NCBI RefSeq assembly: GCF_000469325.1
Contig: NZ_KI271589.1
Span: 86,294-139,405, forward strand
Origin: Schleiferilactobacillus shenzhenensis LY-73
GTDB lineage: Bacteria > Bacillota > Bacilli > Lactobacillales > Lactobacillaceae
DNA: 53,112 nt
Reading direction: 5' to 3'
Part shown: positions 1 through 53,112 of the stretch, one piece after another
Position numbering within the stretch: the stretch's first letter is position 1
Layout of the letters: each line of letters starts with the position of its first letter
Program-made: the position numbers and the translations under genes
Notes under the pieces: model-generated
Database searches by the model: none
Seen by the model: only the letters and a program-made list of their open reading frames with translations
Told to the model about the DNA's origin: nothing

Positions 1-54
1 TCTTTGTCTTTTTTGATATACGATTTCTTAACCCACAAACAAATCGAACGGTAA

Positions 55-83
55 TTGAAACAGTATTTCTTCCATGATATACT
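55..83 (+). promoter_or_regulatory. Promoter of murQ
   Basis: A -35 box TTGAAA (55-60), a 17-bp spacer and a -10 box TATACT (78-83) with an extended TGA just before it make a near-consensus sigma-A promoter about 70 bp upstream of murQ. The -35 box merges into the inverted repeat GAAA-N5-TTTC (57-69). A similar arrangement, GAAA-N5-TTCC beside TTGAAA, lies in the promoter of the PTS IIC gene at 3081-3110, so a shared sugar-phosphate regulator such as an RpiR/MurR protein is possible. That regulator is inferred and none is encoded in the window. Confidence 0.7.
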
Positions 84-154
84 TATAGCCGACTTGGAAA
101 GGGCTGTCATCCGGCTGATGCCGCTTGGTTCCCGTTAGAAAGGGGTATGCTGTC

Positions 155-1057
155 ATGGACTTGAGCAAGCTGACCACAGAGACCCGCAACCAGAAGACGA
201 TGCACCTGGATACCATGTCTGTGCACGACTTCGCCGTGGCGATGAATAATGAAGATAAGACCGTACCGGAGAGTGTGGCGCGGGCGCTGCCGGCCATTGA
301 GCAGGCAATCACGGCGATCACGCATTCATTCAACCACGGCGGCCGGCTGTTCTACATCGGCGCCGGGACCAGCGGCCGGCTGGGCGTGCTGGACGCGGCA
401 GAATGCGTGCCCACCTTCGGCACCCCGCCGGAGATGGTCCAGGGGCTGATTGCCGGCGGCATGCAGGCGATGACCGTGGCCGTCGAAGGCGCTGAGGATT
501 CTGTTACCTTGGGTCGGCAGGACTTGATGGCCCACAAGCTGACCCCCCGCGATACCGTCGTCGGTATTTCTGCCAGCGGCCGCACGCCTTACGTGGTGGG
601 CGGCTTGGATTATGCCCAGACCATCGGCGCGACCACCATTAGCATCGCCTGCAACGACCACGCCGTAATCAGCAGCCATGCGGGCATCGCCATCGAGTGT
701 CCCGTCGGTCCGGAGATCCTCACCGGCTCCACCCGGCTGAAGTCCGGCACCGCCCAAAAGCTGATCTTGAACATGCTCTCCACCGGCGCCATGGTCGGCA
801 TCGGCAAGGTCTATGGCAACCTCATGGTGGACGTGAAGCCGACCAACGAGAAGCTGGTCGAGCGGGCCAAGCGCATCATCCGCCAGGCCACCGGCGCCGA
901 CGAAGCCGCTGCTGAACAGGCCTTCACCGCTGCCGGCCAGGATGTGAAGCTAGCCATCGTGATGGTCCTGACTAAGCTGCCCAAGGTTGAGGCCGCCGCC
1001 CGGCTGCAGAAGGCCAAGGGCTTCATCGCCCGGGCGGTGGAGGAACCGAAGAACTGA
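155..1057 (+). CDS. murQ: N-acetylmuramic acid 6-phosphate etherase MurQ
   Basis: MurQ cleaves the lactyl ether of MurNAc-6-phosphate to give GlcNAc-6-phosphate and D-lactate in the cytoplasm during cell-wall sugar recycling. The 300-aa length is usual for the family. The SIS-fold sugar-phosphate loop reads [11 protein letters not shown] (about residues 67-77). Glu83 (in DAAEC) and Glu114 (in EGAED) fall at the same numbers as the two catalytic glutamates known from E. coli MurQ. The start at 155 was chosen because AGAAAGGGG lies about 10 bases upstream; an in-frame ATG at 125 has no such site. An intrinsic terminator follows. The amino-sugar kinase and PTS IIC nearby fit a murein-sugar utilisation cluster. 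Confidence 0.95.
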
Positions 1058-1091
1058 CCCGACCGCGCTGGACTTGCGGTAGAATATCAAT

Positions 1092-1125
1092 AGGCGCCGA
1101 GGCTGCTCGCCCCAGGCGCCTTTTT
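1092..1125 (+). terminator. Intrinsic terminator after murQ
   Basis: AGGCGCC (1092-1098) pairs with GGCGCCT (1115-1121) and a run of five T follows. It lies between the murQ stop and the ribosome binding site of the next gene, so it may only partly separate them. Confidence 0.7.
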
Positions 1126-1146
1126 GTTGAAGGGAGAAATGTGGCC

Positions 1147-1947
1147 ATGTCAGTACCCTATGTTCTGCCGCTGGAACAAGGCCCCAATTACCGCGACCTG
1201 GGCGGCTACCGCACCGCGGACGGGCGGGTAATCAAGTCCCACCGGTTGATTCGCGCCGCCCGAATGAATGAGTTGACGGAACAAGACCAGAAGTTTCTGA
1301 CCAGCTACGGCGTCACCACTGTGGTGGACCTGCGCTCGCCCCGGGAAGCGCACGAGTGGCCGGACCGGTTGCCGACCGGTGCGGCGTACGAACTGAATCC
1401 CGTCTTTCCCACCGACGAGACCCAGGTCAGTAAATCCATCATCGAACTGCGCCGGATGTACGACAAGGACCCGCTGGCCGGCTTTCTCAACATGGTCACG
1501 ACTTACCGGGACATGGTCACCCGGGGCAGCGCCCAGCGGGCCTTCCGCCGCTTCTTCACCCTGCTTGCTGCGCAAGACGCAACGTCCGGCGCCGTCCTCT
1601 GGCACTGCACCTCAGGGAAAGACCGCACCGGAATGGCCACGGTCTTCCTGTTGACGGTGCTGGGCGTGCCGGCGGAGACGATCCGGGCCGATTATCTGCT
1701 GTCCAACAGCCTCTTACGGGAGAAGCGGCACGAGCGGCTGGAGGCCTTGCGGGCCACGAACAGCTCCGCCGCGCTGATCGCCACCAACCGGTCGCTGGCG
1801 TCAGTGAGAAATGAATACTTGGACGCCGCTCTGGTACAGATCCAGACGGATTACGGCTCTCTGATGGATTATTTGACGAATCAGTTGGGAGTGGACGCGG
1901 CCATGCGGGCACAACTGCAGCGTCAGTATCTCAGCGACGCGCAGTAA
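1147..1947 (+). CDS. Tyrosine-protein phosphatase (Tyr_phosphatase3-type)
   Basis: A 266-aa dual-specificity/tyrosine phosphatase-like protein. The P-loop signature HCTSGKDRTG (His153 to Gly162) contains the nucleophile Cys154 and phosphate-binding Arg160. The N-terminal NYRDLGGY segment and the VVDLRSPRE segment are typical of the bacterial family that includes secreted and cytoplasmic phosphatases of lactobacilli and Listeria (LipA/IphP group). No signal peptide is seen, so it is probably cytoplasmic. ATG 1147 was chosen because AGGGAG at 1131-1136 is 10 bases away; an in-frame GTG at 1141 is too close. The substrate (phosphotyrosine or phosphoinositide) cannot be told from sequence. It follows murQ after a terminator and converges with the kinase gene. 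Confidence 0.85.
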   Translation: MSVPYVLPLEQGPNYRDLGGYRTADGRVIKSHRLIRAARMNELTEQDQKFLTSYGVTTVVDLRSPREAHEWPDRLPTGAAYELNPVFPTDETQVSKSIIELRRMYDKDPLAGFLNMVTTYRDMVTRGSAQRAFRRFFTLLAAQDATSGAVLWHCTSGKDRTGMATVFLLTVLGVPAETIRADYLLSNSLLREKRHERLEALRATNSSAALIATNRSLASVRNEYLDAALVQIQTDYGSLMDYLTNQLGVDAAMRAQLQRQYLSDAQ

Positions 1948-2080
1948 GCGATGCCCATATACCCATCGCGACACCGTTTCCTGGCCCCCACGGGCGCCGG
2001 GATAACGATGCCGTTTTTTCTTTAGAAAAACCAGGTGTGCCTGACGCGACTTGGGCAGCCATGGAAAAGATTGTCCGCGG

Positions 2081-2953
2081 TCACTGCGGAAAGTGGTAAT
2101 ACTGCACCCCGCCCGCATTGCTGCCCTGCAGCCGACGCAACTCGGCGTCTGGGAGTTGGCGCCGCAGCACAGAGAAAAACAAGTCGTTTTTAGCCGCGAC
2201 CGACCCCGCTAGTGCAACGACACTGGCGTTCGGTAGGCCAGCCCGACGCAGCGCTTGGTGGATTTGTGCGGCTAACGCCTCAGCTGCGGCCGTTACACAG
2301 GCCTGGGCGGCAGTGTTGCCCGTCTGCGCGGCGTCAGCCACGGCCCGGGCCAAGCCGGCAAATGCACCCCGGTCCAGCTGATAACTGCGGGCCACAGCGG
2401 CGCGGTAATGCGACGTTTGGGTTGCCGCCACCAGTACTGGCTCAATCGGACTGACCTGACCATCATCCCGCGCCGCCGCCATCATGGTGAACGCCCGCCG
2501 AACGATGTCATACGCGCTGCCCTCGTCGCCGAAGCGCCAGCCCCAGCCGCCGACCCGGACCCGGTCACCCGTGGCTTTCTGGGCCAGTACGATTGACCCG
2601 GTGCCGGCAATCGCAATGACTCCAGGACCGCCATGCAATCCGTTCAATAACGCCAAGTCGGCGTCGCTCACCACGGCAACGGGAACAGCATACTGCCGGT
2701 GCACCGCCGCAATGATCTCCTCTTGCCCGCCAGCCATGGCCACGCCGGCGATGCCGATGAGGATGCCCCCGCACTGGGCCACGGGCAGCTGATTGAAGAC
2801 CTGGGCCAGCACCGTCATAATATTCCGCTGCGTACCGGCGGGGTCCAGGGCAATATTCCCCGGCCCGCTATTTTCTTGGACCAACCGTTTTCTTTCTTCA
2901 TACGCTTCTGCCACCATGTGCGTGCCGCCGCTGTCGATACCAATCAGATACAT
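2081..2953 (-). CDS. BadF/BadG-type amino-sugar kinase (GlcNAc/MurNAc kinase)
   Basis: A 290-aa member of the BadF/BadG/BcrA/BcrD ATPase family, within the ASKHA fold. The N-terminal phosphate-1 motif is IGIDSGGTHMVAEAY and the phosphate-2 region contains AIAGTGSIV; the C-terminal AGSVAAKN resembles the adenosine motif. Family members phosphorylate GlcNAc, MurNAc or glucosamine at C6. The neighbourhood (murQ, PTS IIC) makes a MurNAc/GlcNAc kinase most likely, since its product would be the MurQ substrate or product. The ATG at 2953 is preceded by AAGGAGT. It is divergent from the PTS IIC gene across a 200-bp regulatory region. Exact sugar specificity is inferred. Confidence 0.8.
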   Translation of the reverse strand: MYLIGIDSGGTHMVAEAYEERKRLVQENSGPGNIALDPAGTQRNIMTVLAQVFNQLPVAQCGGILIGIAGVAMAGGQEEIIAAVHRQYAVPVAVVSDADLALLNGLHGGPGVIAIAGTGSIVLAQKATGDRVRVGGWGWRFGDEGSAYDIVRRAFTMMAAARDDGQVSPIEPVLVAATQTSHYRAAVARSYQLDRGAFAGLARAVADAAQTGNTAAQACVTAAAEALAAQIHQALRRAGLPNASVVALAGSVAAKNDLFFSVLRRQLPDAELRRLQGSNAGGVQYYHFPQ

Positions 2954-3009
2954 GCTGTCGGACTCCTTTTTTGTTCTTTTTTCATTCTCAGGAAATGGTT
3001 TTCTGAAAT

Positions 3010-3023
3010 ATTGGTCTATACCT
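3010..3023. promoter_or_regulatory. Possible GntR/HutC-type operator
   Basis: ATTGGTCTATACCT contains GTCTATAC, an exact fit to the GT-N-TA-N-AC core known for HutC-subfamily GntR regulators such as NagR/YvoA of GlcNAc metabolism. It sits between the divergent kinase and PTS IIC genes. Binding is inferred; no GntR gene is in the window. Confidence 0.4.
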
Positions 3024-3080
3024 TAAACAACCGTCCAAAGAAATATTGTACCCCCGTGTCAACATTATTGACACGCATAC

Positions 3081-3110
3081 TTGAAACACCATTCCACATG
3101 TGAGTATACT
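3081..3110 (+). promoter_or_regulatory. Promoter of PTS IIC gene
   Basis: TTGAAA (3081-3086), an 18-bp spacer and TATACT (3105-3110) lie about 45 bp upstream of the IIC start. The -35 region and following GAAACACCATTCC resemble the murQ promoter (GAAACAGTATTTC at 57-69). Confidence 0.55.
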
Positions 3111-3153
3111 GAATTGGTAATCAGTTGTATACCGCTTGAGGAGGAATCATTCT

Positions 3154-4479
3154 ATGAACAAATTGATGAAGTGGATCGAGACCAAACTCGTTCCGCCCAT
3201 GGCCAAGATTGGCGCCCAGCGTCATCTGCTGGCTATCCGTAACGGTGTTGTTTCTACGCTCTCATTGATCCTGATCGGCAGTTTCTTTCTGATTTTCGTC
3301 AACCTGCCGTACAAGCCTTGGGCGGATGCCTTAGCCCCCTATTCCGCGACTATCGCGCTGCCCTTCCGGATGACCATGGGCTTGATGGCCATCTACGCCA
3401 CCTTCGTGATGGGCTCGGATCTGGCCAAATCCTACCATTTGGATAGTACCACGGGCGGCATCCTGTCGCTGGGCACTTTCTTCATGCTGCAGATGCCGGT
3501 CAACGTGCTCACCCCGAAGAAGGCACCGCTGGGCTTCGTTCTGCCCATGACGAACCTGGGGGCCGCCGGCATGTTCACCGGGATCGTGTCCATGATCTTC
3601 GCCGTGGAAGTCTACCGGTTCTTCAGCGTGCACAAGATCACCATCAAGATGCCCGACCAAGTCCCGCCGGCCGTGGCCCGGTCCTTCGAAGCCTTGATTC
3701 CAGGTGCCGTCATCATCATTGTCGCCTGGCTGGTCCGGGACATCGCCGGCTTCGACGTGAACAGTGCGCTGCTCACTCTGTTCAAGCCGATTACCGGGAT
3801 CCTGGGGAATAACCTGTTCGGCGTACTGCTGCCGATGTTCCTCATCCACTTCCTGTGGTCCTTCGGGATCCACGGGATGAGTATCGTCGGTTCCATCGTC
3901 CGGCCAATGTGGCTGATCATGCTGAATGCCAACACGGATGCCCTGACGAAGGGCGTCTCCGAGGCGAAGCTGCCTTACATCGCCCCGGAACAGTTCTACC
4001 AGTGGACCGTCACCATCGGCGGGGCCGGCGCGACAGTCGTCGTGGCCCTCATGTTCGTCACCATCTGCAAGTCCAAGTTTCTGCGGGAGGTCGGCGGTTT
4101 CTCACTGATCCCCGGCATCTTCAACATCAACGAGCCGATGATCTTCGGTGCCCCGATCATTTTGAACCCGTACCTGCTGCTGCCGTTTAACATCGTGCCG
4201 CTAGTGCTGTCGACCATTTCTTACTTCGCCGTGAAGTTCAACCTCGTCAACCACTTCACTACCTACCAGGCCTGGACGCTGCCCGCCCCCATCGGCGGCT
4301 ATCTCAGTGCCGGGAACGACTGGCGGGTGATCGTCTTGATTGTCATCAACCTGATCGTCGCCGCCATCATCTACTACCCGTTCGTCAAGGCCTACGATAA
4401 GAAAATGGTCGCCGACGAACAGGCGAAAGCCAACGGTACTGATGACGCGGCGGATGCTGCAACTGCGGCCAAAGCGTAA
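3154..4479 (+). CDS. PTS lactose/cellobiose-family IIC permease
   Basis: A 441-aa integral membrane IIC component of the Lac/Cel PTS family, which moves beta-glycosides such as cellobiose or chitobiose through the membrane while they are phosphorylated by IIB. About ten hydrophobic segments are visible. The family-typical glutamate-containing stretch GIFNINEPMIFGAP lies near residues 319-332, and FLWSFGIHG lies near 234-242. ATG 3154 was chosen because GAGGAGGA (3138-3145) is well spaced; a TTG at 3136 overlaps that site. No IIA or IIB gene is adjacent, so the permease must borrow soluble subunits from elsewhere. The divergent kinase and nearby murQ suggest an amino-sugar or murein-derived substrate. 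Confidence 0.9.
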   Translation: MNKLMKWIETKLVPPMAKIGAQRHLLAIRNGVVSTLSLILIGSFFLIFVNLPYKPWADALAPYSATIALPFRMTMGLMAIYATFVMGSDLAKSYHLDSTTGGILSLGTFFMLQMPVNVLTPKKAPLGFVLPMTNLGAAGMFTGIVSMIFAVEVYRFFSVHKITIKMPDQVPPAVARSFEALIPGAVIIIVAWLVRDIAGFDVNSALLTLFKPITGILGNNLFGVLLPMFLIHFLWSFGIHGMSIVGSIVRPMWLIMLNANTDALTKGVSEAKLPYIAPEQFYQWTVTIGGAGATVVVALMFVTICKSKFLREVGGFSLIPGIFNINEPMIFGAPIILNPYLLLPFNIVPLVLSTISYFAVKFNLVNHFTTYQAWTLPAPIGGYLSAGNDWRVIVLIVINLIVAAIIYYPFVKAYDKKMVADEQAKANGTDDAADAATAAKA

Positions 4480-4505
4480 TTCATTTTTAGAAAGCAGGGA
4501 ACTCC

Positions 4506-4793
4506 ATGTTCTATTGGCTCGTCGTTTTTGTTGGCTTCCTCGCTTTGCTAGCCGGTACGCAATGGCTGCTGGCCTGGCTGAAGCAGCGGGGCATCCATAT
4601 TAACCGCTGGCTCTTCGGATTGCTGGCCTTCCTCGTACTGATCGTCCCCCACGTGCTGATGAAGCAAGTGCCGCCGGTACTGGACGGTATACTGTATGGA
4701 CTCTGCGCGGTCTTTGCTGTCGCGTTCATGACGGAGTCGCATGCGTTGGCGCTGCGGGAAGAAAAGGAACACGGAATCACGCCCAAACACTAA
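4506..4793 (+). CDS. Small membrane protein of unknown function
   Basis: A 95-aa protein with about three predicted membrane segments (roughly residues 2-23, 33-52 and 62-79) and a charged C-terminal tail. It starts 26 bp after the IIC stop with no promoter between and is followed by a strong terminator, so it is co-transcribed with the PTS permease. No family is recognised. An accessory role for the permease is possible but unsupported beyond position. Confidence 0.7.
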   Translation: MFYWLVVFVGFLALLAGTQWLLAWLKQRGIHINRWLFGLLAFLVLIVPHVLMKQVPPVLDGILYGLCAVFAVAFMTESHALALREEKEHGITPKH

Positions 4794-4806
4794 AATATCA
4801 AAAACT

Positions 4807-4855
4807 AGCTAGCATGCATGAGCATCGTCAAAATGTCGTGCGTGCTAGCTTTTTT
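4807..4855 (+). terminator. Intrinsic terminator of PTS IIC operon
   Basis: AGCTAGCATGC (4807-4817) pairs with GCGTGCTAGCT (4840-4850), with one G-T pair, followed by a six-T run. It ends the IIC/small membrane protein transcript. Confidence 0.85.
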
Positions 4856-4970
4856 AGCGTTGTTCAATCCAATTCTTTCCTGGGGTCTGCAATATCAAAT
4901 ACCGTATTTCATCGCCACTCCGTTGAGGAGAGGCATTCTGCTAGAGATGTGCACTATGCATTTCCAAACA

Positions 4971-5561
4971 TCATCGAGCAAGCACCTCCATTAACGTAAT
5001 CAACTCAGTTGTGGGATACAAGTCACGGGCGTAGGCAGCTAGACGCAGGTCGTCCTCAACTGATAATTGACCGCACAGATAAGTTTCCACCGCTTCATAC
5101 TTTACATTGGGTCCGATTGTTGAATCGGCCCAAACGTCCAACAATGTACGCTCTTTGTCATAGACCTTAATTGGGTCGCCGCTTGGCGATTGAATTGTCG
5201 TAATTCCCACCGCATACCGATTATGGACCAAGTGACGAGCTGTCACGTCCCACTTAGCGAGATTATGGTTGTTATAACCTTGGGGAAACGTCATATAGAA
5301 GTGGAGCGGCATTTCGGTGGTCAGTCCGTGAAGAATCAACGCCGTCTCTTGTGAAAAGATACCAGGAGTAAATTTTTGACTCAACAGACTATATTGATCC
5401 GTCTCTGCACCGGCCAACACGTATACACCCGGTTCCTCGCGAACAATCATACCTTCATCAAGAGCCGTCTGAAGCATTGAAGACGATAGTCCATAGTTTC
5501 GTGCCGTACGAGAGAGAAATGTTTGGTGATGGGCTAGGAAATCATCGATTTTGCGTGTCAT
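4971..5561 (-). CDS. AbiEi-like antitoxin/regulator (orphan)
   Basis: A 196-aa protein resembling the AbiEi family: an N-terminal winged-helix part (residues about 1-50, with FLSRTARNYGLSSSMLQTAL and then GVYVLAG) followed by the antitoxin core (FSQETALILHGLT, YDKERTLLDVW). AbiEi proteins repress their own promoter and neutralise the nucleotidyltransferase toxin AbiEii in type IV toxin-antitoxin and abortive-infection systems. Here no AbiEii gene lies downstream, where a terminator hairpin follows instead. The start at 5561 was chosen because GGAGG is 8 bases upstream; a TTG at 5579 would cover that site. The stretch is more AT-rich than its flanks, suggesting transfer. Confidence 0.75.
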   Translation of the reverse strand: MTRKIDDFLAHHQTFLSRTARNYGLSSSMLQTALDEGMIVREEPGVYVLAGAETDQYSLLSQKFTPGIFSQETALILHGLTTEMPLHFYMTFPQGYNNHNLAKWDVTARHLVHNRYAVGITTIQSPSGDPIKVYDKERTLLDVWADSTIGPNVKYEAVETYLCGQLSVEDDLRLAAYARDLYPTTELITLMEVLAR

Positions 5562-5685
5562 AGGGGACGCCTCCTTCAAAAATGTTCAGATATACTATTG
5601 ATTACAACAATCTTCCCATTTTTGAACTTTCTCGGCAAGGGAACAACTCATTAAGATTACAATCGTCCCCTTTGCATGTTTGTAT

Positions 5686-6588
5686 TCAGTACCCATCAGG
5701 AGATGACATATGCTGATTTTCGCTTTCTGCCTCCCGAAAACACGCCACCATCGCCCGTTGCGCCGGACTCACGGCGGCGTCCCGCAAAGTGATCGCGTAG
5801 TTCACAGTCTTCATCGCCACCCCCGGGAGTTCATAGACCGCCAGCGTTCCCGCCTGCACATAGGGCTGGGCAAATGGGGCTGGCAAAATTGTCAGCCCCA
5901 AGCCGGCCACTGCAGCGTTGATCAGCACCGCGGTGCTGCTGCTTTGCAGTATCGGCACGACGTCAGCGCCCAGACGGTGCACCGCGTCAGCGAAACGGTC
6001 GCGCAGCGTGCTGCCTTTCTCCCTCAGCAAGAACGGCACGACGGCCAACTGGTCGACCGTCAGCGTGCCCTGAACCAGGCCCGGTCGGCCGACAATAAGA
6101 AGGGGATATTGAGAAATCGGCTCTGCATGGAACGAGCGGCTGCTGGCGAAGCCTTCGATGAAAGCCACGTCGATGTCACCGCGGACCAGGCGGTCCTTGA
6201 TCTGCTCGACGTTCTCCGCATAGAGCGTTAGCGGTGTTTGGGGATACTGGGCCTTGAACCGGCTGATGGCGGCGGGCAGGGAGATCTGGCCCAGTGTCAG
6301 ACTGGTGCCCACCCGCAATGGCAACGCCCGCGCCGCTTCCCGGCCAAAATTGGCTAACGCTTGATATTCAGCCAGCAGCCGCTTCGCGCGGATGCGGAAC
6401 GCCTGCCCGGCGGGATTCAAATGCAGACGATTATCGATCCGGTCAAACAAGGAGGTGCCGATGGCAGTTTCCAGTTCCCGCAAGGCCTTGGAAACTGCCG
6501 GCTGGGAAATAAAAAGCTGGTCGGCAGCTTGGGTCACTGACCTGGTGGCGGCGACCTGGACAAAGATTTCGAGCTGGCGGATATTCAT
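5686..6588 (-). CDS. LysR-family transcriptional regulator
   Basis: A 300-aa LysR-type regulator. Residues 1-60 form the winged helix-turn-helix (RQLEIFVQVAATRSVTQAA, then LFISQPAVSKALRELE) and residues about 90-290 form the periplasmic-binding-like effector domain. Its closest resemblance by eye is to the CysL/YwfK group. It is divergent from two chrA-type genes across 105 bp that contain a hyphenated palindrome at 6603-6620, so it probably controls both itself and the transporter in response to an anion such as chromate or sulfate; that effector is inferred. GGAGGCG precedes the ATG at 6588. Confidence 0.9.
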   Translation of the reverse strand: MNIRQLEIFVQVAATRSVTQAADQLFISQPAVSKALRELETAIGTSLFDRIDNRLHLNPAGQAFRIRAKRLLAEYQALANFGREAARALPLRVGTSLTLGQISLPAAISRFKAQYPQTPLTLYAENVEQIKDRLVRGDIDVAFIEGFASSRSFHAEPISQYPLLIVGRPGLVQGTLTVDQLAVVPFLLREKGSTLRDRFADAVHRLGADVVPILQSSSTAVLINAAVAGLGLTILPAPFAQPYVQAGTLAVYELPGVAMKTVNYAITLRDAAVSPAQRAMVACFREAESENQHMSSPDGY

Positions 6589-6602
6589 TCGTTGTACGCC
6601 TC

Positions 6603-6620
6603 CATAACGCGTTTGTTATG
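6603..6620. promoter_or_regulatory. Palindromic LysR-type operator
   Basis: CATAAC-N6-GTTATG is a perfect 6-bp inverted repeat centred between the divergent LysR and chrA genes, 15 bp upstream of the lysR start. ATAAC-N-GTTAT arms are common in LysR recognition boxes. A -10-like TAGAAT at 6665-6670 lies downstream, toward chrA. Confidence 0.6.
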
Positions 6621-6693
6621 GCTATTGTACCAGACATGTATTTTTAGTTAACCTCTTGTTCCGGTAGAATAGAGACCGAGGAGGATTTATCCC

Positions 6694-7242
6694 ATGCATA
6701 AGAACTGGATTTTATTCAAGGTTTACCTGACTGCCGGCACCTTCACGTTTTCTGGCGGTATGGCTATGCTGCCGATGATTGAGCGCCAGCTGGTCAACCA
6801 ATATCATCTCATTGACCGCGACACCCTGTATGAATACACGACTCTTTCCCAGACCTTCCCCGGCGTCATCGCCCTGACGAACGCCTGCTTTTTGGGGAAG
6901 AAAATCAACGGTACCAAAGGCATGATTGCGGCCGGCATTGGCGCCATCCTGCCGGCTTTCGTCTTGATGCTCGCCGCCACCATCGCCTATCAGCTGATTC
7001 CCCAAAAAGGCGTCATCATTAGTATCATGGCGGCGATCCGGGCGGCGTCGGCGGCTTTTCTGTTCAGTGCCGCCTACAGCCTGGCCAGGTATAACTTGCG
7101 GGACGCCGCGTCAATCCTGCTGGCGTTGGCCTGTTTTCTGCTCACTGTCTTCAACCTGGCCAGCGCGCCGACTCTGATCGTCGCCGCAGCGGTCGTGGGA
7201 ATTCTGCTGAGCGTCACGAAACGGAGGGCGGCGAAGGCATGA
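6694..7242 (+). CDS. Chromate transporter subunit, half-size ChrA (first)
   Basis: A 182-aa single CHR-domain protein of the chromate ion transporter family. Paired short ChrA proteins of about 180 aa work together in many Firmicutes and replace the two-domain form. The N-terminal signature FTFSGGMAMLPMIERQLV, the QTFPGVIA segment and five or six hydrophobic helices are visible. It overlaps the next gene by 4 bases (ATGA), which indicates translational coupling. GAGGAGGA is the ribosome binding site. The family exports chromate; whether chromate is the true substrate in this bacterium is unknown. Confidence 0.9.
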   Translation: MHKNWILFKVYLTAGTFTFSGGMAMLPMIERQLVNQYHLIDRDTLYEYTTLSQTFPGVIALTNACFLGKKINGTKGMIAAGIGAILPAFVLMLAATIAYQLIPQKGVIISIMAAIRAASAAFLFSAAYSLARYNLRDAASILLALACFLLTVFNLASAPTLIVAAAVVGILLSVTKRRAAKA

Positions 7243-7790
7243 TCACCATTTTTCTCACCTTTCTCAAAATCGGCTTCCTGGGCTTCGGCGGCGGTTACGC
7301 CATGCTCTCCTTGATCTTCCAGGAATCCGAGACGCTGGGGATGACGGTCCAGCAATTCGCAGACTTGAACGCCTTGGACGGCCTCATCCCCGGCCCAATT
7401 GCCATCAACTCGGCCACCTACCTGGGCCAACTGTATGGCGGCTTCTGGACCGCCCTGGCCGCTACCGCCGCGGTGTGCGTGCCCTCGCTGGTCTTCGTGC
7501 CGCTCTACATGCACTTCGAGCAGCGCATCAACGATAACTGGTTCCTAACCGCGATCCTCGACGGTATCAAGCCCGCCTCAGCCGGCCTGATTCTGGCCGT
7601 GGCCCTCTCGCTGATGCTCCTGACCGTGTTCGGCATCAATGGTCTGGGCGCCTGGCGCAGCGCACATCTCGATTGGAGCAGCCTGCTGGTTCTGGGCGTC
7701 GTGTTCTTCCTCGATGCCAAGTACCATGTGAACCCGGTGTGGCTGATCCTGCTGGCCGGCGTCATCGGCGCCGTGGTCTATTATTTGTAG
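7239..7790 (+). CDS. Chromate transporter subunit, half-size ChrA (second)
   Basis: The partner of the preceding gene, 183 aa, with the second CHR domain. The N-terminal motif GFLGFGGGYAML and DGLIPGPIAINSATY, both typical of ChrA C-terminal halves, are present, along with about six hydrophobic helices. The two subunits are expected to assemble with opposite topology in the membrane. Its start ATG overlaps the stop of the first gene. A long hairpin ends the transcript. Confidence 0.9.
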   Translation: MITIFLTFLKIGFLGFGGGYAMLSLIFQESETLGMTVQQFADLNALDGLIPGPIAINSATYLGQLYGGFWTALAATAAVCVPSLVFVPLYMHFEQRINDNWFLTAILDGIKPASAGLILAVALSLMLLTVFGINGLGAWRSAHLDWSSLLVLGVVFFLDAKYHVNPVWLILLAGVIGAVVYYL

Positions 7791-7806
7791 ATGATAAGAA
7801 AGGCAA

Positions 7807-7853
7807 AGAACGTGCCGCCGAACTCCTTACATAGGAAATCGGCGGCACGTTCT
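7807..7853. terminator. Bidirectional terminator hairpin between chrA pair and the 100-aa gene
   Basis: AGAACGTGCCGCCGA (7807-7821) pairs perfectly with TCGGCGGCACGTTCT (7839-7853), a 15-bp stem. The minus-strand side is followed by a T-rich tract and the plus side by a weaker one. It separates two convergent transcripts. Confidence 0.8.
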
Positions 7854-7903
7854 CGTCATTCATTATCTGTATTGGCAGATGAATTCTGCCATGATAGCCA
7901 ACA

Positions 7904-8206
7904 TTATTGCGTAACGGTATCCGCGATGAAGCCTTTATCCCGCAACTCGCGGCCGGTATCTTCCCAAATATCATCCCGGGCGGTGATGGGGTAATAGTGA
8001 TGCGTGCCCTTCGCGTCCACGACTTGAACGATTGGCGCATCGCCGAACTCGTCAGTCAAGGCGGCCGCCAAGTGCTTGTCCCCTTTGGTGGCCGCTTTGA
8101 CGTCGGTAATCACCGATACTTTAAAGGCACCGCCGATATCATCGTTAAACCACGCGCCGCTGTCATTCCAATACCTGATGTCATTCTTGTTCTCTTGTTC
8201 GTTCAT
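7904..8206 (-). CDS. Hypothetical protein, 100 aa
   Basis: A small acidic soluble protein without recognisable domain, signal peptide or membrane segment. ATG 8206 is preceded by AGAAGGA at suitable spacing; an open frame extends upstream but shows no ribosome binding site and reads as non-coding. The body (for example DIRYWNDSGAWFNDD and THHYYPITARDDIW) is rich in Asp, Trp and Tyr. It is monocistronic, ending at the shared hairpin with chrA. Function unknown. Confidence 0.7.
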   Translation of the reverse strand: MNEQENKNDIRYWNDSGAWFNDDIGGAFKVSVITDVKAATKGDKHLAAALTDEFGDAPIVQVVDAKGTHHYYPITARDDIWEDTGRELRDKGFIADTVTQ

Positions 8207-8349
8207 GCTGCATCCTTCTTTTTGTACCTTGCTTGGTTCTTGATACGCCTTCATTGTAGACCATCTTCGGGGGAACGTTAATTCACTGGGGCTTGGCGGG
8301 CAGTTCCTTAGTGGGAGCTTCTTAGTGGCCAGTGTCACCCCCGAATTGC

Positions 8350-8379
8350 TTGCGTAAAACCTTCAGTATTGAGTATAAT
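8350..8379 (+). promoter_or_regulatory. Promoter of the antisense antitoxin RNA
   Basis: TTGCGT (8350-8355), an 18-bp spacer and a perfect TATAAT (8374-8379) drive transcription toward the hairpin at 8466-8510 where no coding frame exists, as expected for a small RNA gene. Confidence 0.65.
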
Positions 8380-8385
8380 AAAGAC

Positions 8386-8513
8386 AGCAAAGGAGCCGCT
8401 GGCCTAAGCGACTCCCCGCAGAACCGTTTAAGACGGTTGGCATTAGTAAAGCTAAGCAATCTATTAAACGACCGCTAGACCATCGCCAAATAGTCTGTTA
8501 GCGGTCGTTTTTT
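8386..8513 (+). ncRNA. Candidate type I antitoxin RNA
   Basis: A promoter with perfect TATAAT predicts a start near 8386, and the strong terminator at 8466-8513 gives an RNA of about 130 nt without a convincing reading frame. Its 3' end is antisense to the 3' end of the toxin mRNA on the other strand because both use the same hairpin. A second pairing site is visible: ACCGTTTAAGAC (8423-8434) nearly repeats the plus-strand sequence ACCGTTAAGAC at 8592-8602, so it is nearly complementary to toxin codons 5-9. This two-site layout resembles the Fst/par and related type I loci of Gram-positive bacteria. Confidence 0.65.
8466..8513. terminator. Shared bidirectional terminator of toxin and antitoxin RNA
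   Basis: AAACGACCGCTA (8466-8477) pairs perfectly with TAGCGGTCGTTT (8499-8510), extended inside by GAC/GTC, and a T-run follows on the plus strand. On the minus strand the hairpin overlaps the stop codon of the toxin, the typical arrangement for this class of type I system. Confidence 0.85.
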
Positions 8514-8617
8514 CGATTGTCGACGATTACTACGACGAGCTTAACGACCACATCCACAAGTAACAGTACAAAACTGCCAAATGCGAAAACGACCGTTAAG
8601 ACATCGGTAATGCGCAA
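8498..8617 (-). CDS. Putative holin-like type I toxin, 39 aa
   Basis: A small hydrophobic peptide starting at TTG 8617, seven bases after the strong site AAAGGGGG (8632-8625). It begins MRITDVLTVVFAFGSFVLLL, continues as one long membrane helix with a single Asp and Lys, and ends in the charged tail DNRKNDR. The pattern of short polar start, FxFGxFVLxL, helix and basic tail matches the putative holin-like toxin family (Hol_Tox; TxpA/BsrG group), usually 30-45 aa. The peptide would insert in the cell's own membrane. The long leader of about 95 nt and the overlapping antisense RNA support type I control. It is too short for standard gene calling. Confidence 0.75.
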   Translation of the reverse strand: MRITDVLTVVFAFGSFVLLLVDVVVKLVVVIVDNRKNDR

Positions 8618-8718
8618 ACCGGCACCCCCTTTCGCTCTAGAGTTTGTCGATAGCGCATAGGCTACCACCCCTTCACGATCAGATTTGCCAACCGCCTTTC
8701 AACTATTCTGCTGTTGTT

Positions 8719-8727
8719 ATTGTATCA
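8719..8727 (-). promoter_or_regulatory. Extended -10 promoter of the toxin mRNA
   Basis: On the minus strand TGATACAAT (TG-N-TACAAT) occurs at 8727-8719, predicting a start near 8712 and a 5' leader of about 95 nt before the toxin. The -35 region is poor, as is common for extended -10 promoters. Confidence 0.5.
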
Positions 8728-8773
8728 TGAAAACGTCTGAACCACTACGGCCGCAAGGGAAGTGGAACTTTCC

Positions 8774-10375
8774 TCACGGTTCCGGCACCGGGGTGGTAAC
8801 CACGTGAATCCGCTGCTCTTCGGTGAACCACTGATACACATTGACGGCTGCGTCTTCCGGCAAGTACCGAATAGCAAATTCATCATTGCTGTTGCCCCGC
8901 CGCACATTGATCTCCAGGTGGGCGAGGTGACGTGAGCGCATCCAAATTGACTGGTGCAGCGCCACCGACTGGATCTGCTGGTGGTCTGCAATTAAAGTGG
9001 CTTGCGTAAACCAGCGGCCATGCAGCGCGTATAGCTCATCCCGCTGGCGGTCGATGCTCACGCCGCGGTGGGCACCGGCGTACCAGCCTTGCCAAATCGC
9101 CGCCAGGGGCAGCAGCAGTGCCCCGTACCCCCAGGGTCGTAACCAAATCATCAAAGGGATCGTGGGGACCAGGCTGAGCAGGAACGCATTGCGCAGCTGG
9201 TACCACTGCGTGCGCCGGGGCGGCCGCTGCCATTCTGGTGCTGCGCCGGTGCCGTACCCCGTCAATGCCTTCACCTGCTGCCAGGTTGCCGTCCGGCTCA
9301 CAGGCAGCAAAACCAGTTCATCGTCACTCTCATCCTCTGCCGCTCGCGACGCCAGCAACGCTTGAATCGTCGTCAGATGGAACAGCCGGCGTAAGATAGA
9401 TTGCGACAACCGCACGGCCTGAATCCGCTGCACCTTCGTGGTCACCGTATTGCGGGACAGTAGGCCGCGCTGCGTCGTGATATCATCACCGGTCCGGGTA
9501 ATGGTGAAACCATAGAACCGCGTAAGCAGCCGCAGATAGGTGATCAGGGCCAAGAGAACGAGCAGACCGATCAGAACCCCTGCCAAGATCAGCAGTGCGG
9601 ACGCGACGCCGCGACTCACTTGCGCGGTGAATCGGGCCGGGATCTCAGCCGCAATCTTGGGGTAGCCCAGAACGATGGCAATAAGAAAGGGAAACAGGCT
9701 GAGCGACGTTAACGCGTATAGATTCAGATCGCGGCCATTAATCTTGTAATGGGCCTCGCCGCTGACGGTCGCCGGCCTGTCGGATGCCGCCAGCATGGCG
9801 GCAATCGAATCTAAGGTTGGCGTCGTGGCTGACCCTTCATCAGGGGCAGCGGGCGGCGCACTGTGCTTCGGCTCCGCCGGGTCAGCCGGTGCACTGACCT
9901 GGTCGGCGGGCTCCTCGGCCGGGCTTGATCCGCGTTGACGGCTCGCCTGCTGCTTGGCCGTCAGCTCGTCATAAACCGCCACCGGCACGGCATTCAGCTC
10001 CGCCTCTGGTTCGTCTTCCTGATGCCCGGCGGTTTCAATGATCAGCGCCATCAAATGAAACGGCCGCATATACCACGCCTGTTTCTGTTGAATCGTTTGA
10101 ATCCGGGCATACGGAATATGGGTATGCTTGCGTTCAAAGATGCCGCTGTGGACCACGATCATGTCGTCCTCCAACGCATACGTGAATGTCACGTACCGCA
10201 CCACCGGCAGCAGGACCACGCCGGCAATATAGAGTCCCGCCAGAAGCAGCGCCCACCAACGGGCCATGATCCAATTGGTCTGCAGCAGCATCAGCAGCAG
10301 TAACACCCAGTTATCCCGCAGGCTCCGGCCCCAGTTAAAGAGCAGCGTCAGCGGATGCACATGCCTAGCGGTCAT
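8774..10375 (-). CDS. Bacterial PH-domain membrane protein, YdbT-like
   Basis: A 533-aa membrane protein with repeated bPH_2 (DUF304) domains, each following paired hydrophobic helices. The first PH domain shows ALEDDMIVVHSGIFERK and IPYARIQTIQQKQ, the second TITRTGDDITTQRGLLSR and TKVQRIQAVRLSQS, the third the C-terminal part with TLIADHQQIQSVALHQS. A low-complexity Pro/Ala/Glu-rich insert (about residues 130-185) is cytoplasmic by inference. The organisation matches B. subtilis YdbT, which with YdbS is linked to resistance against membrane-active antimicrobials. GGAGGT precedes ATG 10375. The start overlaps the YdbS-like gene by 11 bases, so the two are coupled. Confidence 0.85.
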   Translation of the reverse strand: MTARHVHPLTLLFNWGRSLRDNWVLLLLMLLQTNWIMARWWALLLAGLYIAGVVLLPVVRYVTFTYALEDDMIVVHSGIFERKHTHIPYARIQTIQQKQAWYMRPFHLMALIIETAGHQEDEPEAELNAVPVAVYDELTAKQQASRQRGSSPAEEPADQVSAPADPAEPKHSAPPAAPDEGSATTPTLDSIAAMLAASDRPATVSGEAHYKINGRDLNLYALTSLSLFPFLIAIVLGYPKIAAEIPARFTAQVSRGVASALLILAGVLIGLLVLLALITYLRLLTRFYGFTITRTGDDITTQRGLLSRNTVTTKVQRIQAVRLSQSILRRLFHLTTIQALLASRAAEDESDDELVLLPVSRTATWQQVKALTGYGTGAAPEWQRPPRRTQWYQLRNAFLLSLVPTIPLMIWLRPWGYGALLLPLAAIWQGWYAGAHRGVSIDRQRDELYALHGRWFTQATLIADHQQIQSVALHQSIWMRSRHLAHLEINVRRGNSNDEFAIRYLPEDAAVNVYQWFTEEQRIHVVTTPVPEP

Positions 10376-10835
10376 CGCGCACCTCCAATGCCAGCTTGAG
10401 GATGGCGGCCCGCAGCCGCTCGGCCTCTGCCGGTTCCACCCCGTCAATTTTCGCACTGGTGGACGCCGTTGCTACCCGCACGGCCTGCAATTTCTGCCAG
10501 CGCAGCAGCGGGCCCTGCTCAATCGTCACGTTCTGGATCCGTGTCGTGGGAATCGATTCCTGCTTGCGGAAGATGAAGCCGCTGCGCAATTCAACCGATT
10601 CCGGCCGGATGCGGTAGCCCGTGAAGGTGTATCGGTACGGTACCAGCACCAGCTGCACGAGGGGCACGATCACTAATAGCGCCCCGGCCAGCGGCAGCAG
10701 CCACACTGGCCAGTGCCGCCAGTAAACGACGTATATTGCCGCCGCCAACGGCACCAGCAGCCAGCCAGCGTCGGCGACCGCATCGGCCCGCCACACCGTC
10801 TTGATGCGTTCTGGGAGTTTTTCTAACTGATCCAT
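10365..10835 (-). CDS. Bacterial PH-domain membrane protein, YdbS-like
   Basis: A 156-aa protein with two hydrophobic helices (about residues 23-60) followed by one bPH_2 domain (FTGYRIRPESVELRSGFIFR, then IPTTRIQNVTIEQGPLLR). It matches YdbS in length and order and immediately precedes the YdbT-like gene. ATG 10835 is favoured because GAGGTG lies 7 bases upstream and an in-frame GTG at 10841 overlaps that site. An inverted repeat over the -10 region at 10861-10878 suggests regulated expression of the pair. Confidence 0.85.
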   Translation of the reverse strand: MDQLEKLPERIKTVWRADAVADAGWLLVPLAAAIYVVYWRHWPVWLLPLAGALLVIVPLVQLVLVPYRYTFTGYRIRPESVELRSGFIFRKQESIPTTRIQNVTIEQGPLLRWQKLQAVRVATASTSAKIDGVEPAEAERLRAAILKLALEVRDDR

Positions 10836-10860
10836 CCGCACTCACCTCGCCTAACGTTTT

Positions 10861-10878
10861 GGTCTAGTATACCAGACC
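10861..10878 (-). promoter_or_regulatory. -10 box and inverted repeat before the YdbS/YdbT-like pair
   Basis: On the minus strand GGTCT-GGTATACT-AGACC places TATACT with extended TGG inside a 5-bp inverted repeat. An operator that would block the promoter is inferred; the regulator is unknown. Confidence 0.4.
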
Positions 10879-10908
10879 GCTGCTGGCCGGAGGGAGAGAA
10901 ACGCACTC

Positions 10909-11433
10909 TCATTCCCCGCTGTTTGGGAAGCGGTCCATGAAGGTCCGCTTGGCCCGCTTCCCCCGCAGCACCACCAGGCGGGTTCCCGCCGGCCGCTGGG
11001 CCAGTACTTTCTGCCACTTCTTGTCATCATAGTGCCAGACGAAAGCGAGGAAGTTCCAGTAGTCCCGATTCCAATGTTCAGTGAAGCCCGCCGCCATGTC
11101 CGGTCGGCTGGCCTTGTCCCAGTGGTAGCGCAGGGAGCGCCGCACCACTCGGATAATGGCCTGGACCCGGTTCACTTGCAGCCAGAGCACCAAATCCGCC
11201 TCTGCCAGCCGCAGGGGCATGGTACCGCCGTAATTCCCGTCAATGATCCAATTGTCGTGGGCCGCCATGAAGTCCCGCTGCTGCTGAATAAACCACTGCT
11301 TGGCCTCTGGTGAATAGTCCGCCTTATGCCACAAGCGGTCAAGGTGCAGCACTGGATAGGCAGTCTAGGCCGCCAACCAACGGGCCAGCGTGGACTTGCC
11401 CGCCCCTGACCGGCCGATCAGCATGATTTTCAT
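10909..11433 (-). pseudogene. P-loop kinase-like protein (FlaR/topology modulation family), nonsense-disrupted
   Basis: Reading from ATG 11433 gives MKIMLIGRSGAGKSTLARWL with a complete Walker A motif, then an in-frame TAG at codon 23 (11367-11365), then TAYPVLHLDRLWHK and a full adenylate-kinase-like remainder (WIIDGNYGG, RRSLRYHWDK). Without the stop it would be 174 aa, the usual length of the FlaR/topology modulation family. One base change (CAG to TAG) would explain it. Translation restarting at GTG 11352 would lack the P-loop. The start overlaps the upstream oxidoreductase stop (ATGA). It is a recent pseudogene, a sequencing error or a suppressed stop; the sequence cannot decide. Confidence 0.8.
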
Positions 11434-12191
11434 GCCCGTTTATGCCGCATGAACGTCATCACGTGCAGGATGATCGCCAGCAGAACGAAGAAAATCACGA
11501 CGAAGCTGGCGTAACGCAGCCAGAAGGTGGCCGTCAAGGCGCTGAATAATTGCTGGATCCCCATCGTGGCCAGAGCCATCACAGCGATCATGAAGAAAAG
11601 CAAGACATACCGTTTCAAAGTTTCATCATCCTTTCGTTGATAGTGACTCAACTCGGCGCCAATCTGCCGGGCGCGAGCCAATTTTCTCTCCGTCGGCGTG
11701 CGCTGCCGCCAGGTGTTGGGGCAGACCAGCTCGGTGATTTTGTGCACGCCGGCCAAAGTCATGGCCCCGTCGATGGCCCGGAGCGTCAAATCCGTCTGCC
11801 CGGTGAAAATATTGTCCCAAGTCGGCGCGAAGCAGCTGGTGACAGAGACGTAATGCTTGTCGGCAAACACCCCGTTCGGCAGACTGTCCCCGGCCTTCGT
11901 CATCCGCGTCCAGCGATGCCGCATCACGTCGAAGAATTGCTTGAGCTGCCCAGGAATCGTCGTATAGTAAGTCGGTGCCCCGAAGACCCAGATATCAGCG
12001 GCCTGGAGCTGCGCCGCTAACTTATCCAAATCCGGGTTGGGCCGGTTCGGTGTCTCCGGGTGCAGGTCATAATCATTCAAGTCGATGAATGTGCTCGTGG
12101 CCGGCGCTTGCACCGCTCCCAATATTGTCCGCACCACTGTCGCTGTCAGTCCGTTGGCGTCCTGGCCGCCATAGATTCCCAAAACTTGCAT
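11430..12191 (-). CDS. NAD(P)H-dependent FMN reductase-like flavodoxin with C-terminal membrane anchor
   Basis: A 253-aa protein. Residues about 1-185 form a flavodoxin-like fold: the N-terminal strand and phosphate loop (MQVLGIYGGQDANGLTATVV), AADIWVFGAPTYYTTIPGQLKQFFD, and an HYVSVTSC strand. This is the NADPH-dependent FMN reductase/quinone reductase group. Residues about 200-250 hold two hydrophobic helices followed by a short basic end, an addition that would tether it to the membrane. ATG 12191 was chosen over 12200 because GAGAGG is nine bases upstream. The downstream FlaR-like pseudogene overlaps by four bases. Confidence 0.8.
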   Translation of the reverse strand: MQVLGIYGGQDANGLTATVVRTILGAVQAPATSTFIDLNDYDLHPETPNRPNPDLDKLAAQLQAADIWVFGAPTYYTTIPGQLKQFFDVMRHRWTRMTKAGDSLPNGVFADKHYVSVTSCFAPTWDNIFTGQTDLTLRAIDGAMTLAGVHKITELVCPNTWRQRTPTERKLARARQIGAELSHYQRKDDETLKRYVLLFFMIAVMALATMGIQQLFSALTATFWLRYASFVVIFFVLLAIILHVMTFMRHKRA

Positions 12192-12213
12192 TGCTGCCAT
12201 CCTCTCCACGAAA

Positions 12214-12233
12214 AAAGAGCCCGCAGGCTCTTT
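12214..12233 (-). terminator. Terminator after choloylglycine hydrolase-family gene
   Basis: AAAGAGCC/GGCTCTTT with a four-base loop and a T-run on the minus strand. It separates the hydrolase gene from the oxidoreductase. Confidence 0.8.
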
Positions 12234-12250
12234 CTTGTTACCTTTCTATC

Positions 12251-13261
12251 TTACAACACGTGGGCTTCGAACGTCTTGCCCAAGTCTTGGTAAGTGATCT
12301 CGGTAATGTCCGGATCCACTGTCTTCACAGTGGGCGTCATGTAATGGGAGTCCTGGACAGTCATCGTGCACTTGCTCAGGTCGAAGCCGGCCCAGTATTG
12401 GGTGGAATCGGTCCGGTGAGCATTGTCGGCGTCCTTGCCCAGACCCTCAGGCACCATCACGGACTTGAAGGCGTTGTAAAGCTGCTGAATCCCGTCCGCA
12501 CTGTGGAACGGGGCGATATTGTGTGCAATCAGCATCGCCCGGACGAAGCGGGACGGGGAAGTGTAATCGCCGGGCATGCCGAACATGCCGTAGCCGGTGC
12601 CCAGTTCGATGGGCTGCAGCTGATAATCGCCAATCTTACTGCCCTGGCCGCGGTTGGTCGTGTCCAACGACACGTAATTACGAATATTGGTCAAGTGGTA
12701 ACTGTACTCGGGACTGTTGGTCATCGCCCCAACGTTGTCGTAAACCTTAAAGGCCCCGTGGTCCACTGGCTCCAGCACCACGCCGGCCCCGGTGGCATCA
12801 ACGAAGGCATAATGGAGGGGCAAGCCCTGGGCCGCCTCATCGCCGAGGATCCCGGTCTTCGCTGCGGCCGCCTTCACGTCAGCGACATTCTTGCAGGTGG
12901 TCAGAATGTAAGAAACGAATTCCGTGGAGAAAACGCCCTTCAGCCCGCGCTGGCTGAGCGATTCCTGATTCGCGTCAGTGGCCTCGATCAGGACCTGCAT
13001 GTCCCCGGCCAAGCCATGTTCGTTGACCCCATCGAACAAGCCTGCCGTACCGGCAACGCCGACACCGGTCGCCGCATACTGGGTGGTCCAATCCGGTGTC
13101 TGACTGGGTACCTTGATACCCCGCGGGAAGCTGGTAATCTTGCCCGGGAAGTTCTTGCCGCCTTGGGGATCATTGTCGTGGAAGAACGTGTCGGCAAAGT
13201 CCATCGTCCGGCCCCAGAACGTATCCCCTTCGATTGATTTGATCTGCATAGATGTGCACAT
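12251..13261 (-). CDS. Choloylglycine hydrolase / penicillin V acylase family (linear amide hydrolase)
   Basis: A 336-aa Ntn-hydrolase. The initiator methionine is followed by Cys2, which becomes the catalytic N-terminal nucleophile after Met removal. Arg18 and Asp21 (GRTMDF) are the conserved active-site residues, and the TNSPEYSYHLTNIRNY block carries the expected Asn and Arg. No signal peptide, so cytoplasmic. Family members deconjugate bile salts, hydrolyse penicillin V or cleave acyl-homoserine lactones and N-acyl amino acids. Bile salt hydrolase is common in lactobacilli, but the specificity loops cannot be read reliably here. A terminator follows. Confidence 0.85.
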   Translation of the reverse strand: MCTSMQIKSIEGDTFWGRTMDFADTFFHDNDPQGGKNFPGKITSFPRGIKVPSQTPDWTTQYAATGVGVAGTAGLFDGVNEHGLAGDMQVLIEATDANQESLSQRGLKGVFSTEFVSYILTTCKNVADVKAAAAKTGILGDEAAQGLPLHYAFVDATGAGVVLEPVDHGAFKVYDNVGAMTNSPEYSYHLTNIRNYVSLDTTNRGQGSKIGDYQLQPIELGTGYGMFGMPGDYTSPSRFVRAMLIAHNIAPFHSADGIQQLYNAFKSVMVPEGLGKDADNAHRTDSTQYWAGFDLSKCTMTVQDSHYMTPTVKTVDPDITEITYQDLGKTFEAHVL

Positions 13262-13336
13262 ACCCTTCGCCCCTTAACTTAATATTATGTTCATTGTGGC
13301 GCTTTCGGTCTCGACATTCAACTGCCGGCCGTTCAT

Positions 13337-13957
13337 TTACTGGTTCCGGGCCAGGCGGGCCTGCTTGCGCTGCAGTTTCTTGGATAACGTATGCTGCTTC
13401 TCGTGGGTATGGCCCCGGTGCTCACCGATCCGCTTCTGGGCAGCGAAGACGAAGTAGCCATTGTCCTCAATCACATGCACACCGCCGAAGACCGTGCGGA
13501 TCTTGTTTTCATACCATGTCCGGCGCTTCGTCACCATGTACAGCCGGCCATTCGGCGCAAGCTGGCGATAGGCCCCTTCGATGAAGTGCTTAGGGACAGA
13601 AAAGTTCTCGTGGTACGGCGGATTCGACAGAATGACATCGAAGCGCGCGTCCCGGATGGCCGCGAAACCATCGCTCTGGCTAATCATGGGTGTGACGTGA
13701 TTCTGCTCGGCGTTTTCCTTAGCCAAGGCGACGGCGTTGCCATCGACATCGGCCATCGTGACCCGGGCTTCCGGCTTCGTCGCCGCGAAGTAGACGCCGA
13801 CGAACCCGAAGCCGCACCCCAGGTCCAGAATCCGGTCATTGGCGTGTACTTCAGCGTGGTTGAGCATGGTTTCAGTCCCCTGGTCCAGCCCTCGGGGAGA
13901 AAAGACCTCGGCGTTGCTGGTGAAGCGGAGCGTCGTTCCTTGATACGTAATATCCAT
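13337..13957 (-). CDS. Class I SAM-dependent methyltransferase, RsmC-like
   Basis: A 206-aa methyltransferase of the RsmC/RlmG (MTS) type, which methylates guanine N2 in 16S rRNA. Motif I is ILDLGCGFGFVGVYFA and the catalytic motif IV is LSNPPYHENF, the NPPY tetrad expected for exocyclic N-methylation. The C-terminal tail is very basic (TLSKKLQRKQARL), consistent with RNA contact. ATG 13957 was selected because upstream residues belong to the preceding reading frame, which stops at 13962. It lies five bases downstream of the truncated ORF and is probably co-transcribed with it. Confidence 0.85.
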   Translation of the reverse strand: MDITYQGTTLRFTSNAEVFSPRGLDQGTETMLNHAEVHANDRILDLGCGFGFVGVYFAATKPEARVTMADVDGNAVALAKENAEQNHVTPMISQSDGFAAIRDARFDVILSNPPYHENFSVPKHFIEGAYRQLAPNGRLYMVTKRRTWYENKIRTVFGGVHVIEDNGYFVFAAQKRIGEHRGHTHEKQHTLSKKLQRKQARLARNQ

Positions 13958-13961
13958 GAAG

Positions 13962-14237
13962 TTAAGACTGCCTTTCTTTGTTGGATTGACGGACATCGGC
14001 GAGAATCTCTGCCAATTTCGCTGACGGTAATATGGCGTACGCCACATGCAGGTTCAGCGCCTCTTCCATCTTCTGCATGGCTTTCGTATACGCCCACATA
14101 TCACTCGGCCGATAGCCTTCAGGCCAAGGCGTCACGCGCATGGTCCGCAATTCCCGACCGACGATTTCCCGCCGCCGATGGGATCCCAGCCGGTCCGTGA
14201 AGCGCCGGTACAGCACGTTGCTCAGGTAGAAAAGCAC
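13962..14237 (-). pseudogene. 5'-truncated ORF of unknown function at an IS junction
   Basis: An open frame of about 91 codons reading FYLSNVLYRRFTDRL, then REIVGRELRTMRVTPW, ending AEILADVRQSNKERQS. Residue composition and codon use look coding, but no ATG or ribosome binding site opens it: only GTG 14237 is available and upstream sequence is an insertion-sequence transposase fragment. It is most likely the C-terminal part of a larger protein cut by the insertion. It runs directly into the methyltransferase gene. No family recognised. Confidence 0.5.
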
Positions 14238-14329
14238 CTGCCCCGCTTGTTGTTCTTGCCGTCAATACGCACGTCTTTGACCACATAAAATGACTGGCTG
14301 TGCTTAGACTTGCTGATTTGTAGTCGCAT
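14222..14329 (-). mobile_element. Remnant of an IS1634-type transposase 5' end
   Basis: From ATG 14329 the frame begins MRLQISKSKHSQSFYVVKDV and continues RIDGKNNK, which resembles the first 28 residues of IS1634/IS4-superfamily transposases, then changes to unrelated residues and stops at 14222. The similarity ends near 14243, where the neighbouring truncated frame begins. No inverted repeats or remaining transposase were seen, so this is a decayed fragment. Confidence 0.5.
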
Positions 14330-14460
14330 GGCGGGACCTTCTCTTCGATATTGGGATACCATGATTATACTCGATTCAGTCCGTTTGATGGTGGTCACTG
14401 CCGCATTGACTTCGCCTCGGCAAAAGCCAATGATAAGGAGGAATTTCTTCGAGACAGGCG

Positions 14461-15702
14461 ATGACCGCAGTGAACTTTCATGTGCTAGGCGATACCTTTT
14501 CTTCCCTCCGCTCCAAAAACTTCCGCCGCTTCTGGATTGGCCAATGTATCTCTGTGATGGGGACCTGGATCCAACGGACGACCCAAACTTGGCTGGTCTA
14601 CCAGATGACCAAATCCGCCTTTCTGGTAGGACTGCTAGCGGCGGCACAATTTGTACCGATCCTGCTCCTGACGCTGGTCGCCGGGACACTAATTGACCGC
14701 TTCCCCAAACGGCGTATCCTGCTCATCACCCAATCCGGCTTCCTCGTCCTGGGCGCCATCATGACGACGATTACGTATCTCAAAATCGTCCAATACTGGC
14801 AGATTCTGCTCATCGCCTTGGGCTACGGCATCTTGCAAAGCTTTGATACGCCCACTCGCCAGTCCTACGTCATTGAGCTGGTGGGGAAGAAAGACCTGAT
14901 GAACGGTATCTCATTGAACTCGTCCATCTTCAACCTGGCGAAGATTGCCGGACCGTCGCTGGCCGGCATCCTGATGGTCGCCCTGGGCGTCGCTCCCTGC
15001 TTCCTCATCGATACGCTGAGCTACGTGGCCATTATCATTGGCCTGCTAATGATCCACCAAGAGCACCCCGTGGCCAGTCACAAGGCGCGGCACATCATCG
15101 CCGATGTCAAAGAGGGTCTCACCTATGTGGTCCACCATGCCGACGTGAAGCTCAGTGCGGAATTGATGATGATCATTTGCACGCTGAACTTCAATAATAA
15201 CGTCATCATTCCCATCTATGCCCAAGAGGTCCTGGGGCGCGGGGCGCAAGGCTACGCGAACCTGCTTTCGGCGACTGGTGTCGGGTCACTCGTTGCCGCC
15301 TTCCTGATGAGTTATCTCTCCCGCTTCGGTTTGCGCCGGGACATGTACCTGCTGGTCGCCCTGGGGACAACGGTCATGCAGTCGTTGATGATCTTCGTCC
15401 ACGTGTACGCCCTGGCTTTGGTCTTCATGGTGGTCATCGGCTTCTGTAACATGGTCTTCCTCAACCAGTCCAACGCAGCTTTCCAGTTTTCTATTCCCAA
15501 TGAACTGCGGGGGCGCATCATGAGCGTGTACGTGCTGCTGAATCAGGGCTCGACCCCCATCGGCAGCCTGTATTCTGGCGGCATTATGGACGTTGCCGGC
15601 GGCTTGTGGGGTTTTCCCGCCTGCGGTTTGCTGGCGTTGCTGCTGGCAGTGCCGGTCTTGTTGATGCACAGGCCCACGGTGAAAAAGTGGCTGAATGCCT
15701 AG
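14461..15702 (+). CDS. MFS transporter, EntS/MFS_3-type exporter
   Basis: A 413-aa major facilitator with 12 hydrophobic segments. The N-terminal block FRRFWIGQCISVMGTWIQRT and the QSYVIELVGKKDLMNGISLN block are typical of the enterobactin-exporter-like MFS_3 group, which exports siderophores, macrolides or unknown compounds. The loop AGTLIDRFPKRR matches the MFS motif A. A strong AAGGAGG (14435-14441) lies 19 bases before the ATG, farther than usual, with no better start in frame; the true start may be a non-standard codon. Monocistronic. Substrate unknown. Confidence 0.85.
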   Translation: MTAVNFHVLGDTFSSLRSKNFRRFWIGQCISVMGTWIQRTTQTWLVYQMTKSAFLVGLLAAAQFVPILLLTLVAGTLIDRFPKRRILLITQSGFLVLGAIMTTITYLKIVQYWQILLIALGYGILQSFDTPTRQSYVIELVGKKDLMNGISLNSSIFNLAKIAGPSLAGILMVALGVAPCFLIDTLSYVAIIIGLLMIHQEHPVASHKARHIIADVKEGLTYVVHHADVKLSAELMMIICTLNFNNNVIIPIYAQEVLGRGAQGYANLLSATGVGSLVAAFLMSYLSRFGLRRDMYLLVALGTTVMQSLMIFVHVYALALVFMVVIGFCNMVFLNQSNAAFQFSIPNELRGRIMSVYVLLNQGSTPIGSLYSGGIMDVAGGLWGFPACGLLALLLAVPVLLMHRPTVKKWLNA

Positions 15703-15747
15703 TTTCATGGCTTCTTTCTTTAACTCTGTCCTGTTACTCTGTCCCGC

Positions 15748-15867
15748 TTAGTCGCCAGAAAAAGGAAGCAAATATATCACCATCAACGAGCGATGTTCTT
15801 TACCGTCCGCATTAATCAGCACAAACAACATTTTGCCCACTGAAAAAGGCGCCCCGTTCGGCTTCAT
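15748..15867 (-). CDS. Possible 39-aa ORF downstream of the small membrane protein
   Basis: The frame from ATG 15867 (MKPNGAPFSVGKMLF ... LPFSGD) continues openly from a TAA that is also the stop of the gene at 15901-16206. The composition looks protein-like, but no ribosome binding site precedes the ATG at normal spacing (AGGAAAG is about 24 bases away). It may be a gene remnant. Confidence 0.25.
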   Translation of the reverse strand: MKPNGAPFSVGKMLFVLINADGKEHRSLMVIYLLPFSGD

Positions 15868-15900
15868 CTTGAAGTCGTACAGGACGTCTTTCCTATTGCC

Positions 15901-16206
15901 TTAGAATCGCAGAATTTCACCGACGAGTATGAAGAAAATCACCGCCAGCAAAAGACCGCCGAGGATCTTGAACACCATCTGAGTACCCTTGGCAAACAGG
16001 TCCTTGGGAAACACCCAAGCCAGGATGATCGATCCTGACAGTGCCAGCAGCCCAATGGCGCGGGCTGCTGGTTCGCTATGCAGGACAATCGTTCCCCAGG
16101 TGACGCCGTGAATAAAGGTATTGTTCATCAAGATGGCTAATACCAGCAGTACCGGTGAGAGGCTGCCCCAGCCGATATGCTTGCCGCGTACAACGATCTT
16201 ATCCAT
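15901..16206 (-). CDS. Small membrane protein of unknown function, 101 aa
   Basis: Three hydrophobic segments (about residues 14-32, 48-65 and 75-97) separated by short loops with few charges. ATG 16206 is taken as start with GAGAGG 12 bases upstream; an in-frame GTG at 16215 is the alternative. No family recognised. It stands between the MFS exporter and the degenerate NUDIX gene, transcribed with the latter group. Confidence 0.65.
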   Translation of the reverse strand: MDKIVVRGKHIGWGSLSPVLLVLAILMNNTFIHGVTWGTIVLHSEPAARAIGLLALSGSIILAWVFPKDLFAKGTQMVFKILGGLLLAVIFFILVGEILRF

Positions 16207-16304
16207 CACTGCCACCCGCCTCTCAGCATGCCCAATAACGCAAACTTCTTCTCGGTTGCATTATATGCTGAAACCGGATTCTCCGCCAGCAATACAGCTG
16301 GTGA

Positions 16305-16760
16305 TCACAGCCGATGCAGCCATTCGGCCATCCGCTGGCGGCGGTAGCGCCAGATACTCTCATCTTTGATGACGTGCAAGCCCTGCTTGCCCGCCAGGAC
16401 GGCAGTGATTTGTTCAACCCGAATAGCGGGCAGCACCGCCGCCAAAGCCGTTGGTGTGGTGTCTACCCAGCGCGAAGTGAGCTTAATCGGCACGCTTTCT
16501 TGACCAGCCGGTGGCGTGACCACGAACACTGTTTCCTGTGTTTCATGCTGAAGACAGAACCACGTGCCCACAAAGCGGTCGATGGTCACGGTCAGTCCCG
16601 TAGCTGCCTGAACGGCTCGGCGGACGGCAATCGCCGGCATTTCTGCCGCCTCAAAGTCAGCGCTGGGCAAGTCCCACTCATGGCGATGGGGACCGTGGAC
16701 CAGTAAGACCTGGTGGCGGTCATTCATGATGATGCCCGATACCGTACGACGCAATGCCAT
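16305..16760 (-). CDS. NUDIX-fold protein with degenerate catalytic box
   Basis: A 151-aa protein whose N-terminus (VSGIIMNDRHQVLLVHGPHRHEWDLP) follows the NUDIX hydrolase pattern. Where the NUDIX box GX5EX7REUXEEXGU should lie, the sequence reads RRAVQAATGLTV: the three metal-binding glutamates of REXXEE are replaced by Ala, Gln and Ala. Ordinary pyrophosphohydrolase activity is therefore unlikely, and the domain probably binds a nucleotide or has a structural role. The C-terminus is basic and aromatic (IWRYRRQRMAEWLHRL). Start ATG 16760 with AAAGG upstream. Confidence 0.7.
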   Translation of the reverse strand: MALRRTVSGIIMNDRHQVLLVHGPHRHEWDLPSADFEAAEMPAIAVRRAVQAATGLTVTIDRFVGTWFCLQHETQETVFVVTPPAGQESVPIKLTSRWVDTTPTALAAVLPAIRVEQITAVLAGKQGLHVIKDESIWRYRRQRMAEWLHRL

Positions 16761-16779
16761 GTTTCCCGGCAACCTTTCT

Positions 16780-17322
16780 TCACGCTTGGGGAGTCAAACC
16801 GAAAGCGGGATCGTAGTGTAAAACCCCGTGGACGCCAGTCAAACCGCCCTCTTGCAGTTCGCGCACCATGAAATTCTCATCGGCCACCTCGTATGGCGCC
16901 GTGATGCCGAATGGGCGGGCGGGAACGAAGCCGAAACGGCCATAATAGGCCGGGTCGCCCAATACGGACAAAGCGCGGATCCCATCGCCATAGGCCATCG
17001 TCTCCAAATACATGACCAAGGCAGTCCCCAAGCCTTTCTTCTGCTCCGCCGGCGTCACAGCTACTGGTGCCAGAACATAAACGGGCCACCGCTGGCCGTC
17101 ATCAGCGACCACGGCGGCCTTGCTTAGCATGGCATGCCCCAGTACCGCCTCCTCATCGTTCACGGCCACCGCGTCATATTCTGGGCGATAATCAGAACTG
17201 TGGCGCAGCGCAGTAACCAAGTCCGCCTCGTGCCCGTCGCTATGGGCGGCATTGGCAAAGGCATCAGCAATGACTGGCAGGCTTTTGGCGGCCAAGTCCG
17301 GCGTCACAGGCGTAATTTGCAT
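16780..17322 (-). CDS. GNAT-family N-acetyltransferase (YhbS-like)
   Basis: A 180-aa acetyltransferase. The acetyl-CoA binding motif A is visible as VLAPVAVTPAEQKKGLGTAL, followed by GDPAYYGRFGF, which is characteristic of the COG3153/YhbS subgroup. Substrate unknown: protein N-termini, amines and antibiotics are all possible in this family. ATG 17322 was chosen because AGGAAGC precedes it; the longer frame upstream lacks a binding site. It is 20 bp upstream of the NUDIX-like gene and probably co-transcribed. Confidence 0.85.
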   Translation of the reverse strand: MQITPVTPDLAAKSLPVIADAFANAAHSDGHEADLVTALRHSSDYRPEYDAVAVNDEEAVLGHAMLSKAAVVADDGQRWPVYVLAPVAVTPAEQKKGLGTALVMYLETMAYGDGIRALSVLGDPAYYGRFGFVPARPFGITAPYEVADENFMVRELQEGGLTGVHGVLHYDPAFGLTPQA

Positions 17323-17402
17323 CGGGGACAGCTTCCTTTCTCTTACTGCTTCCATTATAACCGCAATTATTCCCCAGGAAATACTGAGCTGAACGGTCAG
17401 CA

Positions 17403-17431
17403 TTGCCGGCGCCGCCCTTCCTGCTTATACT
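17403..17431 (+). promoter_or_regulatory. Promoter of the metallophosphoesterase gene
   Basis: TTGCCG (17403-17408), a 17-bp spacer and TATACT (17426-17431), 25 bp upstream of the ATG. Confidence 0.55.
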
Positions 17432-17455
17432 GAAAGCACGAGGGAGCGATGTTGA

Positions 17456-18310
17456 ATGTCTGAACGAATTGCATTGTTAGCCGATGTGCACGGGAACGCG
17501 ACGGCGCTGCGGGCGGTCTTAGCCGACGCCCAGGCCCGCCACGCCACCCGCTACTGGTTCCTGGGCGATCTGATCATGCCCGGACCGGGGGCCGAGGACC
17601 TGTTCGCCCTGCTGGCCAGTGTCGGCACCGAGGTGATCATCAACGGCAACTGGGAAGAAGCTTTCTTCGCCGCTCTGGACGGCCACATCTGGGCCGACGA
17701 TCCCTCCGATGTCTACTTTGTCCGCCTCAGCGAATACCTCGCCGAACATCTGGATGACGCCACCATTGCCACGATGAGAAAGCGGCCGATTGCCGTGACG
17801 AAACACATTGCCGGACTGACTATCCAGCTCACCCACAACCTGCCGGACCACGCCGGCGGCCACACCCTGTACCCGAACCAGCCGCAGAAGAATTACGACG
17901 CCCTCTTCGCCGACCACCGAGTGGACATCGCCATCTTCGGCCACATCCACCAGCAGCTGATGCGGTACGGCAGCCAGGGCCAGCTGATCATCAACCCCGG
18001 CGCCGTGGGCCAGGCCTATGACCCGCGGGCGGCCTTATCCACGGATCACCGGGCCCAATATGCGCTGCTCGACGTCGCGGATAACGGCGCCAACCGGGTC
18101 GATATGCGCCGGGTGCCCTATGACGTGGAGAAAGAACTGGCCCTGGCCAAGGCTGCCGATTTGCCTTACTTAGAGTTGTACACCAAGCTGCGCCGCACCG
18201 GCCGCACGTTCACCCACGATGACGACCTGCTGGCGGGTATCAACGCCGCCCACGGCTATCGCGACGACGTTCTCCGTTTTGCCCGCCAGCGGCACCACGC
18301 GCAGAATTAA
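17456..18310 (+). CDS. Calcineurin-like metallophosphoesterase
   Basis: A 284-aa cytoplasmic phosphoesterase with the full dimetal motif set: DVHGN (Asp10, His12), GDLIMPG, GNWE (in place of GNHE), a mid-protein TH and the C-terminal GHIH. This is the YfcE/diadenosine tetraphosphatase-like branch. Natural substrate unknown; relatives hydrolyse phosphodiesters, nucleotides or protein phosphates. The ribosome binding site GAGGGAG is about 10 bases upstream. Its TAA overlaps the stop codon of the convergent gene by two bases. Confidence 0.85.
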   Translation: MSERIALLADVHGNATALRAVLADAQARHATRYWFLGDLIMPGPGAEDLFALLASVGTEVIINGNWEEAFFAALDGHIWADDPSDVYFVRLSEYLAEHLDDATIATMRKRPIAVTKHIAGLTIQLTHNLPDHAGGHTLYPNQPQKNYDALFADHRVDIAIFGHIHQQLMRYGSQGQLIINPGAVGQAYDPRAALSTDHRAQYALLDVADNGANRVDMRRVPYDVEKELALAKAADLPYLELYTKLRRTGRTFTHDDDLLAGINAAHGYRDDVLRFARQRHHAQN

Positions 18311-18855
18311 CGTGTCTGGCTGCGGTGGTGCAACTGCCGCCACAGCCGGTTGACCCGCCACTGGGACAGCTGTTTCACCCACGCGCGCGGCCAGTGCCAG
18401 AAACGATTGGGTAAGTGATACTTTGCCCGCCACGCCGCCAAATCCGCTGCAATTTGGGCACGCGTCCAATAACTATAATCATGCTGCACATAACGCAGGG
18501 CATCCCGAATATCGGCGGCGTCCGTTCCGTGCCAGCGCTCTGGCATGAGGAACTGGGCCCGCGGCCGATTGACGGGACCCTGTTTTTTGCGCTGCACCAC
18601 CAGGATTCGGCCCAGGCCCATTGGGGGAATCACCCCCTCGATGTAGGGTCCCAGCGGATAGACGATCAGTGCCCCTTGCAGAAACTGCAGGGCGGCGTCG
18701 AGACCTTCAGTCACCGCCATCTGCTTCAGTCCGCGCTGCAAATCGTTAGAGAACGTGAACCATTCGCTCCGGTGCTTGCCATGCCCGTCGAGTTTTTGAA
18801 TCTTCACGATGTACCGGTTCCGCTGTGTCACGGTGCGCCGCCCCTTTCTACCCAT
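18307..18855 (-). CDS. Hypothetical basic protein, 182 aa
   Basis: A soluble, strongly basic, Arg/Trp-rich protein with no recognised domain, signal or membrane segment. The N-terminus reads MGRKGRRTVTQRNRYIVKIQ, and the C-terminus is rich in Trp and Arg (RFWHWPRAWVKQLSQWRVNR). ATG 18855 is the most plausible start, though its ribosome binding site is weak. Convergent with the phosphoesterase gene (stops overlap) and divergent from the acyltransferase operon. The charge pattern suggests binding to nucleic acid or acidic polymer, which is only inference. Confidence 0.6.
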   Translation of the reverse strand: MGRKGRRTVTQRNRYIVKIQKLDGHGKHRSEWFTFSNDLQRGLKQMAVTEGLDAALQFLQGALIVYPLGPYIEGVIPPMGLGRILVVQRKKQGPVNRPRAQFLMPERWHGTDAADIRDALRYVQHDYSYWTRAQIAADLAAWRAKYHLPNRFWHWPRAWVKQLSQWRVNRLWRQLHHRSQTR

Positions 18856-18922
18856 AACTGTCTCAACTTCAGCGGCCCTTGTCAATTCGCCAAACCGCGT
18901 CAGTCCCACTTCCCAAAAAGGG

Positions 18923-18931
18923 TGGTATACT
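18923..18931 (+). promoter_or_regulatory. Extended -10 promoter of the acyltransferase/GT8 operon
   Basis: TGG-TATACT at 18923-18931 predicts a start near 18938, immediately before the palindrome at 18943-18962. No good -35 box is seen. Confidence 0.55.
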
Positions 18932-18942
18932 AACCGGTAAAG

Positions 18943-18962
18943 GATTGAGTGAGCACTCAATC
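18943..18962. promoter_or_regulatory. Perfect 20-bp TetR-type operator
   Basis: GATTGAGTG-AG-CACTCAATC is a perfect 9-bp inverted repeat with a two-base centre. It lies just downstream of the predicted transcription start, where a bound dimer would block transcription. The last gene of the operon encodes a TetR protein, so autorepression is the natural reading. Confidence 0.75.
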
Positions 18963-18985
18963 GACAAGGGGAGGAGAAGCTCATT

Positions 18986-19744
18986 ATGACCAAACGTGAA
19001 TACGACTTCGATTCCGAGACTCAAGACGTGGTGTCTGTGCCGGAACCACCCAGCCCGGCGGCCATTAGCAAGGCCCTGGCCCGTCATTATAATATCTCCG
19101 TCTACACGGCCGCCAAGATGTTCGCTCGCCTCTATTGCGCGGGTTACCTGGGCATTCGGGTGGCCAATCCGGAAGTGCTGCAGCCCTATCAGGGCCGAGG
19201 TTACTTTCTCTATGGTAACCACACGCAACCGCTGAGTGATGCGTTCTTTCCGATGCTGCTGGCCCATGGTGTGCCAGCTAAGACGATTGCCCGCACGGAC
19301 AACCTGGCGGTGCCGATCCTCGGTCCGTTCCTGCAAATGGGCGGGGCCGTGGTGGTGCCGCCAGACCTGCACGCCATGCCAGAGTTCTTACAAGACGTGG
19401 CCCAGTGCATCACGGCCGGCCAGCCGGTGACAGTGTACCCGGAGGCCCATGTGTGGCCCTATGACACCCACATCCGGCCATTTACCCGGGCAGCTTTCCA
19501 TTACCCCGTCGCCCTGCACACCCCGAGTTTTGCCATGACCACCACGTATCACCGCCGGCGCCATGGCAGCCGGCCGGGGATCACTGTTTACTTAGATGGT
19601 CCTTTCTTCCCCGACACCAACCTGTCACCCCGGGCTCAGCAGGGAGATCTGCTGGACCGCATCCATGCGGCCATGACGGCCCGCGCCGCGCAGTATAGCA
19701 CATATGCGTATGTGACATACAAGAAACGGGGGGGACAATCGTGA
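18986..19744 (+). CDS. PlsC-type acyltransferase (first of operon)
   Basis: A 252-aa protein of the lysophospholipid/glycerol-phosphate acyltransferase superfamily. The catalytic block reads YGNHTQPLSDAFFP, in which His and Asp are separated by five residues rather than the canonical four. The substrate block is PVTVYPEAHVWPYDTHIRPF, similar to the EG motif of the family. A hydrophobic stretch near VPILGPFLQMGGAVVVP may touch the membrane. It likely transfers an acyl group to a glycerol or sugar hydroxyl; the acceptor is unknown. GGGGAGGAGAAG gives a strong ribosome binding site. It overlaps the next gene by four bases (GTGA). Confidence 0.8.
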   Translation: MTKREYDFDSETQDVVSVPEPPSPAAISKALARHYNISVYTAAKMFARLYCAGYLGIRVANPEVLQPYQGRGYFLYGNHTQPLSDAFFPMLLAHGVPAKTIARTDNLAVPILGPFLQMGGAVVVPPDLHAMPEFLQDVAQCITAGQPVTVYPEAHVWPYDTHIRPFTRAAFHYPVALHTPSFAMTTTYHRRRHGSRPGITVYLDGPFFPDTNLSPRAQQGDLLDRIHAAMTARAAQYSTYAYVTYKKRGGQS

Positions 19745-20580
19745 ATATTCTCTATTCGGGGGATGCCCATATCGGGGATGGGGTCTTAGTTTCGGTACTT
19801 TCACTGTTGAAGCACGTGCAAGAACCGCTCCACATCTACATTCTGACAGCCACCATGGCCGCGGACGGCCAGCGCTGGGCACCGCTGCCGGACAGCACGG
19901 CGGCGTATCTGAGCCGGGTGGTCAGCCAGCGCTCGCCGGCGTCCACAGTGGTCAAAATCGACGTGACTGACCTCTTCAACGCTGAACCGCCCACGGCCAA
20001 CCTGGCCACCCGCTTCACCCCGGGCTCGATGCTGCGGCTGTATGCCGACGAACTGCCTCAGATGCCGGACCGGCTGCTTTACTTAGATACGGATGTCCTT
20101 TGCCGGCGGGACCCTGCCGCATTCTACAGCCAAGACTTCCATGGGGCCGAGTTCATCGGCGTCCTGGATCACTACGGCAAGTGGTTCTTCCACCACGGCT
20201 GGCGCCCCTTTGATTACGTGAACTCTGGTGTTCTGCTGCTGAATATGCCGCGAATCAAAGAAACGGGCTTGTTCGCCAAAGCCCGGGTCCGCTGCCAGCA
20301 GCGCAAGATGTTCATGCCTGACCAGTCGGCCCTGAATAAACTGGCCGTGAACAAACGGCTGGCCCCGACCCGTTACAATGAACAGCATACACTGAAGGAC
20401 GACACCGTCCTCCAGCACTTTAGCACCACCTTGCATTTATTCCCTTGGTTTCATACCCAAACGGTCAAGCCGTGGCAGCCGGAGGCCATGCACAGCGTCT
20501 TACAGCTGCATGCCTACGACGATATTCTTCAACAATACGCTGCCCTGGCTCCGGCCTTGAAAGGAAGTTCTCATTCATGA
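19741..20580 (+). CDS. GT8-family glycosyltransferase (first)
   Basis: A 279-aa retaining glycosyltransferase of family GT8 (galactosyl/glucosyltransferase type). The N-terminal ILYSGDAHIGDGVLVSVLSL matches the nucleotide-sugar binding start, RLLYLDTDVLCRRD carries the metal-binding DxD (Asp-Thr-Asp), and DYVNSGVLLLN and MPDQSALN are further family blocks. No membrane anchor; cytoplasmic or peripheral. GTG 19741 overlaps the acyltransferase stop and is preceded by GGGGGGGACAATC. UDP-glucose or UDP-galactose is the expected donor; acceptor unknown. Confidence 0.85.
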   Translation: MNILYSGDAHIGDGVLVSVLSLLKHVQEPLHIYILTATMAADGQRWAPLPDSTAAYLSRVVSQRSPASTVVKIDVTDLFNAEPPTANLATRFTPGSMLRLYADELPQMPDRLLYLDTDVLCRRDPAAFYSQDFHGAEFIGVLDHYGKWFFHHGWRPFDYVNSGVLLLNMPRIKETGLFAKARVRCQQRKMFMPDQSALNKLAVNKRLAPTRYNEQHTLKDDTVLQHFSTTLHLFPWFHTQTVKPWQPEAMHSVLQLHAYDDILQQYAALAPALKGSSHS

Positions 20581-21533
20581 CGACGCCTACTTTACCTATT
20601 TTCTTCTCAATCAATGACGCCTACGTTCCTTGCTTGACGGTGGCGATTCATTCTCTGGCCGCGCACGCTGATCCGGCCCGCCAGTATGATGTCATTATTC
20701 TGCACCAAGGGCTTCTGGCAGAAAACCAGGCGGCCCTGCAAGCGCTGAGCACCGCCAACGTGACCGTTGAACTGTTGCCGATGGATGATCAACTCCAGGC
20801 TCAGATCAACGATCAAAGTAACACCCTGCGGGGGGACTATTTTACCTATACGATTTACTTCCGCCTCTTCATCGCGGATATGTTTCCGCAATATGATAAG
20901 GCCCTGTACCTGGACGCCGACGTCGTTATTTTGACCGACTTGGCGGAATTGTTTGATACGGACCTGGGCAACAATTTCTTCGCTGCCGCCTCCGACGACT
21001 TCATGGGTACCGATCCGGCCATGGGTCACTACGCCGAAGCAGCCGTGGGGGTACCCCGCACAGAGTACGTCAATTCCGGCGTGCTGCTGATGGACCTGAA
21101 GAAGCTGCGGACCGAGCACTTCAGCCAGCATTTCTTAGCCCTGCTCAACCAGTACCACTTTGCCAGTTTGGCGCCAGATCAGGACTACATTAATGCCATG
21201 GCCCACGGCCGCATCCACTACCTGCCCCACCAGTGGAACACCCAGGTGCGGACCACCGGCGATGCTGCGGCTAATCCCCATCTCGTCCACTACAATTTGT
21301 TCAGAAAGCCGTGGCATTACGCCGATGCGCCCCATGCGGACTATTTCTGGCAGGCTGCCCAAAATCTCAGTATCTACCCCGCCTTGCAAGCCACTCTGCA
21401 GGCCTACACCGCTGTGGACCGGCAAACCGACTTGGATAAACTAGCCCACATGGAAGATATGGCCCATGACATTCCGCTGAAATCGCCCACCTTCAGGACG
21501 GTTCAAGCGCAAACAGGAGGTGTTGCGCTATGA
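20577..21533 (+). CDS. GT8-family glycosyltransferase (second)
   Basis: A 318-aa GT8 enzyme related to the preceding one but clearly different in sequence. IFFSINDAYVPCLTVAIHSL opens the fold, ALYLDADVVILTDL holds the DxD (Asp-Ala-Asp), and EYVNSGVLLMDL, APDQDYINAM and HYNLFRKPWHY follow in family order. ATG 20577 overlaps the previous stop (ATGA) and AAGGAAG precedes it. The longer open frame upstream lies inside the previous gene and was rejected. Two GT8 enzymes in succession suggest stepwise addition of two sugars to one acceptor. Confidence 0.88.
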   Translation: MTTPTLPIFFSINDAYVPCLTVAIHSLAAHADPARQYDVIILHQGLLAENQAALQALSTANVTVELLPMDDQLQAQINDQSNTLRGDYFTYTIYFRLFIADMFPQYDKALYLDADVVILTDLAELFDTDLGNNFFAAASDDFMGTDPAMGHYAEAAVGVPRTEYVNSGVLLMDLKKLRTEHFSQHFLALLNQYHFASLAPDQDYINAMAHGRIHYLPHQWNTQVRTTGDAAANPHLVHYNLFRKPWHYADAPHADYFWQAAQNLSIYPALQATLQAYTAVDRQTDLDKLAHMEDMAHDIPLKSPTFRTVQAQTGGVAL

Positions 21534-22420
21534 TTGCGCAATTATTCGCCCCGAGTGACCGCGGGCCGGTCATTCAAAACATTGAAAAAGCCGTCGCCGC
21601 CAACCAGCTCAACAGCAAAGTGGAGACCGACGACCCAAACATTTCTAACCAGCGGGAACTGGATCTGCTGAATAGCTACGTCCAAAACCTGCACACCGTG
21701 TCTTATAAAGTGAACAACCTGATTGCCCGGACCGCCATGAATACCGCTGCCCGGATCATTACCCGGAACATGGTGGTGACCGGCCAGGAGAACCTGGCCG
21801 CCACCCCCGGCGGCGCCATCGTCACCAGCAACCACTTCAGTCCCATCGAGAACATGCTGGTCCGCCGGGCCATGGGGATGCACCGACTGTACATTGCCAG
21901 CGAGACCACCAACTTCTTCATGGACGGCTGGCTGGGCTACCTGATGCGCTATGCCGACACGATTCCTGTCAGCATCGATATTCATTACGCCGGCATCACC
22001 TTCCCGGAACTGCTGCGGAAACGGTTGGACGCTGGGCACAAGGTTCTCATCTACCCGGAGCAAGAAATGTGGTTCAACTACCGCAAGCCCCGTCCGCCCA
22101 AGCGCGGCGCCTATTTTTACGCGGCCAAGCTGAACGTCCCCATCGTCTCCTGCTTCGTTGAGATTGCTGACCTGCATCATCCCCTCAACACCGAGTTCAA
22201 CGAGACGCAATACCGGCTGCACATCCTGAAGCCCATCTTCCCGGATCCGGCCCTGTCGCCCCGAGACAACAGCTTCCGCATGGCTGACCAGGACTATGCC
22301 CAGAAGAAAGCCGCCTACGAGGCAGCTTACCGCCAGCCGCTGGATTACCGCTTTTCTCCCAGCGACATTGCCGGCTGGATTCCCACGGGACAGGAGGTGG
22401 CCCGGGATGGTGGGCAATAA
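21530..22420 (+). CDS. PlsC-type acyltransferase (second of operon)
   Basis: A 296-aa acyltransferase. The N-terminal 90 residues are helical and unassigned; then GAIVTSNHFSPIENMLVRRA gives the His-X4-acid motif with Glu in place of Asp. KVLIYPEQEMWFNYRKPRPP is the substrate-binding block, closely parallel to the first acyltransferase (YPE..W..Y...RP), so the two are paralogues within one operon. It overlaps the second GT8 gene by four bases and the TetR gene by 14. Probably membrane-associated at the cytoplasmic face. Confidence 0.82.
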   Translation: MIAQLFAPSDRGPVIQNIEKAVAANQLNSKVETDDPNISNQRELDLLNSYVQNLHTVSYKVNNLIARTAMNTAARIITRNMVVTGQENLAATPGGAIVTSNHFSPIENMLVRRAMGMHRLYIASETTNFFMDGWLGYLMRYADTIPVSIDIHYAGITFPELLRKRLDAGHKVLIYPEQEMWFNYRKPRPPKRGAYFYAAKLNVPIVSCFVEIADLHHPLNTEFNETQYRLHILKPIFPDPALSPRDNSFRMADQDYAQKKAAYEAAYRQPLDYRFSPSDIAGWIPTGQEVARDGGQ

Positions 22421-23057
22421 CGACGACTTGCAACTGTTCCGCGACGCCCACTTGCTCGACGATATGACGCCGAAGCAGGTGAGCATTCTGGCCGCCGCCA
22501 TCGACGTCTTCGCCGAGAACGGCTACGCCAACTCCAGCACCAAGGAGATTGCCCGGCGCGCCGGCGTCGCTGAGGGCAACATCTTCAGTACCTTCACCAA
22601 CAAGCGGGGCTTGCTCCACGCCATCATCGACCCGGTGCGCGAATCCCTCTTCCCCCGGGCCATGGACGAGCTGGTCAAGTACAAACTGGCCACCAAGTAC
22701 GCTACGCTCCGGGAATTCCTCGACAACATCATCCGCGACCGCATCGACTACCTGCGCAATAACCAGAAGGTCATCAAGATCTTCGTTGCTGAGCTCTTCT
22801 ACGACCAATCCCTGCGCCGCCAATTCGTGAAGAAGTTCCCCGTGGCGTACTGGCTCCAGTTCGACCGCCAATTCATTCACCTCAAGCACCTCGGTCAGCT
22901 GGTAAATTGGAATAACCGCGAGATCGGCGCCGTCATGTCCGGCATCATCGGCGAAGTCTTCTTCGGTTACCTCTTCTTCGGCCAGCCCCTTTCGGACAAA
23001 ACCGTTCAGAATACCATCAATACTTTGGTGGATGTGCTGACGCCGCATGAAGCTTAA
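22407..23057 (+). CDS. TetR-family transcriptional regulator
   Basis: A 216-aa TetR regulator. The N-terminal helix-turn-helix is clear: ILAAAIDVFAENGYANSSTK, then EIARRAGVAEGNIFSTFTNKR. The C-terminal ligand domain has no recognised subtype. ATG 22407 lies inside the end of the acyltransferase gene with CAGGAGGTGG well spaced upstream; a longer in-frame extension has no ribosome binding site. As last gene of the operon and with a perfect palindrome at the operon promoter, it most likely represses its own transcription until it senses a ligand, perhaps an acyl-CoA or lipid. Confidence 0.9.
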   Translation: MVGNNDDLQLFRDAHLLDDMTPKQVSILAAAIDVFAENGYANSSTKEIARRAGVAEGNIFSTFTNKRGLLHAIIDPVRESLFPRAMDELVKYKLATKYATLREFLDNIIRDRIDYLRNNQKVIKIFVAELFYDQSLRRQFVKKFPVAYWLQFDRQFIHLKHLGQLVNWNNREIGAVMSGIIGEVFFGYLFFGQPLSDKTVQNTINTLVDVLTPHEA

Positions 23058-23077
23058 GGCAGAAAGGCCCCCACGAT

Positions 23078-23120
23078 AAAGCCCCTCACAAGTTCGGCAT
23101 AACCGACTGTGAGGGGCTTT
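23078..23120. terminator. Bidirectional terminator between TetR operon and ROK gene
   Basis: AAAGCCCCTCACA (23078-23090) pairs perfectly with TGTGAGGGGCTTT (23108-23120), and the inner AGTTCGG/CCGACT extends the stem. It separates two convergent operons. Confidence 0.9.
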
Positions 23121-23144
23121 GGTGTCCTGTATTTTGTTGAAAAA

Positions 23145-24095
23145 CTATGCCAGTTTCTTTTCAGCCTTGGCAGCACGAACCAAAGGATAAACTGCACCAA
23201 TCAAACCAGCGTCATTATGCAATCCTGTTGATTTGACATGACCCAGTGCCTTGTCTTTGATGTAATTCAAGCTCTTATGCCGGGTCAAGAACTCTCGTAT
23301 CTTATCCATGAGCATGCCCATAAATACGTCATTGGCACTGATCCCACCACCAATAAGAATCAGCTCAGGATCAAAGCTGGCAAACATGTTGACAACCATG
23401 ATGCTAATATCTTCCATGAATTGGTTCAGCACTGGTGCCGCGATGGGATCGTTATCCCGGGCGAGTTGAATGATTTCTCGGGCATCAGTCACTTCCGCAT
23501 CTTTCGGATACACCTGTTTGGCAGACTCATTGTACCGGTGCACTAGGCCGCTAACCACAGCGGCATGCCAATTGAGCGATGCATCTTCCAGATCCTTGGT
23601 CAAATCAAAGTCATGGGTAATCGTCCACCCAAACTCTCCTGCCATACCGTGCGCTCCTCGATACACGTCGCCATTGATAACGATGCCGCCGCCAACGCCG
23701 GTCCCCAAGACAACACAGATATAATCATCCACACCTTGGGCATTACCCAACCAGTGCTCTGCAATGGCTGCAGCATTAGCGTCATTCTCGACGTGCACCG
23801 GCAGGTCAGTCATCGTACTCAATTTGTCCGCCAACGGGAAACCGTTCAGACATTTAATGGCGCCGGCGGTAATCATGAAACCATCGCGTCGAACGATTCC
23901 CGGGATAGAGACACCCACTCCGGCAATATCATATTGCTTACGATACGCCGTAATCACTTTACGCATGGAAACCAGTAATGGCTTTTTCTCTTTTTCTGTT
24001 GGTACAGCATCCTTCGTCACAATTTTTCCAGCAGCATCGATCACGCCATATTTGATCGTCGTACCGCCCATATCGAATCCTACGTAATACTTCAT
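23145..24095 (-). CDS. ROK-family sugar kinase
   Basis: A 316-aa ROK (repressor/ORF/kinase) family sugar kinase without a DNA-binding domain. The ATP motif is GFDMGGTTIKYGV and the sugar/catalytic region contains VENDANAAAIAEHWLG, with VLGTGVGGGIVINGDVYRGAHG. The family's zinc-binding CXCGXXGC segment is absent; the corresponding region reads GEFGWTITHDFDL. It would phosphorylate a hexose or aminohexose brought in by the upstream ABC transporter. It is the last gene of the LacI-controlled operon. Confidence 0.88.
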   Translation of the reverse strand: MKYYVGFDMGGTTIKYGVIDAAGKIVTKDAVPTEKEKKPLLVSMRKVITAYRKQYDIAGVGVSIPGIVRRDGFMITAGAIKCLNGFPLADKLSTMTDLPVHVENDANAAAIAEHWLGNAQGVDDYICVVLGTGVGGGIVINGDVYRGAHGMAGEFGWTITHDFDLTKDLEDASLNWHAAVVSGLVHRYNESAKQVYPKDAEVTDAREIIQLARDNDPIAAPVLNQFMEDISIMVVNMFASFDPELILIGGGISANDVFMGMLMDKIREFLTRHKSLNYIKDKALGHVKSTGLHNDAGLIGAVYPLVRAAKAEKKLA

Positions 24096-24113
24096 GCTGC
24101 CTTCCCCATTCCC

Positions 24114-24725
24114 TTATTCATATTTTGCAAACACCCGCTGCAACAACCAGCTCTGCAAATAAGCTGTGCCGGCGAAACCCATCACCAGGACGATGATGGC
24201 TATCCAGTGATACTTAAAGGGAAGATAGAAGACCACAGCAATCATCAGTAAGAACATAACAACGGACTCCCATGCATTCCCGATGGCTAAGGTGACTGCG
24301 TTATGCAACACTTGCCCAATGGTTTCTTGATAGCGGCCCACCAGGGGGAAGATATACATGACGGTCAGAAACAAGATGGCATATAGTGCAATCACCGCCA
24401 CCATCAACGGAGAAGACGGCCCGACCACCTTCCCAATCCACCAATAGAACGCTATCATACCGGCGACGAGGCCCATCACTAGCCATCCCAGCACGCTTCC
24501 CTGCACCAGATTTTTCCGGTAAGCGTGCCAGAAACCCGGCGCCACTTGCACTGTACTTGGATCATCCAATTTAAGCGCCATGCCATACAATGCACTTAGT
24601 GAAGCACCAATCGTGACCACGGGTAAGCACCCAATCACAAACATCAAATTGAGTACCAGCAGCTGGTACATGCTTTGCAAAGTACGATAGGCTTTGCCAT
24701 CCAGTGCAAAAAAGCGAGCCATCAT
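24114..24725 (-). CDS. YesL-like DUF624 membrane protein
   Basis: A 203-aa membrane protein with five or six hydrophobic segments and the DUF624 pattern (LLVLNLMFVIGCLPVVTIGASLSALY in the first helices, then FWHAYRKNLVQGS). YesL-type genes commonly sit beside LplABC-like sugar ABC transporters; their function is unknown, perhaps in transporter assembly. ATG 24725 is preferred because AAGGAG is six bases upstream, while ATG 24731 abuts it. A hairpin with T-run lies between it and the binding-protein gene. Confidence 0.85.
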   Translation of the reverse strand: MMARFFALDGKAYRTLQSMYQLLVLNLMFVIGCLPVVTIGASLSALYGMALKLDDPSTVQVAPGFWHAYRKNLVQGSVLGWLVMGLVAGMIAFYWWIGKVVGPSSPLMVAVIALYAILFLTVMYIFPLVGRYQETIGQVLHNAVTLAIGNAWESVVMFLLMIAVVFYLPFKYHWIAIIVLVMGFAGTAYLQSWLLQRVFAKYE

Positions 24726-24745
24726 CTTCATCTCCTTGAAAGAAA

Positions 24746-24765
24746 AAGGACCGTTCTCGGCCCTT
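24746..24765 (-). terminator. Intra-operon terminator/attenuator
   Basis: On the minus strand AAGGGCCG-AGAA-CGGTCCTT is followed by TTTTC. It lies between the binding-protein gene and the YesL gene and would lower expression of YesL and the ROK kinase relative to the transporter. Confidence 0.65.
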
Positions 24766-24780
24766 CTTCTAGTATACAGC

Positions 24781-26415
24781 CTACTTCATATTCAGTTTCT
24801 TCATGTTGGCTTTGATATTCTTGTCCCGCGTTTGATTGATTTGGTCAATGCTGTTGGACTTCTCGAAATCCTTGTATTTCTTTACATTGGCATCAAACTC
24901 TGCCTTGGACTTTGCTCGAATGAGACTGACTAGTGTCGTGCTCCAATTGGTTTGAATGGCGGAGTACGCACGTGCTTCCTGGGTTCCCGGATCGGGTGCG
25001 ATATTCTCTGTCTTGAATTGCGGTGTCAGGTACTTCTGACCCCACTTCTGCATTTGCCAAATGGCCTTAACATAGGAATCTTTGTTCAAGGCCTTGTAAC
25101 GATCATGGCCAAACAGAATAAATTCGCCCATCCGGTACTGGTTCTGCCACTTATCTGGATCGTCCTGTTGTACCTTAGCGGCACTTGGTGTCCACTTGAC
25201 CATACCATTACCAGCATCTTCATAAGTCTTCCCTTTGATGCCGTAGTTGACCAGCATCTGCCCACGATCGCTCAAGAGATACTCGAAGACCTGAATTGCC
25301 TTTGCCGGGTTCTTGGTCTTGTTAGAAATGTAGTTAATCATCCAACCAGAGATCCCTGCTTGAGACAACGTAGGTTTCCGGCCTTCAGTGCTCTGGATAC
25401 CATCGACGGCCACATATTGGTCATCCGGATGCTTTGAAGCAAATGTTTGTAGGTTGATGCCGTGGTTAACATCGCTGCCCATCATGATCGTTGCGTATTT
25501 ACCGACGTTGACTTTTTCGTTGAAGGCATTGGAATCGTCGGTAAAGCTATCATCACTGATATTACCAGCGGCATGGACTTCACGGAAAGCATTCAACCAT
25601 TTCAGATAATCCGGGTCCATGTTCCGTGCATAGTATTTGTTGTCTTTGGTAACAATGGGCACACCCAGCATATCTTGAACAACGTTGTCCAGCGAACTAT
25701 TGGCGCCAGAGAAGTCGTTGAAACCGAAGGGCGTGAGATTCGGGAATTTGGCTTTGATAGCTGCCATGGCTTTTACAAAGCCTTCTGGTGTTGTAAAGTC
25801 TTGCTTGCCGATGGCTGCTAAGACATCCTTCCGAACAATAAAGGCGTCGCGAGGCGGAACCTTCCCTGACTTGTAGTCGGCCTCAGTATTCGAGTAGTCC
25901 GGATAACCGTATGTTTTGCCATCTTTCATCTTGTACCAATTTAAGGTGTCTTGACGGGCGACCTTGAAGAAATAGGGATCGTACTTCGTCGCTAAATCTT
26001 GTAACGGGTACGCCCATTGGCTGGCGGTCCGTGCAACTTTAGAGTTCGGGTCAAGAATTGTTACAACATCCGGCAACTTACCAGAAGCAAAGTACGTGTT
26101 CAGCTTAGTATCGTCCCCAGTGACAAACTTGATATTAACGTTCAAGTCTTTCTTGATTTGCTTGGTGATCATGTCCTTGCCAAAGGACTTATTCCACCAG
26201 TCGGCATTGACATACCACGTTAACGTGTTGTTCTTGCTTTTATCCGCTTTCCAAGCCGGCGTGTTCTTTGAAACTTTATAGGACACTTTGGGCAATTTGT
26301 CGCTGGTGCTGGATGAATTGGAACTGGATGAGCCGCACCCCGCGGCGATCAACATTGTTGCAGCTGCCATGGCCGCAATCGCGCCAATGCGCGCCAACCG
26401 TTTGGTAATACTCAC
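24781..26415 (-). CDS. Sugar ABC transporter substrate-binding lipoprotein (LplA-like)
   Basis: A 544-aa extracytoplasmic solute-binding protein. The signal peptide ends in the lipobox LIAAGC with Cys27, followed by a Ser-rich linker, so it is lipid-anchored outside the membrane. The mature protein has the LplA/YtcQ-type organisation used for complex oligosaccharides: TLTWYVNADWW, KLPDVVTILDPN, TYGYPDYSN. GTG 26415 is preferred over ATG 26424 because AAGGGAG is nine bases away from the GTG and abuts the ATG. It works with the two permeases upstream. Substrate unknown. Confidence 0.88.
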   Translation of the reverse strand: MSITKRLARIGAIAAMAAATMLIAAGCGSSSSNSSSTSDKLPKVSYKVSKNTPAWKADKSKNNTLTWYVNADWWNKSFGKDMITKQIKKDLNVNIKFVTGDDTKLNTYFASGKLPDVVTILDPNSKVARTASQWAYPLQDLATKYDPYFFKVARQDTLNWYKMKDGKTYGYPDYSNTEADYKSGKVPPRDAFIVRKDVLAAIGKQDFTTPEGFVKAMAAIKAKFPNLTPFGFNDFSGANSSLDNVVQDMLGVPIVTKDNKYYARNMDPDYLKWLNAFREVHAAGNISDDSFTDDSNAFNEKVNVGKYATIMMGSDVNHGINLQTFASKHPDDQYVAVDGIQSTEGRKPTLSQAGISGWMINYISNKTKNPAKAIQVFEYLLSDRGQMLVNYGIKGKTYEDAGNGMVKWTPSAAKVQQDDPDKWQNQYRMGEFILFGHDRYKALNKDSYVKAIWQMQKWGQKYLTPQFKTENIAPDPGTQEARAYSAIQTNWSTTLVSLIRAKSKAEFDANVKKYKDFEKSNSIDQINQTRDKNIKANMKKLNMK

Positions 26416-26456
26416 AATAAACATCTCCCTTAAACTTTTCCTTCAAAATAGACTGA

Positions 26457-27389
26457 CTATTCCTTCACAGCGCCAAGCATTGTGCCGCTGACGAAGTACC
26501 GTTGAACGAATGGATAAAGAATCAAGATGGGTAGAATCGTAATCATGATGGTCGCGAGCTGCACCCCCCTTGATGTGGTATTGATGGCGACTTGGGCTTT
26601 CAACCCGGTTGTACTTGCGGCTTGGGCTTGCACGATGATGTCATACAAACGCATCTGTAACGGATAAAGGCCTTCGTTGGTGACGTAAAGCTTCGTTGTC
26701 ATGAAGTCATTCCACTGCCAGACACCATTGAACAGTGCAATCGTCGCGAGCGCGGGCTTGGATAATGGTAAGATGATGCTCCAGAATACCCGAAAGTCAC
26801 TGGCACCATCAATTTTTGCTGATTCTTCCAGCGAATCCGGCACTTGCCGGAAGAAGTTCATTAGGATAATGACGTCGTAGTAGCTGAACAAGGACGGGAT
26901 AATATAGACCCAGAAAGTATTCAGCATCCCGAGTGACTTAATCAGCAGGTATGTTGGAATCATCCCACCCGAGAAAAACATCGTGATGATTCCCATTGTG
27001 GAATACAGCTTCCGCCCTCTCAGGCGGCGCTTACTCAACGGATATGCAACGATGGCGCAGAATAGCGTATGGGTAATGACCCCCACACCCGTTTTCGCCA
27101 CTGAAATGAAGAAGGCGCGCCACAAGCCAGGATCGCGGAACACCGCTCGATAATTATCCAGCGATAATTGTTGAGGCCAGAAAATAAAGTTGCCATTACT
27201 TAGGGCCGTCGAAGAAGCAAAGGACGAAATAACAATGTTCCACAACGGTACGACGATAATCAGGGTAAATAGAGTAAGGATGACGATGTTCACGACATTG
27301 AACACTCGCGTTCCTTTGGTCTCTCGCACCTTGGTGCCGGTTTTACGCTTGCCACCAAATGGCGACTTTTGCGCTGTATTTAATTCCAC
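26457..27389 (-). CDS. Sugar ABC transporter permease (LplC/YtcP-like)
   Basis: A 310-aa inner-membrane permease of the carbohydrate uptake family with six hydrophobic helices. The cytoplasmic EAA loop reads EESAKIDGASDFRVFWSIIL, the site that contacts the ATPase. Start is GTG 27389 behind AGGAGGTG. It follows the other permease by 13 bases. No ATP-binding subunit is encoded in the operon, so a shared MsmX-type ATPase from elsewhere is presumably used. Confidence 0.9.
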   Translation of the reverse strand: MELNTAQKSPFGGKRKTGTKVRETKGTRVFNVVNIVILTLFTLIIVVPLWNIVISSFASSTALSNGNFIFWPQQLSLDNYRAVFRDPGLWRAFFISVAKTGVGVITHTLFCAIVAYPLSKRRLRGRKLYSTMGIITMFFSGGMIPTYLLIKSLGMLNTFWVYIIPSLFSYYDVIILMNFFRQVPDSLEESAKIDGASDFRVFWSIILPLSKPALATIALFNGVWQWNDFMTTKLYVTNEGLYPLQMRLYDIIVQAQAASTTGLKAQVAINTTSRGVQLATIMITILPILILYPFVQRYFVSGTMLGAVKE

Positions 27390-27402
27390 TTAAGACACCT
27401 CC

Positions 27403-28356
27403 TCACAGGACCGATTGGTTGTCATTTAACTTCTTGGTGACCATGTTGGCAGCCACCAAGAGAATGACAGAAATGACTGAAACGCCCAAGCCGACGGCCG
27501 TTGCGTACGAAAAGTCGCCCTGGGTCAACCCTACTCGGTAAACGTATGAATTAATGACTTCAGCTCGAGGCTGGTTCTGGGAATTCATCAACACCAACGT
27601 TTGATCCAAGTTGGAGCCGAACAGCCCGGACACCGAAAGAATCAAGTTGAGAGAAATAATACTGCTGATTCCTGGCAACGTAATACTCCAAATTTGACGC
27701 AGCTTAGAGGCACCGTCCATCTCGGCTGCTTCATAGTATGTGGGATCAATACCGGCCATTGTGGCCAGGTACAAAATAGTGCCCCAACCGACTTCTTTCC
27801 AAACATCCGACCAGGCGGCAATATTCCAATACTTATTGGCATCCAGCATATAATTTGCATGAGACCCGATACCCAGCAAACCAAGGAACTGGTTGATCAA
27901 GCCGTTGGAAGACATCCAGTTAATCAACATACCACCAAGGATGATCCATGAAAGAAAGTGAGGCAGATACGTAATTGTCTGGACAATCTTCTTGAACGGC
28001 AACCAGTTGACCTCGTAAATCATGATGGCTAAGGCGATAGGCAAGAAGAACTCGATGGTGAGCTTAATTGCACTGATGCCCACCGTGTTCCAGACTGCCT
28101 GCCAGAAGTACTTGTCATTCATAATGGTCTGGAAATTCTGCCACCCATTCCACTTAGCACCAGCAATCGTGTCGGTCACAGAGTAACTTTTGAACGCAAG
28201 AGTCAACCCGTAAATGGGAATAAAATTGAATACGATCATGAAAATGACACCCGGCAGCATCATGGATTGCATTTGCCACTGCGAACGAAAATCAGCAAAC
28301 CATGTTTTCATCCGACTGCTGACACTCCGTTTTCTCCCCGCAGGAATTGAATTCAT
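27403..28356 (-). CDS. Sugar ABC transporter permease (LplB/YtcO-like)
   Basis: A 317-aa permease, first structural gene of the transporter operon. A basic N-terminus precedes six hydrophobic helices; the EAA loop reads YYEAAEMDGASKLRQIWSIT. MLPGVIFMIVFNFIPIYGL is typical of the LplB branch. ATG 28356 has GAGGGG nine bases upstream, while an in-frame GTG at 28365 lies too close. The operator-like palindrome 28383-28396 is directly upstream. Confidence 0.9.
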   Translation of the reverse strand: MNSIPAGRKRSVSSRMKTWFADFRSQWQMQSMMLPGVIFMIVFNFIPIYGLTLAFKSYSVTDTIAGAKWNGWQNFQTIMNDKYFWQAVWNTVGISAIKLTIEFFLPIALAIMIYEVNWLPFKKIVQTITYLPHFLSWIILGGMLINWMSSNGLINQFLGLLGIGSHANYMLDANKYWNIAAWSDVWKEVGWGTILYLATMAGIDPTYYEAAEMDGASKLRQIWSITLPGISSIISLNLILSVSGLFGSNLDQTLVLMNSQNQPRAEVINSYVYRVGLTQGDFSYATAVGLGVSVISVILLVAANMVTKKLNDNQSVL

Positions 28357-28382
28357 TCTGGACACCCCTCTTTTGTGCTGAC

Positions 28383-28396
28383 TAAAAACGTTTTTA
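28383..28396. promoter_or_regulatory. LacI-family operator copy 1
   Basis: TAAAAACGTTTTTA, a perfect 14-bp palindrome with the central CG typical of LacI-family sites, between the lacI-type gene and the first permease gene. Confidence 0.75.
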
Positions 28397-28410
28397 TTTT
28401 GGAAGAAAAA

Positions 28411-29406
28411 TTATTGTTTGATTGCTGTTGAGTCTCGCACAATCATTTGCCCATCCAAGACAACCATCTGTCCCTTGGCATCTTCTGCAATCATACTTAC
28501 TAACTGCTTTACAGTAATAACACCTTGTCTGCCAATTGGATTCCTGGTTGTTGTTAGGGATGGTTGGAAATAGCGAGCGATCTCAACATCATCAAAACCG
28601 ATGACGCTAACGTCTTGAGGAACATTGATGCCGTTCTCTTTAAGTGCGCGCATGGCCCCAATTGCGGAAATATCGTTACCAGCCAGAATACCGTCCACGA
28701 CATCTTCTGGGTGGAGGTTGATGAACCGACGCATCTCACTGTACGATGTCGGTTCTTCAAACAAACCAGGCAGAATAAGGGAGCGGTTGACCGGAATCCC
28801 GTACTTCTGTAAAGCATCTTCGTATCCCCGCTGTCGTTCGTTACTATCGAAGTTGTCCGGATACCCTGCAAGGTAAACAATTTTCCGCCTGCCCAGGCTG
28901 ATGAGATACGCTGTTGCATCGAACGCTTCTTTGTACGAATTGAACGTAATACTGCTGATTTTGTCACCGGTCTTCGGTCGATCCAGGAAAACGGCAGGGA
29001 TTCGATGGTGTTCGATCATCTTCGCGTCATTTTCAGTAATTCGGCTTTCAAACACAATCACACCGTCGACGACATTGCCGAACAGATAATTCTGGATGGT
29101 ATCGTGGCGTTTCGTCACGAATACGTTCAATCCGTACCCGAGACTGTCAGCTGTGCGCGCAATGGACTCAATCAATGTGTAGAAGTACGGGCCAGAAACA
29201 CTATTTGTAAAGAAACCTAGCATATTCGTCTGCCCTGACTTCAACTGCTTTCCAAGAAGGTTAGGCACATAGTTCAATTCTTTGGCGGCAGCGATGACTT
29301 TCATCTTCGTCTCTTGCTTCACCACATCGACACCATTCAGTGCTTTCGATACGGTTGCAATAGATACTCCCGCAGCTTTCGCCACATCTCGAATTGTCGG
29401 CTTCGT
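28411..29406 (-). CDS. LacI-family regulator with apparent ACG start
   Basis: A LacI-type repressor of about 331 aa. The N-terminal helix-turn-helix reads TIRDVAKAAGVSIATVSKAL and the rest is the periplasmic-binding-like effector domain (VDGVIVFESRI, ILAGNDISAIGAMRALKENG, VSVIGFDDVEIARYFQP). The expected initiator before KPTIRDV is ACG (29406-29404), one transition from ATG, correctly spaced from AAGGGGG. The only standard start is GTG 29385, which would remove the first seven residues and cut into helix 1. Three copies of a perfect palindrome around the operon indicate autoregulation. The gene heads the ABC/YesL/ROK operon. Confidence 0.85.
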   Translation of the reverse strand, partial: TKPTIRDVAKAAGVSIATVSKALNGVDVVKQETKMKVIAAAKELNYVPNLLGKQLKSGQTNMLGFFTNSVSGPYFYTLIESIARTADSLGYGLNVFVTKRHDTIQNYLFGNVVDGVIVFESRITENDAKMIEHHRIPAVFLDRPKTGDKISSITFNSYKEAFDATAYLISLGRRKIVYLAGYPDNFDSNERQRGYEDALQKYGIPVNRSLILPGLFEEPTSYSEMRRFINLHPEDVVDGILAGNDISAIGAMRALKENGINVPQDVSVIGFDDVEIARYFQPSLTTTRNPIGRQGVITVKQLVSMIAEDAKGQMVVLDGQMIVRDSTAIKQ

Positions 29407-29420
29407 GTCCCACGCCCCCT

Positions 29421-29434
29421 TAAAAACGTTTTTA
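29421..29434. promoter_or_regulatory. LacI-family operator copy 2 (at the transcription start)
   Basis: TAAAAACGTTTTTA directly downstream of the -10 box of the lacI-type promoter, covering roughly +3 to +16, where binding would repress. Confidence 0.8.
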
Positions 29435-29442
29435 CACTTTGT

Positions 29443-29471
29443 AGAATACCATCACTGTCCGTTGAATGCAA
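29443..29471 (-). promoter_or_regulatory. Promoter of the LacI/ABC operon
   Basis: On the minus strand TTGCAT (29471-29466), a 17-bp spacer ending in TGG and TATTCT (29448-29443). Good spacing and an extended -10 element. Confidence 0.65.
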
Positions 29472-29611
29472 CCGGTTACTTAATAGAAACATGTTCCTTT
29501 CTATGTATCATCACCATCTAACATATCAGTATTTTACTAAACTTTTTTACTTAATGTCATGGAATTGGTGACCCAAACAATGTTAATATCCCGGATACCG
29601 CCCGTTGGAGG

Positions 29612-29625
29612 TAAAAACGTTTTTA
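29612..29625. promoter_or_regulatory. LacI-family operator copy 3 (auxiliary)
   Basis: A third identical TAAAAACGTTTTTA, 191 bp from copy 2 and upstream of the promoter. Its position, with no gene start nearby, suits an auxiliary operator for repression looping. Confidence 0.65.
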
Positions 29626-29643
29626 CTAAACCCAACAAAAACA

Positions 29644-29671
29644 ACAGCACCCCTCTCTCGAGAAGTGCTGT
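29644..29671 (-). terminator. Terminator after the SDR gene
   Basis: Minus strand ACAGCAC...GTGCTGT with an inner CTCTCGAGAG-like region, followed by TGTTTTTG. Confidence 0.75.
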
Positions 29672-29686
29672 CTCTCCTACCCAAAT

Positions 29687-30454
29687 TTACAGAGCCGTCC
29701 ACCCGCCATCAGCCACCAGCACCGATCCATTCACGAACTTGGCCTCATCCGACACCAAGTACAATGCCGCGTCGGCCATGTCCTCGCCAGAGCCCTGCGG
29801 TGACTCAAAGCCGCCGGACGCTTGCAGTGCTTTTTGGCCCACTGGATCAGGATCCGTGATGGTCGCCCCAATATTGGTGACGACAGAACCAGGGGCTAAG
29901 ACATTGGCCCGGACCTTGCCCTTAACACCGTAAGTGGCCGCAATGTTTCGGGTCAGGCCAATAACAGCGTGCTTCGAAGTGACATACGCCGCCCCGCCGC
30001 GGCCGCCGAAGAAGCCGCCGACGGAACTGATATTCAGGATCACCCCGCCGTTTTCTTGGGCTTCCATGATCGGCACGGCTTCCCGGCAGGACCAAAACGG
30101 TGCATAGAGGTTGATTTTGAGTACTTTGTCCCAGGATTCATCCGTTGCTGACACGACCGTCTTGAAGTTGTCTACGATACCGGCATTATTGACAAGGATG
30201 TCCAAGTGGCCGAATTCTGTCTCAGCTCGGTGCACCAGGGCCTTCACGGCAGCTTCGTCGCTGACGTCGGTAACATCGCCGACCGCTTTGCCGCCGGCAG
30301 CGGTGATGGCATCGACCGTGGCTTGAACACCGGCTTCGTCCCGGTCACTGACCAGGACCTGGGCCCCTTCCTGAGCAAAGCGCAAGGCCATGGCCTTCCC
30401 CATCCCATTGCCGGACCCCGTAATGATTGCTGTTTTACCTGCTAAACGCGCCAT
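29687..30454 (-). CDS. Short-chain dehydrogenase/reductase
   Basis: A 255-aa classical SDR oxidoreductase using NAD(P)H. The cofactor motif is TGSGNGMG, NNAG follows in strand 4, the catalytic serine lies in NISSVGG and the Tyr/Lys pair in YVTSK. The C-terminal GSVLVADGGWTAL is typical of the family. ATG 30454 has GGAGA upstream. Substrate (alcohol, ketone or acyl chain) cannot be told. A terminator separates it from the lacI-type promoter region. Confidence 0.9.
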   Translation of the reverse strand: MARLAGKTAIITGSGNGMGKAMALRFAQEGAQVLVSDRDEAGVQATVDAITAAGGKAVGDVTDVSDEAAVKALVHRAETEFGHLDILVNNAGIVDNFKTVVSATDESWDKVLKINLYAPFWSCREAVPIMEAQENGGVILNISSVGGFFGGRGGAAYVTSKHAVIGLTRNIAATYGVKGKVRANVLAPGSVVTNIGATITDPDPVGQKALQASGGFESPQGSGEDMADAALYLVSDEAKFVNGSVLVADGGWTAL

Positions 30455-30541
30455 ATTGAATCGTCTCCTTTTCAAGTGATTAGAATCACAATCTACAATT
30501 CTATTATACCGAGTTGGAGACAGGCTTGGCTAGCAGAATGC

Positions 30542-31951
30542 TTAAGCGGTTTCAGAGCGGCGGCGATACAGCAGCAGACCGCCAATCAGCAGCACGGCGG
30601 TGCCAATCAACGCCACCGCCCACCAGTAGCTGAAGTGCATGGCGTTCACGAACCAGTCTGGGTGTGCATGGGGATAGGCTATCACCCGGGTGCCTGCTTG
30701 CCGGGACATGCCCCAATACAGCAGCGAAGTCGCCAGCGACAGTCCCAAGGCCATCCCGATATTTCTCCCTAAGGCGGCCATTGCCCCGGCGATGCCCTGG
30801 TACTCCGGACCAGCCCCGCCCATGATCATCGGGTTGTTCTGGAAGGCGCCGTTGGCCACCCCGAACATGGCCAGACCGACGATCAGCCACCCCAGCGGTG
30901 TTGTCGGGCTGGCCCAGAGGAACAGTCCGAGGGGAATGAAGAAAATAAACAAGGCGTAGAACGATACCTTCTCCGCCCCGATGTGGTCGCTGATGATCCC
31001 ACCGGTGGGGGCGCTGACCATATTCAACAGCGGCACCGCCATCAAGATCACGCCAGCGGTGGCCGACGAGAGCGCCAGTGTTTCTTGCAGGTAAAAGGGC
31101 ATGATCACATTGTTAAAGTAGCCGACCATATAAACCAGCATCGCCGAGATAATGCCCAGCGTGAATCCTGGCGAGCGGAAGATGCCCAGAGCAATGAGCG
31201 GGCTGGCCACCCGTCGTTCAATCACAATAAACGCGACGAGCAGAGCGGCGGCCAGGGCAAAGAGCACCAGCACGCCCGGATGCGTGAAGCCGGCCGCCTG
31301 CCCCCAGTAGATGGCAATGAAGAAACTGACGATGGTCAGGGCAAAAGTACCATATCCCGGCCAGTCCACCTGGATGGCGGACCAATTGACCGGATCGTGG
31401 GGATAGATCCGGTAACCGACGAAGAACGCGATGATGCCGATGGGCACGTTAATGAAGAAAATCCAGTGCCAGCTGGCGACCGCGAGAATTAAACCGCCGA
31501 TGCCCGGCCCGGCAATATTGCCAATTTGGACAAACGTGCTGTTCAACCCCAGCGCCCGGCCGTGTTCGTTCATCGGAAAGGCTTCCGTGATGATGCCAAA
31601 GTTGGCGGACATCACCATGGCGGCGCCTAATGCTTGGAACAGGCGGGCGCCGAGCAGCAGCGGCAAGCTCCCGCTCAAGCCGCAGGCCAATGACCCGGCA
31701 ACAAAGACCAGCGTACCTGTTTGAAATACCGGGATGCGGCCAATCTGATCGGCGAGCCGGCCAAAGAAAATCAGCAGCGCGCAAATCGCCACCAGGTACA
31801 CCGACACCACCCATTCAGCTTGGTTCATTGGTACCCCCAATTCCCGCGAGATATGGGGAATGGCAATATTGACCACGCTGGCGTCCAGCGTCGACATGAA
31901 CGACACCATTGAGGTCGCAAATAACATGATCCAGCGGGACCGCTGTTCCAC
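30542..31951 (-). CDS. DHA2-family MFS drug exporter (EmrB/QacA-like)
   Basis: A 469-aa multidrug-type major facilitator with about 14 hydrophobic segments. STLDASVVNIAIPHISRELG is the signature of helix 1 in the DHA2 family, and FGRLADQIGRIPVFQTG is motif A. GTG 31951 was chosen because AAAGGA lies nine bases upstream; the GTG at 31960 is directly adjacent to it. The start codon lies inside a perfect parS sequence, and the 5' leader is strongly structured. Likely proton-driven efflux of toxic organic compounds. Confidence 0.88.
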   Translation of the reverse strand: MEQRSRWIMLFATSMVSFMSTLDASVVNIAIPHISRELGVPMNQAEWVVSVYLVAICALLIFFGRLADQIGRIPVFQTGTLVFVAGSLACGLSGSLPLLLGARLFQALGAAMVMSANFGIITEAFPMNEHGRALGLNSTFVQIGNIAGPGIGGLILAVASWHWIFFINVPIGIIAFFVGYRIYPHDPVNWSAIQVDWPGYGTFALTIVSFFIAIYWGQAAGFTHPGVLVLFALAAALLVAFIVIERRVASPLIALGIFRSPGFTLGIISAMLVYMVGYFNNVIMPFYLQETLALSSATAGVILMAVPLLNMVSAPTGGIISDHIGAEKVSFYALFIFFIPLGLFLWASPTTPLGWLIVGLAMFGVANGAFQNNPMIMGGAGPEYQGIAGAMAALGRNIGMALGLSLATSLLYWGMSRQAGTRVIAYPHAHPDWFVNAMHFSYWWAVALIGTAVLLIGGLLLYRRRSETA

Positions 31952-31959
31952 GTGAAACA
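31944..31959. promoter_or_regulatory. parS chromosome-partition site (ParB/Spo0J binding)
   Basis: TGTTCCACGTGAAACA is a perfect match to the conserved 16-bp parS consensus of Gram-positive chromosomes. ParB loads here as a CTP-dependent clamp and recruits SMC. The site overlaps the start codon and first codons of the MFS exporter gene. parS sites cluster near the replication origin, so the window is probably origin-proximal. Confidence 0.85.
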
Positions 31960-31965
31960 CTCCTT

Positions 31966-32200
31966 TACTTGACTTTGATTAGAAAATGGCTGAGCGCCGC
32001 AAGAAATCTTGTTGGGAACGGATTGGTGGCCGGGGCAATCTGCCCGTTGCCCCTCCCTGCCACCGAGCGGGCTGAACAAAGTCTAAGGACCGTACCGTCA
32101 AAACCAAACTGCGGGTTATTCGGCTGTCCGGGCACTTAGCCCGGATAGCCCATCTGCTCAGCGTCGTCTTCTCCTCGCTATCATTTTTCACTCATCTAGG
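31966..32200 (-). other. Structured 5' leader of the MFS exporter
   Basis: A stretch of about 235 bases without a supported gene. Two strong hairpins are present: GGCTGTCCGGGC (32122-32133) with GCCCGGATAGCC (32139-32150), and GGGGCAA (32032-32038) with TTGCCCC (32047-32053). An open frame on the minus strand (about 70 codons from 32191) has no protein-like features. A cis-acting RNA or attenuator controlling the exporter is possible; no known riboswitch class was recognised. Confidence 0.35.
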
Positions 32201-32253
32201 CTATGATAGCCCTACACCATATTTCTACATTGTACAACGAAAGGAGTTTCATC

Positions 32254-34164
32254 ATGGCAGAAGAACAAGTACCCCGTGTGCAAGACGATCTCTACGGGCA
32301 TGTCAACGGCGCCTGGCAGCGAACCGCCACCATTGATCCGGACCGGGTCTCCGCCGGAGTCAGTACCGACTTGGACAAACTGGTCGAAAAGGAATTACTC
32401 GCCGATTTAAAGGATGCGTTGGCGAAGGCCCCGGACAAACCCAAGGATAACTTCCAAAAGGCCGCTGTTCTCTTTGGCAAGGCCCTGGATTTCGACCAGC
32501 GTGACCGGGAAGGCATGGGACCGATTCAGCCCCGGCTTTCTAAAATCCAGAGCATCAAGACCCTGGCCGACTTCAATCAGAACCTGCCGTACCTGATCCA
32601 GAAGGGGTATAACCTGCCCTTCGTCCCTTACGTCGGTACCAACATGCACGATGCCACCCGCTACCAGGTCATGTTCAGCTCGCCGGAGACGATCCTCCCG
32701 GATGTAACGATGTACGCCGACCCCACCCAGAAGCAGCAGCTGCTGCCGGTGTGGGAGAAGATGGCCCGTCTGCTTCTGGCCCAGTCGCCGCTGAGTCCCG
32801 CCGACCAGGAGACTTACGTTCAAGACGCCCTCACCTTCGACAGCCGCATCGCCGCCCACCACATGAACCACGAAGAGGCGGCCGTGGACGACAACTTCGA
32901 TAATCCGGTGGCGTGGGACATTGCCTTGACGAAGTTTGCCGGCGTGGCCATTGGCGCCGGCATCCAGCCGCTCCTGCCGAGTATGCCGAAGACCGTCAAC
33001 ATTCTGGACCTGAAGTACTTCAATCACTTTTCTGACACCTTCAACGCCGACACCTTCTGGGAATGGCAGCACTGGGCTTACGTCAATGAGCTGACCGACC
33101 ACGCCCAGTACCTGAGCCGTGACCTGCGCAAGATCGGCACGATGTACCAGCAGGCACTGACCGGACAGCAGGAATTGACCCCGCCGGAGCGCTTCGCATA
33201 CAACGTGGCCAACCATTACTTCGATGAACCCATCGGCGTGTTCTACGGGAAGAAATACTTCGGTCCCCAAGCCAAGGCGGATGTCACTCACATGGTCGAA
33301 GACCTGATCGCCACCTACAAGCAGCAGATCCACGCTAACACGTGGCTGTCCGATTCCACCAAGGCGATGGCCGTGAAGAAATTGGACACCATGGTCATCA
33401 AGATGGGCTATCCTGAGAAGGCGCGGCCGCTGTATGACCGGATCAGTATCGACAAGGAGACGCCGCTAGCCACGACGCTGGATACCATTGCGGAGGTCAG
33501 CCAGCAGTACCGCTTCGCTCGGCTGAACAATCCGGTGGACCGCAGCGAATGGAATATGCCCGCTCAGCTAGTCAACGCCTCATATGATCCGTCCGCTAAC
33601 GATATCACCTTCCCGGCGGCTATCCTGCAGGCACCCTTCTACGATGTCAACGCCAGCCGGGCGGCCAACCTGGGCGGGGCCGGCGCCACCATTGGCCACG
33701 AGATCAGCCACGCCTTCGACAACAACGGGGCGATGTATGACGAACACGGGAACAAGAAGAACTGGTGGCAACCCGCCGACTTTGCTGCCTTCAAGAAGTA
33801 CACGGCGGCCATGATTGCCCAGTTTGACGGTATTCCTTACGCCGGCGGTAAGATCAACGGCAAACTGGTCGTCAGCGAGAACATCGCCGACAACGCCGGC
33901 TTGAACGCCGCCCTCCAGATTCTCCACGCCGAGGACGCGCCCCAGAGCGACTTCCAAGAATACTTCATTAACTACGCCCGGACTTGGCGCACCAAGATTC
34001 GTCCGGAATTCGAGCGGGTCATCTTGAAGACCGATGTCCACGCCCCGGCACTGCTCCGGACTAATGTGCCGGTGCCGAACTTCCCGGAATGGTATGCCGC
34101 GTTCGGTGTGAAGCCGAGCGACCGGATGTTCCGGCCGGCGGATAAACGCGTTGTGATTTGGTAA
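32254..34164 (+). CDS. pepO: Oligoendopeptidase O, M13 zinc metallopeptidase
   Basis: A 636-aa M13 (neprilysin-type) endopeptidase. The zinc site is IGHEISHAFDNNG with His482, Glu483 and His486, and the third ligand glutamate lies in SENIADNAGLNAA. There is no signal peptide, as expected for the intracellular PepO of lactic acid bacteria, which cuts oligopeptides imported during growth on protein. ATG 32254 is placed by AAAGGAG eight bases upstream. Monocistronic, ending in a strong hairpin. Confidence 0.92.
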   Translation: MAEEQVPRVQDDLYGHVNGAWQRTATIDPDRVSAGVSTDLDKLVEKELLADLKDALAKAPDKPKDNFQKAAVLFGKALDFDQRDREGMGPIQPRLSKIQSIKTLADFNQNLPYLIQKGYNLPFVPYVGTNMHDATRYQVMFSSPETILPDVTMYADPTQKQQLLPVWEKMARLLLAQSPLSPADQETYVQDALTFDSRIAAHHMNHEEAAVDDNFDNPVAWDIALTKFAGVAIGAGIQPLLPSMPKTVNILDLKYFNHFSDTFNADTFWEWQHWAYVNELTDHAQYLSRDLRKIGTMYQQALTGQQELTPPERFAYNVANHYFDEPIGVFYGKKYFGPQAKADVTHMVEDLIATYKQQIHANTWLSDSTKAMAVKKLDTMVIKMGYPEKARPLYDRISIDKETPLATTLDTIAEVSQQYRFARLNNPVDRSEWNMPAQLVNASYDPSANDITFPAAILQAPFYDVNASRAANLGGAGATIGHEISHAFDNNGAMYDEHGNKKNWWQPADFAAFKKYTAAMIAQFDGIPYAGGKINGKLVVSENIADNAGLNAALQILHAEDAPQSDFQEYFINYARTWRTKIRPEFERVILKTDVHAPALLRTNVPVPNFPEWYAAFGVKPSDRMFRPADKRVVIW

Positions 34165-34187
34165 GTACCATGAATTGAGTGAGAAAG

Positions 34188-34239
34188 ACAGGCCCTGCCC
34201 CCATCAGCGGTATTATTGCTGGCTGGGGACAGGGCCTGT
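34188..34239 (+). terminator. Terminator of pepO
   Basis: ACAGGCCCTG (34188-34197) pairs with CAGGGCCTGT (34230-34239), with further pairing of CCCC with GGGG inside, then TTTATT. Confidence 0.75.
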
Positions 34240-34250
34240 TTATTACATCC

Positions 34251-34280
34251 GACATTTTTGGTCTATCTTAGACATTTTTC
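34251..34280. promoter_or_regulatory. Direct repeats upstream of the first surface protein
   Basis: GACATTTTT occurs at 34251-34259 and 34271-34279, 20 bp apart (about two helical turns), 34 bp before the -10 box. This spacing suits a response regulator of the direct-repeat type, but no regulator is encoded nearby. Confidence 0.35.
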
Positions 34281-34309
34281 CAAATATGCAAACTATTCTG
34301 TCCCACCGA

Positions 34310-34318
34310 TGATACAAT
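34310..34318 (+). promoter_or_regulatory. Extended -10 promoter of the first surface protein
   Basis: TGATACAAT at 34310-34318, about 48 bp before the ATG. The same nine bases occur at 41681-41689 before the second surface protein. Confidence 0.5.
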
Positions 34319-34365
34319 GGAATGGCATAAGTGTATGGCAACATCATGGGAGTGGGGGATATCAA

Positions 34366-37300
34366 ATGTCGAAGCCATCGTTGACGCGGACGCGGGAGTT
34401 CGCGGTCAGGGTCAGTGTTTTGTTCGGTCTGATGCTATTATTGGGAATTGGTTTGACTAAATTGCCCGTCACAGTAGAAGCAGACACTGATGCTGACGCA
34501 AGTGCTTCAGCAATTTCTGAGAGCAGCAGCGCGGCCGCCCTTTCTGGAAGCAGAACGAACGCAGCAGCCGCTTCTGAGAGTAATCCCAGTGTGGTCCCCG
34601 CCTCGGCAAATACGCAAACCGACACCACGTCCCCGATTGCCAAGGCAATGCTGGGGGCAACACTGCCGGCCATCACGGAGAAGGCCAGCCAAACACAGGC
34701 GGCCGCGGCGGATGCGGACGATACTGCCGCAAGTACCACCCCGCTCTGGGTGGCGCAAGCGGTTGTGGGGACGCCGTATACACCCTTGGAATTCATGAAT
34801 TTGCCGATGGACAAGCAGTTAGCGTTGATCAAAGCAGCCAATCCGGATATTCCGGCGGCGAACGTCACGCAAACCGAATCGATGGGTAAGTATACGCCGC
34901 CCACAGCGGCCGCGGCACCTGCGCCGCAGACCAATCAATCGTCTACGGCCCAGATCTTGCGCAGCCAGCAACGGCTGTTAGCTGATGGGACAGCAGTGTT
35001 TGATATCGGCATCCAACCCACATCTGCTGGCGTCGCTGTTCAGCAAATTGATTTGTATACATATCCGACGGGTTGGTCAAGTGCCCTGAGCAGTTTAGTT
35101 CCTGGAGATTTTACGGTCACTTTGCCGGCCGGCCTCAGCGCAGACGATTTCAAGTTAGCGGTGCTTCAACAGGGCAGTTCGACGTACCTCCAAGCGACCC
35201 TGTCGGCTACGGCTATGAAGATGGCCCAATCGGCAAGCGGGTGTCCAGTGAAGCTGGTCACCACTGGCCCCGCCGGCAACAATCAATTACCGGCAGTTAC
35301 GTTCAATCTGGATTTATGGCAGCCGTCCATTCAACGCGCTTATGGCAAACTTGACCTGGGTCAGAATCTACAGATGCAATACATGTTCAATTCGTATTTC
35401 CCGTGGGACGGCAAGGAAACAGCCAACACGCTGATTAATCCAGACGCCGCCGACCCAAACCAGAACAGACGAGAGAATTTTGGGACATCAAACCAGCAGA
35501 GCATTGATATCCCGAACATGAACGTGGTGAACCTGGGAAAAAACGTCCGCATGATGGGCCAATTCCGGGATCGCGGAGTCGCGTCTAATTCCACCTTCTT
35601 CATCGACGGCGGTTGGGATGAATATCAGAGCCAGGGCGGCGGCGATAATGCCAGCCCGGGATCTTTCGGCTCGTGGCACTCTTCTCCCCTGTTGATCGGC
35701 ATGGACGGCGGTGCAGCCCAAACGTTAACGGGCAGCCTGTTTGACGGCAGTTACAGCCCCAATTATGCGTTTGACGACACCCGCCACATTCAGATGTACC
35801 CTGATCCCAACGAACCAATCGATGACATCAAAACGGTTCATTTGGATTATATGGGGTATATTACCGATGCAGCTAAAATCCAGGCGTTGAGCCCGTCTGT
35901 AGCCGCGTCCGTTTCTGAGCTCATCTTTAAGGTCCAGTGCACACTGCAGCCGAGTCCAGAAAGCAACCAGATGCAAATGTCTGAAACGGTCACCAATATG
36001 ACCCCTGGTGTGGATTTGACGGGGATGTACTTTGTCCGTAATGTCGACACTTCCCTCGCGCAAAAGACAAATGATACCACACCGCTGCTTTACTCCACGG
36101 CAGGCACCAGCAATTACAACGATAACATTCCTATTCGCTATGCCCCCATTGCCCAAGAAGGTCCTTTGAAGGGCTATACCGAAGGGCTGTACATTCGACC
36201 AGAGGGAGACAACCCCGACGTTCCCTATGCCATCGAGTATAATTTTAATAACGATTATGGCCCGGACGGTTGGTTCGGCGGGCACGATGTCCCTTGGGGA
36301 AGAGCTGTAGGAGCCCAAGACCCTACGTCAGCTCAACTCACAGGAACCAGCGTGGCCTATAATGGGGCCAAAACACGGTATAAGTCCTTCGCCAATACAA
36401 AGGCCAATGGTGATGCGAAGAATCCTGCGAATACCCCCGGATCATCCGCTTCTGGCGTCAACGGCGATACCGGGATTGCCATGAAGTGGTCAAGCAATTA
36501 CGTTGGCAATTTCGGCTACGGCAAGTCCGTCAGGATGGTGTATAACGGCAAGGTGACAGACTCTGCCGCACCGTACATCACGGTGGATAAACACACCATG
36601 ACAGTAAATCCAACGGATACGGGTGATGTGCCGGTGACCGGCCAAGCGATGGACACGGACAGTGATGCCATGCAAATCTTTTACACGGTCGATGACCCTG
36701 TTGATGTTTCCCAAGATATCGCCACCTTGAGAGGACAGGGCACGCAGTTTGCCTCAGTCTCGTATACCCAGGCAGGTAAGCCGAAGGGCGATTGGCTGCC
36801 CTTCACCGGCACAATTTCGAAAACCGAGGCCAAGGCCAACTGGGATAAGCTGCACACCGACGGCGAACATACAATTCGCGTGTACGCCTTTGACGTGCCG
36901 ACGGGGAACCAAACGGCCCACGTTTCTAACTTGGAAACGATTCGCGTCAATCCCCGGGCTAAGGCCGTACTGCATTTCGTCGACGAAAACGAAGATGCTA
37001 TTCACGATCCCGTGACCAAGAATGGCATCAGCGGAAAAGCCTATGATTTCTGGGACTTCGATGCAAAGAGCGTGTTGGCAACGGCAGCCACCGATCTCAC
37101 TGGCCAGCCACCCGCCAACCTCGGTGACGGCCCGTACTACACATTGAATACGACGGTCAAACCCGCTAACGCCACTGGTGTATTGCCGGATGACAACGGC
37201 ACGGTGAACATCTACTTCACATACAAAAAGACTGACTTGCAACTGACGGTACCTAAATTGGACTTTGGCAATCAACCGCTCCCGGGCGCAACGGCCAAGA

Positions 37301-37665
37301 GTTATTCAAATACCCTGGCCAATACATTCACGGTGAGCGATACCCGGTCCGCCAAATCCGCCGCGCTGACGCTCAATGCGGCGTTGACTGGATTCGCCAA
37401 TGGGACTGGACAGGACGCTGCTCTCCTGAATGGCGCCAGCATTAAGTTCATCCGTAACAAGTCAGGTGTGGATGTGCCTTGCGGGACGAGTGCAACGGCC
37501 AGCGGTACGAATACGGACATTGCCTCCGGATTAGCCGGGACGACCAATCCGTACGATGTGAATTTCGATGACATTCAATTAATTCTGCCGAGTGCCACTG
37601 CCAGCACGGCCAAGTTGGGGTCATACAATGCAACACTCACGTACACATTGAGCGACGGGCTGTAA
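34366..37665 (+). CDS. Large secreted surface protein with MucBP-like and degenerate WxL-like domains
   Basis: A 1099-aa exported protein. A signal peptide (charged start, hydrophobic core LFGLMLLLGIGL, cleavage near VEA) leads into a Ser/Ala/Thr-rich region to about residue 130. The large middle is unassigned and rich in Asn, Asp and Gly. A cadherin/Ig-like segment lies near 735-865, a MucBP-like stretch (KAVLHFVDENEDAIHDP) near 865-955, and from about 960 a WxL-like domain begins with KLDFGNQPLPG. Both hallmark tryptophans are replaced: AALTLNAAL instead of WxL, and YNATLTYTLSDGL at the end. No LPXTG anchor. WxL domains bind peptidoglycan non-covalently; the changes leave anchoring uncertain. 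Confidence 0.75.
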   Translation: MSKPSLTRTREFAVRVSVLFGLMLLLGIGLTKLPVTVEADTDADASASAISESSSAAALSGSRTNAAAASESNPSVVPASANTQTDTTSPIAKAMLGATLPAITEKASQTQAAAADADDTAASTTPLWVAQAVVGTPYTPLEFMNLPMDKQLALIKAANPDIPAANVTQTESMGKYTPPTAAAAPAPQTNQSSTAQILRSQQRLLADGTAVFDIGIQPTSAGVAVQQIDLYTYPTGWSSALSSLVPGDFTVTLPAGLSADDFKLAVLQQGSSTYLQATLSATAMKMAQSASGCPVKLVTTGPAGNNQLPAVTFNLDLWQPSIQRAYGKLDLGQNLQMQYMFNSYFPWDGKETANTLINPDAADPNQNRRENFGTSNQQSIDIPNMNVVNLGKNVRMMGQFRDRGVASNSTFFIDGGWDEYQSQGGGDNASPGSFGSWHSSPLLIGMDGGAAQTLTGSLFDGSYSPNYAFDDTRHIQMYPDPNEPIDDIKTVHLDYMGYITDAAKIQALSPSVAASVSELIFKVQCTLQPSPESNQMQMSETVTNMTPGVDLTGMYFVRNVDTSLAQKTNDTTPLLYSTAGTSNYNDNIPIRYAPIAQEGPLKGYTEGLYIRPEGDNPDVPYAIEYNFNNDYGPDGWFGGHDVPWGRAVGAQDPTSAQLTGTSVAYNGAKTRYKSFANTKANGDAKNPANTPGSSASGVNGDTGIAMKWSSNYVGNFGYGKSVRMVYNGKVTDSAAPYITVDKHTMTVNPTDTGDVPVTGQAMDTDSDAMQIFYTVDDPVDVSQDIATLRGQGTQFASVSYTQAGKPKGDWLPFTGTISKTEAKANWDKLHTDGEHTIRVYAFDVPTGNQTAHVSNLETIRVNPRAKAVLHFVDENEDAIHDPVTKNGISGKAYDFWDFDAKSVLATAATDLTGQPPANLGDGPYYTLNTTVKPANATGVLPDDNGTVNIYFTYKKTDLQLTVPKLDFGNQPLPGATAKSYSNTLANTFTVSDTRSAKSAALTLNAALTGFANGTGQDAALLNGASIKFIRNKSGVDVPCGTSATASGTNTDIASGLAGTTNPYDVNFDDIQLILPSATASTAKLGSYNATLTYTLSDGL

Positions 37666-37685
37666 TCGCACCGCGTCGGTTCACT

Positions 37686-37721
37686 CACGCTTGTCAGAGA
37701 AATCATCTGGCAAGTGTTTTT
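37686..37721 (+). terminator. Terminator of the first surface protein
   Basis: CACGCTTG-T-CAG pairs with CTG-G-CAAGTGT, followed by a T-run. Confidence 0.65.
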
Positions 37722-37844
37722 GTCGCCCGCGATGCAAAGTTCCATTGCCCGGTGGTCCCCCAGGTCTCTTCCCGGCTTGGCTTCGCCGTTTTTCTCATTT
37801 TCAAAGACTATAATAGAAGTGGAGCAAGAAAGGAGACTTTCTGA

Positions 37845-38426
37845 ATGTGCGGTAGATTCTATATCGACGTACGCCGGAACAAGCGGCTGCGCGAAATGGC
37901 GGATCAACTGGCAGCTCACGATATGCCAGTGAAAACGGGTGAGGTGTTTCCCAGTGACCACACGGCGCTGATCGTGCCCCATGACGGCAAGATGGCATTA
38001 GGCAGTGTCGTCTGGGGCTTCCCTGGCTTCAAGCCCAAGCAGCTGATCATCAACGCCCGCGCTGAGTCGGTGATGGTCAAGGAAATGTTCAAGGCCCCAT
38101 TCACCCGCGAGCGGTGTGTCTTCCCGATGTCTGGATTCTTCGAGTGGACCAAGGATAAGGAAAAGAATTACTTCACCGATCCCGAGGGTCATGTTCTGCT
38201 GGTGGCGGGCTTTCTCGCCCACTTCCCCGAGGGTACCCGGTCAATCATCATGACCACCAAGCCCAACGCGACCGTGGCTAAGGTCCACGACCGGATGCCG
38301 TTGCTGATTCCCCACAAAGATCTGAAGAAATGGCTCTTCGACACCAACTATGCGGTGAACCGGCTGACTGAAGAAATGGCCGACTTAAACAGCACCACGG
38401 ACGACCCTGACGCCGTACTCAGTTAA
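37845..38426 (+). CDS. SRAP/YedK-family abasic-site protein
   Basis: A 193-aa SOS response-associated peptidase (SRAP, HMCES/YedK) protein. After Met removal Cys2 is exposed and forms a thiazolidine cross-link with abasic sites in single-stranded DNA. The conserved residues are all present: MCGRF, IINARAES, SGFFEWTK and VHDRMPLL, giving Cys2, Asn, Glu and His of the active centre. ATG 37845 has AAAGGAG upstream and a TATAAT at 37809-37814. It protects stalled forks in the cytoplasm. Monocistronic. Confidence 0.92.
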   Translation: MCGRFYIDVRRNKRLREMADQLAAHDMPVKTGEVFPSDHTALIVPHDGKMALGSVVWGFPGFKPKQLIINARAESVMVKEMFKAPFTRERCVFPMSGFFEWTKDKEKNYFTDPEGHVLLVAGFLAHFPEGTRSIIMTTKPNATVAKVHDRMPLLIPHKDLKKWLFDTNYAVNRLTEEMADLNSTTDDPDAVLS

Positions 38427-38451
38427 TAATCGTTTTGTTTACTTAGGAAAA

Positions 38452-38497
38452 AGCACCCGTCGCCAAGCAGCTTGTATGCTGCCCAGCAACGGGTGTT
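38452..38497. terminator. Bidirectional terminator between SRAP and Fic genes
   Basis: AGCACCCGT (38452-38460) pairs with ACGGGTGTT (38489-38497), reinforced by AGCAGC/GCTGC inside. It overlaps the stop codon of the Fic gene on the minus strand. Confidence 0.75.
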
Positions 38498-39263
38498 ATT
38501 CTTTGTCACCAAATTGGTGTTTAACGTGAATGCCCCGAGGTCGGTGGACAGTGGTATCCGTGATGGGCTGCTGCAACAATCGGTGTCTTTCTGCCGGGCT
38601 CGGCAGCAGCGTCAGCATCCTAGCCAGGACACTGGCTTCCTCGTCTTCGTCTGCGGCAACATAATAACGCAGGAGGAGGACCATAAATTCCACTCGGTCC
38701 AAGTCTTTCGCCGGAAGAATCAGGTAATCGTGCCGAGCCAACCCACCGTATGCTGCGTTAGCCGCAATCAAAGCCGTCCGCTTATTGCCGTCCTGGAACG
38801 GCTGAAGTTTGGCGATGGCAGCGAAGATTCGCCAGGCATCGCTCTCGCGCTGGGGAGAGTGCTGATAACGGGTCACGATGCGGTCCAGGTCTGCCCAAGT
38901 CACGACCGTCGGCGGATAATAAGCATCGGTGCCCTTCGCATTGACCAGGATGGCGACCCGGTCGTAGGGATCACTGCGGGCATCGCGAAGATGCCCCGGC
39001 CGGCGGGGTTCTTCGTCCGAAGGGGAAGAAAACTGACGGTTGACGGCGATGATTCCGGCAGTACTGAAACCCGTCTCGTCAATGGCCGCCAAACCATTCA
39101 ACGCATCGGTGAAAATCGCCGTGTCCGCATTATCTTGGCGCAGCGGCGCCGTCGTATGCTGGTCCAACGCCTGTTTCGTCTGGTAGGCCGAACTGCCGTA
39201 ATCATTTAATGACCCCAGCGAGACGATAAAATGGGCTAGCGCTGTATTGTCGATATCCGCCAT
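38496..39263 (-). CDS. Fic/Doc-fold protein with His-to-Gln change in the active site
   Basis: A 255-aa Fic-domain protein. The Fic motif reads LQPFQDGNKRTALIAANA, where HPFXDGNXR is expected: the catalytic histidine is Gln, while Phe, Asp, Gly-Asn and Arg are kept. The flap TDAYYPPTVVTWADLDRIV precedes it. Normal Fic enzymes transfer AMP or phosphate to protein hydroxyls using that histidine, so this one is probably inactive, altered in chemistry or regulatory. ATG 39263 lies behind GAGGGGG; the longer upstream frame was rejected. No antitoxin partner is adjacent. Confidence 0.8.
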   Translation of the reverse strand: MADIDNTALAHFIVSLGSLNDYGSSAYQTKQALDQHTTAPLRQDNADTAIFTDALNGLAAIDETGFSTAGIIAVNRQFSSPSDEEPRRPGHLRDARSDPYDRVAILVNAKGTDAYYPPTVVTWADLDRIVTRYQHSPQRESDAWRIFAAIAKLQPFQDGNKRTALIAANAAYGGLARHDYLILPAKDLDRVEFMVLLLRYYVAADEDEEASVLARMLTLLPSPAERHRLLQQPITDTTVHRPRGIHVKHQFGDKE

Positions 39264-39308
39264 GCCGAGCCCCCTCTTTTCTTCATCAATGCACGTTTCT
39301 CCGCTCCT

Positions 39309-39363
39309 ACTATTTCGTATATCTTTGCGTCTGTCAAGATTGCAGAAGGTGTTAGCGCTTTCT
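39309..39363 (-). promoter_or_regulatory. Promoter of the Fic gene with cre-like site
   Basis: On the minus strand TTGACA (39337-39332), 17 bp, then AATAGT (39314-39309). AGAAAGCGCTAACA at 39363-39350, just upstream, is one or two bases from common catabolite-responsive elements; CcpA binding is only a possibility. Confidence 0.4.
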
Positions 39364-39379
39364 AAAGTGCGAAGAAAAA

Positions 39380-39395
39380 GAGCCGTCAACGGCTC
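39380..39395 (-). terminator. Terminator after the 76-aa gene
   Basis: Minus strand GAGCCGT-TG-ACGGCTC followed by TTTTTC. Confidence 0.8.
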
Positions 39396-39424
39396 CGCCT
39401 AGCCAGTCAAACGTACACGTATTG

Positions 39425-39655
39425 TTAAGGCCGGTCAAGGGTGCTGTTTTTATTCTTTTTAATCTCGGATCGTGTTTTTCGAATCCATTCATTCGCGTCA
39501 GGTCGACTCAGGTGCATCATTTCCATGATGTGAACGGTGATTTCTTCTTCGGTCATTGGTTTGATGACAATATACGGTTCATCCCGCATGCCAACCGGTA
39601 CTGGTGCTTCCTCTTGTATCTTTTTGGCCTCGGCGGCAGTAAACGTCTTACTCAT
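39425..39655 (-). CDS. Hypothetical protein, 76 aa
   Basis: A small charged protein starting MSKTFTAAEAKKIQEE and ending in a Lys/Asn-rich tail. ATG 39655 is supported by AGAGGTG; ATG 39661 is too close to it. Two short helices are likely. It overlaps the end of the 5'-broken upstream frame by eight bases (ATGAGTAA), so the pair was an operon, with the size and coupling of a small toxin-antitoxin pair but without recognisable families. Confidence 0.6.
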   Translation of the reverse strand: MSKTFTAAEAKKIQEEAPVPVGMRDEPYIVIKPMTEEEITVHIMEMMHLSRPDANEWIRKTRSEIKKNKNSTLDRP

Positions 39656-39854
39656 AGCCATCACCTCTCAGTTCAAATCCGTATTCAAGGGCCAATGCCT
39701 GCATCGTCTGTCTGAGCGCAGACATTGGGGTAAGACCCACTTTCACGAGCGTATTTACTCGGCGATCAATCGTCAGGTCTGAAGGAATTTCATCTTTGGC
39801 AGCTGTATAACTTACCGCATCTCCATTGTGTGCAATGATTAATTCAAAGTCAAC
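39648..39854 (-). pseudogene. 5'-broken ORF of unknown function, upstream partner of the 76-aa gene
   Basis: A coding-like frame of 68 codons (VDFELIIAHNGDAVSYTA ... LTIDRRVNTLVKVGLTPM ... LALEYGFELRGDGYE) begins right after an in-frame TAA (39857-39855) and has no proper start codon or ribosome binding site. The more AT-rich sequence further upstream gives no continuation. It is probably a gene that lost its 5' end; a short product from an internal GTG or ATG is also possible. Confidence 0.4.
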
Positions 39855-39960
39855 TTATTGCCGTTTCGGGACTTATTATGATATTTGGGGCAGCGCTAGA
39901 ATGCACTTTTTAGAAACTTATTCAAAAGGACTCCGCCAATTACCAGCTTGTTGGCAGAAC

Positions 39961-39984
39961 AAAAAACGCCGGCCGCAATGGCCG
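39961..39984 (-). terminator. Terminator after the HesB-like gene
   Basis: Minus strand CGGCC-ATTGC-GGCCG then GCG and six T. The 160 bp around it hold no gene. Confidence 0.6.
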
Positions 39985-40023
39985 ACGACACAATATTGTT
40001 AGTTAGATCCGGTCAAATTGTAC

Positions 40024-40419
40024 TTAGCACGTCGCACCCGCAGCAAAAATCCCCTGCTTGAACGCGGCCAAAACATCCGCGCCCTTGGCAATCAGCACGC
40101 CGCCATCCAGCAGTCCGGTGTCATCGCGCAAGCTGATGCTGTAGTGCTGGTAATCCATCGTCAGGCCCTGGCCCAGGAAAGTCAGGTCATACTGTGAAGT
40201 AAACAGCGGTACGCCGGCGTTGTTCGTCAGGGGAATGCTGTAATCCGGGTCCGGCTGGTCGAGGATGATCAGTGTGAACTTCGTGCCGATGCTGCAAGCG
40301 CCGCCTTGCAGCGAGTACTTGCCGCCGCCGTCATCAGTGATGAGCAATAATGTCTTGCCAGCGAACCGCGGTCCCGCCAGGAGCTTGGCCATCGGGTCTG
40401 TGATGTTGATTTCTGTCAT
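40024..40419 (-). CDS. HesB/IscA-like (Fe-S biosynthesis fold) protein of lactobacillus type
   Basis: A 131-aa protein of the divergent HesB-like group common in Lactobacillaceae. KTLLLITDDGGGKYSLQGGACSIG, the FTLIILDQPDPDYSIPLT strand and DYQHYSISLRDDTGLLDGG match that group by pattern. The CX60-65CGCG cysteines of true A-type Fe-S carriers are absent; only isolated Cys remain, one as the last residue. A role in Fe-S assembly is therefore doubtful. GGAGGCGG precedes ATG 40419. Monocistronic between two terminators. Confidence 0.65.
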   Translation of the reverse strand: MTEINITDPMAKLLAGPRFAGKTLLLITDDGGGKYSLQGGACSIGTKFTLIILDQPDPDYSIPLTNNAGVPLFTSQYDLTFLGQGLTMDYQHYSISLRDDTGLLDGGVLIAKGADVLAAFKQGIFAAGATC

Positions 40420-40462
40420 ATCTACCGCCTCCAACTTAATTGTACGCTATTCGTCAACGCGT

Positions 40463-40497
40463 GAAGAAAGCCGCGGTGACTGGCCTCGGCTTTCTTC
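40463..40497. terminator. Terminator after the PanE-like gene
   Basis: GAAGAAAGCCG (40463-40473) pairs with CGGCTTTCTTC (40487-40497). Confidence 0.75.
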
Positions 40498-40507
40498 TGT
40501 ATGCTGA

Positions 40508-41458
40508 TTACGCTGTGACCGCTTCGCGTGAATGCAGTGTCTTCAGCTTCTCCTGACCGTGGATCAGGGCCGTCAAGGTGGCGTTCACCGGTGTGGGAAT
40601 GTTCTCCCGCGCGCCCACCTTCGCGATATAGCCGTTGAGAAAGTCGATCTCGGTCTTGCGGCCCTTGGCCATGTCCTGGTGCATGGACGGATAATGCAGA
40701 CCGTTCTTATCGTCGGGGAACTGGGCAATAATCAGCTGCTTGGCGCCGGCAGCATCGAAGTGCACGTGCTGGTTGGCGGCAATCGCCGCAAACTCGCCGA
40801 GGACCCCGTCGATCATCGCATCGTGGTCCGGCAGCTGGCCAAACTCGCCGATGTTGCAGTCAAGAATCGTGCAATACGTATTCAAGACGGAGTTCAATGC
40901 CGCCTTACGCCAAATTGCCGCCAAAACATCGTGGGACGCGGTAGGCTTCAAACCGGCGTCCGTCAGTACTTGGACGACCTGCTTGAAGAACGGCGCTTCA
41001 TTGCTGCCGAGGGCTTCCAGCGTCACGCTGCCATCACCCTTCATCGTGATCTCGCCGGGACCGTTCAATGCGGCGGACCAAACCGTCACACCAGCAATGA
41101 TCTGTTCCTTGGGGACAAAGCGGCTGATAGTCTCGATGTTGCCGATGCCGTTGCCTAGCTCCAAGATATGCGTTTGAGGCGTAATCACCGGCTTGAGCGC
41201 CGTCAGCATGTCCGCGATGCCCATCGCTTTAGTGAACAGCACAATCAGGTCGAAGGTCCCCGGCACGTTCTGAGGCAGATAAGCAGGCACGTGGACCCGC
41301 TGGTCACCATTATCGGTGTGGACCAAGAGCCCGTGCTGATTGATGGCTTGGACATGGTCCGCCCACAAGTCAATGAACGTGACTGGATTATCCGTCTGGG
41401 CCAGCATCGTCCCGAACCGGCCGCCCATGGCACCAGCGCCTGCAATCGCAATTTTCAC
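40508..41458 (-). CDS. Ketopantoate reductase family (2-dehydropantoate 2-reductase)
   Basis: A 316-aa ApbA/PanE-family NADPH-dependent reductase. The dinucleotide motif is IAIAGAGAMGGRFG at the N-terminus, and the second domain has WRKAALNSVLNTYCTIL with the catalytic Lys and Asn, plus HYPSMHQDMAKGRKTEIDFLNG, the family's characteristic block. In lactic acid bacteria such proteins make pantoate for CoA or reduce branched-chain 2-oxo acids to hydroxy acids. GTG 41458 was chosen because GGAGA precedes it and the longer frame is non-coding. Confidence 0.88.
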   Translation of the reverse strand: MKIAIAGAGAMGGRFGTMLAQTDNPVTFIDLWADHVQAINQHGLLVHTDNGDQRVHVPAYLPQNVPGTFDLIVLFTKAMGIADMLTALKPVITPQTHILELGNGIGNIETISRFVPKEQIIAGVTVWSAALNGPGEITMKGDGSVTLEALGSNEAPFFKQVVQVLTDAGLKPTASHDVLAAIWRKAALNSVLNTYCTILDCNIGEFGQLPDHDAMIDGVLGEFAAIAANQHVHFDAAGAKQLIIAQFPDDKNGLHYPSMHQDMAKGRKTEIDFLNGYIAKVGARENIPTPVNATLTALIHGQEKLKTLHSREAVTA

Positions 41459-41772
41459 GATAATCGATCTCCTTTTCAATTTGGCTTCCACCATCATTCT
41501 AGCACGTTGCCCTGCAGCGCGTGGGTGGCTCCACAGTAAAGAAAATGAATACCAATCTGGTGAGTTCCCACAACACCTGCCTGGCTGAAGTAATTGGACG
41601 CTTTTCAAATGTCATTTTCACAATGTCCATCATCGACAAATTTTTCTTGCCGAAACTACAAATATATACCGTACCAATATTGATACAATAACGTTAGTAG
41701 TGGGAATCAGCGCATATCCGCACCGCTTGCGCAGCCGCTCTTTCTAGACTTTGCCTTAGGGAGGACGACCGT
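41459..41772. other. Intergenic region between PanE-like and second surface protein genes
   Basis: About 310 bases with no supported gene. It is AT-rich in its centre and holds the promoter at 41681-41689 and runs such as GACAAATTTTTC near 41634, similar in part to the repeats before the first surface protein. The part close to 41520 shows nothing recognisable. Confidence 0.5.
41681..41689 (+). promoter_or_regulatory. Extended -10 promoter of the second surface protein
   Basis: TGATACAAT, identical to the element before the first surface protein; the start of transcription would leave a leader of about 75 bases. Confidence 0.5.
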
Positions 41773-44700
41773 ATGTTAATTCAACACCGAATTTTCAGAA
41801 AACTATGTCAGTGGGTCATTCTGGGCCCAATATTTTGGGGACTGCTCATCTTGACCTTCGCTGGCCGCGCCCACGGGGCGACCATCGGGAGTGTACTGGA
41901 CAATACAGGGGCCACCGCCCCCGGCGATATGTATCAGATCCCCGGCTTAGACCGAGCCCGCCAGCGGGGTGAAGGGTCGTATGTCAAGACCGGTGTCGGC
42001 ACGGGAAGCCCGCTTACCACCGGCAACGCGGCCGATTGGGAAGGTAAGAAAGCCGCCTCGCCGACGATTATCACCTTCCCGGACAAATTGAACACCAACG
42101 ATACCGGGGATCCCAATCCCTGGTTCAGCGTCAACTACGTGGATCACAACGGCTTCATCGACTTCAAAGACTTGACTCAAGCCAATAATTTCTACCAGCA
42201 CGGCGAATCCAATTACAACGCCAGCAACATCAAGAGCCTGATGACCACCGGCTACCCCGGCAGCCAAACGACCCGGGGCCCCGTCTTAAAGGACGGGGCC
42301 TCGTTTGACGGCGGCTTTTTGCAAGTCACCGGGAACGTACCCATCAAAGCTCAGATTGCCGGCTCCCAGACCAGTGTCGACGCCACGATGGCCGGCAACT
42401 GGGGCGTCATGGTGCGGGTCACCCTGCCGGAGGGCATCGACGCCAAGTCCCTGGGCGGGGCCATCGACTGGGGCCAGTCCTATTTCTATCTCACCCTGCA
42501 GTCCATCAGCTTCTGGGGCATCCAGATTGGGCAGCTGAACTTCCCGTTGCAGTTCGACCATCATGTCTACCTGGATCCAGATGTGAAGAAAACCAACGTG
42601 TTCTACCTCAAAGTGAAGGGGATCCCGTTTGGTTACGATGTGTCGGCGAACAAGACGACGGCAAAGATGCAGCTCCAGCGGGGCACGGCCGACTACTTGG
42701 ATTACCTGCACAACCGTTATATCGAGGGCGGTCAGGCCAAGACGCTGGACAACCTCACCGCTTCCGGCGACACCGATACCACGGGCAGCGGCACGAATAT
42801 TCAGCCGCAGTTCATTGCTCAAAGCGGCGGTAAAGATACCGTCTGGGATCCTTTTTACGGACTGGTCAACCAATATCTGGAGGGGATTCCCCTCTTAGGC
42901 CCGTTCATGGCCTGGATCACCAGCTGGTTTTCTTCCAGCCCGGTCTACTTGACCGGTAACGTGGGGCGCACCGTAGCCTTGCTCAATGCGGCCTACCACT
43001 CGGCAGACCGCGGGCTCACCTCGAATTCCGGTTGGCTCTGGCGAGCATGGCAAAATACGGTGGTCTCGCCCATCATTGCCAACATCTCGCAATACTTCGT
43101 GACCAATGGGTTCACTGGAACCGCCCATATCAATTTCTCTTTCGATATGAGCAAGTATGCCGGGGACGTGAACCAAGACTTCCAGGCCATCACCGCCGGC
43201 CGGCTGATGCCCGCCCCTTATCCCGACGGCCAGTTCAACAAGGGTACCGGGCTGGGCACCGCTGCTGAGGGCGACCCGAACCGCCAGGCGATCGGTATCA
43301 AGCTCTACGGCAGCAATACCCTCGTCGATCCCTACGACGTGCTGGCTGGCAAGGACCGTACCGCGCCCAACGCCGACTTGCTCGCCCAGATGAAGGCCGG
43401 TACATCGCCGATGGATTACGCCGTCATCGACCAGGCCAAGCTGGAGACCAGTAACCAGGACGACGCCCGGGATTTTCCGGTCTACAGCAACTTTTCTACC
43501 TGGACCGCCTTCGTCAGCCCCTTCGACAACAGTCCACAGAAAGATACCCTCAATTCCAGCGGCGATCCGCTGGGGAGCGATATGCGGGCCCGGACTGCGC
43601 GGCCGGATAGTTACAGTGACGGTATCCTGGTCAACGACGGCAGCGACTTCAGCGTGGATCAGGACTACGACCCGGCGGCGAGCGGACCGCTCACGAAATC
43701 CGCGACGGACGACACACTGACGGCGGCGGGGGCCATCGTTCCCCAGCGATACGCCCAAGTCTACCAGTATTACGATTACAGCGGGGCGACGCCGGTGGCC
43801 AAGCCCACGCGCATGTTCACCACGGCCAGCAACACGCTGTGGGTCAGAGCCAATCAAGACCGGAATGCCGCCGCGGGGTACACCGGGCAGGTCACCCAGG
43901 GCTTCCCCAATAACCAGTGGGTCTACACTGGTAAGTACAACAACTTGGCCATGGCCGGCGCGACGCTGGGTCTCGCTCAGGATCTGCGGCCGGAGCTGAA
44001 CGACAGTGGCAGCCGCACCTTCATTCAGCCTCGCACAGCGGCGATGAATGGCAATACGGTGCGGTCGACACTGGGCACTTGGCGGGATCGGCTGACGGTG
44101 AACCTGGATAGCTTGACGGTTCGGACCTATCGGCTGGGCAGCGATACCGTCCTGGGCATGACGATGACAGATCGGCTCTTCCCCAGCGGGACGGCCGAAA
44201 ATCTGGATCTTCACTGGGGCGACTCGCTGGGGTACGCCATCACCGGTCCGCTGCCCTATGGTCCAGTCACCGCCGCGCTGCAGCTGCCGCCGGCCGGCAG
44301 TGCCGCCACTGACAACGGCTTCTACGGCACGGTCCAAATCAAGCGGAATAAAGACGTGCCCATCAATTTGCAGACTGCTGCCAACGCAGCGAACCCGCTG
44401 AAACTGGCGGCCGCTGCCCCAGACTTGGTGCGCAACTCGGATTTTCTTATCCTCTTCCGGGACGATACGACCGCCGATTGGTCGGCCGCACACCGCTTCA
44501 CCACGACCGCCAGCGATACCGTGTTCTTCTTCCAAGACAGTGACCGCGCGCCGGTGAGCGGCACCGTCAAGAATAACGGGACTGCCAGCCAACAGACGTT
44601 CCAGATCATGCTGCCGCGGGTGCCGGGCACGACACTCTCATCCCTCACCGTCCAGACACCCACGGGGAGCGCTGTGCCCGCCGCCAATATCACGCCGCTC

Positions 44701-45405
44701 ACCACCAACACCGCGCTGGATAAGTATTACCAGCGCTACCAAGTGCAGATGCCCAGTGCCATTACCCAGGGCCAGACATTCACGTTCGGCTATACTTACG
44801 CGCCCAACGATCTGACCCAGATGCCTAGCAGTACCACCTTGCGCACGGTGGTCAGCAACGCCGATGGTACGGTCCTGGCTGAAACAGGGGCGCTATACTT
44901 GAAGCGAATGAGCACCTTGGCCATCCTGCAAACGCCGACGCTGGATTTCGGCCGGCACGTCATGCCCAGGGAGACGACCACGTACGGCCTGACTGAAGCG
45001 AGCCAGCAAGCCGCCCAACTGGTCATCCAAGACAACGCCCAGGCTACCGGTCAGACGGCGCTGAGCTGGACCGTCGATGGATTCCTCTCGCCCTTCACCG
45101 CCGCCAGCGGCGAAGAGCGGAACGACTTCACGTTGGCGCTGGGCCAAGGGGTCATGCCGGCGGATTACGAATATCCCACCGATGCGGATTGGCGGGCCGC
45201 GGTGACGGCCAACCACACGGCGGCGCCCTTGCCGGCCAACCAGCAGACCGCCCGCTTGTTCACCATGAACACGCTGTTGGAGCCGAACACGAACGCCGCG
45301 CCGCTGATCATCGGCTACCCCAACGCCCGCCTGACCGTTCCAGCAGTGACCAAGAATGGTGAGTACTCGGCAACGCTGACTTACACGGTGAATATGGGCC
45401 TTTGA
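41773..45405 (+). CDS. Very large secreted surface protein with degenerate WxL-like C-terminus
   Basis: A 1210-aa exported protein. The signal peptide has the core WVILGPIFWGLLILTFAG and a cleavage site near AHGA. The body is unassigned and rich in Asp, Asn, Thr and Tyr; a hydrophobic patch YLEGIPLLGPFMAWITSWF near residue 375 is unusual for a secreted protein and may be buried or membrane-active. From about residue 1055 a WxL-like domain begins (TLDFGRHVMP), retains one Trp in LSWTVDGF and ends YSATLTYTVNMGL with Tyr where the second Trp is expected. No LPXTG. AGGGAGG is the ribosome binding site. Role in adhesion or wall interaction is inferred. Confidence 0.72.
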   Translation: MLIQHRIFRKLCQWVILGPIFWGLLILTFAGRAHGATIGSVLDNTGATAPGDMYQIPGLDRARQRGEGSYVKTGVGTGSPLTTGNAADWEGKKAASPTIITFPDKLNTNDTGDPNPWFSVNYVDHNGFIDFKDLTQANNFYQHGESNYNASNIKSLMTTGYPGSQTTRGPVLKDGASFDGGFLQVTGNVPIKAQIAGSQTSVDATMAGNWGVMVRVTLPEGIDAKSLGGAIDWGQSYFYLTLQSISFWGIQIGQLNFPLQFDHHVYLDPDVKKTNVFYLKVKGIPFGYDVSANKTTAKMQLQRGTADYLDYLHNRYIEGGQAKTLDNLTASGDTDTTGSGTNIQPQFIAQSGGKDTVWDPFYGLVNQYLEGIPLLGPFMAWITSWFSSSPVYLTGNVGRTVALLNAAYHSADRGLTSNSGWLWRAWQNTVVSPIIANISQYFVTNGFTGTAHINFSFDMSKYAGDVNQDFQAITAGRLMPAPYPDGQFNKGTGLGTAAEGDPNRQAIGIKLYGSNTLVDPYDVLAGKDRTAPNADLLAQMKAGTSPMDYAVIDQAKLETSNQDDARDFPVYSNFSTWTAFVSPFDNSPQKDTLNSSGDPLGSDMRARTARPDSYSDGILVNDGSDFSVDQDYDPAASGPLTKSATDDTLTAAGAIVPQRYAQVYQYYDYSGATPVAKPTRMFTTASNTLWVRANQDRNAAAGYTGQVTQGFPNNQWVYTGKYNNLAMAGATLGLAQDLRPELNDSGSRTFIQPRTAAMNGNTVRSTLGTWRDRLTVNLDSLTVRTYRLGSDTVLGMTMTDRLFPSGTAENLDLHWGDSLGYAITGPLPYGPVTAALQLPPAGSAATDNGFYGTVQIKRNKDVPINLQTAANAANPLKLAAAAPDLVRNSDFLILFRDDTTADWSAAHRFTTTASDTVFFFQDSDRAPVSGTVKNNGTASQQTFQIMLPRVPGTTLSSLTVQTPTGSAVPAANITPLTTNTALDKYYQRYQVQMPSAITQGQTFTFGYTYAPNDLTQMPSSTTLRTVVSNADGTVLAETGALYLKRMSTLAILQTPTLDFGRHVMPRETTTYGLTEASQQAAQLVIQDNAQATGQTALSWTVDGFLSPFTAASGEERNDFTLALGQGVMPADYEYPTDADWRAAVTANHTAAPLPANQQTARLFTMNTLLEPNTNAAPLIIGYPNARLTVPAVTKNGEYSATLTYTVNMGL

Positions 45406-45603
45406 GGACATTTTAGAAAGCAGAAAAGCGGGAAGAAATTAGTGGCATGCTTCCCTTTCTCCGAACTAAACAGAGTCACCTGGCAGCCATTCATGGGCTG
45501 ACCGAACAGTGCCGGCGTGTTCAGCTTTTTCTCTCATGGCGTGCACCAGTACAAGTCCGCCAGAGCAGCCGGCCAAGCGCTGAAAACGGTCTCGCCTTTC
45601 TTC

Positions 45604-45632
45604 TCGAAACAGCCCCCATTCTCTGGTAGACT
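45604..45632 (+). promoter_or_regulatory. Possible promoter of the coiled-coil protein gene
   Basis: TCGAAA (45604-45609), 17 bp ending in TGG, TAGACT (45627-45632). The rest of the 264-bp gap from 45406 holds weak hairpins (for example GAACA/TGTTC near 45504-45522 before a T-run) and no gene. Confidence 0.45.
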
Positions 45633-45669
45633 GGAGCTAAACACGTGAGAGAAAGCGAGGTGAATCCCC

Positions 45670-47217
45670 ATGGCCGGTGCCAATTATATTGCGTTAAAAC
45701 GCGCCCTCGATAAATTGAGCGGGCAGTCTCAGCAGCAGGCGGCAAATGAGCGGCGTAAGCAGTTGATGGCGGCCTTCGTGAAGCGCACGACGGGTGTGCG
45801 AACCGAGGCTGAAGAGGCCCGCCAAGCCAAGACGCTTAAGCCGAAGGAAAATAAGAAGGCCCTCAAGAAGGCCCCGCCGTCTAAGAAAGAGGCAGCTGCT
45901 AAAAAGCCGAGTAAACAAGACAAATTGGCCGATCAGCAGGAAATCTATCGGCTCAAGCACCAGCTAGCGACCGCCCGGCAAGGCCTGGTCGCGCAGCAAG
46001 ACGCCATTCAGCAGTTGAAGCAGAAGGTACTGGACGAGCAAACGGCTACAGCCCATTGGCAGGCCCAGTATCAGGCAGCCCATGCAACGATGCGGACGAT
46101 TCAAGCCGCCAATGTCTCCCGCCAACGCACGGCCCAGAGTCTGCAAGACAAGAACCGCAACCTGAGCAAGACTGTGACCCAGCAGCGGGCCGCCAACGCC
46201 AGCTTGCAGCGGACGCTGGACAAGACCACTGATCAGGTCAAGAGTCTGCGCGGTCAGTGGATCGCCCACAATCAAGACACCTACATCACCGCGTACCGCC
46301 TCTGGCAGCAAGAGCAGTCGCCGTACCGCATCCTGAAGGAAGAGGTCATTCCCCGCCTGCAGAGCCAGATCAAGGGCTTGCACACCCGCATCCAGACGCA
46401 GCAGGAAGAAATGGACTCGCTCACCCGAGCGTTCGCCAACGAAGCCCGCTGGCGGCCCACGGCGAAAGTCGCTGTCGACATCTTCGCCCCGCTGGTTACC
46501 CCGGCACAATTGAAGGAAATCCTGAAGATCATCAACCACGACCGGGCCAAGCCGATCGTCTATCACCACCCGCGGGCGGTCCCGGTACCGCCGCGCCCGG
46601 CTAACATCCCCATGACGGATGCGGTCCGGGTCAAGGTAACGTCACCAGACAAGCAGGCGGACACGCTGGTCAAAGACCTCCTCGCCCATACGACGGACAC
46701 CACTCCGACGGAAACGCACTCTGAAAACGCGGCACCGAGCAAAAAAATACTGCACCTGGCCCTCGACCGGTACAGTAAGAAAAGCAACGTGCGGCCCGCC
46801 AAGGCGAAAACGGCGGATGAACCAGTGCCGCTGCCAGACTGGTTGGAAAACCCAGCACTATTTCAAAATATTGATGTCCATATCCTCACCTGGCAGGATG
46901 CCCGGGGCGTCCGCAGCCAGCTCAAGGCACTGGGCGCCAACGTGCATGTCGAACGGCCCGACGCCATTTCTCTCAGCCAGATCCATGCCATCGCGTACGG
47001 CGACCCCGCCGCCATCATCATTGCTGATCGCACCAAGGCCCACCATGCCACCGTGCAAGCAATGAAAGACATTCAAGCGGACACTGCGACGGCCCACGCT
47101 GCCGCGCTTATTGCCGACAAAGGGATTGGCGTGACCTCCACGCTGCGCAGTATCTACGACATTCTCCTAGGCCGCTGGAGTCGGGACCGGCCTACTGGCG
47201 AAAGCCCATCTGAATGA
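45670..47217 (+). CDS. Coiled-coil protein of unknown function with DUF2325-like C-terminus
   Basis: A 515-aa soluble protein. Residues 1-80 are very basic (Lys/Ala-rich). A long coiled coil with Gln/Ala/Leu heptads spans about 85-260. A Pro-rich and charged linker follows, and a compact C-terminal domain (about 395-485: VHILTWQDARGVRSQLKALG, then AIAYGDPAAIIIADRT and HHATVQAMKDI) resembles the DUF2325 fold, which reads a residue ladder ending in a His. No signal peptide or membrane segment. GAGGTG lies seven bases before the ATG. Its last 26 bases overlap the convergent DUF2785 gene. The design suggests a filamentous or nucleic acid-associated scaffold; function unknown. Confidence 0.7.
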   Translation: MAGANYIALKRALDKLSGQSQQQAANERRKQLMAAFVKRTTGVRTEAEEARQAKTLKPKENKKALKKAPPSKKEAAAKKPSKQDKLADQQEIYRLKHQLATARQGLVAQQDAIQQLKQKVLDEQTATAHWQAQYQAAHATMRTIQAANVSRQRTAQSLQDKNRNLSKTVTQQRAANASLQRTLDKTTDQVKSLRGQWIAHNQDTYITAYRLWQQEQSPYRILKEEVIPRLQSQIKGLHTRIQTQQEEMDSLTRAFANEARWRPTAKVAVDIFAPLVTPAQLKEILKIINHDRAKPIVYHHPRAVPVPPRPANIPMTDAVRVKVTSPDKQADTLVKDLLAHTTDTTPTETHSENAAPSKKILHLALDRYSKKSNVRPAKAKTADEPVPLPDWLENPALFQNIDVHILTWQDARGVRSQLKALGANVHVERPDAISLSQIHAIAYGDPAAIIIADRTKAHHATVQAMKDIQADTATAHAAALIADKGIGVTSTLRSIYDILLGRWSRDRPTGESPSE

Positions 47218-48013
47218 AATAATCATTGATGAAAGCCAAGCACGGCTGGCGGGCCGGGTCATCCACCGGCAGTAAGAAATACGCGTTCTGCATGATGCGC
47301 AGCCACGCACTCAGCCGGTAGTAAGACGGCAGACTATCCGCCGCATAATTGTGCCAGAGATAAGCATGTTCCACGGCCAGCCAATCCGTCCACTCGCGCA
47401 GTGAGATGTTGTGGGCAGTCAAGCCCACGACCAGCGCTGCCGCCAACCGCTGCTCTTCATCATCCAAGAAAGCGCTCGTCATCCGCCGCAAGACGGTGAC
47501 GACGCTTTTTTGCACATCGGGGATCAGCGTGTGCAGGAATTGCGGGTGCTGCACAGCACTGCCGAGAAAGTCCGCCCCGTGGCCCACTGCATGGGCCCAG
47601 CCGTGGCCGGACACGTACCCGCGGTAGTCCTTTTCTCGCTGCAAGTAAGTCACTGCCCACTGCATATACGTCCGCCGCTGATCGTCAGTGAGAAAAGCGT
47701 GGGCCGCGTCGTAGTTGAGGATCAGCGTGCCCACCAGGGCCGTGAACGTGCGACCAAAGACCGCATCGGTACCGGGCCGGTCAATGTCCCGCCACAGGTC
47801 TTGGCGCCGTAACACCTCACGCGCCACTTCTGCCCGCTGGTCCGCCGTGAACCCGCCCTCAAAAAAGCCGCGGCCAAACAGCGTATAAATCACGTCGTCC
47901 CGCAGCTTGCCGTCGGGGTCCCCGATGTGGTCCAGCATAAATGTTAATTCGTCCGCCGTAATCGCCAACGGGCTGGCGTCCACCAGCGCCGCCAGTTCCT
48001 TCGTCATCGCCAT
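47192..48013 (-). CDS. DUF2785-type protein
   Basis: A 273-aa helical cytoplasmic protein of the DUF2785 type: LTFMLDHIGDPDGKLRDDV near the start, YLQREKDYRGYVSGHGWAH and AVGHGADFLG in the middle, and an all-helical C-terminus. The paired HGWAH and GHGAD histidines look like a metal or active site, but no reaction is known. ATG 48013 is chosen because GGAGG is nine bases upstream, and ATG 48022 is too close. A much longer upstream open frame is a shadow of the divergent PTS gene. Confidence 0.8.
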   Translation of the reverse strand: MAMTKELAALVDASPLAITADELTFMLDHIGDPDGKLRDDVIYTLFGRGFFEGGFTADQRAEVAREVLRRQDLWRDIDRPGTDAVFGRTFTALVGTLILNYDAAHAFLTDDQRRTYMQWAVTYLQREKDYRGYVSGHGWAHAVGHGADFLGSAVQHPQFLHTLIPDVQKSVVTVLRRMTSAFLDDEEQRLAAALVVGLTAHNISLREWTDWLAVEHAYLWHNYAADSLPSYYRLSAWLRIMQNAYFLLPVDDPARQPCLAFINDYFIQMGFRQ

Positions 48014-48162
48014 CGTCTTCATCCTCCCTTTTGCCTCTGATGGTACCGTGTTCAGAGGGGTGGGGCAAGTGGCGTGAGAAACGTTACGGTCTGGTCGGCA
48101 CCCCCTGTGCACATCCATGACTTTCCACCATGATAAGCATGTAGCCGGTTTCTTCCTGGCAA

Positions 48163-48179
48163 TTCCAGTATAATTGGAA
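48163..48179 (+). promoter_or_regulatory. -10 box within an inverted repeat before the second PTS IIC
   Basis: TATAAT at 48169-48174 lies inside TTCCA-N7-TGGAA (48163-48179), a possible operator over the promoter. The -35 box is weak. Confidence 0.45.
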
Positions 48180-48196
48180 AGAAGGAGGGAACACAC

Positions 48197-49507
48197 ATGA
48201 ACGGATTTGAAAAATTTCTCAATAAATACCTCGCTCCCATCGCCAACAAGATGAGCGCCAATACGTTCTTCTCCACCCTGGCGGGAGCGTTCGTGCGGAC
48301 CATTCCGGTCACCATCGGCGTATCCATCGTACTGATCATTTATGGCCTGCCGATACCTGCTTGGCAGCAATATATTTACAGCACCGATCTCAATAACCAA
48401 TTCAACGCGGCCATTAATGCCACGATGAATGCGCTGGGGATTTACGTGGCCTTTAACTTTGCCTACATCTACGCCGACCACTACAAGTACAGCGGCCTCA
48501 ACGCTGCCTTGCTGGCCGTGGTCAGCTTCTTGATGCTGATGCCGCAAGTCATCAAGACGGGGAAGACGACCACCGTGTCGGCCTTTCTGACAGAAAACAC
48601 GGGCGGCGGCGGTCTGCTGGTCGCCATCTTGGTGGCGTACATCACAGCCAGATTGTACGTCGTGCTCACCCAGCACCACTTCACCCTGAAGATGCCGCCT
48701 GGTGTACCGCCGATGGTCGAGGAGTCGATGAGTCCGGCCTTGATTGCCGTGGCGATTCTCACGTTGATGTTCGTTGTCCGCATCGGCTTCTGGCTGACGC
48801 CGTTCCACGATATCTTCAGCTTGATCACCAAGCTGGTGCAGATCCCGCTCCAGAACCTGACCGGCAACGCCTGGAGCGTCATTATCCTGGCGACGGTCAC
48901 CAATCTGTTCTGGTTCTTCGGCCTGCACCCGTCATTGATTCTTGGGGTCGCCAGCCCGATCCTGCTGTCGCTGCTGACCCAGAACATCAATGCCTTGGCT
49001 GCCCAGAAGCCCCTGCCGTACTTAGTGGCCGGTATCGTCTACATCATGACCGGCAACATGTTTGGCGGTCAGGGCCAGACATACGGCCTGGTCATCGCCA
49101 TGGCCCGGGCAAAGTCAGCGCGTTACAAGCAATTATTCAAATTGGAGCTGGTTCCGGCCATCTTCAACGTCAATGAACCGCTGATCTTCGGCTTTCCCAT
49201 CATGCTCAACCCCATCTTTTTCATCCCCATGTTGTTGACCGCACCGATTTCCGGCTTCGTCAGCTGGGGTATGATCAAGCTGCTGGGCATCACGAAGTAC
49301 CTGGCCTCGGCCCAGCTTCCCTGGACAACGCCCGGTCCCATCCAAGCCTTTATTCTGGGCGGCTGGCAGCTGCTCTTGATCATGGCTGTGGTGATGGTCT
49401 TGAATTTCTTCCTTTGGTATCCGTTCTTCAAAGTCGCCGACCGGCGGGCATTACAAGAAGAACAAGCAGCCGCCGCTGCAGAAACGGCAGCACAGGCTAA
49501 GAACTAA
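48197..49507 (+). CDS. PTS lactose/cellobiose-family IIC permease (second)
   Basis: A 436-aa IIC permease of the same family as the one at 3154, clearly paralogous but divergent. Ten or so hydrophobic segments are visible; FWFFGLHPSLILG and VPAIFNVNEPLIFGFP are the conserved blocks near the sugar site. The C-terminal tail is Ala/Glu-rich. GAAGGAGGG precedes the ATG. Again no IIA or IIB is adjacent. Substrate unknown, probably a beta-linked disaccharide. Confidence 0.9.
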   Translation: MNGFEKFLNKYLAPIANKMSANTFFSTLAGAFVRTIPVTIGVSIVLIIYGLPIPAWQQYIYSTDLNNQFNAAINATMNALGIYVAFNFAYIYADHYKYSGLNAALLAVVSFLMLMPQVIKTGKTTTVSAFLTENTGGGGLLVAILVAYITARLYVVLTQHHFTLKMPPGVPPMVEESMSPALIAVAILTLMFVVRIGFWLTPFHDIFSLITKLVQIPLQNLTGNAWSVIILATVTNLFWFFGLHPSLILGVASPILLSLLTQNINALAAQKPLPYLVAGIVYIMTGNMFGGQGQTYGLVIAMARAKSARYKQLFKLELVPAIFNVNEPLIFGFPIMLNPIFFIPMLLTAPISGFVSWGMIKLLGITKYLASAQLPWTTPGPIQAFILGGWQLLLIMAVVMVLNFFLWYPFFKVADRRALQEEQAAAAAETAAQAKN

Positions 49508-49524
49508 TCACGCGTACAAAAATA

Positions 49525-49572
49525 GCAGATGATCACTGGCAATCGATATGTCAGCAATCATCTGCTTTTTTG
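49525..49572. terminator. Bidirectional terminator between PTS IIC and SGNH genes
   Basis: GCAGATGAT (49525-49533) pairs with ATCATCTGC (49557-49565), followed by T6 on the plus strand; on the minus strand TATTTTTG follows. Confidence 0.85.
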
Positions 49573-49579
49573 TGCTTGC

Positions 49580-50350
49580 TTACTTCTTCGTCACTTGCTG
49601 CAAGACCTGTTTGGCCACCAGCGTGTAGTAATGCGGCTGACCGCTTGTGCTGGGATGGAAGCCGTCGGCGGCGAACCAATCGGTGTGGCCCTTGGCCACG
49701 GTGTACCAGTCGATCAAGTGCAGATTCTTGTACTTGTCAGTGGCCTTCTTAATTTGGTCGTTGGACTGGGATTCCCACGGCTGGCTGGGCACGTGGACGT
49801 TGATCCAGAAGACATCCCGCTTACTGCCCAAGACATCCATGATTTCCTTCGTGGTGTCAGCAGTGAACGTCCCGTTGGTGCCGACCCCAATGACGACGGT
49901 ATTAGCCAGCTGCCCGGCACTTTGCATCTGCTTCAGCACGGCCGGTACGCCATACGCTTGGCGGCTTACATCTGCATGCATGACCATCTTCGGGAAGATT
50001 TCTTTCAGAAAGGACTCACTGCCCAGCATCACAGAGTCGCCGACGAAAGTGATTGGCATCGTCTTCGCGTATTGCAGCTCAGGATACGTCAAGCCGTACT
50101 GCTTTAATTTCCCGTACAGGGGATCCGCAGCGGCTTCGGAGGATTCGGCGGCGGCCTTACTGGACGAAGCGGCCGCGGCTTTCTTCGAACTGCTGGCGGC
50201 TGCCGCTTTCTTCTTGGCCGCCTGTTCCGTCCGTACCCGCTCGTTGTTTGCCTGGACACCGTAGTAAATTCCCCCGGCGACGGCAATGACCACGATCACG
50301 GCTGCGACGATGGCAATGATTTTCTTACTGCTGGATTTCTTCTCATGCAT
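49580..50350 (-). CDS. Membrane-anchored SGNH hydrolase/acyltransferase-like protein
   Basis: A 256-aa protein with a short cytoplasmic start, one membrane helix (IIAIVAAVIVVIAVAGGIYY, about residues 11-30), a low-complexity Ala/Ser/Lys linker to about residue 75 and an extracellular SGNH domain. The catalytic blocks are ITFVGDSVMLGS (Ser nucleophile), GVGTNG (Asn) and ADGFHPS (Asp and His). It resembles the C-terminal domain of the peptidoglycan O-acetyltransferase OatA without its membrane acyltransferase half. It could esterify or de-esterify wall polymers; the direction is unknown. Confidence 0.85.
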   Translation of the reverse strand: MHEKKSSSKKIIAIVAAVIVVIAVAGGIYYGVQANNERVRTEQAAKKKAAAASSSKKAAAASSSKAAAESSEAAADPLYGKLKQYGLTYPELQYAKTMPITFVGDSVMLGSESFLKEIFPKMVMHADVSRQAYGVPAVLKQMQSAGQLANTVVIGVGTNGTFTADTTKEIMDVLGSKRDVFWINVHVPSQPWESQSNDQIKKATDKYKNLHLIDWYTVAKGHTDWFAADGFHPSTSGQPHYYTLVAKQVLQQVTKK

Positions 50351-50418
50351 GAATTCCTGTCCGCTCCTTCGCGTGAATGTCACTCATTATCATACCATGA
50401 ATCACGCGTTGGAGACGG

Positions 50419-50745
50419 TCAGCGCGCTTTCTCGGGCACCTCGTTCGGCTGCACTTGTTCCCAACTGGTGATTTCACCGTTTTTGGCGGTCAACTTGAGC
50501 CACGCATGCATCTTCAGCGGTGCGTCCTTAACCGTCGTGAACGAAATCTTGTGCTCCTTGCCCTCGGCATCTTTGGCCGTTACATCATACCGATACAAGT
50601 GGGCTTGGACGACGCCGTTTTTGTCCTTACTGGCAAACCGGGTGCCCTGGTCTTCGATATGGTAATAGTAAGCGGTGCCGCGATTGCAGCCGGCGAGCGT
50701 AAAAAGCGTTAATAGACTGACGAGCACGAGCATGAATTTTTTCAT
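50419..50745 (-). CDS. YxeA-family lipoprotein
   Basis: A 108-aa lipoprotein with signal peptide and lipobox TLAGC (Cys20). The mature part has the YxeA (DUF1093) pattern: YYYHIEDQG, LYRYDVTAKDAEGKEHKISF and APLKMHAWLKLT, ending WEQVQPNEVPEKA. These small OB-fold proteins sit on the outer face of the membrane; function unknown, often in stress or bacitracin-response regulons. It lies 68 bp upstream of the SGNH gene on the same strand. Confidence 0.85.
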   Translation of the reverse strand: MKKFMLVLVSLLTLFTLAGCNRGTAYYYHIEDQGTRFASKDKNGVVQAHLYRYDVTAKDAEGKEHKISFTTVKDAPLKMHAWLKLTAKNGEITSWEQVQPNEVPEKAR

Positions 50746-50910
50746 TGGATTTTCCCCTTACGATTTGTGATAGCACGTTGCCGCGCTTACTTATAGTGTA
50801 CCAAATCCCATGGGACTGCGGCGAACAGTTCCGTCACGGAAAATCCGTCTGAAGATGGAGCGACGGCTTCGGCGGAAGTCCTCTTTTCCAAAAAGATTCC
50901 AAATAGATGC

Positions 50911-50938
50911 TTGACACCATCCATGTGGATGGTATTAT
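50911..50938 (+). promoter_or_regulatory. Promoter of the ribbon-helix-helix regulator
   Basis: A perfect TTGACA (50911-50916), a 16-bp spacer and TATTAT (50933-50938). Confidence 0.7.
50916..50933. promoter_or_regulatory. Inverted-repeat operator in the promoter spacer
   Basis: ACCATCC-ATGT-GGATGGT, 7-bp arms, fills the whole spacer between -35 and -10. A protein bound here would exclude RNA polymerase; the adjacent ribbon-helix-helix gene is the obvious candidate. Confidence 0.65.
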
Positions 50939-50972
50939 TAAGCTGTTCAAAAAGCATAAAGGAGGAATCAGC

Positions 50973-51374
50973 ATGGCCCGACCAAAATCGATGACCGAAA
51001 AGATCACCATTAACATCGACCCTGTCGACCTGGGGTACATTGACCTGTTGGTGGACCAGGGCTTCTACGGCAACCGCAGCGACTTCATCAAAAACGCGGT
51101 GAAGAGCCGGCTCCACGATTATGACGACCAGTTCAAGGACATCCAGCGCAAGGACCGCCAGACGACGGATTGGATCGTTGGTATCTCAACGATCACCGCC
51201 CGGGACGTCGCCAGCCACCTGGCGGAACACCGCCACACCGAACTGCACGTCATCGGCTACCTGACCGTGGACCGCGCTGTCGATCCGGATGCACTGAAGC
51301 AGGCCTACCCCACCATCGTGGTCAACGGCGTGTTCAAAGCCAGCAATGAAGTCAAAGCCGCTTACGGCTATTAA
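50973..51374 (+). CDS. CopG-like ribbon-helix-helix transcriptional regulator
   Basis: A 133-aa regulator. The N-terminal ribbon-helix-helix is ITINIDPVDLGYIDLLVDQG followed by YGNRSDFIKNAVKSRL. The remaining 75 residues (STITARDVASHLAEHRH, HVIGYLTVDRAVDPDAL, YPTIVVNGVFKAS) form an unassigned domain that may bind a ligand or mediate assembly; its look recalls polymerising bactofilin-like strands but this is not firm. ATG 50973 has AAAGGAGGA upstream; the longer frame covers the promoter and was rejected. Autoregulation is likely from the operator in its promoter. Confidence 0.85.
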   Translation: MARPKSMTEKITINIDPVDLGYIDLLVDQGFYGNRSDFIKNAVKSRLHDYDDQFKDIQRKDRQTTDWIVGISTITARDVASHLAEHRHTELHVIGYLTVDRAVDPDALKQAYPTIVVNGVFKASNEVKAAYGY

Positions 51375-51482
51375 CCCGAATGGAGGAATACCACCGATTT
51401 AACGGTTGCTTAAGACCGGTGCTTGCGGGCGGACATTGGCCACTGTTTCAGGTATGATAAGGGCAAGAAAGAAGGCGTCGCC

Positions 51483-51656
51483 ATGAATGATGAACAAAAA
51501 GATAACGAGTTCGTTGACTTCGACAATTTTGACAACGACCGCCAACCGGCCGGCCTTTCCTTTAAAACGAAGAAACCGAACAACACCGTCAAGGCAATTA
51601 TTGTTGGTGTCCTGGCTCTGGCCTTTCTCCGCCACCACCGGCGCAACCGGCGTTAG
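51483..51656 (+). CDS. Small single-pass membrane protein, 57 aa
   Basis: An acidic N-terminus (MNDEQKDNEFVDFDNFDND) leads to one short hydrophobic helix (VKAIIVGVLALAFL) and a basic end HHRRNRR. AAGAAGG lies upstream and a terminator follows at 51716-51743. Function unknown. Confidence 0.55.
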   Translation: MNDEQKDNEFVDFDNFDNDRQPAGLSFKTKKPNNTVKAIIVGVLALAFLRHHRRNRR

Positions 51657-51715
51657 CCAGGGGCAGTGATGGCACCGCTTAGCTCCAACCTCAGCACCGC
51701 GATCATATTTCCGTG

Positions 51716-51743
51716 AACTGGTCACTGGCTGGCCAGTTTTTTT
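51716..51743 (+). terminator. Terminator after the 57-aa gene
   Basis: AACTGG (51716-51721) pairs with CCAGTT (51733-51738), followed by a T-run. Confidence 0.75.
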
Positions 51744-51836
51744 ATTGCCGCGACGTCTCATCCGGCGTTCCGAAAAGGCTGTCATTGCAGCAGCCAAAAA
51801 ATGCTATGCTGGATGTAGCAGAAACGCAGAAAGCAG

Positions 51837-52592
51837 GTGTGTATCATTTCTAACCAATCAATCTATGATGACCCCGACTTCTTCCAGGCCTATAGCCACA
51901 TGGCCCGGTCCGAAGGCGGGCTGAAAGCGGCGGGCGAGTGGCAGACGCTGCAAAGCGTGCTGCCGGACTTCACCGGCAAGACCGTCCTGGATCTCGGCTG
52001 CGGTTACGGCTGGCATTGCCGCTACGCCGCTGAGCACGGTGCCAAAGCCGTGCTGGGCATCGATTCGTCGCAAAAGATGCTGGACAAGGCCGCAGAAATG
52101 ACCGGTGACCGCCGGATCCAGTACCGCCAGATGGACATGACCGCCATTGCTTCGCTCCCTGATCATTACGACGTGATCCTCAGCTCGCTGGCCATCCATT
52201 ACATTGCCGACTATGCCGGTCTGGTTGCCAAGATCTGGGACCGGCTGAATACCCCCGGCCGGTTCATTATGTCCGTCGAGCATCCCATCTTCACCGCCCA
52301 AGGGTCGGAGGAATGGATTACGGACAAAGCCGGTAAACGTCTCTATTGGCCAGTCGACCGCTACTTCGACGAATCCAGCCGAGAGACTGACTTCTTAGGC
52401 CACACCGTGAAGAAATACCATCGGACGCTCACCACGTATCTGGAGACCTTGCTGCGTGAAGGCTTCCAGCTGACCGACGTGGTCGAGCCGCAGCCGCCCA
52501 AGGCGATGCAGAAAGATAATCCCGATATGCAGGACGAGTTGCGGCGGCCGATGATGCTGATCGTATCCGCAACAAAACCGGCAACACATTAA
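51837..52592 (+). CDS. Class I SAM-dependent methyltransferase (Methyltransf_11/25-like)
   Basis: A methyltransferase of up to 251 aa. Motif I is VLDLGCGYGWHCRYAAEHG, with VLGIDSS as the acidic loop and YDVILSSLAIHYI as motif IV. Substrate unknown; a small-molecule target is typical. The start is ambiguous: GTG 51837 lies right behind AGAAAGCAG, while the family start (SIYDDPDFF) fits the in-frame ATT 51846 with AGCAGG nine bases upstream. A bidirectional hairpin follows. Confidence 0.85.
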   Translation: MCIISNQSIYDDPDFFQAYSHMARSEGGLKAAGEWQTLQSVLPDFTGKTVLDLGCGYGWHCRYAAEHGAKAVLGIDSSQKMLDKAAEMTGDRRIQYRQMDMTAIASLPDHYDVILSSLAIHYIADYAGLVAKIWDRLNTPGRFIMSVEHPIFTAQGSEEWITDKAGKRLYWPVDRYFDESSRETDFLGHTVKKYHRTLTTYLETLLREGFQLTDVVEPQPPKAMQKDNPDMQDELRRPMMLIVSATKPATH

Positions 52593-52640
52593 AACAAGAG
52601 CCAGCCGCTGTTCATTCACCGCAGTGGCCTGGCCCTTGTT
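52593..52640. terminator. Bidirectional terminator at the methyltransferase / Lys-tailed gene junction
   Basis: AACAAG-a-GCCAG pairs with CTGGC-c-CTTGTT through an interrupted long stem; it overlaps the stop of the minus-strand gene. Confidence 0.75.
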
Positions 52641-52965
52641 ATTTCTTCTTGTGTTTCTTTTTCTTCTTGTCCTTTTTACCCGACTTGTCCTTATCTTTCT
52701 TTTTCTCGGCTTTCTTGTCGGCCTTTTTCTTTTCTTTGGCCGGTTTCTGCGCGGCTGGTGCTTCGCTGCTCTCCTCGCTATCCGCCGTCCCGTTCAAGAA
52801 CGTCGCCGGGGACTGAGCCCGCAGGAAGAAGGCGGCCTGAGCATCGCCCAAATCGGCCCGCCGCTGCAGCTCTGCGCGGGCCGCGTTGGCTTGAAGCGTG
52901 GCGGTGAAATTCTTTGGGTATAAATACGTATACAAAACGCCGTTAGGTTCTTGCTGGATCGTCAT
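52639..52965 (-). CDS. Hypothetical protein with a poly-lysine C-terminal tail
   Basis: A 108-aa protein. Residues 1-57 are a small globular start (MTIQQEPNGVLYTYLYPKNF and LQRRADLGDAQAAFFLRAQS), then a Glu/Ala linker and about 30 residues of almost pure Lys with Asp, Glu and His. GGAGGTGA gives a strong start at 52965. The tail suggests binding to nucleic acid or anionic polymer. No family recognised. From 52966 to the window end no gene is seen. Confidence 0.65.
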   Translation of the reverse strand: MTIQQEPNGVLYTYLYPKNFTATLQANAARAELQRRADLGDAQAAFFLRAQSPATFLNGTADSEESSEAPAAQKPAKEKKKADKKAEKKKDKDKSGKKDKKKKKHKKK

Positions 52966-53112
52966 GTCGTCACCTCCGATTGTTCACTCGTGGTCTATTA
53001 CTCACTAATGTAGCACAGCGGCCGGCCCATCGCCATAGTGAATGCACCACCATCACTCGGGAGTTTGACAGTTTGGCACGCATAAGTCATCGTTGGCGCC
53101 CGGCATGGCGCT

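Follow-up and report, generated by a model that had tools for sequence, protein, structure and literature searches.

Gene content of the exporter locus

The window, that is, the whole stretch of DNA analysed here (53,112 nucleotides), corresponds to positions 86294-139405 of contig C8 in the draft genome of Schleiferilactobacillus shenzhenensis LY-73 (3,271,016 bases in 61 contigs). At its centre of interest is a gene for an MFS exporter of 469 aa (30542..31951, minus strand), which is followed on the same strand by a gene for an SDR-family oxidoreductase (29687..30475, minus strand; Pfam adh_short_C2), also its neighbour in the two congeners G001 and G002, and by one for a LacI-type regulator. 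Divergent from the exporter gene lies pepO, encoding an M13 endopeptidase (32254..34164, plus strand; Pfam M13). The exporter scores 185 bits against Pfam MFS_1 (cut-off 33.4), while its DHA2/EmrB-like character stays below the model cut-off (TIGR00711, 208.3 bits versus 230.2), and its closest named relative is a protein of Furfurilactobacillus milii (71%). The original prediction of a drug exporter thus stands as far as the MFS family is concerned, whereas drug export itself, given the score under the TIGR00711 cut-off, is likely but unproven.

Elsewhere in the window, two large frames, one of 1210 aa (41773-45405) and one of 547 aa (24781-26424), had no Pfam match at E 0.001. A third frame of 1149 aa (34216-37665), with one weak MucBP match just over the cut-off, perhaps encodes a surface protein.

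A perfect parS and its genomic copies

By motif search, the 16-bp palindrome TGTTCCACGTGAAACA at 31944-31959 (no strand assigned) matches the parS consensus TGTTYCACGTGRAACA with no mismatch and is thus a predicted loading site for ParB/Spo0J. Its own reverse strand apart, the window contains no other parS at up to three mismatches. Across the draft genome eight perfect matches to TGTTYCACGTGRAACA were found, against none for the reversed pattern that served as control for chance matches; from base composition, 0.002-0.003 perfect sites per genome would be expected by chance under an independent-base estimate. With up to one mismatch allowed, 18, 13 and 11 sites were found in three genomes of the genus, respectively, and the reversed control gave none in all three. 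The prediction of a perfect parS at this position was therefore confirmed, and the search for further copies that had been proposed with it was positive. According to a simple ORF caller, six of the eight perfect sites are intergenic and two are at the 5′ ends of genes; one of this pair precedes the Shine-Dalgarno sequence of the gene concerned, and the second is the site at 31944-31959.

The genome also carries the genes expected to act on such sites, on contig C14 in the order rsmG-noc-soj-spo0J. ParB and Noc both exceed their model cut-offs (TIGR00180, 184 versus 58.45, and NCBIfam, 331.2 versus 315, respectively), and in PDB the ParB sequence best matches 'Stage 0 sporulation protein J' (6sdk; E 1.2e-71). 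Soj reached no NCBIfam cut-off among the best 25 matches listed and was named by family resemblance and gene position, and the rsmG assignment is a reading of the sequence. A residue code that tells parS-type from Noc-type specificity is described in the available portion of PMC7383237; placed by eye in the present sequences, the corresponding residues are GKSR plus GQAR in ParB, with the expected parS-type R and G, and GKSQ plus RHGR in Noc. Contig C14 itself, which carries parB, harbours no parS at up to two mismatches. The consensus of the Noc-binding site (NBS) is a ATTTCCCGGGAAAT-type sequence, and none of this type is present in the window at up to one mismatch. Taken together, the genomic copies, the par genes, the ParB residues and the conservation in one of two congeners (below) make the assignment of 31944-31959 as a parS well supported.

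Bases shared between parS and the likely exporter start

On the minus strand the start region of the exporter gene reads AAAGGAG-TGTTTCAC-GTG GAA CAG CGG. The Shine-Dalgarno sequence AAAGGAG (31960..31966, minus strand), of which AAGGAG is kept in both congeners, directly abuts the parS. One parS half-site, TGTTTCAC (31952..31959, minus strand), is exactly the 8-nt spacer between the Shine-Dalgarno sequence and the start, and the likely GTG start codon (31949..31951, minus strand) is at the centre of the dyad, so that the second half of parS covers the first two codons, start codon included, and runs into the third. The start of the program-made open reading frame, at 31960, is implausible because it falls directly on AAAGGAG. 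The exporter is thus likely to start at the GTG of 31951-31949, 8 nt downstream of AAAGGAG, as is also suggested by comparison of 5′ ends with those of 15 relatives from other species: in six of these (L021-L025 and L029, from Furfurilactobacillus, Lentilactobacillus, Lacticaseibacillus and Loigolactobacillus) a start codon is aligned exactly at this GTG (ATG, ATG, TTG, GTG, GTG and GTG, respectively), and both congeners also start there, while the nine others, which are more distant, have longer N-termini. The claim that the parS overlaps the GTG start of the exporter and adjoins its ribosome-binding site was upheld, with the spacer as well as the start codon located inside the parS.

The mRNA leader has an ordinary fold (z -0.30, with equal or better folding in 70 of 200 shuffles), which gives no support to an RNA hairpin switch over the start codon. 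A promoter scan of 31800-32300 found no promoter.

Conservation of the site among congeners and relatives

The same 16 parS bases are found at the same place in congener G001 (85% protein identity of the exporter), whereas congener G002 (78%) harbours no parS at the exporter start. The present genome and G001 agree at 8/8 positions of the spacer half and at 7/8 of the Shine-Dalgarno segment, as compared with 21 matches in the next 74 leader bases and 52% at third codon positions. Given this leader background, the probability of the 8/8 spacer match is ~4e-5, a figure weakened by the ribosome-binding constraint, from which some of the leader conservation could come. G002 has the same AAGGAG and the same spacing but a different spacer (2/8 identical). 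No parS at up to two mismatches was found at the exporter start of the 15 relatives, which belong to other genera; the site at this start is thus kept in one of two congeners and in none of the 15.

In G001 (L168:788-803) as well as G002 (L169:5238-5253), pepO contains close to its 3′ end a one-mismatch parS, which reads in frame as FHVKQ or FHVEQ and is absent from the window. G001 has both sites, and in G002 the near-parS in pepO is ~2 kb from the position of the exporter start. All three species therefore harbour a parS or near-parS in this neighbourhood, at the exporter start, in pepO or in both, a pattern suggestive of site turnover inside a ParB-loading region that has itself been retained.

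Distance from the origin

The dnaA gene is located on contig C3 (154242-155564), together with three perfect parS at 103, 118 and 130 kb from it. As the site at 31944-31959 and dnaA are on different contigs of a draft genome, only a minimum distance can be given, which is at least ~125 kb even if C8 and C3 abut. Contig order was compared between selected stretches of the present genome and parts of G002 (120.0 of 120.3 kb of C79, the whole of C24, 40 of 545 kb of C1, 20 of 86 kb of C7, 40 of 53 kb of C11, 20 of 52 kb of C12 and 20 of 41 kb of C15), with the dnaA contig of G002, C16, outside this comparison. Contig C79 of G002 (120 kb) carries, in order, homologues of the right end of C6, of C3 at 180-183 kb, of C24 and, at the end, of C8 at 42.6-43.9 kb. 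In its own genome the C3 segment is 25-27 kb from dnaA, and the synteny on C79 favours a placement of C8 in the same domain as this origin-near part of C3. Gene order is clearly rearranged between the congeners. Two further matches may be paralogous, one between G002 contig C11 and C8 at 119.8-120.2 kb (72% over 371 columns, in pepO) and one between C79 and C3 at 223-225 kb (66%).

Family-wide, 42 of 61 perfect parS (in 17 genomes; 19 genomes were searched for dnaA) are on the dnaA contig, at a median of 17 kb and a maximum of 135 kb from dnaA and with 38 of the 42 within 60 kb; the remaining 19 are on contigs devoid of dnaA, where the distance is unmeasurable, and these figures are therefore biased down. 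In the seven genomes that comprise no more than four contigs (G035, G040, G010, G005, G033, G043 and G037), all 14 parS are within 136 kb. The parS at 31944-31959 is thus likely to be in the origin domain, as judged from contig synteny and family distances. The earlier statement that it is near oriC was supported only in part, in this broader sense: the contig is without dnaA, and checking the distance returned the ~125 kb minimum for this site next to the 103-130 kb of those on C3.

Placement of parS in Lactobacillaceae

A total of 86 perfect parS were found in 43 genomes of 40 genera, with at least one in 28 of the 43. Placement relative to genes was determined for 79 perfect parS in 75 stretches (L001-L008 and L225-L291; 8 own, 27 survey loci and 40 further). 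With a simple ORF caller, 52 of the 79 were intergenic, 16 were inside frames, 8 were at 5′ ends and 3 at 3′ ends, as compared with 49, 377, 17 and 23, respectively, of 466 control positions 500-900 nt off. The intergenic excess has a Fisher p of ~6e-25 (2e-22 without the eight sites of the present genome, its control positions being retained), with the qualification that the sites are not fully independent, that genes are from simple ORF calls and that some of the 5′-end calls are mechanical. The sampled perfect parS in Lactobacillaceae are mostly intergenic and avoid coding interiors, a bias which suggests that transcription units shape the placement of bacterial centromere sites.

Flanking pairing runs of at least 6 were found at 4 of the 79 sites (mean 0.57 and maximum 5 in 500 shuffles), and those of at least 5 at 6 sites (mean 1.9 and maximum 6), which is no more than suggestive of parS lying within longer palindromes or hairpins of terminator-like form.

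Several individual sites of the sample have features of their own. In the present genome, the parS at L004:1501-1516 (G000:C4:114188) and L006:1501-1516 (G000:C6:143353) centre terminator-like inverted repeats with flanking pairing of 10 and 6, respectively; the same values were found for the family sites L286 and L277. The parS at L005:1501-1516 (G000:C6:46081) is just upstream of the Shine-Dalgarno sequence of a gene for an ABC substrate-binding protein, which adjoins another gene of similar appearance. Paired perfect parS, with starts 28, 28 and 37 bp apart, are found ~4 kb from dnaA at L232, L234 and L235, respectively, in genomes of 1.3-1.4 Mb.

Recurrence of the layout in other genomes

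A perfect parS preceded by a Shine-Dalgarno core (AGGAGN{0,4}parS) was found in 13 of 397 Lactobacillaceae genomes, versus 18 of 397 for the reverse-complement control CTCCTN{0,4}parS, which is not neutral, as it also catches parS located just upstream of a ribosome-binding site. At 13 versus 18, the recurrence therefore does not demonstrate selection for the layout, and Shine-Dalgarno enrichment beside parS was rejected as evidence of a selected dual use. In 8 of the 13 genomes a long frame starts from the central GTG of the parS (it is absent in the other five), with 0 to 3 bases between AGGAG and parS. Four gene families are represented: the MFS gene in two congeneric genomes; a GyrI-like protein in four genomes, all from one genus (PF06445 over the cut-off in three of four, the fourth at 23 versus 26 bits); a solute-binding protein in one genome of that same genus (PF00496); and an Na+/H+ antiporter-family protein in a single genome, from a third genus (PF03553).

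At the level of the phylum, AGGAGN{0,3}parS was found in 11 of 398 genomes, one of which is the present genome. The other ten matches (L294-L303, from Bacillota outside the family) are all within ParB-family frames (TIGR00180 over the cut-off in 10/10), typically in a VSRGTISMGHAR-like stretch of the gene; none of them is therefore a gene start, and among these 398 genomes the parS-start layout was not found beyond the family. The broader idea that parS acts as a composite of ParB site and full translation initiation region, recurring on unrelated Lactobacillaceae genes whose expression would be tuned by ParB loading, is given little credence.

Interpretation of the parS at the exporter start

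The site is probably a genuine chromosomal parS for ParB loading on a broad origin domain, which has been accommodated in the start of the exporter gene. In the proposed scheme, the ParB (Spo0J) of the cell would load at 31944-31959 onto this broad domain, from a parS situated in the divergent pepO-exporter region and fitted into the translation start of the exporter. The half-site TGTTTCAC would serve as the Shine-Dalgarno spacer, and the GTG of the dyad, with GAA CA(G/A) after it, as the start codon; exporter initiation could share the bases of parS because the latter contains a GTG of its own and its half-sites have the length of a suitable spacer. Several observations weigh against this scheme. 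G002 shows that the site is dispensable at the exporter start, ribosome-binding constraint could account for part of the leader conservation, contig C8 carries no dnaA, gene order is not the same in the congeners, and the ~125 kb minimum exceeds most of the parS distances measured in the family. From the ordinary leader fold and the mixed precedents for local effects of ParB, accommodation of the parS without strong regulation of the exporter appears most likely, and any effect on exporter expression would be small.

A dual-use element, which is unlikely though worth consideration, would have ParB at the parS lower exporter transcription by roadblock or promoter silencing, so that output follows ParB level or the cell cycle, with exporter expression in turn disturbing ParB loading. 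The composite of Shine-Dalgarno sequence, parS and start is exactly kept in two of three congeneric genomes, consistent with such a role, and local effects have precedents: P. aeruginosa ParB represses promoters at the intergenic parS3/parS4 (PMC5521831, available portion), and mutation of a single parS induces comCDE 5 kb off in S. pneumoniae (PMC7022226, available portion). Yet the accessible text of the same two papers also reports that native-level P. aeruginosa ParB was without effect beside the intragenic parS1/parS2 (PMC5521831) and that in B. subtilis there was no effect on genes near parS, those beside it being unaltered upon loss of Spo0J (PMC7022226). Moreover, Shine-Dalgarno adjacency does not exceed its reverse-complement control, the leader fold is ordinary and G002 has no parS at the exporter start, all of which argue against dual use.

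It is very improbable that the parS is a leftover from a time when the locus was nearer to the origin, now disappearing after rearrangement. Contig order does differ between the congeners, G002 is without the site, and the parS on the dnaA contig are themselves already 103-130 kb out; however, two species with ~48% divergence at exporter third codon positions both retain the 16-mer without a mismatch. Least credible is a mere by-product of ribosome-binding site and codon choice with no ParB site at all, since eight perfect sites face a chance expectation of ~0.003 per genome and the spacer is kept at 8/8 in G001 yet at 2/8 in G002 after the same AAGGAG, even if a gene start is constrained anyway and one orthologue begins with a similar ATG AAG CAA.

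Comparison with known parS systems

Among the listed titles and opening lines of abstracts on parS at start codons or ribosome-binding sites, in Lactobacillus and Lactobacillales, or intragenic in Firmicutes, no description was found of a parS as a translation start, nor of an intergenic parS bias in Lactobacillaceae; such coverage is no proof of novelty.

The site at 31944-31959 resembles the parS of chromosomal ParABS (Spo0J-type) systems in its full match to the consensus, in its several genomic copies and in the presence of ParB, Soj and Noc genes, and differs from them in its position on a translation start and at least ~125 kb from dnaA. With the parS inside parB of other Bacillota, which account for all ten other AGGAG-adjacent matches among the 398 phylum genomes, it shares the overlap with a gene; those sites, however, are mid-frame and not at a start codon, and the parB of the present genome, on C14, is without a parS. 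A further parallel is parS3/parS4 of P. aeruginosa, which are likewise at the 5′ ends of genes, with potential for local regulation. There, repression was demonstrated by experiment (PMC5521831, available portion), whereas here the predicted parS is within the translation start itself. With a predicted ParB site and a translation start on the same bases, the exporter locus offers a clean case for cross-effects between ParB and a gene, in which few base changes would be needed.
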